36,868 nucleotides of DNA from a virus. Position numbers and translations under genes: made by a program. The DNA lies in the IMG/VR virus record IMGVR_UViG_3300029951_000276, positions 1-36,868 of that record, one strand, 5' to 3'. Below the pieces are notes generated by a model, which did no database searches, was not told the origin of the DNA, and worked only from the letters and a program-made list of their open reading frames with translations. Shown here piece after piece: positions 1-36,868 of the stretch. Numbering within the stretch: the stretch's first letter is position 1; each line of letters starts with the position of its first letter.

Positions 1-474
1 ACTTATATACTCGATAGCATGACTTTTATGAGAGCGGTGATGGAGCATGAACTCATCAAACAGCAACCGTCTTTTTGTAGAAAAGTTAAAATTAACTCCA
101 CAGAAATTAAGATCCCGGCTGGTTGGGATGTCATTAATGGAGTTCGTGCATACATGGAGTATATCATCGGACGGCTATCTGAACTCGGTCATGTCATCGC
201 AGTATTTCACGAAGCCGATGAGACAGATAAACAGAAATCTACCAAAGAGCAAAAAGCTTACACGGGATTAAAAACAGTACAACCTCCGTACCTAGCGACC
301 GTGCTTAGTTTATTTAATGACGTATTCCGAATAACGGTTGACTACTCCGGCGCACGTATCGTTCAGTGCCAGCCTAATTCAGATTTCACAGCTTCTACCA
401 GCATGAAACTTGATGCTACAGAAGCTCCCGATATTATGCAGATGCTCGCTAAACACAAGCAACGCTCGGCATAG
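1..474 (+). CDS. Sak4/RecA-like AAA ATPase, C-terminal part (5' cut by window edge)
   Basis: The frame is open from base 1 and ends at TAG 472-474, so this is the 3' part of a longer gene; the ATG at 19 is probably internal. The first visible residues (TYILDSMTF) look like a Walker B strand ending in Asp. A later strand, LGHVIAVFHEAD, matches the 'hydrophobic strand then H-E' segment that follows Walker B in phage Sak4/RecA-like recombinases. Walker A would lie upstream and is not visible. Sak4 proteins are single-strand annealing or recombination ATPases that often sit beside a phage ssDNA-binding protein, as here (next gene, 539). The family is inferred from motif style and context. Another RecA-fold phage ATPase is possible. 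Confidence 0.6.
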   Translation, partial: TYILDSMTFMRAVMEHELIKQQPSFCRKVKINSTEIKIPAGWDVINGVRAYMEYIIGRLSELGHVIAVFHEADETDKQKSTKEQKAYTGLKTVQPPYLATVLSLFNDVFRITVDYSGARIVQCQPNSDFTASTSMKLDATEAPDIMQMLAKHKQRSA

Positions 475-538
475 TTACCACCGTAGTAAATGATTCATAG
501 ATTCTAAAAACTAACTAAATCGAAAAGAGGATACAAAG

Positions 539-1039
539 ATGGGTTTTCAAATGAAGGTCTCCAATGAGAAGCTCGAAGGTATGGATGTTTTTCCGGCTGG
601 CCAGTACGATGTAAAGCTAGTAGGTTTTAAGCCCAACAAAGCTAAGACCGGTTCTACTAACTTGAACGCGATGATGGTAGTTCATGGGCATCCAGATTTT
701 GCGAATCGGAAGTTGTATGATTCGTTGAATGTGGGCGGCGCGTTTACTTATCCTGATTTCTCGCACTGCTTCGGCTTGCCAATGGAGACGGACGGAAAAG
801 ATAGCTGGTTGCCGGGAGAGTGGAATGGCGATCCTGCTAAGTTTAAGGAAGATGATCCTACTACTTGGGTCTATAAAGGGCCGCTGGTTGGCAGGATTGG
901 TAAAGTGGAAGTAGCAGTTGATAACTACAACGGCAAGGACAATAACAAAATCCGTCGGTACTTCTGCGCGGTTCCTGATTGCGCTACGAAGTTCCCGAAG
1001 ATTCGGCATATTGCGGATTTGCTGAAGAAGAGCAGCTAA
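539..1039 (+). CDS. Phage ssDNA-binding protein (DUF669-like)
   Basis: 166 aa, preceded by a clear GAGGA Shine-Dalgarno site. The sequence has the plan of DUF669-type phage SSBs: an early 'FPAGQYDVKLVGFKPNKAKTG' style strand-turn-strand, a mid 'GHPDFANRKLYDSLNVGG' strand pair, a short helix (DFSHCFGLP), then 'GRIGKVEVAVDNYNGKDNN' before a Lys-rich end. Such proteins bind and protect ssDNA during replication and recombination and often accompany Sak4 ATPases, which fits its upstream neighbour. Unlike most SSBs it has no acidic C-terminal tail: it ends in LLKKSS. A separate strongly acidic 43-residue protein is encoded 67 bases downstream. Function is inferred from family plan and context. Confidence 0.65.
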   Translation: MGFQMKVSNEKLEGMDVFPAGQYDVKLVGFKPNKAKTGSTNLNAMMVVHGHPDFANRKLYDSLNVGGAFTYPDFSHCFGLPMETDGKDSWLPGEWNGDPAKFKEDDPTTWVYKGPLVGRIGKVEVAVDNYNGKDNNKIRRYFCAVPDCATKFPKIRHIADLLKKSS

Positions 1040-1049
1040 TTACTAACAA

Positions 1050-1071
1050 GGGGCGGCTAGTACAGCGCCCC
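1050..1071 (+). terminator. GC-rich hairpin after SSB gene
   Basis: GGGGCG (1050-1055) can pair with CGCCCC (1066-1071) across a 10-base loop. It is followed by ATTAACTCTTTCT, a poor U-tract. This could be a weak terminator, an attenuator or an mRNA-stabilising 3' end for the SSB message. Confidence 0.35.
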
Positions 1072-1106
1072 ATTAACTCTTTCTAAAGGAAAAGGAGAAT
1101 TAGCAA

Positions 1107-1238
1107 ATGGTATTCGAAAACGACGAGGAAATTCTAGACGCAGACTTCCAGGATATTTATGACGAAGATGAAGATGAAAGCGAAGAAGACGAGGACGAAG
1201 ATGCCGACGACGAATCCGAATACGAAGACGAAGATTAA
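1107..1238 (+). CDS. 43-aa polyacidic protein
   Basis: ATG 1107 follows a strong AAAGGAAAAGGAG site, and the frame stops at TAA 1236-1238. 28 of 43 residues are Asp or Glu (14 each), with almost no basic residues. The N-terminal third keeps some hydrophobic and aromatic positions (F3, I9, L10, F14, I17, Y18) that could dock on a partner, and the rest is nearly pure D/E. Nothing is recognisable by homology. Known precedents for such composition are DNA-mimic phage proteins (Ocr-like) and acidic SSB tails. Its place directly after an SSB that lacks an acidic tail makes an interaction with SSB or a nuclease plausible, but that is inference. An alternative frame from 1159 gives a Lys/Thr-rich peptide that is a by-product of the repeated GAA/GAC codons. 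Confidence 0.6.
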   Translation: MVFENDEEILDADFQDIYDEDEDESEEDEDEDADDESEYEDED

Positions 1239-1278
1239 ACTTAACAAAGTAGGAATTAACGCGCTGGAGTATCGGGGC

Positions 1279-1428
1279 ATGTCAGATAATACTATGCTGA
1301 TGATCCTAAACCAAGACGGCGACCAGCCAATTGTAACTCGGCGCGCTATTAGGTGGCTCTGCATTCAAGTACTAGGACAGTATGGTTATGAGTTTGAGGT
1401 AGATGATAATGCCACTTCTAGGAAGTAA
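1279..1428 (+). CDS. Small hypothetical protein, 49 aa
   Basis: Start chosen at ATG 1279, about 10 bases after GGAG. The frame is open further upstream to 1159, but that extension is the off-frame shadow of the acidic gene and is Lys/Thr-rich. The protein (MSDNTMLMILNQ... ending DDNATSRK) has a central helix-like segment, RRAIRWLCIQVLGQYGYEF. Its 3' end overlaps the next gene's start by 20 bases, which suggests translational coupling. No family recognised. Confidence 0.45.
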   Translation: MSDNTMLMILNQDGDQPIVTRRAIRWLCIQVLGQYGYEFEVDDNATSRK

Positions 1429-2536
1429 AGGCAATCCGACAAGTCCGGTGTGGGTGCTGGTAGATAGACCATTGTCAGGTGACGAGGACAAGGGATATCT
1501 ATTTAGTGCCCCCACCGGATACGTCTGGGACAAGATGATGCAAGAGGCGGGGATTAAAGATTACTATGTTACTGGCTATCGCCGGGACACAGATAACCTC
1601 AAAGGCTGGTCCAACGTAGCAGGAGACTTAGAGCACTACCGACCGCCTATTATTATCCCACTCGGACATACTGGTAAGAACCTGCTAAACCAGATGAACC
1701 CGAAGTATTTGAAGAAAAAAGGCTCCTTCGACACCGCGAACGAAGAATCAGAGATTAGCAAGTACGCCGGCTCAATCCTAACAAGCACTCACCTCAACTA
1801 TTCCCACTACATAATCCCAACCGAGCATCCCGTAGATGTAATCAAGCAGTGGAAGATGCGGGATATTGTTATTAACTGTGACCTAGCAAAAGCCGCTAGT
1901 GAACTTGAATACTGGAAAAGCCATGCATGTACTCTTCAGCCACTTCCAGAACGGACTCATAAAATACAGTTTGATTGCTTTGAAGAACTTCTTTGTGATA
2001 TTGACAATATGCTCAATTGTCCTATTGTTAGTAACGATATCGAAACTATTTACCCAAAAGCGCCAACTAAAACGCAGCCATCTCAATTCTACAAAATCCT
2101 ACCCGGCTATCCTATTACCGCTTCTTTCGCTAGTAGTGCAAGCTTTAGCATTAGTTTTGACTTTTTTCGTGAAAGTACTATTGAGACACGAGAGCTTTGG
2201 AAGCACCTTGCAAAACTCATGTGGGAAGTCCCTAGTCTCGGTCAGAATTTCTTCAACTTCGACGCCAACTTCTACGAAGCCTTGGGTTTTAGAATCGACC
2301 TTAGTAGATGTAGAGATACTTTGATTAATCATCATTTGCTCTGGGCGGAGCTAAAGCATACGTTGCAGTTCCAGACGCGGCAGTATACTAGGGAGCCGTA
2401 CTATAAAGACGAAGGGCATGGGTGGAACATTAAAGATATGCGGCAGCTAAAGATTTACAACTGCAAAGATACTATGGTTACTTATGAGATTTATGAGTGC
2501 CAACTATTAGAATTAGCAGAGAGAGGATTACTATAA
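1409..2536 (+). CDS. Uracil-DNA-glycosylase-like domain fused to DnaQ/Pol A-type 3'-5' exonuclease
   Basis: 375 aa from ATG 1409, which has GAGG 9 bases upstream; ATG 1403 is too close to that site. Residues ~10-145 follow the order of UDG superfamily (family 4/5-like) proteins: 'GNPTSPVWVLVDRPLSGDED', a GYLFS...G segment, YYVTGYRRD, IIIPLGHTG, and an HP motif (PTEHPVDVIKQW). The canonical GEAPG motif is altered and the iron-sulphur cysteines are missing, so activity is uncertain. Residues ~200-375 carry exonuclease motifs: ExoI D210-I-E212, ExoII N280...D285 and ExoIII Y350-x3-D354. This is the proofreading domain of a family A polymerase. The polymerase half is a separate gene at 4089, four genes downstream. 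The exonuclease call is firm; the UDG-like call is moderate. Confidence 0.7.
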   Translation: MPLLGSKGNPTSPVWVLVDRPLSGDEDKGYLFSAPTGYVWDKMMQEAGIKDYYVTGYRRDTDNLKGWSNVAGDLEHYRPPIIIPLGHTGKNLLNQMNPKYLKKKGSFDTANEESEISKYAGSILTSTHLNYSHYIIPTEHPVDVIKQWKMRDIVINCDLAKAASELEYWKSHACTLQPLPERTHKIQFDCFEELLCDIDNMLNCPIVSNDIETIYPKAPTKTQPSQFYKILPGYPITASFASSASFSISFDFFRESTIETRELWKHLAKLMWEVPSLGQNFFNFDANFYEALGFRIDLSRCRDTLINHHLLWAELKHTLQFQTRQYTREPYYKDEGHGWNIKDMRQLKIYNCKDTMVTYEIYECQLLELAERGLL

Positions 2537-3051
2537 TGTTTGATCTTTATGATGATTTTAATACGGTAGAGCCTGCCGCCCCTGTTGTCCAACACGAGCC
2601 ACCTGACGCCGGGTATACGTTTGATCACAAACAGGGATGCCCATGCGGATCGTGGCACCATGAATGCGGCAGTGACTGCCCGCATTGCAATTGTGTACCG
2701 TCGCAGCCTACCCCACTCCCTAGCGATGACGCGCTCTGTAGTCTTTGCGGAGAGGGTACAGATCACTGGGCAGGGAATCCCGGTAAATGGCCGATGAAAC
2801 TCCCTTACAAAGGTGGAAATGGAAAAACTCGTATCTATCACCGCAGTTGTGTGATCGAAGCTATCGATAAGATGCAGAATATCGCCGCACTCCCTGTAGG
2901 GCAGATGGAGACGTTTGAGGGATGGTGGAAAGGTGGCGAAGTCACTGAACTTGTATCACATCTTGAAGGCCAAGACGATCCAATGGAGTGCTACAAATCT
3001 TTATCTAAAGCCGCATGGAACGCAGCAAAGGGACAGAAGGAGACGAAGTAA
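2536..3051 (+). CDS. Cys/His-rich zinc-binding protein, 171 aa
   Basis: ATG 2536 overlaps the preceding stop (TAATG), with AGAGAGGA 8-10 bases upstream. Two metal-binding clusters are visible. The first is dense: C35, C37, H41, H42, C44, C48, H50, C51 and C53. The second has a ribbon pattern, C68-x2-C71 with H102-x2-C105. The C-terminal third is helical without cysteine clusters. No named family is recognised. Its position between the exonuclease and polymerase halves, coupled to both by overlaps, suggests an accessory nucleic-acid or protein-binding role in replication (inference). Confidence 0.6.
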   Translation: MFDLYDDFNTVEPAAPVVQHEPPDAGYTFDHKQGCPCGSWHHECGSDCPHCNCVPSQPTPLPSDDALCSLCGEGTDHWAGNPGKWPMKLPYKGGNGKTRIYHRSCVIEAIDKMQNIAALPVGQMETFEGWWKGGEVTELVSHLEGQDDPMECYKSLSKAAWNAAKGQKETK

Positions 3052-3245
3052 TGGAAATCACACAAGATTCGCAAGAGCAACTAGCAGCGGAAATCAACCT
3101 AGAATTCGCGAAGCTCGCGCAGCTAGTGGAGGAAAATCCTCCTGCTTACCGACTTTTATACCACATTAATAAGCGAGTTGTACAATTCATCGACAACGCT
3201 CGCTTATTGCAAACGCCAAAACCTAAAGAAATGGTGGAACTCTAA
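3051..3245 (+). CDS. Small helical hypothetical protein, 64 aa
   Basis: ATG 3051 overlaps the previous stop (TAATG) and has GAAGGAGA upstream, so it is coupled to the zinc-binding gene. The protein is mostly helical, with an acidic N-terminal half (EITQDSQEQLAAEINLEFAKL) and a basic segment (HINKRVVQFIDNARLL). No family recognised. Confidence 0.55.
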   Translation: MEITQDSQEQLAAEINLEFAKLAQLVEENPPAYRLLYHINKRVVQFIDNARLLQTPKPKEMVEL

Positions 3246-3262
3246 AGGAAAGGAGCACTAGA

Positions 3263-3448
3263 ATGCAGCTAGATAGATACGAGCCACACGAAACCAGAAC
3301 TAAATGCGAGTGTCCTAGTTGTGTAGCTGATAGATTCGAAGCGGGTTTGTGGGATTATGGGTACTCGCTTACTAATACCTTCAGCCCGGTAGCGTTAAAA
3401 GCGGCGCTTACTATGCTCTATAGAAATCAACCCCCGCAATATAACTAG
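3263..3448 (+). CDS. Small CxC-x2-C protein, 61 aa
   Basis: ATG 3263 follows a strong AAAGGAAAGGAG site. It carries C15-x-C17-x2-C20 (CECPSC) near the N-terminus, a half zinc site that would need a partner or dimer for a fourth ligand. The C-terminal half is a predicted helix (SPVALKAALTMLY). No family recognised. Confidence 0.5.
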   Translation: MQLDRYEPHETRTKCECPSCVADRFEAGLWDYGYSLTNTFSPVALKAALTMLYRNQPPQYN

Positions 3449-3464
3449 AAAAGAGGACTCTAAA

Positions 3465-4019
3465 TTGACCCACGCATTTCAACTTATTTTCAATTGCACT
3501 CCAGCACAATTCGCTACTGCTACTGCAACCACACTCCCAGCAGTCGGCGCAACAGTTATTCAAAACCCTATTCCTGCTCAAGGGCTTATTATCTCTGAGC
3601 CTTTTACCTTCACAGCCACTACTGCTATTGGTACAGCACTTACTGCTATTTCGTCTATCGTAGGATTGTATTCGGGACTCCCTGTTAGCGCCGCTAATTT
3701 CACGCCTGGAACTCTTACTCTCGGCGCGGTGGGAGCGGTAAATACAGCAACACTTGCGGGGGGCGCTGCTACTTCAATAGCCACTGAAACTATCACCGCA
3801 ACTCCCGGACTCGGGCAGATTGATTTTTCCTACGATGGTCAGTATTTTCTCCGATTCTTTGGGGCTAATCCAGCACCTATCAGCCAGCAATCGAATGCGG
3901 GTGTGACTGAGAATCAGATGACTACTAATCTAGTGGCATTCCTTACTAGTACTTTCGCGGCTACTCTCGGTGTGCCTGTACCAAGTAATATCGCTGTTCC
4001 TCCCCCGTTCGTGCCGTAG
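3465..4019 (+). CDS. Thr/Ala-rich hypothetical protein with TTG start, 184 aa
   Basis: The frame opens at TTG 3465, preceded by AAAAGAGGA at good spacing, and no ATG lies nearby. The product is rich in Thr, Ala, Gly and Pro, low in charge and probably all-beta (for example FTATTAIGTALTAISSIVGLYSG), ending in a Pro-rich VPPPFVP. This looks like a structural or virion protein, not a replication enzyme, yet it sits between the exonuclease and polymerase genes. No signal peptide or membrane segment is obvious. Function unknown. It could be a decoration protein placed in the early block, or an inserted gene. Confidence 0.55.
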   Translation: MTHAFQLIFNCTPAQFATATATTLPAVGATVIQNPIPAQGLIISEPFTFTATTAIGTALTAISSIVGLYSGLPVSAANFTPGTLTLGAVGAVNTATLAGGAATSIATETITATPGLGQIDFSYDGQYFLRFFGANPAPISQQSNAGVTENQMTTNLVAFLTSTFAATLGVPVPSNIAVPPPFVP

Positions 4020-4046
4020 TAGCAACTAACAATTAAAACTACCCAC

Positions 4047-4068
4047 ACCCCACAGAACATCGTGGGGT
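4047..4068 (+). promoter_or_regulatory. Hairpin upstream of polymerase gene
   Basis: ACCCCAC (4047-4053) pairs perfectly with GTGGGGT (4062-4068) over an 8-base loop, 20 bases before the polymerase start. There is no U-tract, so it is probably not a simple terminator. It may be an attenuator, a processing site or a translational element. Confidence 0.35.
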
Positions 4069-4088
4069 TAAGTAGGCACTGAGGGCTT

Positions 4089-5642
4089 ATGCAGAAGAAC
4101 AGAATAAGCATGGAATACTTGCACGCGCTACAAGCGGTATACTACCAAATAGATCGACGCGGTATAGTAGTAGACAAGCAGAGGCTACGAGATGCATCAC
4201 ACTATATTGATACAGACATTAATCGTCAATGCGCTATTGTCAGTAGTATCTGGAACATACCTTGCTACATCGGAGCCGCAAACAAACCGGAAGCTAAACT
4301 TGGGAGTAGTATTAATCTTAACAGCAGCAGCGGTGATAATACCCCTCTCGCACACTTAAAGCGGATGGGATTTACAATACCAAAGACAAGTGGGAGGGAT
4401 GAGGATGGAAACTACATATCAAAAGAATCTCTTGCGGAACTTACCCTGCAAAAGATATATGCAACAAATCAATTTAACGTCCCGGGAGGAGATCCAGCAA
4501 TTAGGGCGCTTCTTAGAATACGTGAACTTGGAACTCTCCGAGCGCGCTACATTAATGCAAACCTCTATCGTTCAGGAGGGTTCGAGTTATTTCTTACAAA
4601 TTATAATTGCGCAGGAACAGTTACAGGACGCAGGGGAAGCCGCAAACATTCTTTCGGTTTTGGGGGGAATGCACAAAATTTTCCAAAGCATGGAGAGCTT
4701 GCTAAGATATTTCGTAGATGCTTAGTAGCCCGCCCCGGTAAAATCCTACTAATGGTAGACCAGATGCAAGCCGAGGACTGGCCTACTAGCGCACTAGCTA
4801 ATAACACGGAGGCACTTGATGACTTACGTTCTGGTATTGATAGGCATAGGAAGTTGGGTTGCCTTATATTTGATATCCCCTGGGACCACTATACAGACTC
4901 TCAGTGGAAAGAATCTATTGAGCGATTCCTTGGCAAGAAAACTAGACACGCTAATAACTATGGTATGCGTGGCGGTACTATGTCTGACTCACTTGCTAAG
5001 GAAGGCTATTCACTAACTCCCCAACAATGCACCAACATCCTCACGAAAGTAAACCAAGTTGACCCCTCCGTAGACGGAGTATTTCACAAATACATAAAGG
5101 ACTGCTTATATGCGAATCGAACGCTCCGGACACCGTTTGGACGTGAACGTATCTTCTTCGGCCTCCGAGGTGGTGAAACAGGCTCGAATAATAAAATCTT
5201 CAACGAAGCTTACAGCTACATTCCTCAATCTACAGTTGGCGATAATAACGGATTTGCAGTCTATGAACTTGAAACCGGAAATGACTCCACACGAGGTAAA
5301 ATTATTCAAGAATGCCATGACTCAATCGTTCAGGAGATTGACGATTCTGTTGAATCTATCTGGAACTTTATGCAAGTCACAAAAGCGGCGTATTCTCGTA
5401 GAATCGTATTCCACAATGGGATTGAAGTTGAAATCCCAGTCGAAGGAGAAATTGCCTTTGACTTCTACAACACAGTAACTATTAAAGCTAGGAATGGCTC
5501 CAAAAAGCTGGAAGACATTACCTATCAAGATGTGCAAGCGGCTTACTACAAGTTAAAAGAGAATCAAGAAAAGGAGCGCCAGTCAGATGCCGCCACGCAA
5601 ACTCAGCATGAACTGGATCAGCAGCTATGCGGCGGCGCTTGA
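4089..5642 (+). CDS. Family A DNA polymerase, polymerase domain only
   Basis: 517 aa with no exonuclease domain. Visible family A landmarks in order are a thumb/palm entry with GTVTGRRGS (canonical TATGRLSS), NAQNFP (canonical NLQNIP), motif A around D224 (VDQMQAEDWP), motif B (RHANNYGMRGG, 286-296) and motif C H410-D411-S412. Motif B has His287 where the Pol I O-helix has its conserved Lys, and Tyr291 where E. coli Pol I has Phe762 (T7 also has Tyr). Motif C is HDS instead of HDE. The catalytic Asps are present, so it should be active. The missing proofreading domain is encoded at 1409-2536. The start has GAGGG only 3 bases upstream; Met8 at 4110 is an alternative. The 3' end overlaps the helicase gene by 56 bases. 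Confidence 0.85.
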   Translation: MQKNRISMEYLHALQAVYYQIDRRGIVVDKQRLRDASHYIDTDINRQCAIVSSIWNIPCYIGAANKPEAKLGSSINLNSSSGDNTPLAHLKRMGFTIPKTSGRDEDGNYISKESLAELTLQKIYATNQFNVPGGDPAIRALLRIRELGTLRARYINANLYRSGGFELFLTNYNCAGTVTGRRGSRKHSFGFGGNAQNFPKHGELAKIFRRCLVARPGKILLMVDQMQAEDWPTSALANNTEALDDLRSGIDRHRKLGCLIFDIPWDHYTDSQWKESIERFLGKKTRHANNYGMRGGTMSDSLAKEGYSLTPQQCTNILTKVNQVDPSVDGVFHKYIKDCLYANRTLRTPFGRERIFFGLRGGETGSNNKIFNEAYSYIPQSTVGDNNGFAVYELETGNDSTRGKIIQECHDSIVQEIDDSVESIWNFMQVTKAAYSRRIVFHNGIEVEIPVEGEIAFDFYNTVTIKARNGSKKLEDITYQDVQAAYYKLKENQEKERQSDAATQTQHELDQQLCGGA

Positions 5643-6819
5643 TCCAATAACCGAAGCGCCATCTGCGTATGTAATTTGGAGTGCAATCTCAGTAATAAGT
5701 GCAGTTCTAAAAAAGAAAGTATGGGTACGTCGTGGAACCTACAAAGTATACCCAAATCAGTACATTGTTCTCGTTGGACCGCCCGGCGTTGGGAAGGGAA
5801 CAGCAATCCATCCAGCTCATTCGTTCATTAAGGACTACAAACCTGCTCTCAGCAACTACCTTTCCGATCGTATTACGGCGCCTAAAATCATTGAAAAGCT
5901 TGCAAACGGATTCCAAACCAACGCAGTAGTAAATGGTATGGTAACAACCGCTACTGAAAGCACTGCGGTACTAATGGCAACGGAGCTTAGTACTTTCCTT
6001 GGTTCCTCAGATTGGATGACAAGTTTCCTATGTGACACATGGGATAGAAATGAGTTTGAATATGACACTAAGAATAAGGGCAGCAGCCACATTAAGGACA
6101 TGTGCGTTAGCCTTATTGGTGCTTGCGTACCAGATTTTATTAGGAAAATCAACGGGAATAAAAACGCTGCAGAAGCTATTAACGGTGGGTTTACCGCTAG
6201 AACGATGTTTGTATTTGCTAATGAGAAGTCCAAGAAGCTGGCTTGGCCAGTCGCACTTGAAGATACTACTGGCGGAAAGGAAATAATTGCAAACCTCCGC
6301 CACGATCTTGAACAAATCGCGCACGTACATGGCGAATTTACATTCGACAATGAGGCTTATCACGAATGGATTGCATTTTATAAAACTATCAATGCTACAG
6401 ATTCTGATTCGGATGTTGTAAGATACTTCAAATCAAGGCAGGATATTCATGTCCTTAAAGTCGCAATGTGTCTTAGTGCAGCTAGTGACAATCTCCTTGT
6501 TATTAACCGATGGTGTTTGACGACAGCTATAGCTCTAGTTCAGGGGGTGTTAGATACACTTGACATTACCTTTAGAGGAGTAGGGGAATCATCACTATCA
6601 GAGGCAACGGCAAAATTGCAGACGTACATTGAGAGAAAGGGCCTTTGTTCGAGACGGGAACTTATTCGGGATTGTCATAGACACGCTACGGTTGAAGATA
6701 TAGATAGAATTATAAATACATTATTACAGATAGGACTAATTACTAACAAGATCGTAGGTGGCACTCAGTTCTATGAGTACGTACACACGACTAAAAAGAA
6801 AGTGGTACAAATGCCATGA
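5587..6819 (+). CDS. DUF3987-like replicative helicase/primase-type ATPase
   Basis: 410 aa. AAGGAG 10 bases before ATG 5587 supports this start, inside the end of the polymerase gene. Walker A is GPPGVGKGT at about 64-72. A Walker B-like strand, AVLMATELSTFLGS, is followed by a 'SFLCDTWDRNEFEYDTKNKG' segment typical of DUF3987 proteins, and the sensor-like RTMFVFANE follows later. The C-terminus resembles a winged-helix segment (CSRRELIRDCHRHATVEDIDRIINTLLQIGLI). DUF3987 proteins in phages replace or assist DnaB-type helicases. The gene overlaps both neighbours, so it belongs to the same replication operon. Confidence 0.65.
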   Translation: MPPRKLSMNWISSYAAALDPITEAPSAYVIWSAISVISAVLKKKVWVRRGTYKVYPNQYIVLVGPPGVGKGTAIHPAHSFIKDYKPALSNYLSDRITAPKIIEKLANGFQTNAVVNGMVTTATESTAVLMATELSTFLGSSDWMTSFLCDTWDRNEFEYDTKNKGSSHIKDMCVSLIGACVPDFIRKINGNKNAAEAINGGFTARTMFVFANEKSKKLAWPVALEDTTGGKEIIANLRHDLEQIAHVHGEFTFDNEAYHEWIAFYKTINATDSDSDVVRYFKSRQDIHVLKVAMCLSAASDNLLVINRWCLTTAIALVQGVLDTLDITFRGVGESSLSEATAKLQTYIERKGLCSRRELIRDCHRHATVEDIDRIINTLLQIGLITNKIVGGTQFYEYVHTTKKKVVQMP

Positions 6820-7238
6820 GGATGCGGAGAGGAAGCCCATTAGAGAATTACTGGATAGTACTTGAAAATAGTTGTTGGGAGTGGCAAGGCTCTAAGTGCA
6901 AACGTGGCTATGGTAGATATCGAGTTGGCAGTACCATAAAACAAGCGCACAGAGTTGTGTATGAAAAATACAAGAAGAAGAAGATAGAATCTGGGCTGGA
7001 ACTAGACCACAAATGTAGAAACCGCGCTTGTGTGAACCCTGACCATGTAGAAGAATTGACACATCTAGAAAATGTTTTAGTTGGTGAAACTACAAAGTTA
7101 AAAGAATTTGAAGTAAAACTTATTAGGGATCTATGGGAACATGGTAAAGTTTCTCAGGGAGAACTGGCTATTAAGTTTAAAGTAAGTCAATCAAATATCT
7201 CTGATATTATAACCAGAAAGACTTGGAGAAATATATAA
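6816..7238 (+). CDS. HNH homing-type endonuclease with C-terminal HTH
   Basis: 140 aa, starting by ATGA overlap with the helicase gene. The HNH_3 core is clear: WEWQG...GYGRY at 21-35, AHRVVYE, then LDHKCRNRACVNPDHVE with H65, C67/C72, N74 and H77. Residues ~95-140 (LIRDLWEHGKVSQGELAIKFKVSQSNISDIITRKTW) form a helix-turn-helix that would supply target specificity. The gene is more A/T- and Lys-rich than its neighbours. Such genes are usually mobile free-standing endonucleases in phages. Both ends join neighbours through start/stop overlaps, so it is fully set into the operon. Confidence 0.85.
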   Translation: MRMRRGSPLENYWIVLENSCWEWQGSKCKRGYGRYRVGSTIKQAHRVVYEKYKKKKIESGLELDHKCRNRACVNPDHVEELTHLENVLVGETTKLKEFEVKLIRDLWEHGKVSQGELAIKFKVSQSNISDIITRKTWRNI

Positions 7239-7819
7239 TGAGTTTCAATGAGCAAGGCCCAGAGCTAGTAGACCGTCCGTCCAAACCCCTTGAAGTATCA
7301 CTGGAAGTTGAAAACGTAATCTTCGTAGTCGGTGGTAAATTCGGACTCGAAGCAGTTGAGGATAAAATTCTTATTCTTATTGACAAATACAAGAGCGGCT
7401 ACGAGTGCCATGATTGTGATGGTACTGGAGTTTTCAATAGCTGCGACTGCACAAAGAAAGGAACCTTCGGGATTAAAGAAAATGGAAAAACCTGCACCTT
7501 CCGAGAAGCTTGCGCCAAACAAACCGTCGGCACAAAATGCCTACGATGCAATGGTACAGGATCAACGCTTATTGTGCCAGAGAATACGCGAGCAATCCCT
7601 ACGTCTGGAGTTATCGTTAGCTGCGGCCCGAAAGTCAAGACGAGAAGAATTGGAGAGCGTGTGCTCTTTGGTGCTCACACAGGCTATTACCTTCCCTTCA
7701 AGGGAAACGCTAAAATTAGATGTATGAGAGAGGACGAGCCACTCTGCAAAATCCTAGCAGTAGAAACCGGCCCGGTTAGTTTGGACGACTTTCTTAGTAT
7801 CGAGGAGATGCAATCGTGA
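7238..7819 (+). CDS. GroES/Cpn10-like co-chaperonin with DnaJ-type zinc finger inserted
   Basis: 193 aa. ATG 7238 overlaps the HNH stop (TAATG), with GGAG upstream. The Cpn10 fold is split. The first strand is EDKILILIDK (41-50). After a long insert come LIVPENTRAIPTSGVIVSCGP (111-131), RIGERVLFG (137-145) and RCMREDEPLCKIL (161-173), matching the GroES strands 'GxVVAVGPG', 'VGDxVLFG' and 'MREDDILA'. The insert (about 52-110) carries two CxxCxGTG motifs (C57/C60 and C101/C104) plus C69, C71, C86 and C92, like the DnaJ cysteine-rich domain. It lies where GroES has the GroEL-binding mobile loop. The likely role is to steer host chaperonin to phage proteins. The fold call is strong; the mechanism is inference. 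Confidence 0.75.
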   Translation: MSFNEQGPELVDRPSKPLEVSLEVENVIFVVGGKFGLEAVEDKILILIDKYKSGYECHDCDGTGVFNSCDCTKKGTFGIKENGKTCTFREACAKQTVGTKCLRCNGTGSTLIVPENTRAIPTSGVIVSCGPKVKTRRIGERVLFGAHTGYYLPFKGNAKIRCMREDEPLCKILAVETGPVSLDDFLSIEEMQS

Positions 7820-8034
7820 CCGCGCGGGAACTCAGTGAGCAATTGGTAGACGAACTTTTATTTAAAACTAATCTATCATTCTGCGGCGATGAGAGAACAA
7901 TCTGCGAAACAGATATAGCTAGCATGATTGAGAAATACGAACCAGATGTTGTAGCAGAACTAAGACTTGAAATAGATGAACTAGAAACTGATATAAAAGA
8001 ACTAGAAGATAAACTATCAGCACTTGGACAGTAA
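7816..8034 (+). CDS. Small coiled-coil protein, 72 aa, GTG start
   Basis: Starts at GTG 7816, overlapping the previous stop (GTGA) with GAGGAG upstream. The C-terminal half (residues ~40-70) is a Glu/Leu/Asp heptad-type coiled coil (LRLEIDELETDIKELEDKL). No family recognised. It is the last gene before the terminator. Confidence 0.6.
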   Translation: MTARELSEQLVDELLFKTNLSFCGDERTICETDIASMIEKYEPDVVAELRLEIDELETDIKELEDKLSALGQ

Positions 8035-8038
8035 AAAG

Positions 8039-8074
8039 ACCCCACTACGATGTTATGTAGTGGGGTATATTTTT
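8039..8074. terminator. Bidirectional intrinsic terminator between converging operons
   Basis: ACCCCACTAC (8039-8048) pairs perfectly with GTAGTGGGGT (8057-8066), an 8-base loop. On the + strand it is followed by ATATTTTT. On the - strand the stem is followed by CTTTTTAC. It therefore ends both the replication operon (last stop 8034) and the late operon (last stop 8090). Confidence 0.9.
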
Positions 8075-8089
8075 GTCTTGGGTTAAGTG

Positions 8090-11000
8090 CTAGTTAATCT
8101 GCCAACATACATTGCTAGTATCTACCGCGAGCGCCGCAAGTGCCGTGTAGGAGTTAATCACGAATGATGTTCCCACCGAAATTGTACCTACTGACAATGT
8201 GCCGATTGCTGTACTAGCGTTCAGGCCGCAGTTAGTAAGTTTATATCTACACGCCGTTCCCGGAGTACAAGCAGCCGCTGTAGATACAGTAACAGTCCCC
8301 GCAGCGAGAGTTGCCACCCCACCTACTCCAGCACTAGTAGCAGTAGCCGCATTACCTCCGATACTAAGATTAGCAACCGGAGTCGTAGAAGTAACAGCAA
8401 ACGGAGCAGTACCAGTTGCGACGGTCGATGTAAAGATAAACGGAGTAGTAGCCCCAGTCGGATTAATAACCAGCGGTGTCACATATGTAGTAGCCCCGCC
8501 CCCAGTATTAACTTGGAACTGTAAACTACCAGCCGAACCTGAGCCAGTAAGAGATACACCGCATGTCCGTCCGTAAGACGAGTTATACGCGCCCACTCCT
8601 GAAGCTAATAGAAAATCATACCTAGTACAAGGCCCAGTATTAATACCACCAAACCGCAAACCAGCCAACATTACATCTTGGTTTGCAGAACTTGCTGTTG
8701 TGTAAGCCATAATAATAGGAGCAGTCCATGCAATGCCACTACCAACTCCTAGTATCCCGGTAGTTGGATCGTTGAACAGCGAAGTAATTATCCCATTAGT
8801 ACCTGGAGTGCTTTTAAAGATGTTATATCTAAACTGCAATCCATGCACACACGGAGGGTCAATAGTAGTAGAACTCAGTGATTCAATACCACAATTTACT
8901 GTTATAATATTACCACCAGCTAGCGCATTATTGGTTGGTATAATAGGAGGAGAAGCTAGATTTAGTGCAGTACTTACCTGACCTACTACATCTCTCCAGA
9001 TTGGGGGGATTACTAAGTAATCAGTAGGAAGTATTCTGTTATAGTTATTAGCAAAACTACCATAATAGTGTGAGGTTGGTTCCTCGTTCTGAGTAGATTT
9101 AATAGCCGCTCCAGAGCCTACCCCCATTGTTCTCTCCGCTATCATAGGCCCAGTTCTACCATCCAACGAGTGCAGCGCGTTGCCAAAGTAGTTATACTGC
9201 CCACTTACTCCTTGCCCATTCCACCAATCAGGAATCATTACATTATCTGTAGTGCTCCATGCAGATGTATTAAACGGCATCGCAGTGAATTTACCATCTG
9301 ATACTGTACCTACAGGCTGTGATGGGTCTTCGCTCTTATAAACCATCGCTACTGGATAAATCCCAAATGGTGTAGGAAAGAATGAAGCCACATTAAACGT
9401 AGGAGTCGCCGGACAACCAGAACCTCCTGATACTATCGTAGCTGTGTAAGGATCAAGTGAACTACTAGCTACAGCAGTTCCAACTGCTTGAATAACAGGA
9501 GCTACAGTACATCCAGATACAGTAATAATAGGAGCCGGGAGTTTAAACGGATGGCCACTGCCAGAAGTACTAGTGTTGGATGAGTAATCATTCGCATTAG
9601 TAGTTATACTAGTCAGTACTCCACTTGTCACTACTGGAGCACTAATAACAAGCGCAATCTTGGGAGTATTAACCGCAGGTAATAGAGTTCTGAGATTATT
9701 ATTACTAGACCCCTCCGGATTTGTATATACATTCACCAGATCCCCAGCAAGGCTTTGTACAATAGGATAGCACAATCGTTGCTGCGCGGTTTGGTTACTA
9801 ACACCATTTGAATTAGTTCCAATCGGAATGATATCAATATCAGCCCCGATGCAATACCCCACTGCGCCGCCGAAATTAACAGTAGCTCCTACAGCATGGG
9901 CACTCCTAAAGAAAGCTGTGAAGTGAGTCCCATCTACAACCGAAATCACTTGCGTATACTCTATCTGATAATCCCCAGCGGCGATAAATAAAATAGTCCC
10001 GGCTGACATACCAGCCGTACTCGCTACTGTAGCGCAGAATCCTTGCAAAGCTCCTGTAGTAGTATTGTAGTTAGTATTCTCGCCCGGTATTCCTACCCCT
10101 TGGTAAGTGGTCATAAAACCATCAACACCACCAGCATTCGGACCGGTTATTGGGAATAAAGAAGCAGTTCTAGTCTGAGAACCGCAACTTCCGGTATAGA
10201 CATTATTATCAACAGCAGCAGTCAGAGTAGTCTGTGTGGATACTCCGAACTGTGTCGTGATCCCAGCACTTCCATCCCCCTGAAAAAACGAAAACAAAGG
10301 ATTGGTAGCCGTGCCAATAGATGCAATGTTACCGGGAGATACGAATTTCTTCGTAACATCCATTACGAAGGCTTTTTCATAGAACGCTAACGAGTTCCCA
10401 GTCCCCGCTGTTACAGTAAGAGGTATCCCACCTTGAGTATCCGGCGCGCCAATTACAGTCAGTGTTCCGCCAGCTACGTCATTGTTATTGGATACAAAAT
10501 GCCTCGGCCACTCATTACCCTCGTCCTCATTCCTAGAAACCCCACGACCTACAATAGTCATGGTCTCTCCTACGCAATCCCCAACACCTCCACAATTACC
10601 GTTGATTGCAAACATCCCACCGCCCTGTTCGGGAGCGAGAGTTTTAGCGGTTAATCCAAGCACGCCAAAATTGCCGAGTACCGTATTTGTATTATCAGTG
10701 CCGCTATTAAGATTAAGCAGCAGTGACATACCGCTGTATGTTCCAGAACCTCCAAGTCTTCTATTGATTGCCTGCGTAACATTCCAAGGAATCTGCACCG
10801 GCTGAGGCGGGTTACTAGTTCTAGACATACCACTCACAACTGCTGTGGCACCACCAGTGCTGAGGGTAATAGCGGGAGGCGCATTGTATAACCCGCCTCC
10901 TTGGTTAGTAAGTGTGACTGAGACTACAGCAGTGCCACCTGCATTTAGCACAGCCACCCCAGTAGCGGTTGTGCCGTTAGAAGGAGCCGCGGAGAAGGTA

Positions 11001-11809
11001 ACAGTAGGCGGTGTGCCGGTATAAGTCCCGCCATTAGTAACAGTAACAGACTGTACAGCACCAGAGGTAGCGAAATGCTGTGCGAAGTCAACATTAGTAG
11101 CAGTCGCTGCTGTTAGTCCAAGAGCTAGTATCGCATTATTTGGCTTAACACTAACCGCAGTTTCATTCCCAGCGCCATCAGTAGTTGCAGCCGTATCACC
11201 AGATACAGAAGCTACAACACCCGGAGTTTGGTAGTATGTTTTCTGGAATTGTGGAGCCGCTACAATAGTACCGCCACCACTCTGAGGTACTGTCCAGATA
11301 GTACCATTCCAAGTATGCGTCAATCCATCGGTTACGTTAAAATACGCGCTGCCTATTCCAGCAATGGGGATAACCTCAACATCCAGATAACCATAAGCTG
11401 CGGGGCCGCTATTAAACCGAGGTGCGGTTATAGAAGCATTTATCACAGTATTAAACTGACTCGAACTAGTAACCGGGATAATAAACGAATTACAAGCAGC
11501 GATAGTATGCGAACAAACACTCACCGAGTACATAGCTCCCGAAGGAGTAATAGTAGCGGTATTAAAGAAGTGAGTAGTATCAGTAAGCACTCCGCTCGCG
11601 CTAAGCGACCCCCCAAAACTAGCAGTAGGAACAGGCGTTCCATTAAAGAACGCCTGACCACTAGGTGCGAATAAACTAGCACTCCAAGTCCCGTTATTCC
11701 AAGCCTGCCCATCCGAATCTACTACCGTAGCTGTTACACTAGTAACTTGTGCCTCGGTATTCACAACCCCGAGGCATAGGATAAATCCAAGTAGCACTTT
11801 TTTAAACAT
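8090..11809 (-). CDS. Giant tail fibre-like protein with N-terminal signal peptide, 1239 aa
   Basis: Start ATG 11809 has AGGTGA 8 bases upstream. Residues 1-21 form a Sec-type signal peptide: FKK, a hydrophobic core LLGFILCLG, and a TEA|Q cleavage-like site. After this comes a beta-rich domain (~22-135) with the same plan as the tailspike gene's N-terminus: V-T-x-T/L-V-D...G...W, then a later SVC...C segment. Further on are repeats of the 'VTNGGTYTGTPPTVTFS' type (about 255-335) common in fibres. The remainder is Gly/Thr/Asn-rich beta structure. Last gene of the late operon, 28 bases after the tailspike. Probably a host-binding fibre; a secreted adhesin-like role is the alternative, because virion proteins normally lack Sec signals. 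Confidence 0.6.
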   Translation of the reverse strand: MFKKVLLGFILCLGVVNTEAQVTSVTATVVDSDGQAWNNGTWSASLFAPSGQAFFNGTPVPTASFGGSLSASGVLTDTTHFFNTATITPSGAMYSVSVCSHTIAACNSFIIPVTSSSQFNTVINASITAPRFNSGPAAYGYLDVEVIPIAGIGSAYFNVTDGLTHTWNGTIWTVPQSGGGTIVAAPQFQKTYYQTPGVVASVSGDTAATTDGAGNETAVSVKPNNAILALGLTAATATNVDFAQHFATSGAVQSVTVTNGGTYTGTPPTVTFSAAPSNGTTATGVAVLNAGGTAVVSVTLTNQGGGLYNAPPAITLSTGGATAVVSGMSRTSNPPQPVQIPWNVTQAINRRLGGSGTYSGMSLLLNLNSGTDNTNTVLGNFGVLGLTAKTLAPEQGGGMFAINGNCGGVGDCVGETMTIVGRGVSRNEDEGNEWPRHFVSNNNDVAGGTLTVIGAPDTQGGIPLTVTAGTGNSLAFYEKAFVMDVTKKFVSPGNIASIGTATNPLFSFFQGDGSAGITTQFGVSTQTTLTAAVDNNVYTGSCGSQTRTASLFPITGPNAGGVDGFMTTYQGVGIPGENTNYNTTTGALQGFCATVASTAGMSAGTILFIAAGDYQIEYTQVISVVDGTHFTAFFRSAHAVGATVNFGGAVGYCIGADIDIIPIGTNSNGVSNQTAQQRLCYPIVQSLAGDLVNVYTNPEGSSNNNLRTLLPAVNTPKIALVISAPVVTSGVLTSITTNANDYSSNTSTSGSGHPFKLPAPIITVSGCTVAPVIQAVGTAVASSSLDPYTATIVSGGSGCPATPTFNVASFFPTPFGIYPVAMVYKSEDPSQPVGTVSDGKFTAMPFNTSAWSTTDNVMIPDWWNGQGVSGQYNYFGNALHSLDGRTGPMIAERTMGVGSGAAIKSTQNEEPTSHYYGSFANNYNRILPTDYLVIPPIWRDVVGQVSTALNLASPPIIPTNNALAGGNIITVNCGIESLSSTTIDPPCVHGLQFRYNIFKSTPGTNGIITSLFNDPTTGILGVGSGIAWTAPIIMAYTTASSANQDVMLAGLRFGGINTGPCTRYDFLLASGVGAYNSSYGRTCGVSLTGSGSAGSLQFQVNTGGGATTYVTPLVINPTGATTPFIFTSTVATGTAPFAVTSTTPVANLSIGGNAATATSAGVGGVATLAAGTVTVSTAAACTPGTACRYKLTNCGLNASTAIGTLSVGTISVGTSFVINSYTALAALAVDTSNVCWQIN

Positions 11810-11836
11810 TATAAATTCACCTATTATCTGAAGTAA

Positions 11837-14008
11837 CTAGTTAACAGAACAAGAAACTCCGTAAGTAGCTCCAGCCACTGCGCCGTGGCTAATAGCAACA
11901 CCGCCAGTGCTTACAGTGTAGAACGTGAATGCCGCATCAATTGAGTTGGCCCGAGTGACTGAGCAAGTACTAATAGGTGTGACAAAAGAACAAGAAAGCG
12001 CATCCATAGCTGCCGTTGTAGTTGTTATAGTTCCACAACTCTTCATCACTAGTGGGCCATCACTTAGGGCTAACGTGGTGATCTGAACCCCGCCAATGGC
12101 ATAAGGCCCATGTCCAATATTAAACATACTATTATCATCGAAATCAACAGTAGCTCCGGCACTTGATAGAAAATGTAGTCCAGTTCCACCAACAGTTGAA
12201 GCCGCCCAAGTAGAACCTGCGCCTTGGCCAATCCATTCTATCTCTCCTCCGCCTCCTGTCGTTCCAACAATTATTCCACTAGTGAATAATGCTGTAGTTG
12301 CTGTGACAGTAAGTCCGTTGAATGCACTAGCATTAAGTAGAGTATTGTTTATATCTCCCTGACTGTCCGGTCCGGGAGTACTTGTTGCCATATTTGTGGG
12401 TGAGACAGTCCAGTTATTACTAGAGAATGGCATTACTGTTACATCGATCAATGTACCCTGCAAATTTACAGAATAAGAAGTTGTGCCAAGTCCGTTCATC
12501 GTTCCGCCGCCGATGTAGACGTTATTCAGCCCATTGGTGGCTGTAATGTCAGCATAGCCGGCTGGGGCTATGAGCATGTTATCGGTAAACGTCAGCCATG
12601 GCCATGCATTCGTTATGTAGATCGGCTCTTTGGAGGTCGTCTCGATGTTATTTAGACTGTATTGACCCTGCACCGATCCAGAGAGATTCAGCACTAATCC
12701 ATGCTCGAAATTTCCGCCGCCGTTTGAATTAACCTTATTGGATATCCACTTCCCTCCGCCAGAACTATCTTGATAGACTGCGGCACTGCCGACTGCTTCA
12801 GTTCGAGCACCAGCGGCAAATTCATTGCCGGACACAGTCCAATCTCCAGCATCGGAATCCACCGTATTCTGAATCCATAAGGCGCGCCGAACGGGATTAT
12901 CCAGTTCGGAATCCTTCATCGTCCAACGTGACCCGACACCCACATGAATATCGTCGTAGAACCCATTTACCTGAACGTTCTGGAGATTTATTCGTTGGAT
13001 ATCAAGCGTCGAGTTAGTGAATACTGCCGCACCCGCAGTGGGCGTGGTCGATGCTGTGTTCGTCAGGGAGATATTCTGGAATAATCCCGAGTTGGAGGTC
13101 ACCGTGAAAAGAACAGCCGTTGAGCTACCGCAAACAACATTGGAACTAAAGGTTCCGAGTGTTTGATCTGTAACACCATCTCCCTCTAAAATAACAGGAA
13201 CTCCAATAATGAACCCGCAATTAGCAGAAAAATAATTTCCAACGGGAAAATAGAGTCTACCAGCCCCTGCTGCGTCAAGAGCTACGATAGCTTTATTAAT
13301 AGCCGCCGAATCATCAGTAACCCCATCCCCTACTGCCCCATAATATTTAACATTAAACGACTGCATTGTAGAAACAGGTTGGCCGTTTACTTCTAGAAAA
13401 GAACCTAGAGGTTGGATTATATTCTGAGTCCCGGCGGGGTTTGTAATAATAGGCAAACCACCTACCGTAGCAAAAGGTTCCCAACCTCCCGCAGTAAATA
13501 CTAGCATTTCCTGTGAGGTAGTATCATACAACATACCACCCTGATTCTGTGGAGGTGCAGCGACTTGGTTTGTATTATAAACCTTCGAGATAGTAGTAGG
13601 TTGCGCAGGAAGTGGAGGCCACGCATTTGCTCCGGTGATAATAGGAACAATATTAAGAGTAGTGCCACTCACCGCGACATTAACAACCGCGCATTGCAGG
13701 GAAGCATTAGGGCATACGCTAAAAAGCCAGGTACTGCCAACCGGCGAGATAGAGGTATTCGATGGAAGGATGAGACTAAAATTTCCACCCGAATCAGAAG
13801 TCACAGTAGCAGGTAACTGGTTAAAAGCACCACCAGTCCATACGAAAGGAGGAGATTTACCGGGAGTATTTTGAAACACCGCAGTGATAGTAGCCGCACT
13901 CCAAGTATTTCCAAGCGGGTCTACAAGTGTCCCGCTGACTGTGGTAGATTGGGCGCTCGCGGTAATAGCACCGAGGCCGAGGATAAGATACCAAATGTAC
14001 TTCAACAT
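11837..14008 (-). CDS. Tailspike with pectate-lyase-like beta-helix and signal peptide, 723 aa
   Basis: I chose ATG 14008; a GTG at 14017 would add MAL, but 14008 gives the cleaner signal peptide and has GGTGG upstream. The signal peptide has a LILGLGAITASA|Q end. Residues ~22-130 share the N-terminal domain plan of the neighbouring fibre. From ~218 the sequence FNVKYYGAVGDGVTDD is the classic start of a Pectate_lyase_3 right-handed beta-helix, running through Asn/Gly-rich coils to ~600. The C-terminal ~100 residues hold Cys pairs and could be a trimerising or binding domain. Such spikes bind and often cut surface polysaccharide. Substrate and catalytic residues cannot be read from sequence. 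Confidence 0.75.
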   Translation of the reverse strand: MLKYIWYLILGLGAITASAQSTTVSGTLVDPLGNTWSAATITAVFQNTPGKSPPFVWTGGAFNQLPATVTSDSGGNFSLILPSNTSISPVGSTWLFSVCPNASLQCAVVNVAVSGTTLNIVPIITGANAWPPLPAQPTTISKVYNTNQVAAPPQNQGGMLYDTTSQEMLVFTAGGWEPFATVGGLPIITNPAGTQNIIQPLGSFLEVNGQPVSTMQSFNVKYYGAVGDGVTDDSAAINKAIVALDAAGAGRLYFPVGNYFSANCGFIIGVPVILEGDGVTDQTLGTFSSNVVCGSSTAVLFTVTSNSGLFQNISLTNTASTTPTAGAAVFTNSTLDIQRINLQNVQVNGFYDDIHVGVGSRWTMKDSELDNPVRRALWIQNTVDSDAGDWTVSGNEFAAGARTEAVGSAAVYQDSSGGGKWISNKVNSNGGGNFEHGLVLNLSGSVQGQYSLNNIETTSKEPIYITNAWPWLTFTDNMLIAPAGYADITATNGLNNVYIGGGTMNGLGTTSYSVNLQGTLIDVTVMPFSSNNWTVSPTNMATSTPGPDSQGDINNTLLNASAFNGLTVTATTALFTSGIIVGTTGGGGEIEWIGQGAGSTWAASTVGGTGLHFLSSAGATVDFDDNSMFNIGHGPYAIGGVQITTLALSDGPLVMKSCGTITTTTAAMDALSCSFVTPISTCSVTRANSIDAAFTFYTVSTGGVAISHGAVAGATYGVSCSVN

Positions 14009-14106
14009 GAGGGCCACCAGTAAGCGTCGTTATTAAATCCAAGGAAGTTATAGTCTAGGAACCAATGGGTCTCTATGCAGTGAAGGTCTTCATTCCCGTC
14101 TTTCAT
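14002..14106 (-). CDS. Putative 34-aa peptide between ATP-grasp and tailspike genes
   Basis: A short frame starts at ATG 14106 by ATGA overlap with the ATP-grasp stop, with GGGA about 6 bases before it, and ends at TGA 14004-14002, overlapping the tailspike ATG. It exactly fills the gap between the two genes, as coupled small phage genes do. The peptide is acidic and aromatic (four Trp or Tyr near the end, ...NDAYWWPSC) with two Cys. It could be a substrate or partner of the ligase upstream, or only a coupling ORF. There is no homology evidence. Confidence 0.4.
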   Translation of the reverse strand: MKDGNEDLHCIETHWFLDYNFLGFNNDAYWWPSC

Positions 14107-15377
14107 AGCAGTCCCATTCTACTAAGTTCATAGTATCTCTGAGTCGTGGTCTTCTGTAGGTCAGTGCGGATTTGCATATTAGGGAGCTTGATATCCTCGA
14201 TCTTTGCGTCTACTATCTCCCACGCATCTCCAATGCTATTTCCGTAGCCAAGTGGAACCGCGATAAATCCACTATGCCCTGCTGTTACTAGCTCGCCCTT
14301 CTCCAACATAACATCATACATATAAGTAGAACCATACTGCCCAGGCCCTATTCCTTTTACCGGCACTCCCTGCGGATGCTTGCCCTTAATCTCGGTAGGA
14401 TACGGCGGAATACTAAGACGAGTCCCGGCTCCGAACTCGCCACGCCAACTCTCATCCGGCACTTGCCCAGTTGCTACTTTCTGAAGCATCTCGCCAAAGT
14501 TTCCGCCGTACATATTAATAAGAGTCGCACTTGCATCATACCCAAAACGCGGAGTCCACTCTAGCCCGTAGAGTCCAGAATCAGTTGCAATAGTATTAAG
14601 ATCAATCATTCCACAATAGCCGACGCTCTTTAGATAGTCCTTCATCTTGCCAAGACCATTCTTGAATAGCTCGCTGGACTCCCGCAAGTAGAACACCAGA
14701 TTCCCGGCACAACCAGTATTCGGTCCGTGATTCCCGTTCATAAACTTCTTTTCTTCTAGGGTCACATTTACTAAGTAGAAGTTATCCCCATTAAAATACC
14801 CCTCTACTGATACCTCGGTGCCCTTAATAAACTCCTGCAATACAAACGGAGCGCCCTTAGTTTTAGCATAAAGCTTATCAATACAAGCCAGCATATCTTC
14901 AGGACTACTGGCTACATAAGTAGTATCAGTATCATTCTCCTGCCCGCCATCTGGTTTGTATACGAACCTCTTATTCGTCTTCTTAATATGCGCCTTAGCA
15001 GCACCTAGCTCGGAAAATCTTTCATATGGCGGCACTTGTATTCCGCACTCCTCCATAGCTTCCAGACCAAACATTCTATCATCTTCAACAGCACAATTAA
15101 AAGCGCCATCGCCAATAGTAGGACAGAGCGTTGCGCTATACTCTGCTTGACGCTCGCGCCCAGTGAGATCGAAGATACTAAGATCGTATTTCCCATAATT
15201 AGGATACCCTTTACTACCGCGCGCCCGGATATAAGGAGAAGGGACTATGCCTTTGAGAATGTTCTCGTAATCTGGTTCTGTGAGGAATGTATCTACTTTG
15301 TGCCCTTCTTCGAGCAGCCGCAAAGCAAACCAAAACCCATAGCCAGTGTAACTATTAAGTGCAATCCTCAATGCCAT
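14103..15377 (-). CDS. PurD-like ATP-grasp ligase
   Basis: 424 aa with a strong GGGAG site. It has ATP-grasp landmarks: FVYKPDG with K141, QEFIKGTEVSVEGY (181-194), then KKFMNGNHGPNTGCAGN (210-226), the equivalent of PurD's 'DHK...GPNTGGMG'. A final metal-binding segment follows (MIDLNTI, GLEWTPRFGYD with E273). PurD's E-x-N-x-RFG has become E-W-T-P-RFG. The N-terminal part lacks PurD's GGREHAL motif, so the usual amine substrate is probably different. ATP-grasp enzymes join a carboxylate to an amine through an acyl-phosphate. In this late operon, between ejection and spike genes and flanked by a 41-aa and a 34-aa ORF, it may modify a peptide, a virion protein or a cell-wall/nucleotide metabolite. 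The fold is secure; the substrate is unknown. Confidence 0.75.
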   Translation of the reverse strand: MALRIALNSYTGYGFWFALRLLEEGHKVDTFLTEPDYENILKGIVPSPYIRARGSKGYPNYGKYDLSIFDLTGRERQAEYSATLCPTIGDGAFNCAVEDDRMFGLEAMEECGIQVPPYERFSELGAAKAHIKKTNKRFVYKPDGGQENDTDTTYVASSPEDMLACIDKLYAKTKGAPFVLQEFIKGTEVSVEGYFNGDNFYLVNVTLEEKKFMNGNHGPNTGCAGNLVFYLRESSELFKNGLGKMKDYLKSVGYCGMIDLNTIATDSGLYGLEWTPRFGYDASATLINMYGGNFGEMLQKVATGQVPDESWRGEFGAGTRLSIPPYPTEIKGKHPQGVPVKGIGPGQYGSTYMYDVMLEKGELVTAGHSGFIAVPLGYGNSIGDAWEIVDAKIEDIKLPNMQIRTDLQKTTTQRYYELSRMGLL

Positions 15378-15398
15378 AATCCCATCTCCCTTGGTTAA

Positions 15399-15524
15399 TT
15401 ACTGCTTGCTAGTAGTCTTCATTGACAACTTCGGCGCTTTGGAGGTATTGCTCTTGTTGCACTCCACGCTCTTAATACATGCACGTACTGATTCCCGGCT
15501 CTTAGTTGCTTCCTGTCCAGCCAT
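15399..15524 (-). CDS. Small basic peptide, 41 aa, upstream of ATP-grasp gene
   Basis: ATG 15524 follows a near-ideal AAGGAG site 7 bases away, and TAA is at 15401-15399. The peptide is Lys/Ser/Thr-rich (7 Lys, 9 Ser) with two Cys four residues apart (ACIKSVEC) and a tail of SMKTTSKQ. It ends 21 bases before the ATP-grasp start and is almost certainly translated. No family recognised. It could be a peptide substrate or a small virion component; neither is shown. Confidence 0.6.
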   Translation of the reverse strand: MAGQEATKSRESVRACIKSVECNKSNTSKAPKLSMKTTSKQ

Positions 15525-15535
15525 TTTATATCTCC

Positions 15536-17311
15536 TTAGTAGTTAAAGTCGTTGGCGTTTAGTGGATTGTTACTATCAGGCTTTGGTCTAGTACGCCTGA
15601 ATCTTTTTGGCTTGCCGCTTGCGCTATCGGCTTTGGTTGGCAGTATCTGATGAGAAGCAACACCACCAATCCCATACGGAGTAGTATCAGCCATCGCATC
15701 TCTAGCAAGCGGCTTCCACGCATCTGGATGCCTGTTATCAGTGTGCGCTGCTTTATATGCATCCTGCGCGCCCTGAATTAGCATGTTGGCATTCGGCCCC
15801 ATAATCTGGCCTGCTAGGTTATTACGTGCCGCGCCTCTAGTATATCCAGTCGCTACTCCGAAACTTGCAAGATGGCTCAGACTATCAATTGTATTCAGAG
15901 CTATTCGTGCGGCACTTGCAGCATTTTGTCTTCCAGCGAGCGCGTCATAAACAACACCTGCTGGAGTTGCTTCAACTCTATTAGCAAGATGCTTACCCGG
16001 ATCATCCCAGTCGTGGCCTATTAGTAGCCGCTCTGCTTCGTAGAGCGTAGCCCCTAGTACTGGAAACGCCATACTCATAAGCCCGATGTTCCTAGCTATT
16101 CCTACAAAGTCCCCTTGCTGGTACTGACGCTTGAATACATTCTGGATAAACCGTGCCTGATTAGCGGTGTATGAATGGAATGCGCCCATTACTCTAAATA
16201 TAGGACTGCTTTGTCCAAGTGCGGTACGTCCTTCTCCTTGATTCAAGAATGCCCGTACATTCGTCCCGTGGTAATAAGCCTTCTGTATATCACTAGCATC
16301 AAGCTGAAACTTCTGCGCTTGTATCTTCATAGGATCAAGCCCGAGTTCTCTTAGTACCGGGAGCGCCTTTTTACCATTCCCTCGTGCCAGATTCTGCACC
16401 GCCTCATCCGCTGCTAACTTACTCGCGTGCGCGCTCATCAGAAGAGTATTATATCTAACAGAAGACATTCCAGGTATGTACATGTTCTTGTGAATAAACT
16501 CACCAACACTACCGGGCATGTATTGCGAGATCTTACCAGCCTTAAAAGCCTCATGCTCCCTATATCCATTCATTGTTAGTTCGCTAATAGCGTTCGTTGC
16601 AAGTACAGTAGCCTCGGCTCCCTTGCGTGTACTGGGGTTGAAAGTCTGGTCCAGTACTTTTGCGTAGGTCTGAAATCCGTCACTCATCAGTATATTCAGA
16701 TTAGAAGTAAGATGCGGAATAGCGGCCTTGTACGCAAGTATCGACTGATGTACTCGCCCAGCCTTCTCGATAAGATTAGGGTCACGATACTTAGAAGGCG
16801 GGGTCTGAAACCTAGTATCCTCGTTCCCCTTCCTCATATCTCGGTCGAACTTAGAAAGCCCCTCTGCATCCGGTGATTCCTTGAACAGAATATTAAGATG
16901 GTCCGCTAGAATATCCGCCCGATTCTTACCAACAGTCTTCTCAACATGCTTAAGCACCGCTTGTATTCCAGAACGATTCGGCCCAAATACATTCTCCGAT
17001 GCTTGCTTCTGCGCTTCTTTAGTAATATCAGCCGCAGGCTTTGTACCGCCTGCTAGTTTAGCTTGCTCCACGCCCTTAGAAGTAAGCTGGTTTACCTGCT
17101 CTTTATACGGCCCTTGGTAAGTATCCCACAGGTGCTTAGCAGCAGGGATATCTTGGAATGCGGCTTCCGGCCTAAACATACCATGATACAGTCCAGTCTC
17201 AACTCCCTCGGCTACTCTATTAACAGCCACTGGATTAGCAGCAACCTTACTTCCGATCTTTTCAACAGCACCCTTAGCAAGATCCGCAACCGCGTTATAA
17301 AATCCGCCCAT
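15536..17311 (-). CDS. Internal virion (ejection) protein, 591 aa
   Basis: ATG 17311 with an AGGAG site. Large, mixed helical protein with Ala-rich segments, a hydrophobic stretch FVGIARNIGLMSMAFPVLGATLYEA around 410-435, and a basic C-terminus (KPKRFRRTRPKP). It follows three other proteins with the look of podovirus ejection proteins, in the order adaptor, A, B, C, D. By analogy with P22 gp7/gp20/gp16 or T7 gp14-16 it would be injected with the DNA and span the envelope. The call rests on position, size and composition; no catalytic motif is seen. Confidence 0.5.
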   Translation of the reverse strand: MGGFYNAVADLAKGAVEKIGSKVAANPVAVNRVAEGVETGLYHGMFRPEAAFQDIPAAKHLWDTYQGPYKEQVNQLTSKGVEQAKLAGGTKPAADITKEAQKQASENVFGPNRSGIQAVLKHVEKTVGKNRADILADHLNILFKESPDAEGLSKFDRDMRKGNEDTRFQTPPSKYRDPNLIEKAGRVHQSILAYKAAIPHLTSNLNILMSDGFQTYAKVLDQTFNPSTRKGAEATVLATNAISELTMNGYREHEAFKAGKISQYMPGSVGEFIHKNMYIPGMSSVRYNTLLMSAHASKLAADEAVQNLARGNGKKALPVLRELGLDPMKIQAQKFQLDASDIQKAYYHGTNVRAFLNQGEGRTALGQSSPIFRVMGAFHSYTANQARFIQNVFKRQYQQGDFVGIARNIGLMSMAFPVLGATLYEAERLLIGHDWDDPGKHLANRVEATPAGVVYDALAGRQNAASAARIALNTIDSLSHLASFGVATGYTRGAARNNLAGQIMGPNANMLIQGAQDAYKAAHTDNRHPDAWKPLARDAMADTTPYGIGGVASHQILPTKADSASGKPKRFRRTRPKPDSNNPLNANDFNY

Positions 17312-17321
17312 CGTATTACTC

Positions 17322-19715
17322 CTATTGGATTATTCCGCCGAGCTTCTTGTCTGCTACGTGCAGAAGGATATTGTGAGAGGACTCAGCTAGTGTGCGCTTG
17401 AAAGTGATGTACTCATCAGGGGTTGTGATATTAGCAGAAGCCGCTTGTATTGCCTTCACAGTGGCATCAAACCCCTTCAGTGCATGTGGATGTTGCTTCA
17501 ACGCCGCTCTAGCAGGAGCCAACATAGCAGCATCCGTTTCCTCACTTAATTGATGCTGCCACTTTGTCCAACTAAACGGTGCAGTAAGTTTCGAGCTTCG
17601 GAACATATTACCTTCAGAAGCCAGCCGTCCAGAGCCAGCAAGATTAGAAAGATGCACATGGAGCCAATCTGCTTCTTTCTGGATATCTTTAGTAGAGGCA
17701 TTCTCGTAGCCTTTCAGTTGTTTGATTCTATATACGAGCGAGTTTGCCAAGCCCTCGGGGAGTTGTTTGCGGTTGCCGTAGTGATAGAGGAATTCGTGCG
17801 CGGCATTTTCAAAGTGAAGTCTATTACCGCCAGCGTCTCGAAGAAGTTTCTTGAACTTAATAAGACCTTCCTTCGATCTATCACTAATAGCTTCTGCTAC
17901 TTGAATCCGATTGCGAGGCGCTCTTAGGTATGCATTGGTATCTACCTTGTGCTGAGCGAATTGCTCAGGACTAATACTAGTCCCCTTAGTCCGCTTCTCA
18001 GCTTTGTTCAGCTTCTTAGTAGCTCCCTCTACATTGGATATCCCGGTTTCTTTAGCGATAGCAGAGATGTTATTCTCTGTAACCGCGCCGGGAATATCAA
18101 CGCCGAGCTTCTCCAGACCCGCTGCGAAGTTATTGAATGCTGGACTAGCAATACGCGCCTTAGCAATATTCTGTGTGACTTCATCTTTGTGGAGTTCAGG
18201 AAGATGCACAGGTGCTTCTAGTGCGGCCTGATTTATCTGCTGCCAACGCTCTGCTAGTACCTCAAGCTTATCCTTATCTTCCAGCCCCACTAGTGGCTTG
18301 CCGTACTTAGCCATAGCGATTGAGTTCTGAGATACCTTCTCGGCTTCGTGAAGTTTAGCCATTACTGGATCCATCTCATTACGCTTAGCTTCTGCGCGTC
18401 GTGCTAACTCCTCATACCCCTTCTGCTGCGTTTCACGGCTGCCATACGAATACACATTCATATCCGCATCTGTGAAATGTCCAGTAGTATCAGTCGCAGG
18501 GTGTACTATAATCCCATGTGTTAGTTCATGGTCCTTGCCAATAGTAAGGTCAGTTAGATTCCCCGGCTTCATAAACCAATCATCAGCATGGTTCATTTCC
18601 GCGTGCGCGCTTTGTGCTACATCCTGCGCGAATGGAATCCCGCCCATCGCGATAGTATTAGCGGTCCACTTCTTAATCAGCGGCGCACTAGCTATCTTCT
18701 GAATTAGCTTCTGGCCAGTTTCGCTCTTAGCAAACTCCCCACCTACAGCACTAGCATACTTCCCTCCAATAGCCGCCGCTCCCTCAAACTCCGCAACTCC
18801 CTTAGCTTCATTAGCCGCTGTAGTTTTATTCCCGCCACTCTCACTAAGACTCGCCAAGTAGAAATCGCTCGCACTAATAATCCGCTTCGCTACGAACTTC
18901 CCCACCGGAGTAGAAGCAAGACGAGCGGTAAGAGGTAATACCTTCGCAGCAGCTTCCCCAGCGCGCGCCACAGGAGCAACAGCGCCGATTGCTTCATAGA
19001 GTGGCAAAGTTGCAATAAGCTCTCCAGTAAGACCAGCAAGGCTCCCGATAACAGTATCCCGAGGATGAGTTTGAATCCAAAAGTCATCACTCTGGATTTT
19101 CGCACGCTGAGCATCTTCGTAGTTAGATACATTTCGCTGAATGCTCTTTTCTATGTTTGCACTCTTAGCAAGCAAGCCAGTATCATCTTTATGAGAGAAG
19201 TAACTATCCAATCCATGCATAGATGAAAAGGCTTTGTTAGTAACCTTAGCGCCAAATAGCGCAATTCCGTCCCACGCTTTCGAGGCGCCTACTACTAAGT
19301 CCTTCCCCATCTGGTCTTGACGATCTGTACTATAAGACTCACTCAGCTTCTGCTGCTTGCCAGCCGTGTGGATATTATAATCCCTAATACTAGTATCACG
19401 GCCGGTAGCACCAACCCAAGTATTTTTATCCGGTACAGGAAGATGAAAGCCTGCATACGACTTAGGAACGTATTTATCATAAATACTAGCCCTCACTTTC
19501 GCCTTATGCTCTTCAGGGAGCGCCTGATACTTAGGGTCGGCTTTTACATCCTCCAACCGCTTAGCAATAGCCGCTCCCCTACTTGCAAACGAAGGTAATG
19601 ATAGAATCTTATTAGTGTCCGTAGTTGGCTTCGTCGTCGTCGCCGCCGGATTCGTCTGAGTCGTCGGAACCGACTGATTCGAGGTCGGCATCTCCAGCGG
19701 ATTTATCGTTGCCAT
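17322..19715 (-). CDS. Large internal virion protein, 797 aa
   Basis: Start chosen at ATG 19715 (GGAG 8 bases upstream); the frame extends to a TTG at 19727. The N-terminal ~40 residues are Thr/Pro-rich and disordered (encoded in the overlap with the upstream gene). Residues ~220-270 form an Ala/Gly-rich hydrophobic segment (TVIGSLAGLTGELIATLPLYEAIGAVAPVA) that could enter a membrane. Long helical Lys/Glu regions follow. Size and place fit an ejection protein. An HELTH string at 396-400 resembles HExxH, but without a convincing protease context. Confidence 0.5.
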   Translation of the reverse strand: MATINPLEMPTSNQSVPTTQTNPAATTTKPTTDTNKILSLPSFASRGAAIAKRLEDVKADPKYQALPEEHKAKVRASIYDKYVPKSYAGFHLPVPDKNTWVGATGRDTSIRDYNIHTAGKQQKLSESYSTDRQDQMGKDLVVGASKAWDGIALFGAKVTNKAFSSMHGLDSYFSHKDDTGLLAKSANIEKSIQRNVSNYEDAQRAKIQSDDFWIQTHPRDTVIGSLAGLTGELIATLPLYEAIGAVAPVARAGEAAAKVLPLTARLASTPVGKFVAKRIISASDFYLASLSESGGNKTTAANEAKGVAEFEGAAAIGGKYASAVGGEFAKSETGQKLIQKIASAPLIKKWTANTIAMGGIPFAQDVAQSAHAEMNHADDWFMKPGNLTDLTIGKDHELTHGIIVHPATDTTGHFTDADMNVYSYGSRETQQKGYEELARRAEAKRNEMDPVMAKLHEAEKVSQNSIAMAKYGKPLVGLEDKDKLEVLAERWQQINQAALEAPVHLPELHKDEVTQNIAKARIASPAFNNFAAGLEKLGVDIPGAVTENNISAIAKETGISNVEGATKKLNKAEKRTKGTSISPEQFAQHKVDTNAYLRAPRNRIQVAEAISDRSKEGLIKFKKLLRDAGGNRLHFENAAHEFLYHYGNRKQLPEGLANSLVYRIKQLKGYENASTKDIQKEADWLHVHLSNLAGSGRLASEGNMFRSSKLTAPFSWTKWQHQLSEETDAAMLAPARAALKQHPHALKGFDATVKAIQAASANITTPDEYITFKRTLAESSHNILLHVADKKLGGIIQ

Positions 19716-21162
19716 TAGAATCTCCAAGGAGTGCAGTCGGTAATTGGGTCATAAAATTAGCAATCCCACTGCCAACCCCGGAACCCGAGCTAGGTGTTTC
19801 TTTCGTTTCAGGTGGTGCATTTGGATCAAGATTAAACTTAGAAGCCCGCATCTTCTGCAATTGCATCAAGTAATCAGTGTCCATCTTCTTCTGGAGTTCT
19901 ACTTGTTTTAGCTGTTCCTGCTTTTGCTGCGGGTTTGCGGCGGAAGCATTAATATCTAATACTTTCTTCCCGGCAGCTAGGATAGATTGATTGACAGTAT
20001 TTATATCCTTATCAACAGCACCCAATGCATCAGTCTTTATCTTTGTCTGATTCTCTTTCCCGAGTCTATTATCATCCGCGATCTTCAATGAAGCATTAAC
20101 CTTCATTGTAGTCTCAGCAAGCGAGTTAGCATTCCGCATCGCAACTCTACGCATTGCCGCCGCGTTATTAGCATCCGCTAGTGCAGCTTTCGCTATATCA
20201 CCTTGGTACTGTTTCTGTAAATCAGTAGCCGCTTTATACTCAGCCCGCGCGTTAGTATTACCTTCTTTAATCGCCTGCATCTGAGCCGCGGATTCTGCTT
20301 GGATCATTTTTGGTATTACATACTGCGTTAGCTGCTTCTGTGCCGCTTGTTTCTGTGCGAGAGCCGCAGCGTACTGCGGGTTGTTCTCGATAGTTTTCTG
20401 GTCCTTAGCAAGTGCTGCATCAGCGTATGGAGTTGCGCTTCTTGCTGCTGGCTGCGCTTGTGCAGGCTGTTGCGGTTGAGCTTGCGGTTGCGCTACTGGC
20501 TTCGGCGCATTACCATCACTCGCTCCCTTAGATGCAAGCTGTGCTACTTGATGCTCAGCAGGATTGTCACTATTAAAGGCACCTGCCGCTTTATGTTCCT
20601 TTACAGCTTCCTGAAATGCTTTAATCTCAGGAGTTTTATTCTTATCCATGTCCGTGAAACTAATATCCATAGCCTTCTGAATCTGCTTAGCCTTCTTCGG
20701 GTCAGTAAGAATAGCCTCTAATTGCTTCTTATTCGCTGCGAGTACTCCCTGCGCGATCTTATTATTAGGATCTTGCTGAAGTACCTGCTGAGCATTAGCA
20801 ACATTCTGCTTCGCGCTCATTACATTCTTGATATCATCCTTAAGTCGGTCCTGCTTGTTCTGTTCGATCTTATTAACCGCGCCACCAACCAAACTCAGCA
20901 GCGACCCAATTCCATTATTCTTTTTAGTCTGCTGCTGTTGTGGATTAGTGCCAGTAGGTCTAACAGGAGTCCCAGTAGTAAATTGCGGCACATTAGGAAC
21001 ACTACGTGGCTGAGCTAACTGCGTGCCCTGCGAATAAGGAGACGGTAGTGGCGCATTAGCCTGTGCAGCTATTTGGCCAATAACATCAGCAGCCCCCGAC
21101 TGACTAACAGGAGCAACTTGCGGTGCTTGGATACTCGGTACTGTAGGTACATTATCAGCCAT
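19612..21162 (-). CDS. Coiled-coil internal virion protein with acidic tail, 516 aa
   Basis: Starts by TAATG overlap with the gene upstream; GGGAG lies before it. The N-terminal ~80 residues are Gln/Pro/Asn-rich. From ~95 on are long Ala/Lys/Gln helices (LAKDQKTIENNPQYAAALAQ type) that suggest coiled coils, and a Pro/Gln repeat (PVAQPQAQPQQPAQAQP) lies in the middle. The last ~35 residues are Asp/Ser/Glu-rich. Its 3' end overlaps the next gene by 104 bases, an unusually long overlap. Probably an ejection protein; this is inferred from order and composition. Confidence 0.5.
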   Translation of the reverse strand: MADNVPTVPSIQAPQVAPVSQSGAADVIGQIAAQANAPLPSPYSQGTQLAQPRSVPNVPQFTTGTPVRPTGTNPQQQQTKKNNGIGSLLSLVGGAVNKIEQNKQDRLKDDIKNVMSAKQNVANAQQVLQQDPNNKIAQGVLAANKKQLEAILTDPKKAKQIQKAMDISFTDMDKNKTPEIKAFQEAVKEHKAAGAFNSDNPAEHQVAQLASKGASDGNAPKPVAQPQAQPQQPAQAQPAARSATPYADAALAKDQKTIENNPQYAAALAQKQAAQKQLTQYVIPKMIQAESAAQMQAIKEGNTNARAEYKAATDLQKQYQGDIAKAALADANNAAAMRRVAMRNANSLAETTMKVNASLKIADDNRLGKENQTKIKTDALGAVDKDINTVNQSILAAGKKVLDINASAANPQQKQEQLKQVELQKKMDTDYLMQLQKMRASKFNLDPNAPPETKETPSSGSGVGSGIANFMTQLPTALLGDSNGNDKSAGDADLESVGSDDSDESGGDDDEANYGH

Positions 21163-21875
21163 TACAATTCTCCCAGAGCACTTAGAATATCACTAAACCC
21201 GCCAGTGCCACTTGCCGCAGTGTTATTAAGAGCATTTGCGCCGCCACTAACCAATGACGAAATACCACTCCCAGCACTACCAAGAACATCCCCAAGTGAA
21301 CTCAAGAATGAACTATCACCACCATGCGCGGAACCCTCACTAGTCAGCGCACTTAGTAATGTCCCTTCCTCGTTAAGTTCCATACTGGAATCAGTAGCTT
21401 GTTCCGAGGTATTAACTTGCGATGCAAAATCTCCTTGCGCTAGTGCGGCGGTACTACTATTAGGACTAATACCAGAAGCTGCTTCCTGAGCACTGATATT
21501 AGCTGATTGTATTCCTGCCTGCTGCTGTATCTGAGCATTCTCCGCAGTAATAGCCGAATCGGTACTAGTACCAAGCCCCGACAGCACACTAGTAATAGCC
21601 CCACCAGCAGAGCCATATGTGGCATTAAAATCTCCACCGACTGTGTTAGCTGCGGTCCCGGTAAAATTAATCCCATCTGTACCTTGTACTGTGCTTGTAG
21701 GCACGCTGCCCGGAGCGGCGTAAGTATTACTACCAGCAACTCCAGCTGATGGTTGCGATGGGTTAGTAATAGGAATCCCACCATCTACTAACTGCCCATT
21801 ACTAGCTCCACCCATCCCCGGCATTGGTACTTGTGGCCCCCCGGCAGTTCCAACCGCTGTACTCTGAATAGCCAT
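21162..21875 (-). CDS. Small internal virion protein, Gly/Ser/Ala-rich, 237 aa
   Basis: ATG 21875 comes directly after the stop of the adaptor gene, with AAGGAG inside that gene's end. The first ~100 residues are low-complexity Gly/Pro/Thr. The middle (AQIQQQAGIQSANISAQEAASG) is helical, and the C-terminus is Gly/Ser/Leu-rich with an amphipathic end. Position after the adaptor matches the first ejection protein of podoviruses (P22 gp7 place). No homologue recognised. Confidence 0.45.
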   Translation of the reverse strand: MAIQSTAVGTAGGPQVPMPGMGGASNGQLVDGGIPITNPSQPSAGVAGSNTYAAPGSVPTSTVQGTDGINFTGTAANTVGGDFNATYGSAGGAITSVLSGLGTSTDSAITAENAQIQQQAGIQSANISAQEAASGISPNSSTAALAQGDFASQVNTSEQATDSSMELNEEGTLLSALTSEGSAHGGDSSFLSSLGDVLGSAGSGISSLVSGGANALNNTAASGTGGFSDILSALGEL

Positions 21876-22658
21876 TTACCATCTCCTTGTGCCGACTGGT
21901 CGGATTTGTTTCATCCCTTGGTTAGATACTGTGTCGTTTTCCATCTGGGAAACGCGGGCGGTTAATAGCCCAACATCGCCTTTTTTCTTCGGGTCGCCAA
22001 ATAGTGTATTGCGATAAGCACTAGCGTAGTCCAGCATTCTAAGATTCCCGGCCCCTCTAAGAGCCGCACCGTATTCAATAAGCTCCCGCCAGTCGTCGTC
22101 CAGCAGAATGATATCAGTAAGAGCCGCTGGTTGTGAGAAAGGATGCTGTATCTGATAGCGCATGTATGAGTAATAAGTATTAATCGGCTGTGGCGCAATG
22201 AATACTTGATTCTGATACCGCGACCAGTAAGCGGGAGTTCCTGGAGTACTGAACATAAGTTCTAAGGAATCTATGCTCTTATATGTAAGTCCAATGCCGG
22301 GATTATACTGAGGCACTCCAGCTAACGGCACATTGTAGAACATGAAGAAGCTTGGGATTAACTTCGGGTTCGAGTTATACTGGTTCTGCGGAGTCGGAAT
22401 ATCTCCAGCATTAACCCAAGTACTGAACGGATACTGAAACTGCCCAGTAGTCATTTGCACCGGAGTGGTAGTAGTCCGTTGCAGTCCGGTAAAAGGATAA
22501 CTCTGACTATACTCCAGCACCGTATCCGCAATCCACTGCGCGCCGAGAGTAAGCACATCCCCTCTATTAGAAAGCTTCGCAGCCACACCACCAATAGGCG
22601 GCCCGCTAGTCCAGCCAATCCCCATCAATAAATCCTGCACTGTATACGGATACGCCAT
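21876..22658 (-). CDS. Head-to-tail adaptor (P22 gp4-like tail accessory factor)
   Basis: 260 aa, AGGTGA before ATG 22658. The C-terminal half has the feature typical of short-tail adaptor proteins: LLDDDWRELIEYGAALRGAGNLRMLD, a helical repeat that packs on the portal ring, followed by YRNTLFGDPKKKGDVG. The N-terminal half is mixed and aromatic (TVLEYSQSYPFTGLQ). Its neighbours are the gp10-like hub and the ejection proteins. Length is close to other podovirus adaptors. Confidence 0.6.
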   Translation of the reverse strand: MAYPYTVQDLLMGIGWTSGPPIGGVAAKLSNRGDVLTLGAQWIADTVLEYSQSYPFTGLQRTTTTPVQMTTGQFQYPFSTWVNAGDIPTPQNQYNSNPKLIPSFFMFYNVPLAGVPQYNPGIGLTYKSIDSLELMFSTPGTPAYWSRYQNQVFIAPQPINTYYSYMRYQIQHPFSQPAALTDIILLDDDWRELIEYGAALRGAGNLRMLDYASAYRNTLFGDPKKKGDVGLLTARVSQMENDTVSNQGMKQIRPVGTRRW

Positions 22659-22665
22659 AGTTCAC

Positions 22666-23055
22666 CTATATTAAGATCCAGATAGTTATATCCGTTGTGT
22701 TGTTAGAGGTTTGTAGAGTGATATTAGTCGCTGTAGCTGCTATAGTCCCGTACCAAACATCCGCTGCTGCGTACTTAGCTATCACTATGAATCCAGTGGG
22801 CACCGAATTAAGATTATGCGCTATGGTCAAATTAGCATTAGCCGCTGGCCAACTCGCAGGCAACGCGTTCGGATTTGCCGTGCTCCCAATCCTAATACAA
22901 ACCCCGACCATATTATCAGTACTGAAAGTAAGCGGCTGGCCATTAGCATCAAATGTGAGTCCATTTCCCGGACTCACATTTCCACTTAGCACCTGATTGA
23001 ACGACTTATTAAGCTGATCTTGGTCGGAAGAACCAGAAGGTGTGCGTGCTTGCAT
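22666..23055 (-). CDS. Beta-rich small tail/fibre-associated protein, 129 aa
   Basis: Begins by TAATG overlap with the hub gene, with GGAG 10 bases upstream. The C-terminal part, AHNLNSVPTGFIVIAKYAAADVWYG, is a pattern seen in small phage fibre-tip or knob domains. The first ~25 residues are polar (SGSSDQDQLNKSFNQ). It is co-translated with the hub, so a tail component is likely. No named family. Confidence 0.45.
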   Translation of the reverse strand: MQARTPSGSSDQDQLNKSFNQVLSGNVSPGNGLTFDANGQPLTFSTDNMVGVCIRIGSTANPNALPASWPAANANLTIAHNLNSVPTGFIVIAKYAAADVWYGTIAATATNITLQTSNNTTDITIWILI

Positions 23056-24689
23056 TAGTCGATATCTCCATCTGCGTAAGTTCCGCTCATCATGGCTTTG
23101 ATAATAACGCCTTTGAAGGCAGTAGAAGTAATGCTGAGTTGCGGGTCTTCTCCGGTGTAGATGCCTTGATTGGAGTAGTAGGTCTTCGGAGTGGTAGTGC
23201 CGTCCAGCACGATAGTACCGAAGGCTGTCCCAGAAACACTAAGCGTTAGAGTTCCATTCCCGTATGCTTTTACTAGTACTCGACGAATCGTAGGCTCACG
23301 CCCGAGTTTAATCTCTTCTTTCCTGAATGTGAGATTCAAAGGCCCGGCGGTATTAGTCGTGGAATCAGTAGTATTAGCTTTGTACAAGTACGGAGTCATT
23401 ACTACTGTCACGGGAGTCGCATACTGCACGACCATATAAACAAGTGTCAGAGGATTCGAGAACTGAGCATCTGCGAATATGGAGGGGTCAAAGTCGAAAG
23501 TATTAATCTTCAACTGAGTAACAAGCCCGCCTGTCTGCGAAGTACCATGCTGTGCGTTTACAAGATCATCGACATTGTACTTGATGTAACTCCAAATACC
23601 GGTTTTCACATCCATCAGCCATACATTAAATACTTGCTGCGAGGCTCCATTCTCAAGTATCGCGCAGACCATGTAAAACGGAGTAGGATAGTTCGCATTG
23701 AAAGCGTACAGTAATACATTCCCCGCTACTGGCCTAATAAAATCAGCCGAAGTATTCATAGGTTGGAATGAGTCTAAGATAGCGGTTCTAGCGGAGCCGG
23801 AGATATCATTGAATCCCGCTCCGGTACTTATAGAATACACTCCACTATCAGTGACTCCATAACCAATCTGGCCGTACTGTATTAGGGAGTCCGGGAAAAT
23901 AATACCCTGCCCTACCTCAGAAGTCCAGAGCACTGTGAAACTAAACGGCCCGATAGCTACTCCAGTAGGACTCATTTCCACAAGTCCCTTTTCAGTAACT
24001 GCCAGCCCAACACTAGCGAAGGACAAAAATCCAGTAATCTGGTCCTCAATGGCTGCTAGTGTGTTAAAACCAGCAGTCCTGTTACTAGCTGGATCCCATG
24101 TGGTAAATTCCCCCGGCCCGCTCCAATTAACTCGATTCGGCTGCACACCATCTGTATTCTGGTTTACGTTCATCTGGAGTAAGTAATCATCAAGCACGCC
24201 GAATACTTTACCACCGACATAGTTAGAACCGAGTGCATAAGTAGTACCGTCGAAGGTATAAATACTCTGCCGAGAATAGACTGCGATATATGCAACTCCA
24301 TTAACAATCTGCACAGCAGTTGGGATATTTCCAGAACCAGCCCAGGGAGCATCTGAAGTTTGATGCTGTTCGTTGAATGAGAACGGGCTAATAATAACCT
24401 GATACCCATAGATATACCCAAACTGATCCACAGCCCAGAGTGCCCCATTTAACTCAAAGATCTGATAGATTTGCGAAGTCGGGAGGAATGGGACAAAGGT
24501 AAACTTAGTAGGATCAGCTACTAGATTTATCTGACATAGTACATTATCAACCGGCACTACCCCTTGCTGCTGTACTAATTGATTAGGGGCAATATCCACC
24601 GGGTCAGAATCCGAAGCCACCCCGCCCCAAGGCTTTTCGTAATATATCTCGAAATGATTATTAGAAGTCTCACGAAGTCCAGAGGGCAT
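23055..24689 (-). CDS. Tail hub/stabilisation protein (P22 gp10-like beta-propeller)
   Basis: 544 aa, AGGA before ATG 24689. Repeated beta blades are visible (IYQIFELNGALWAVDQFGYIYGY; AVQIVNGVAYIAVYSRQSIYTFDGTTYALG), then VNWSGPGEFTTWDPASNRTAGFNTLAAIEDQITGFL, a signature region of gp10-like podovirus tail stabilisation proteins. The C-terminal third is another beta domain. In P22 this protein plugs the tail between adaptor and needle. Order with the adaptor (21876) fits. Exact family assignment by eye is moderate. Confidence 0.6.
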   Translation of the reverse strand: MPSGLRETSNNHFEIYYEKPWGGVASDSDPVDIAPNQLVQQQGVVPVDNVLCQINLVADPTKFTFVPFLPTSQIYQIFELNGALWAVDQFGYIYGYQVIISPFSFNEQHQTSDAPWAGSGNIPTAVQIVNGVAYIAVYSRQSIYTFDGTTYALGSNYVGGKVFGVLDDYLLQMNVNQNTDGVQPNRVNWSGPGEFTTWDPASNRTAGFNTLAAIEDQITGFLSFASVGLAVTEKGLVEMSPTGVAIGPFSFTVLWTSEVGQGIIFPDSLIQYGQIGYGVTDSGVYSISTGAGFNDISGSARTAILDSFQPMNTSADFIRPVAGNVLLYAFNANYPTPFYMVCAILENGASQQVFNVWLMDVKTGIWSYIKYNVDDLVNAQHGTSQTGGLVTQLKINTFDFDPSIFADAQFSNPLTLVYMVVQYATPVTVVMTPYLYKANTTDSTTNTAGPLNLTFRKEEIKLGREPTIRRVLVKAYGNGTLTLSVSGTAFGTIVLDGTTTPKTYYSNQGIYTGEDPQLSITSTAFKGVIIKAMMSGTYADGDID

Positions 24690-24697
24690 GGTTTATC

Positions 24698-24970
24698 CTA
24701 TTTGGTTATGAAGATACTAAGTGTTCCGCTGCCGAGTACAGTTACCGCGAGACCGTTAACCCAACTAAGAGTCCCAAAGGAGAACATAGGATCAGCGGTA
24801 TTAGCTAGTGTGTTGATAATCGTATTACCATTCTGATCCAGAATAATAAGCGCAGCACCTGCCGCTGGTTGATTCCAAAGAATATCCTTGATATATACTT
24901 TCCCATACCAGATAAGAGTAGTACCGGGAGTATCTATGAACCAAGGATTTGCTGTGATGTTATTAGCCAT
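24698..24970 (-). CDS. Small beta-rich virion protein, 90 aa
   Basis: ATG 24970 with GGGAG upstream. The sequence is all-beta in look (FIDTPGTTLIWYGKVYIKDILWNQPAAGAALIILDQNGN) with no charged clusters. It sits between the hub and a zinc-ribbon-like gene in the structural operon. Probably a minor tail or head component; no family recognised. Confidence 0.5.
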   Translation of the reverse strand: MANNITANPWFIDTPGTTLIWYGKVYIKDILWNQPAAGAALIILDQNGNTIINTLANTADPMFSFGTLSWVNGLAVTVLGSGTLSIFITK

Positions 24971-24980
24971 TTATTACTCC

Positions 24981-25250
24981 CTATATAAAGATATCGTCGT
25001 TCTGCCCATCAAGAGTCGGCATTGTTAGTTTCGGATCGGGTTGGAGATCGGGGGCTTCGATGATAATAGCAAGCGCGTCCGCAATACCCTTGTCGATCTG
25101 CCCAATAAGAATCTGGTCATAACAACGCTGGTCTAGTAATTTCCCGCGCTGCCACTGCATGTCTTTTACTGAGTTGCGAGTCCCGCACCTACCACAGAAG
25201 GCCCATGCGCCTTGTTGCCATGTGTGCTCATTAGCTTGTCCACGCGCCAT
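24981..25250 (-). CDS. Small zinc-ribbon-like protein, 89 aa
   Basis: ATG 25250 with an AAGGAG site. FCGRCGTRNSVKDMQWQRGKLLDQRCYD carries C19-x2-C22 and one more Cys at position 43, a partial zinc ribbon that lacks the usual fourth ligand. The C-terminal half is acidic with repeated Pro-Asp. Similar small CxxCG proteins occur in podovirus late operons, but I cannot name the family. Confidence 0.5.
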   Translation of the reverse strand: MARGQANEHTWQQGAWAFCGRCGTRNSVKDMQWQRGKLLDQRCYDQILIGQIDKGIADALAIIIEAPDLQPDPKLTMPTLDGQNDDIFI

Positions 25251-25252
25251 AA

Positions 25253-25735
25253 TTACTCCTTGCTATAAGTACATTCCCCATAAAACTCAGGCATGTGCAA
25301 AGGACTTAGATGCAGTGTCTCCGGAGTTATTAATTGCATGTAACCGGGCTGGCAATTGAGCATGTAAATAGCTCCCTCGTATGCCTTAGAACACACCCAC
25401 TGACTACAAATCTCCCGGCCTTGTGTATCTAACTTGCGGTTCTTAAACATCAATCCAAGAATATCTAAGTAATTATAACCAGTCCCAACATCCTTGAATG
25501 CTGAAGCCAAAATAGTATCTATCTGCTTCTGGCTACAAGCAAGTGAGTATCTGCGCTCTCGTGTTGGTACGCAATAGTCGTATGGTCTATTCTGTATTCC
25601 CGTACCAGCATGTGCACCGATCCAGCCAGTTCCAGAATCAATCTCAACATGATCCCAAAGGCTATTAGTAACCCAGTTGATCCCAACTGCGATTATGCCT
25701 GTACCATTTACATAGCGAATCTTAAATGCACTCAT
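25253..25735 (-). CDS. Permuted papain-like (NlpC/P60 or YiiX-type) cysteine hydrolase
   Basis: 160 aa, starting by ATGA overlap with the lysozyme-like gene. The pattern is a permuted papain-type hydrolase: the His motif comes first (SLWDHVEID, H29, then GWIGAHAG), then YNYLDILGLMF, and the nucleophile Cys late (GREICSQWVC, C110). These enzymes cut peptide or amide bonds, often in peptidoglycan. Coupling to a lysozyme-like gene suggests a joint role in lysis or wall entry (inference). Residues ~120-160 include a C-terminal cap. Confidence 0.6.
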   Translation of the reverse strand: MSAFKIRYVNGTGIIAVGINWVTNSLWDHVEIDSGTGWIGAHAGTGIQNRPYDYCVPTRERRYSLACSQKQIDTILASAFKDVGTGYNYLDILGLMFKNRKLDTQGREICSQWVCSKAYEGAIYMLNCQPGYMQLITPETLHLSPLHMPEFYGECTYSKE

Positions 25736-26109
25736 ACTGTCTCCAACAGCACGTCAATAATAGTAGTCGGTTGGCATCCAACCCACGCACAGACATTAGC
25801 TTCGTATGCGCTAGTATCATTATGGTCAGCAGGCGGTGCGTAGCGGCATAGTGCTTGTCGCACGTTTAGTCCTTTATAACTTGGTGTTTGGAACAAAGCT
25901 TTCATAGCTGCAAACCCAGTAGCAGTATCGGGGAAGTAAGCGAATCTCGCAACCTCATTATAACCATCAGGAATAACTTCTAATCTCGTAGCCCCATGCG
26001 CTTGTGCGAATGCTCCCCAGTTAATATCTCCTGGATTATTATTCCTAGTCGCACGACCATTAGGAATCCCAAATCCTTCTTCTCTCGCAATAGCTTGCAG
26101 TAAATTCAT
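25732..26109 (-). CDS. Lysozyme-like endolysin/virion muramidase, 125 aa
   Basis: ATG 26109 has a very strong AGGAGGG site. The opening LLQAIAREEGFGIPNG carries the candidate catalytic Glu (E10/E11) and is followed by ATRNNNPGDINWG, a motif found in phage lysozyme-like proteins with 'RNNNPGNI'. ARFAYFPDTATGFAAMKAL and YAPPADHNDTSAYEANV complete the plan. It would cleave the glycan backbone of the cell wall. It lies after the capsid gene's terminator hairpins, so expression may be tuned separately. No signal peptide. Confidence 0.6.
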   Translation of the reverse strand: MNLLQAIAREEGFGIPNGRATRNNNPGDINWGAFAQAHGATRLEVIPDGYNEVARFAYFPDTATGFAAMKALFQTPSYKGLNVRQALCRYAPPADHNDTSAYEANVCAWVGCQPTTIIDVLLETV

Positions 26110-26127
26110 AAACCCTCCTATTATAAA

Positions 26128-26195
26128 CCCACTAGGGTTGGGGAGATGGCCGCCCTAGTGGGCCGAGGCTTGCATTCACCCATCATGCAAGCCTC
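26128..26195 (-). terminator. Tandem perfect hairpins between capsid and lysozyme genes
   Basis: Read on the - strand, the first stem is GAGGCTTGCAT/ATGCAAGCCTC (11 bp, 26195-26165) and the second is CCCACTAGGG/CCCTAGTGGG (10 bp, 26162-26128) followed by TTTATAATA. The U-tract is modest, so partial termination or RNA 3'-end protection after the highly expressed capsid gene is likely. The lysozyme SD follows at once. Confidence 0.65.
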
Positions 26196-26212
26196 TACCT
26201 TGTTGCTTAGTA

Positions 26213-27172
26213 CTAGGCGCCGTTGCTGCCCCAAGTACCAAGCCAATCCGTAGCACCCGCAGACATACGCATGGTAGTCTTCTGTTTTAGCGCGCCCGTA
26301 TCGAAATCATCATCGAATTCGTCTTGCGGGTTCTGGCGCATAAATACAGTGAGGTAATGATTCTTCTTATCCGTGACCATAAACCAAGGCCCGGCGCTGG
26401 TGAAATAATGACATACCATGTACGAAAGATCTTCGCCCAAGAGCGAGTTCACGTCATTGGTATCTGTTGCAGGCTTACCACTTGAAGCGAAGAGTTCACG
26501 AGCAAGGAACCGATTTTCAGGAGCAATCAGTACCATCTTCGGCTTCAGGTTAATAGGCAAGCCCTGTGAATCTACGAGCCGCTCGAACTGCGTGGTAGCC
26601 AACTGCACACCAGTAAAGCTGAGGTCGATATCAGTAGCAGGACGGTTAGGAAAAGTACCGGCGGCGCTAATGAGATTTGGAAGAGCCGACCAAGTACTAG
26701 TCGCAGAAGGTCCACCAAGCAGAGGATGCTGGTTATTAAACAGAGAAACTCCGTCCGTAGTCGTGACATTGGCGGAAAACCCCTGATTAAAGATATTAAA
26801 AGCAACGATCTCTTTCGTGTAGCGGATCGAGCGCGCGAGAGCTTTAGGAGCCTGATTAATAACCCCGTACTTCGCATCATCCCACAGTTCCTTGGAAGTA
26901 CGAACCGCCAAGGCGTAAGTAAGATGAATGTACCGCTTATCGCCACCCTGAATCATGTTAGTATACGCAACGGGCGTATTTTCCGGCTTTTCCTGTAGTG
27001 GCCCGAAACCAGCCATTTTCAAGTCCTGCTCGTACTCATTCTCCGAGGTTTTTACATTAAAGATCGCCTGATGCTCTTCTGCACGCTGTTCCGTGTCAAG
27101 TGCATCAACGTATACTTTATGCAACCCCGGAGCCATAAGTTTTGCAAATGCTCCACGTACTTGTGTCGCCAT
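26213..27172 (-). CDS. Major capsid protein (Mu gpT-like)
   Basis: 319 aa, AAGGAA 9 bases before ATG 27172. The stretch DALDTEQRAEEHQAIFNVKTSENEYEQDLKMAGFG with AYTNMIQGGDKRYIHLTYALAVRTSKELWDD matches the N-arm and E-loop plan of HK97-fold capsid proteins of the Mu gpT type. Later, PENRFLARELF and TDWLGTWG fit the A-domain. Abundance is suggested by the strong SD and the tandem hairpins right after it. Neighbours are a decoration-like protein and the scaffold. Confidence 0.75.
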   Translation of the reverse strand: MATQVRGAFAKLMAPGLHKVYVDALDTEQRAEEHQAIFNVKTSENEYEQDLKMAGFGPLQEKPENTPVAYTNMIQGGDKRYIHLTYALAVRTSKELWDDAKYGVINQAPKALARSIRYTKEIVAFNIFNQGFSANVTTTDGVSLFNNQHPLLGGPSATSTWSALPNLISAAGTFPNRPATDIDLSFTGVQLATTQFERLVDSQGLPINLKPKMVLIAPENRFLARELFASSGKPATDTNDVNSLLGEDLSYMVCHYFTSAGPWFMVTDKKNHYLTVFMRQNPQDEFDDDFDTGALKQKTTMRMSAGATDWLGTWGSNGA

Positions 27173-27197
27173 TTTATTATTCCTTTATACGAAGATA

Positions 27198-27854
27198 TTA
27201 AGCAGTGAAGATTTGACGAGCAGCCTGTAGAACCTGGAAACGAACGCGAGCGTTGATAATATAAGTACCCGCCGCACCCGGAACTTGGTCGATAGGGTTA
27301 ATACCAACCATTACAACTACTGTGTTTGTCCCCGCAGTAGCTTTACCGCCGTCCACATACCACTGGCCGTTTGCATCAATCGTAAGCCCGAACTGTGTAC
27401 CAATCTGCGCCTGTGTAGGAGTCCAGTTTGCGGCCACAGTTCCGGTGCTGTTGTCGTAGGTTGCCTCGAAGATGTTATTATCAACAGAGCTTTCAAACAG
27501 CGCACGGCCATCAGCAATAGGTGCACCGACTGCGATATTAACAGCCGCGGGCTGGAATACTACCGAGCCATAAGTCTGAATCGCGCCCGGAGGCCCGATC
27601 TGACTAAATGCTCCCGGTGCTCCTGCACCACTAGTACCAAGATTCTGGCTATAGTTAAGAGCAAATCCAGCAATGGAATTAGTAAGAGTAGTACCATCCC
27701 ATGCACGGATAAACCCGGCGTTAAGTTGAAGCGGAGTTCCAATCTTATAAGTCTGCCCAGATTGTTCAGGCTGGCTATTCGTGAAAGGAGTCAGCCCAGT
27801 AGTCGTCTCAACAACTCCAATTGGAATGTGAGTAGTAAGATTCGGACCTGCCAT
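27198..27854 (-). CDS. Probable capsid decoration/head protein, 218 aa
   Basis: ATG 27854, with AAGGA upstream. Low-charge beta-rich sequence with 'GTPLQLNAGFIRAWDGTT' and 'FGLTIDANGQWYVDGGKA' segments, common in head-decoration proteins encoded beside the capsid gene. The final helix (VRFQVLQAARQIF) is short. Assigned by place and composition. Confidence 0.5.
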   Translation of the reverse strand: MAGPNLTTHIPIGVVETTTGLTPFTNSQPEQSGQTYKIGTPLQLNAGFIRAWDGTTLTNSIAGFALNYSQNLGTSGAGAPGAFSQIGPPGAIQTYGSVVFQPAAVNIAVGAPIADGRALFESSVDNNIFEATYDNSTGTVAANWTPTQAQIGTQFGLTIDANGQWYVDGGKATAGTNTVVVMVGINPIDQVPGAAGTYIINARVRFQVLQAARQIFTA

Positions 27855-27877
27855 TTTTTAATCCTTCTTTCTATTTA

Positions 27878-28609
27878 TTAAACTTCAACACCGGGATCGT
27901 AGAACGTCATTTTCTTCATTGCTGAAGCGTCACGAAAGTCACTACCTACCCCAGATTCCTGTGTCATATATTGATTTGCCATAGATGCGGCACGAGTACG
28001 GCTACTAGCTTGATCGGTAGTTCTAACCGCACGTTCGTGAGCTGCACGAAGAGCACGATAGTAAGTTGCTTTGTCGATCTTCATTGCAACTACGTCGTTG
28101 AAGCAGTAGTGGCCGTCTGCGTCTAAGGAGGTCTGAATAGCATCAGCACTTACTAAATCATTAGGCTCGATATAAGTAAATCCCTTACCGATCTTATCTC
28201 CAAGATTCTGCGGGTTCTTATTAACCCATCGTGCTTCGTAGTTCGAGTCCCGCAATTTAATAGCAAGTACATCAGCATCCATGAACGCCTTAGCTTCGAT
28301 CGGCACGCTAAGATCGTAAACATCGTCCATAGTAAGTTTGGAGAAGTCTGTGATATTAACAGCAGCCTTTGGTAGCACTTGTCCCGGCATGTTGGGATTG
28401 AATTTAGAAGAAGCAATAGCCTTGCGTGTCTGCTCTTCTACGATCTTAGCAACTGCAATCATCTGTGCGGCAGTAAGCGGGACTTCGGTGCTCACGGCTG
28501 GCGCATCTACTTTCACGGCTGGTTTTACGAAGGGCTTAGCCGCAACTGGCGCGTCTTCTCGCAAGTCCTTGAACATATCCAATGGGTCGATCTCGTTTTC
28601 GTTAGACAT
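27878..28609 (-). CDS. Hypothetical head protein, 243 aa
   Basis: ATG 28609 lies 8 bases inside the end of the scaffold-like gene. The N-terminal ~60 residues are Pro/Ala/Val-rich and disordered. A folded core follows (FSKLTMDDVYDLSVPIEAKAFMDADVLAIKLRDSNYEARWVNKN), with a basic helix (YYRALRAAHERAVRTTDQASSRTR). It lies between scaffold and decoration genes; I do not recognise a family. It may be a head assembly or DNA-contacting protein. Confidence 0.5.
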   Translation of the reverse strand: MSNENEIDPLDMFKDLREDAPVAAKPFVKPAVKVDAPAVSTEVPLTAAQMIAVAKIVEEQTRKAIASSKFNPNMPGQVLPKAAVNITDFSKLTMDDVYDLSVPIEAKAFMDADVLAIKLRDSNYEARWVNKNPQNLGDKIGKGFTYIEPNDLVSADAIQTSLDADGHYCFNDVVAMKIDKATYYRALRAAHERAVRTTDQASSRTRAASMANQYMTQESGVGSDFRDASAMKKMTFYDPGVEV

Positions 28610-29288
28610 ACTCTAGTTGCCTTCTGGAAGTAATCCAGTCTTTCTCTGAGATTCCCATACGTTTTGCTACCAGCTTTTCGTCAGCATTAAGAGTCTCGGA
28701 CTCGCCTTCGCTCTTGCCGCTATTGCCACTTGAGGAGTTAGAATCAAACACATTCGCACTGTTACGCGATTTGATCTTACCCTCTTGTATATCTTTCATG
28801 TGGTCGAACATTACTAGTTTGTAGCAATTCTCAACCACATCCGCACGGCACTGAGCATCAAGTGTCTGCTGCGAAATCATAGCATCTACCTTGGACTTAA
28901 TATCTCCGTGATAGTATTCCTTATCCGCAAGCGCATCCTGCTTATTCATCTTCGCCGCCAGCATCTTTACCGCGGTATTAGTACCACGATTCATTCTGCT
29001 AACAGCATCCGCTGGATCAAGCATGAAATCTTCTGCTGTAACTTCTGGTCCCTTATTCTCGTTTGCCTTCGCAACTCGCGCCGCCTCTGCTCTATCAGCG
29101 CGCTCTTGCGCCATAGCCGCAGCCATTTCAAGAATCGGGCGCATCTTCTCATCTTGTGCGGCCTGCATTTCTGTTAGGGATGTTTTGAAAGAAGTAGTAA
29201 GTTCCTCTTTCAATTTCTCCGGTTTGAACTCTACATCGTCGAGCTTTTCACCTTCTACTAACTGCCCATCTCTTCGATACCACGGCAT
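28602..29288 (-). CDS. Scaffolding-like protein, 228 aa
   Basis: ATG 29288 with AAGGAG. Highly charged and helical (FKTSLTEMQAAQDEKMRPILEMAAAMAQERADRAEAARVAKANE), then a Ser/Gly linker and a C-terminal RMGISEKDWITSRRQLEY, typical of scaffold C-ends that contact capsid. Position between portal and capsid is the usual scaffold place. No protease domain is seen. Confidence 0.6.
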   Translation of the reverse strand: MPWYRRDGQLVEGEKLDDVEFKPEKLKEELTTSFKTSLTEMQAAQDEKMRPILEMAAAMAQERADRAEAARVAKANENKGPEVTAEDFMLDPADAVSRMNRGTNTAVKMLAAKMNKQDALADKEYYHGDIKSKVDAMISQQTLDAQCRADVVENCYKLVMFDHMKDIQEGKIKSRNSANVFDSNSSSGNSGKSEGESETLNADEKLVAKRMGISEKDWITSRRQLEYV

Positions 29289-29299
29289 AAGCCATCTCC

Positions 29300-29446
29300 T
29301 TATACTTTATTGCTTTTGAAGTTCTTTACTATATAACCAATCCCAACTACCTCGTTATAAGCATCGAGTTGTCCTTTCAGATAACCCTTGCCATAATCTG
29401 TGATCCCTTCTTTACTATCAAAGAAATCATCTTTAACTCTGTCCAT
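29300..29446 (-). CDS. Small hypothetical protein after portal, 48 aa
   Basis: Start taken at ATG 29446, which overlaps the portal's 3' end by 14 bases; a longer frame to 29605 lies wholly inside the portal gene. Sequence MDRVKDDFFDSKEGITDYGKGYLKGQLDAYNEVVGIGYIV is helical. Small proteins of this pattern often follow portal genes in podophages. SD weak (GGTGGAG, 14 bases upstream). Confidence 0.5.
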   Translation of the reverse strand: MDRVKDDFFDSKEGITDYGKGYLKGQLDAYNEVVGIGYIVKNFKSNKV

Positions 29447-31403
29447 TAGTGCTAGTAGGTACTCCACCAGCAATTGCCCCGCCGCCGACTGGTACAGCTC
29501 CAGGATTATTACCCTCGCTTGCATCAGGTTGTCCAGCGCCACTTGGCTGTCCAGATTGCGGACTTGGCTGTTGACCTCCAACGCTTGACTGTGGGCTAAG
29601 TTCATTAGGGCGTCCTTTATCTAATAGTGCGGGTCGTGGTACTAGCCGCTCGTAATCGTCGTGACCGAAGTTCTGTACTATTTGCTTGTACAGCGATTGC
29701 TTCGCTCGGAGTACATCGGTGTAGTATTCTATCAAGTCAGGGGGAGCGCCTTGCATTCCCATAGCTTGAATCATCTGAGCATCGCCCTGATAGAGGCCAC
29801 TTAGAGTTTGAGATAGCATTATATCATTCTGCTTCTCTAGTTCCTTATTCATACTAGCGGTGCTACTGCGAATACTCAGTCCTAATTTTCCAGACTTAAT
29901 GTTCTCAAAAGCAGCTTTCAGGGCTTCTGCGTTATCACCGTACTGTCGTAACTTCTTACCAATTCCGAAGTGAGCATACATCTTAGCGAACTTCGAGCCG
30001 GCTCTAGAATGTGCGGATCGCATATCTGACATGCGTAGGCCGGTTCTAGAATTTTGTTGCTGAAGTACGGCGAAGGTGCCTTGGCTAGAATAGATTCCAC
30101 GTTTGCTGTTGACAATACCGCCACCAGTACCTCCTGTTGCAGGATCTATTCCTGTGCGTTCTTTTACTAGGGCTAACGATAAATTCTCCCCGTCAAGCGA
30201 ATCAGCTTGGGGATTGTTAAGTTCAAGTCTTTCGATCTCACCTGGATCAGCAGGCACGAGAACACCAGGATAAAACTGTAGAATCGAATGAAGCTTCGAA
30301 TTCTTATTAACGCGAAACGCTGTTGTATTGGAAAGTGTTTTAGCATTGATTCGTTGGCGATGCATCTCGCCAATTTCATCTTGCAGTGCTTTGAGCATTT
30401 CTGCAAAACCGTATCCATAATACTGGTCATCATCATATGCCAACTTTGCGTCTTCGAAGATATCCATGTTCTCTGGATAGTAGTTGAAGAAAGATACTAA
30501 CCGAGTCTTGCTTCGTGGATGGTGAGTGCATTGCAAACGGTAGTTCTGTCCGTTGTGCTGATAACGAAACCAGCACTCATAAAGATCGTACTCGTCGCTG
30601 AGCGATCCCGAACTAGTAGCCCCTAATCCCTGCTTCTCTTCAATGTAGTTCTGAAGAACATCTGACTGACTACGATCAGGCTGGGCAATAATAGCATCAA
30701 TATCTTCATCTTTGAAAAACTTCAGAGCTTTCTTGTCTTCGAGTGTCTTTCTAGAGACAGTCATTATGTGGCATTTGAATTTTGAATCTTCGAGCTTCTG
30801 TGTACTGATATCTGTCAGGAACTTATTAAGCGGAATGTTCTCAGGACGAGGACCATCGAGTCGGATTACTTCTTTCGTCTCGTACTTGTAATCCTCACCG
30901 CTCATTCCATCCGTAGATACTATCTGATTCTCTACGTGATAGAGCCAAGGGAACTTAATAATACCAGTACCATTCCTAATAGTACCAGCGAACCACGCTT
31001 CCTCTACTCGGTAGAAGTCCAGTTCCGAAGGCTCCAGCGCCATATTACTAAGGAACTTCTCGATAGCAGAACGCTGGTCGTCACCTTCGCCGGTCTTAAT
31101 ATCACCGTAAATCTTAGCCGTCCACAGAGGATCAGTCATGTACATAGCCATGACTCTAGCTAGTAGATTATCGCTATTCGAAGCAATAATCTGAATCTCT
31201 ATATTAGAAGCCCCCGGCCAAGGAGTATCACGGGAGTCGTTCTTGGGAGTACCTTTGTAAAGTCGAGCGTACTCTTTCAGTTTATCTTCTCTGAAATTCC
31301 GAGTACGCTCGTACCAGTAAGCCGTGGATTCCTCCACAAATTTCCACATCTCTTCAGTAGCATCTTTTCCGAAATTAGTTTTGACCGGTCGTATCGCTGG
31401 CAT
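29433..31403 (-). CDS. Portal protein
   Basis: 656 aa, with AAGG before ATG 31403. An N-terminal helical part (YWYERTRNFREDKLKEYARLYKG) is followed by TPWPGASNIEIQIIASNSDNLLARVMAMYM, a hallmark of podovirus portals. The wing and stem regions include YGYGFAEMLKALQDEIGEMHRQRINAKT, and the C-terminal ~80 residues are Gly/Pro/Ser/Gln-rich. The portal is the DNA entry/exit ring at one capsid vertex. Length fits gp1-type podophage portals. It lies downstream of TerL and upstream of the scaffold in the usual order. Confidence 0.8.
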   Translation of the reverse strand: MPAIRPVKTNFGKDATEEMWKFVEESTAYWYERTRNFREDKLKEYARLYKGTPKNDSRDTPWPGASNIEIQIIASNSDNLLARVMAMYMTDPLWTAKIYGDIKTGEGDDQRSAIEKFLSNMALEPSELDFYRVEEAWFAGTIRNGTGIIKFPWLYHVENQIVSTDGMSGEDYKYETKEVIRLDGPRPENIPLNKFLTDISTQKLEDSKFKCHIMTVSRKTLEDKKALKFFKDEDIDAIIAQPDRSQSDVLQNYIEEKQGLGATSSGSLSDEYDLYECWFRYQHNGQNYRLQCTHHPRSKTRLVSFFNYYPENMDIFEDAKLAYDDDQYYGYGFAEMLKALQDEIGEMHRQRINAKTLSNTTAFRVNKNSKLHSILQFYPGVLVPADPGEIERLELNNPQADSLDGENLSLALVKERTGIDPATGGTGGGIVNSKRGIYSSQGTFAVLQQQNSRTGLRMSDMRSAHSRAGSKFAKMYAHFGIGKKLRQYGDNAEALKAAFENIKSGKLGLSIRSSTASMNKELEKQNDIMLSQTLSGLYQGDAQMIQAMGMQGAPPDLIEYYTDVLRAKQSLYKQIVQNFGHDDYERLVPRPALLDKGRPNELSPQSSVGGQQPSPQSGQPSGAGQPDASEGNNPGAVPVGGGAIAGGVPTSTNGQS

Positions 31404-31620
31404 TTGATTCTACCTTAACTTCGGGATTAGATGATACAGTTGTTACTTGATTTGGGGAGGGCTGCATGTGACTTATACCGCACAGGGTACTACCTACTCC
31501 AGCGAAGTAATAACCAAGCTGGAGATTGTACTTCGCCGCGAGATACATGGAAGTGAAAAGTACGAGAATCCCCCAGAATGTTAGTGGAAGATTCCCGATT
31601 GCTTTTATGATCGAAACCAT
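31375..31620 (-). CDS. Holin-like small membrane protein, 81 aa
   Basis: ATG 31620; overlaps the portal start by 29 bases. Two hydrophobic segments: LPLTFWGILVLFTSMYLAA (11-29) and LGYYFAGVGSTLCGISH (about 35-51), then a polar Ser/Asn/Glu tail. This is the size and topology of a class II holin, but a different membrane role is possible. SD weak. Confidence 0.5.
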   Translation of the reverse strand: MVSIIKAIGNLPLTFWGILVLFTSMYLAAKYNLQLGYYFAGVGSTLCGISHMQPSPNQVTTVSSNPEVKVESNASDTTGQN

Positions 31621-31634
31621 TTCTTAATCCTCAG

Positions 31635-32084
31635 TCATGCAGGAGTTTGAACAGCGGCACCAGTTACGGGAGCGGCTACAGATGCGGCGACGGCGGGTGT
31701 AGTAGTTGCAGCGGGCTGCGTAGTAATAAATGCATTCGACGCAGCTACGAGGCTGTTTACGAAAGTCGTATACTGTGCGGTGGTGACAGTGGCAGGATTA
31801 ACTCCAAGCGCAGTAAGAGTCGGCCCGAGGGAAGTAGCAAGTGAAGATACAACAGATGCAAGCTTTACAGCATTACTCCCGGTCGTATTCCCAGCCGCAA
31901 CTCCAAGAGCTTCTGCGTTTCCGATTGCAGTAATACCAGTCTGGATCAGAGTAGAAAGACCCGGCATGTACGCATTCTCAAAAGGAGTAGCGATCGTCTG
32001 AACTTCCTGCACAATCGGCGCAGCTTTCTTAAAAATACTGGCAATATCTTCGCCAGCTTTTTCAAGTACAGTAAGGAATGACAT
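31635..32084 (-). CDS. Ala/Thr-rich hypothetical protein, 149 aa
   Basis: ATG 32084 with GGGAGA. The N-terminus is an amphipathic helix (FLTVLEKAGEDIASIFKKAAPIVQEVQ). The middle has Ala/Val/Leu segments (NAVKLASVVSSLATSLGPTLTALG), and the C-terminal ~30 residues are a Thr/Ala/Pro/Val tail. No true membrane segment is clear. Sits within a probable lysis cluster; function unknown. Confidence 0.45.
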   Translation of the reverse strand: MSFLTVLEKAGEDIASIFKKAAPIVQEVQTIATPFENAYMPGLSTLIQTGITAIGNAEALGVAAGNTTGSNAVKLASVVSSLATSLGPTLTALGVNPATVTTAQYTTFVNSLVAASNAFITTQPAATTTPAVAASVAAPVTGAAVQTPA

Positions 32085-32097
32085 AATATAAATCTCC

Positions 32098-32355
32098 CTA
32101 TTTCCAGAAATGATCTAGTATTCTAAGAATCACAGCGGTGATAACTCCACCCGCCGCACTATATGATGCAAGCTTGATCTTAAGTGTAAGTATATCCGTA
32201 GATACCTTGGTTACTTTTTGCTCAAGACTGTGTAAATCTTTTCTGTTCTGTGAATGTTTCTCAGTTGTGTCGATCTTTAGATTACTCAGTTTCTCATTAA
32301 GTACTGCTTGGCCTATAGCAAGATCGACTAAGCTCACTTCGCCGCTCTCGCCCAT
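32098..32355 (-). CDS. XhlA/holin-like coiled-coil membrane protein, 85 aa
   Basis: ATG 32355 lies one base after the TerL stop codon; the longer upstream frame lies inside TerL. A polar helical stretch (VLNEKLSNLKID...HSLEQKVTKVSTDILTLK) is followed by a single hydrophobic C-terminal segment, SAAGGVITAVILRILDHF. That plan matches hemolysin XhlA-type proteins that assist lysis. No homology check is possible here. Confidence 0.55.
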   Translation of the reverse strand: MGESGEVSLVDLAIGQAVLNEKLSNLKIDTTEKHSQNRKDLHSLEQKVTKVSTDILTLKIKLASYSAAGGVITAVILRILDHFWK

Positions 32356-32356
32356 A

Positions 32357-34195
32357 CTAATACCCCGAGATACTATTTCGTATATTTCGCTTGTACTGAT
32401 TCTTTCTTCGAAGAATTTCCATTTCAATCTCGTCAGTGTTAGTATCAAAATCCCATACTTGCGGCCCATAGCCCAAAGTATCGAGTACGTCAACGAGTTT
32501 CCCGGCGGGATAGGTTTCAAATTCCTCGTGGAACTCTTCCATTCCCTTGCTATTAAGCCAAAATTCTCCGCGTTCAAAAATAGGTCCGAGACCATCAATA
32601 CGCATTTTCTTAGCATTCTTGGTCTTGGGAGTAATAAGCTCCTTGATGGTAAGGTTGCCATATCTAGGATCTCGTCTTCGTTCTTCTTTTATTTTGTACT
32701 CTAAGTGGTACTTGAGGTATTTTTGAGCGGCGATTGTTTCCATGTATATACAATCAAGTTTCCACACCTCGACTGCGAGATATAACATTGTGTCGATGAA
32801 CTCGTCTGTACCACAGGATTTAGCCCATACATCGAGTAAGTACACCCGTCTTGGATTCTCGGCCACTCCGGTAATAGTAATAGCATGTCTGCACCTACCC
32901 TCATTGCCGCTATGATTAGGGTCTACGATCATGTAGCGTTTTAGATTACGTGGGGCGATATCTTCTTCTACGTCGCCTTCGTGAACCTTGTGCCGTATTA
33001 GAACTTTCTGCCGAACCTTAGTAGCACCATTCTTAGTCATTGGCGCGGCGTCGGTGTAAGTGAAATTGGAGTCTTTAATAAACTCATAATACCTAAGACT
33101 ACGCTTATCAAACTTTACCTCGGCCGGATTAATAGGTACATTAAGATACTGGCAGCTAAATAGATAAGAGCCGAGACGCTGCTTGTAACGAGCAAGCTTC
33201 TCCAAGTTGAATGCTTCTGGAAAAATTGGCACGCCGAAAGGGTGTAAAGAACAGCAGCCACCAAGGGCGCTATGAGTAGTAAAATTAAAATACTGCTCAT
33301 TACTGCGAATGTAGCTATTAAGATCCTTGTAGCTCCATCGGTTCCCGACAATAATCTCATCATTATCCCTACCACCATCATCTATTGCGGCGTCAAAGGC
33401 GCCCACGAGTAGTTGATGATACTCGATAGTTTTCTGCATCGTGGTGTCGGATTCAAATGCCGCTCTACCAACAAGATCATCTTGGATAACCATATCGTAA
33501 TGGCGAGATTGTAGGGCAGATCCCACACCGATAAAATCAAATGTTCCTTCACCTTGAATTCTACCAGCTTTAGTACGCATTTGATGTAGACTTTCATCAT
33601 TTTGCGTACAGCTAGAATCAGGTAGTATTTCCGGGAAAAGATATTTGAACAGAGCATTATCTCTGTAATGTCCATAAAATCGCACACCAAGCTTCTTCGC
33701 ATTGTTAATAACCTCGCTAACTAGTAGAATGCGAATATCTTGATTATGTACATACCTCATCCACTGGATGTATCTATCACCATGCCCCATAGCACGCATG
33801 TACAACTCATCCTCATAACTAAAAGGAAGCGCGCGCCACATTGGGTAGCATTCTGAGTAGACGGTAGATTTGAAATGGTCACGAGGTATCTCGATTACTT
33901 CTTTCAGGCCATCTTTCTCTACTACTTGGCACATCTGAAAGTGCATGTTTCTATCAGGATCGGGGTTCTTCTGGAACTTATTCTTGCCGAGAATTACTGT
34001 TGCGAAGTAGAACAAAGACCCAAGAGCATTCAACCTATGAATAACCCGCATCGTTTTTTCATCGGGATGCGTAGGAGGTATTACTTTATACGACCTCGTA
34101 ACACTCGCCGGGAGATATAACCCACCCGTCTCGCTATACTCATACTCCGCGTTTTTGTCTAGGACGGCTTCTAAATCCTTCTGAGTATAGCTCAT
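32357..34195 (-). CDS. Large terminase subunit (TerL)
   Basis: 612 aa. The Walker A-like loop is P104-R-D-H-F-K-S-T111, Walker B is YDMVIQDD (D239/D240), and the nuclease acidic residues are D425 (MIVDPNHS), E486 (YMETIAA) and D569/D572 (LVDVLDTLGYG). This is the DNA-packaging motor and headful/end nuclease. The start (ATG 34195) has a poor SD (GTGGAT) and overlaps a small upstream ORF by 56 bases, so it may be translated by coupling. Confidence 0.85.
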   Translation of the reverse strand: MSYTQKDLEAVLDKNAEYEYSETGGLYLPASVTRSYKVIPPTHPDEKTMRVIHRLNALGSLFYFATVILGKNKFQKNPDPDRNMHFQMCQVVEKDGLKEVIEIPRDHFKSTVYSECYPMWRALPFSYEDELYMRAMGHGDRYIQWMRYVHNQDIRILLVSEVINNAKKLGVRFYGHYRDNALFKYLFPEILPDSSCTQNDESLHQMRTKAGRIQGEGTFDFIGVGSALQSRHYDMVIQDDLVGRAAFESDTTMQKTIEYHQLLVGAFDAAIDDGGRDNDEIIVGNRWSYKDLNSYIRSNEQYFNFTTHSALGGCCSLHPFGVPIFPEAFNLEKLARYKQRLGSYLFSCQYLNVPINPAEVKFDKRSLRYYEFIKDSNFTYTDAAPMTKNGATKVRQKVLIRHKVHEGDVEEDIAPRNLKRYMIVDPNHSGNEGRCRHAITITGVAENPRRVYLLDVWAKSCGTDEFIDTMLYLAVEVWKLDCIYMETIAAQKYLKYHLEYKIKEERRRDPRYGNLTIKELITPKTKNAKKMRIDGLGPIFERGEFWLNSKGMEEFHEEFETYPAGKLVDVLDTLGYGPQVWDFDTNTDEIEMEILRRKNQYKRNIRNSISGY

Positions 34196-34334
34196 AGATC
34201 CACAGTTTCTGTTTTAGGATTTTTAACTCGGCATTCGCAGAAGCTAGTTGGGTTTGGAAGGTCATTATATCTACCGCTGCGCGTCGAAGTAGAGCGCATA
34301 GGCCGAGGTAGTTATACGTTCTCATTCGCGCCAT
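34140..34334 (-). CDS. Small hypothetical protein upstream of TerL, 64 aa
   Basis: ATG 34334 has AGGA 9 bases upstream. A helical middle (DIMTFQTQLASANAELKILKQKLWIYELY) with heptad character and a basic end (RSRPRQKRGV). Overlap with TerL would couple the two. Family unknown. The start could also be the Met at 34325. Confidence 0.4.
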   Translation of the reverse strand: MARMRTYNYLGLCALLRRAAVDIMTFQTQLASANAELKILKQKLWIYELYSEGFRSRPRQKRGV

Positions 34335-34544
34335 TGGTCATCGTCCTAATAACTCGGCACCACCGCTTCGCGGCGGATGCCTCGCGGACTGTTTTTTAGC
34401 CTGCCGAAGGTCCGACGCAATAATTGTTTGTTACTAATACAGAGACCTAACTAGTAAGGTGGCGCTTCGCATCTTCGGCTGGGCTACCTAGCGCAGTGTC
34501 CGAGGCCGCAACTAGGATTTAATGAGTATGCGTACGGTTGATTA
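34335..34544. other. 210-base gap between TerS and the TerL-upstream ORF, rich in stem structures
   Basis: No credible gene. It contains a hairpin at 34356-34381 (GGCA/TGCC closing a CCACCGC-TTC-GCGGCGG stem) and a large nested structure (34446-34553) described separately. The T-run GTTTTTT at 34390-34396 follows the first hairpin on the + strand, so a + strand terminator against antisense transcription is possible. Being next to TerS, a packaging (pac/cos) site is also possible. Confidence 0.5.
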
Positions 34545-34553
34545 CTAGTTAGG
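34446..34553 (-). repeat. 12-bp inverted repeat with nested 7-bp stem after TerS
   Basis: CCTAACTAGTAA (34446-34457) and TTACTAGTTAGG (34542-34553) are exact inverted repeats. The second copy covers the TerS stop codon. Next to the left arm, AGGTGGC (34457-34463) can pair with GCTACCT (34483-34489) with one G-T pair. In the - strand transcript the 3' arms are contiguous, so a stacked long stem with a side insertion is possible. It may be an RNA control element, a terminator or a packaging site. Confidence 0.5.
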
Positions 34554-35183
34554 CTTCTGTAAACTTAGATCGAGTTCTTCGAGGGTTTTCTCAGTGTTCT
34601 CTTCGCTCATCCCGCGCATCTGTTCGCCAGCGGCCCCGGCACTAACAGTGAATCCGCCAGCGGCCTCGTTCATACTAGTAGACTTCGGCGCGCCCGCGAG
34701 CAGGGCCATGAGGTTATTAGCAACGCTCTGGTCCACTGCCATGTTAGGCTTGGTCTCAACAGTCACACTGCTCTTACTAACCTTCGCTAGAGTACCTTCG
34801 CGGTCCATTACTTCCAGCGCGGCTTTGAAGCGCAGGTTCGGCCCATACTTGCCGAGGATGCTGTCTCGAATGACCATCATGCTACTTGGGATCATGCTGC
34901 GAAGCTCCTCGCGGGAGTTATCAATATCCTGACGTAGTTGCTGGTCGTACGCGCTTACTACCCCACTCGCCAACTCTATCATCTTCGCATGGTACTCAGG
35001 AAGCTGGCGCACTAGCACTACAGTCTGCTTATTAATCCCAAGGTGATTAGCAATCTGCTCGTTCGAGTACCCCGCCGGGTCTAGACTCAGCCGCGCAATC
35101 CGCTCGATTTTAAGCGCACGCTTCCACGTCATCTTCAACGTGGGGTGCAACGCGCTCGGGTTATTAGGATTCGCGGGAGCCAT
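34545..35183 (-). CDS. Small terminase subunit-like protein (TerS)
   Basis: 212 aa. An N-terminal HTH (LDPAGYSNEQIANHLGINKQTVVLVRQLPEYHAKM, ~35-68) is followed by a long helical oligomerisation segment (SAYDQQLRQDIDNSREELRSM...YGPNLRFKAALEVMDREG) and a disordered acidic tail. This is the layout of TerS proteins that recognise the packaging start. It lies directly upstream of TerL in the late operon. The start overlaps the preceding small gene by 20 bases. Confidence 0.65.
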   Translation of the reverse strand: MAPANPNNPSALHPTLKMTWKRALKIERIARLSLDPAGYSNEQIANHLGINKQTVVLVRQLPEYHAKMIELASGVVSAYDQQLRQDIDNSREELRSMIPSSMMVIRDSILGKYGPNLRFKAALEVMDREGTLAKVSKSSVTVETKPNMAVDQSVANNLMALLAGAPKSTSMNEAAGGFTVSAGAAGEQMRGMSEENTEKTLEELDLSLQKPN

Positions 35184-35337
35184 TTATAAAATCCTCTATA
35201 CTCGTATTACTATGCTCACTACTAATCAGGCACAGGCCGGGTTCGGAGGAGTTAGTGGCTGGAACTATCAGGGACTTATCCCAAGCATAATCGCGACTGA
35301 ATTTCTCCAGCGCCTCTATTATTTTCGATTCCGCCAT
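35164..35337 (-). CDS. First gene of late operon, small protein, 57 aa
   Basis: Start chosen at ATG 35337 with GGAG 9 bases upstream; a longer frame to 35472 has no good start. Sequence MAESKIIEALEKFSRDYAW...SSEHSNTSIEDFINGSRES is acidic with an N-terminal helix. Overlaps TerS by 20 bases. Function unknown. Confidence 0.5.
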   Translation of the reverse strand: MAESKIIEALEKFSRDYAWDKSLIVPATNSSEPGLCLISSEHSNTSIEDFINGSRES

Positions 35338-35545
35338 ATATTTAACTCCCAGCACGAACACCGGCTCGGTGCTCTGATACCCCTTACTATATATAGATAG
35401 GGGGAAAATAAAAAGACCGCTATACACGGTGCATACTCCCGCATACCCCACTTGCGCCCTCCGGGCCACCACGCCCCTTCGCGCACCTCTTTAATACTTG
35501 CTTCGCAACTCGGAATAAGAACTTATTATTACTTTCTAAAGTGCG

Positions 35546-35561
35546 AATTTTTTAAAAAATT
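35546..35561. repeat. 16-bp AT palindrome
   Basis: AATTTTTTAAAAAATT is perfectly self-complementary. It could be an operator, a bent or easily melted site, or part of an origin. Function unknown. Confidence 0.4.
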
Positions 35562-35654
35562 GTTTTGGTACACCCCGGCCTGTTGAGTTACATTTCGATT
35601 TTTTGGAGGTGGGTGCTAATAGGAATGCTTTAGCAGTAGCGCGGCGCGAAGCGC

Positions 35655-35666
35655 ATTGTATACAAT
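35655..35666. promoter_or_regulatory. 12-bp palindrome, candidate operator
   Basis: ATTGTATACAAT is a perfect palindrome about 90 bases before the first promoter-like copy. This form is typical of dimeric repressor sites, but no matching repressor gene is visible in the window. Confidence 0.35.
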
Positions 35667-35752
35667 AGTGGATACATAGTAGTACGCAGCCATGTATGCG
35701 CGCTGTTATATACTTAGTAACTAAAGAGATAGTTCGCACGCGCGAGTAGGAC

Positions 35753-35774
35753 GTGTATAATTACGACAGCAGCA
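35753..35774 (+). promoter_or_regulatory. Promoter-like repeat, copy 1
   Basis: GTGTATAAT-N4-ACAGCAGCA. The TATAAT at 35756-35761 has a TTCGCA 17 bases upstream (4 of 6 matches to TTGACA). Points toward the + strand small genes. The shared initial-transcribed ACAGCAGCA suggests a fixed start-site context. Confidence 0.5.
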
Positions 35775-35863
35775 GTTATAACTAACAGGCTGGCGGAGTA
35801 ATCTGTAAGAGAAAAAAGATTTTCGAAATAAAGTTTTACGAAACGCGCATAGAGCTACAAAGT

Positions 35864-35885
35864 GTGTATAATAGATACAGCAGCA
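35864..35885 (+). promoter_or_regulatory. Promoter-like repeat, copy 2
   Basis: Second copy of GTGTATAAT-N4-ACAGCAGCA, 111 bases after the first and 53 bases before the ATG at 35939. TATAAT at 35867-35872; no good -35 element, so it may need an activator or other sigma contacts. Confidence 0.5.
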
Positions 35886-35938
35886 ACGATGCGGTAACAG
35901 AGACTAGCTGATACTAGTCCATAGCAAAGGAGATTACC

Positions 35939-36202
35939 ATGAACGTTACGATTATGTTGAATGACCACCAAGTAGAAGCGCTGGCCAAACTGGGATTGGC
36001 TGATGATGTTGAGACGCTTGCGTCTAACGCGGTCGCAACGGCACTCAAAGGCAAGTTCAAGTATTACGCGGATAAAGCGGAGAGCGATACGGCGAAGTCG
36101 TATGATTGGGCGATTCGGAGTGGCGCGAAGTTTGATAAGGATAAGGGCGCGTTTGTCAGCGGGTACATGTTCCAGCTTCGGGAGATACTGAAGAATCTCT
36201 AG
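35939..36202 (+). CDS. Small early protein, 87 aa (possible RHH-like start)
   Basis: ATG 35939 follows AAAGGAG. The start MNVTIMLNDHQVEALAKLGLADDVE is a strand followed by a helix, as in ribbon-helix-helix proteins. The rest (LASNAVATALKGKFKYYADKAESDTAK...) is helical. First gene after the tandem promoter-like repeats, so probably expressed early. RHH identity is a guess from the pattern. Confidence 0.5.
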   Translation: MNVTIMLNDHQVEALAKLGLADDVETLASNAVATALKGKFKYYADKAESDTAKSYDWAIRSGAKFDKDKGAFVSGYMFQLREILKNL

Positions 36203-36258
36203 TAGTAGCACAAGCCGAAATAGGGGGAAGGGCTAGGCAGTGCTGAGCGCCCCTTATA

Positions 36259-36275
36259 TGCACGTAACGCGTGCA
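36259..36275 (+). promoter_or_regulatory. Hairpin before the 43-aa gene
   Basis: TGCACG (36259-36264) pairs with CGTGCA (36270-36275) over a 5-base loop. Just upstream, AGGGG and CCCCT segments (36219-36254) can also pair. Lies 14 bases before ATG 36290, so it may affect translation or act as an attenuator. Confidence 0.35.
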
Positions 36276-36289
36276 CTGACGAGGCTTTT

Positions 36290-36421
36290 ATGACACTTGA
36301 GACGTACGATATTGGATTCATGCGACGGATGTTAGAATGCGCCGTGAGGGCTGGTGATGTAAAAGCCGCGGAGTTCTGGCGCGCGCATATTGAACGGGAG
36401 CTATTAGATGCCAAAGAATAA
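36290..36421 (+). CDS. Small protein, 43 aa
   Basis: ATG 36290 with GAGG 6 bases upstream; TAA at 36419-36421. MTLETYDIGFMRRMLECAVRAGDVKAAEFW... is a helical, mildly acidic peptide with Arg-Arg and Cys. Overlaps the next gene by 14 bases. No family recognised. Confidence 0.55.
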   Translation: MTLETYDIGFMRRMLECAVRAGDVKAAEFWRAHIERELLDAKE

Positions 36422-36656
36422 CCCAATCCGCTCGCTAGTACACCCCGACGTGGCGCACTACTTGGCGATCGCGGAGTCTAATAAACGCGAGTGCGATGCT
36501 ATTGACGCGCTGCATGAGAAAATGGACGCGCGACGTTCTACCACCGGGATTGGCGCGGATCGTAGGGATAAAAAGAAGTATATAGCGCCTACGCTACATG
36601 ATTTAGCTGCTAATAATCCACTACTCCGTGATATGCTGCGAATGGCACAGAAATAG
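36408..36656 (+). CDS. Small hypothetical protein, 82 aa
   Basis: ATG 36408 with GGGAG 9 bases upstream, coupled to the previous gene. Helical N-terminal half (VHPDVAHYLAIAESNKRECDAIDALHEKMDARR), a basic DRRDKKKY middle, and a helical end (NPLLRDMLRMAQK). No family recognised. Confidence 0.55.
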   Translation: MPKNNPIRSLVHPDVAHYLAIAESNKRECDAIDALHEKMDARRSTTGIGADRRDKKKYIAPTLHDLAANNPLLRDMLRMAQK

Positions 36657-36868
36657 CTAATAATAACCCGCTAGCAATAGCGGCCCTGCGGACGGTCATG
36701 TGTCTCTTCGGGACCGAAAGCGGATTCGTTTCAAACCAAACCGTTGAAAACAAAGGGGATGGATCGATCGGGACACACTGCCGCATGACGGCACATATAG
36801 GTGTGCGTACGATTCGATCCGTCGATCAATTACTATTAGTCTCTTAGTAGTAGTTGCTTCCTTTCTTA
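36657..36868 (+). other. Non-coding structured stretch at window end
   Basis: No credible gene in 212 bases. It holds a 6-bp hairpin with a GCAA tetraloop (CCGCTA-GCAA-TAGCGG, 36668-36683), a CGGTC/GACCG pairing around 36694-36715, and the nested arm at 36761-36820. It lies after the small + operon and probably leads into further + genes outside the window. It could be a leader RNA, a terminator region or a replication site. Confidence 0.5.
36761..36820 (+). ncRNA. Candidate structured RNA: nested three-helix arm
   Basis: Three helices nest in order. Outer: GGATCGATCG (36761-36770) with CGATTCGATCC (36810-36820), one bulge. Middle: CACAC (36774-36778) with GTGTG (36801-36805). Inner: TGCCG (36779-36783) with CGGCA (36789-36793) around a CATGA loop. 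The match is too ordered to be likely chance, but expression as RNA is not shown; it could act as DNA. Confidence 0.45.

Follow-up and report, generated by a model that had tools for sequence, protein, structure and literature searches.

A phage virion operon encodes an ATP-grasp ligase with the fold of PurD together with a conserved peptide of 41 residues, peptide A, which is well supported as the partner of the ligase. In bacteria, ATP-grasp enzymes paired with small peptides yield modified peptides. The phage locus suggests a system, so far undescribed, in which a small peptide receives an attached group. Our preferred reading, to which we give a probability of roughly 45%, is that the ligase activates a carboxylate and links it by an amide bond to the amines of lysines in peptide A, so that the two genes would specify a phage-encoded peptide-conjugation pair.

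The window, that is, the whole stretch of DNA analysed, is a 36.9-kb phage record (36,868 nucleotides). The genes of interest follow one another on its minus strand, beginning with a 591-residue conserved virion-operon protein (15536..17311), which is syntenic in relatives and lies directly upstream of peptide A (15399..15524; MAGQEATKSRESVRACIKSVECNKSNTSKAPKLSMKTTSKQ). The ligase of 424 residues (14103..15377), peptide B of 34 residues (14002..14106) and a spike with a pectate-lyase-like domain (11837..14008; Pfam PF12708 and PHROG tail spike matches) complete the order. Peptide A is served by the Shine-Dalgarno sequence AAGGAG (15532..15537, minus strand), equivalents of which occur in relatives. 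Peptide B begins in an ATGA that also holds the ligase stop, and its own stop overlaps the spike ATG at 14008, by which translation of the spike is probably coupled to peptide B. The three small and large reading frames with these signals are as the sequence-only reading had described them. Its label of ejection protein genes for the upstream region was based on position only: the 591-residue protein has no Pfam family above the cut-off and no PHROG match, and a scan with an alignment of its close relatives returned only records that were already known. PHROGs contain no family for the ligase, peptide A or peptide B.

Fold and active site of the ligase

Pfam matched the ligase to GARS_A (E-value 7e-13) and more weakly to GARS_C, and a profile of ten close relatives compared with solved structures retrieved GAR synthetases first (2yw2, E-value 2e-20). 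The AlphaFold model calculated from 75 sequences has a mean pLDDT of 95.4. The best Foldseek match of the model is a GAR synthetase, with a TM-score of 0.77 and 19% identity, followed by biotin carboxylase and PylC. Because the GAR synthetase match spans the whole length of the protein, the model indicates a member of the ATP-grasp superfamily with the complete PurD architecture, composed of the N, ATP-grasp A/B and C domains and the ATP/Mg-binding residues. The amidoligase domains PF14395 (COOH-NH2 ligase) and PF12224 (Amidoligase_2) were not among the Pfam matches up to an E-value of 1.

The modelled contacts of Aquifex PurD are Glu100, Lys103, Lys143, Glu185, Glu192 and Lys214 for ATP and Mg, and Asp212, Arg287 and Glu292 for glycine (PMC8880213). 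These positions were mapped onto an alignment of 75 ligase sequences through the alignment of the ligase profile with 2yw2. Residues E98, R101, K141, Q181, E208, K210, R277, D259, N261, E273 and G279 are kept in all 75 rows, T275 in 74, and the equivalent of PurD Glu192 in 57. From this table, E98, R101, K141, Q181, K210, D259 and E273 are assigned to ATP and Mg binding, and E208 and R277 to the acyl site. R277 is the equivalent of Arg287, the carboxylate-binding arginine of PurD, which is retained in the relatives. In every row, Asp212 is replaced by glutamate (E208 in the window ligase) and the glycine-binding Glu292 is lost (A282). The PROSITE signature PS00184 (R-[LF]-G-D-P-E-x-[EQIM]) is present in none of the 75 relatives, and the window ligase reads RFGYDASA at this site. 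Judged from these residues, the ligase has an intact ATP-grasp site with an altered acyl pocket, and the absence of the PurD signature and of Glu292 marks it as a protein other than PurD. It shares with PurD/GAR synthetase (PF01071, PF02843; 2YW2) the whole fold, the domain order, the ATP/Mg site and the arginine for the glycine carboxylate, but differs in the residues named above, in having E-x-T for E-x-N, in lacking the GGREHA loop, and in sharing a virion operon with a peptide gene.

The sequence-only reading had assigned the ligase to the ATP-grasp enzymes, and the Pfam matches, the model, the Foldseek result and the conserved ATP/Mg residues bear this out. The features on which it drew, K141, the loop H217-GPNTG-222, E273-W-T275 and the missing GGREHA motif, all proved correct in the residue check. 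Its doubt about purine synthesis was also justified. PurD is the closest solved relative of the ligase, but an auxiliary purine-synthesis gene, a phage PurD, is ruled out for practical purposes by the signature residues and by the low score with the NCBIfam purD equivalog model (63 bits, where the cut-off is 288). In haloarchaea, Brown et al. noted 'extra' PurD-like proteins with the same losses, devoid of PS00184 and the N-terminal P-loop, and did not regard them as GAR synthetases (PMC3261824). Unlike the phage ligase, these proteins are cellular, and they have no known function (PMC3261824). A haloarchaeal homologue found in our scans (L145) suggests that they may belong to the same family as the phage ligase.

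Profile scans of viral contigs identified more than 140 ligase loci, cellular ones included. The phage loci often have genes for large virion-operon proteins on one side and spike or tail-fibre genes on the other, and a prophage-like locus is present in a Sulfuriferula MAG. A genome scan added archaeal and bacterial relatives at about 26–31% identity, L145 among them.

Peptide A and its linkage to the ligase

In 29 of the 30 rows of one fully supported clade of the ligase tree, the ligase gene is preceded by that of a peptide A homologue beginning with M[AS]GQ[SA]A, and all carriers of peptide A fall in that clade. An M[AS]G-initial reading frame lies directly upstream of the ligase at 36 loci, some of them near-identical, and above an inserted gene at nine more. 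In codons 2–21 of 32 sequences, third codon positions are the most variable, and the in-frame pN/pS, for which synonymous sites are saturated, is 0.58 as compared with 1.17 and 1.40 off frame. The comparison of amino acid and DNA conservation that had been proposed in the sequence-only reading therefore favors the 41-residue frame, and these values indicate that peptide A is a genuine gene under purifying selection.

The linkage was also evident in an independent sample of 47 records picked only for an HExxE gene, regardless of ligase or peptide A. The ligase is present in 27 of these records and peptide A in 11, all of them among the 27. All 11 peptide A matches share the strand of the ligase and precede it by 8–367 nt, and the peptide A profile had no match in the 20 ligase-free records (Fisher p = 7.5e-4, with related records counted as independent). 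An apparent exception, in which the ligase profile search was negative (G007), carries peptide A followed by a 438-residue protein without a Pfam match. This protein, which the profile had missed, is remotely homologous to the ligase over its full length (97.4%, E-value 9e-12), and therefore no record searched contains peptide A without a ligase homologue. In having a small peptide gene of its own beside the ligase, the locus shows a feature expected of a peptide-conjugating ATP-grasp system. In neighboring ligase clades, other small reading frames occupy the position of peptide A (MTAPHxHT..., MPGRAA..., MSYFG...). The profile gave weak matches at the same position (E-values 1e-5 to 3e-3) in records with more distant ligases, so some of the small reading frames there may be distant forms of peptide A. 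More distant clades have no A-like reading frame in the neighborhood examined.

The sequence-only reading had named three observations as contrary to it: ligases of related phages without the small reading frames, an absence of purifying selection on these frames, and a close match to a characterized PurD. None of them was made for the 41-residue frame within its clade. The proposed co-occurrence held for peptide A, which is found only with a ligase homologue, and failed for the 34-residue type, which occurs in a minority of relatives.

The conserved head of peptide A is followed by a lysine-rich tail that is probably disordered. After residue 22, the tails consist of 18% lysine, 16% glycine, 13% serine and 5% hydrophobic or aromatic residues, and this part holds three or more lysines in all 38 distinct peptides. 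The tails contain 195 lysines to 15 arginines (13:1), as compared with 1041 to 547 in the ligases (1.9:1; p = 6e-19, with residues counted as independent).

The HExxE gene used for sampling encodes a protein of about 126 residues with an invariant HE..E motif. It adjoins the ligase in L003, L004, L009 and many other phages, and the ligase is within 5 kb at 32 of 80 HExxE loci. The model of the protein has a pLDDT of 97 and weakly resembles the SprT, PprI and CapP zincins (best E-value 0.07). The window record, which may be incomplete, has no such gene. A pairing of ligase and protease would fit peptide maturation, although it is suggestive only.

Peptide B and the start of the spike gene

Peptide B of the window is acidic, with an aromatic end (...DAYWWPSC). 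In a minority of relatives, analogous short acidic reading frames are located after the ligase or immediately before the spike. The YWW type is found in the window and in L002, L010, L073, L077 and L080, and further WW-containing forms in L108, L122 and G007; L093 and L096 have an NFYN type, and L112–L121 very acidic frames. In L115 and L121, pN/pS is 0.13 in frame as compared with 1.93 and 2.58 off frame, and the NFYN-type ends are identical in amino acids despite several synonymous changes. In many other relatives, the ligase is directly followed by the spike start or another gene, and peptide B is absent from most. In L080 and G007, peptide B precedes the spike although a separate gene stands between it and the ligase. 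Codon patterns and distribution indicate that the gene of peptide B is real, although its presence is optional, and it may act as a coupling reading frame for the spike. For most YWW cases, it is possible that the motif merely reflects the Shine-Dalgarno sequence of the spike (GGTGG), but in G007, L108 and L122 the WW lies at a distance from the start site, and the codons vary synonymously.

The suggestion that two peptides flank the ligase therefore stands insofar as both are real genes under purifying selection, but the pair is unequal. A cassette with two peptides of equal standing is ruled out, because peptide B is absent from most relatives and tracks the start of the spike.

Proposed role of the pair

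Based on the fold of the ligase and its linkage to peptide A, a conjugation mechanism can be proposed. PurD activates a carboxylate, which is then attacked by an amine (PMC8880213), and the same order of events is expected of the ligase because of its homology with PurD. The ligase would bind ATP and Mg and turn a small carboxylate, the counterpart of glycine in the PurD reaction, into an acyl phosphate. Peptide A would then receive the acyl group on its amines, most likely on the lysine side chains of the tail, with the conserved head (M[AS]GQ[SA]A....EA.....VQ) serving as the recognition element. Peptide A is probably the substrate or a partner of the ligase, and its linkage makes it the most economical candidate for the amine acceptor, since it is conserved, co-inherited and rich in lysine. 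The carboxylate may come from an amino acid or, in phages that have it, from peptide B, whose acidic character and aromatic end make it a candidate donor. A virus-encoded tagging of one peptide with the other by a PurD-fold enzyme is improbable; in this reading, the conserved C-terminal end of peptide B (YWW, LPGL or NFYN types) would be activated by the ligase and coupled to the lysines of peptide A, with phages devoid of peptide B using another carboxylate. Since ligase and peptide A belong to the virion operon, they are presumably made late, and the product may be a part of the virion, an ejected factor, or an aid to lysis or entry. The general substrate of the ligase family may be something else, because distant clades have no A-like reading frame in the neighborhood examined.

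A lysine-rich tail would also be suited to binding DNA, RNA or acidic proteins. Peptide A could accordingly be an adaptor, a chaperone or a small virion protein, with the ligase modifying a neighboring virion protein, the spike or a host protein. We regard this as rather unlikely, even though peptide A also directly follows a conserved virion-operon gene and distant ligases without it are still located among virion, spike or lysis genes. Matches to peptide A occur only beside ligases, and its tail is specific for lysine rather than generally basic, whereas electrostatics alone would give no obvious reason to exclude arginine. Still less likely is a small-molecule ligase that makes a modified nucleotide, an amino acid conjugate or an envelope precursor, with peptide A as a regulator or unrelated passenger. 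The nearest folds, PurD, biotin carboxylase and PylC, all use small molecules, and the cellular homologues have neither an associated peptide nor consistent neighbors that would hint at a function. However, no metabolic genes were recognized around the phage ligases, and the strict linkage of peptide A would be left unexplained.

The closure of amide or ester rings within peptide A, as in a graspetide-like RiPP, appears very improbable. The phage loci resemble graspetide loci in that a small precursor with a conserved N-terminal and a variable C-terminal part is encoded upstream of an ATP-grasp gene (PMC8939145), but they differ in ligase family, in the often acid-poor, lysine-rich tail and in their position in a phage virion operon. 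The ligase has no RimK-type Pfam match, and Pfam and Foldseek give GARS/PurD rather than a graspetide-type (RimK/MvdD) ligase. Graspetide cores contain both Ser/Thr/Lys and Asp/Glu, but aspartate and glutamate are absent from the window tail and from 4 of the 38 tails. The phage pair is not classed as a graspetide because the ligase family differs and the window tail is devoid of ring-forming acids.

Other phage-encoded ligases have been described. The cluster of amidoligase, glutamine amidotransferase and ATP-grasp genes of LUZ24-like phages (PMC3890496) is located among early genes and belongs to other ligase families, none of them PurD-like with an MxGQ peptide. R2K ligases (PMC4431377, PMC7824862) are predicted to modify peptides or proteins, but they are of another family, and none is a PurD-like ligase with an MxGQ peptide. 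In a literature search that covered few subscription journals, we found no earlier description of a phage PurD-like ligase, of a PurD-fold ligase with a partner peptide, or of such a pair in a phage virion operon. If peptide A is modified, many uncultured phages would carry this conjugation chemistry, and a group of 'PurD-like' proteins that are now annotated by homology would gain a function.

Genes beside the ligase in phage genomes

A gene for an HExxE protein, located at L153:5001-5378 (the same gene as L004:7275-7655) and at 79 further loci, often adjoins the ligase gene. The proteins are about 126 residues long, and their HE..E motif is invariant. A weak fold match suggests that they are zincin-like. 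Searches of PHROGs, Pfam, and cultured phage records gave no match, and the HExxE proteins are a phage family without prior characterization.

Another family, of small basic peptides with the pattern MPLKKGxSxK...QAIAIAxSKAGK, is encoded next to or close to the ligase (L107:5796-5975, L055:5519-5683, and upstream of the ligase in L294 and L295). Such peptides also occur in several cultured phages, including Pseudomonas phage TC6 and Thalassomonas phage BA3, where they are annotated as hypothetical proteins.

Apparently split DNA polymerase of the window phage

The translations suggest that the window carries its family A DNA polymerase in two pieces, as an exonuclease-like and a polymerase-like ORF on the plus strand (1403-2536 and 4089-5642), with small genes between them.

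Divergent and cellular ligase homologues

The ligase homologue of the relative G007 is a 438-residue ORF (L262:7224-8537, minus strand; L262 is G007:C1:5000-16500), too divergent in sequence for a Pfam match. Downstream of it come a GNAT acetyltransferase and a WW-containing micropeptide, and then the spike.

Cellular homologues (L138-L152), mainly from metagenome-assembled genomes of DPANN archaea, Deltaproteobacteria, and Planctomycetota, were compared for their neighbours, and nothing consistent was found. They share the active-site signature of the phage ligase and constitute a PurD-like family without prior characterization.
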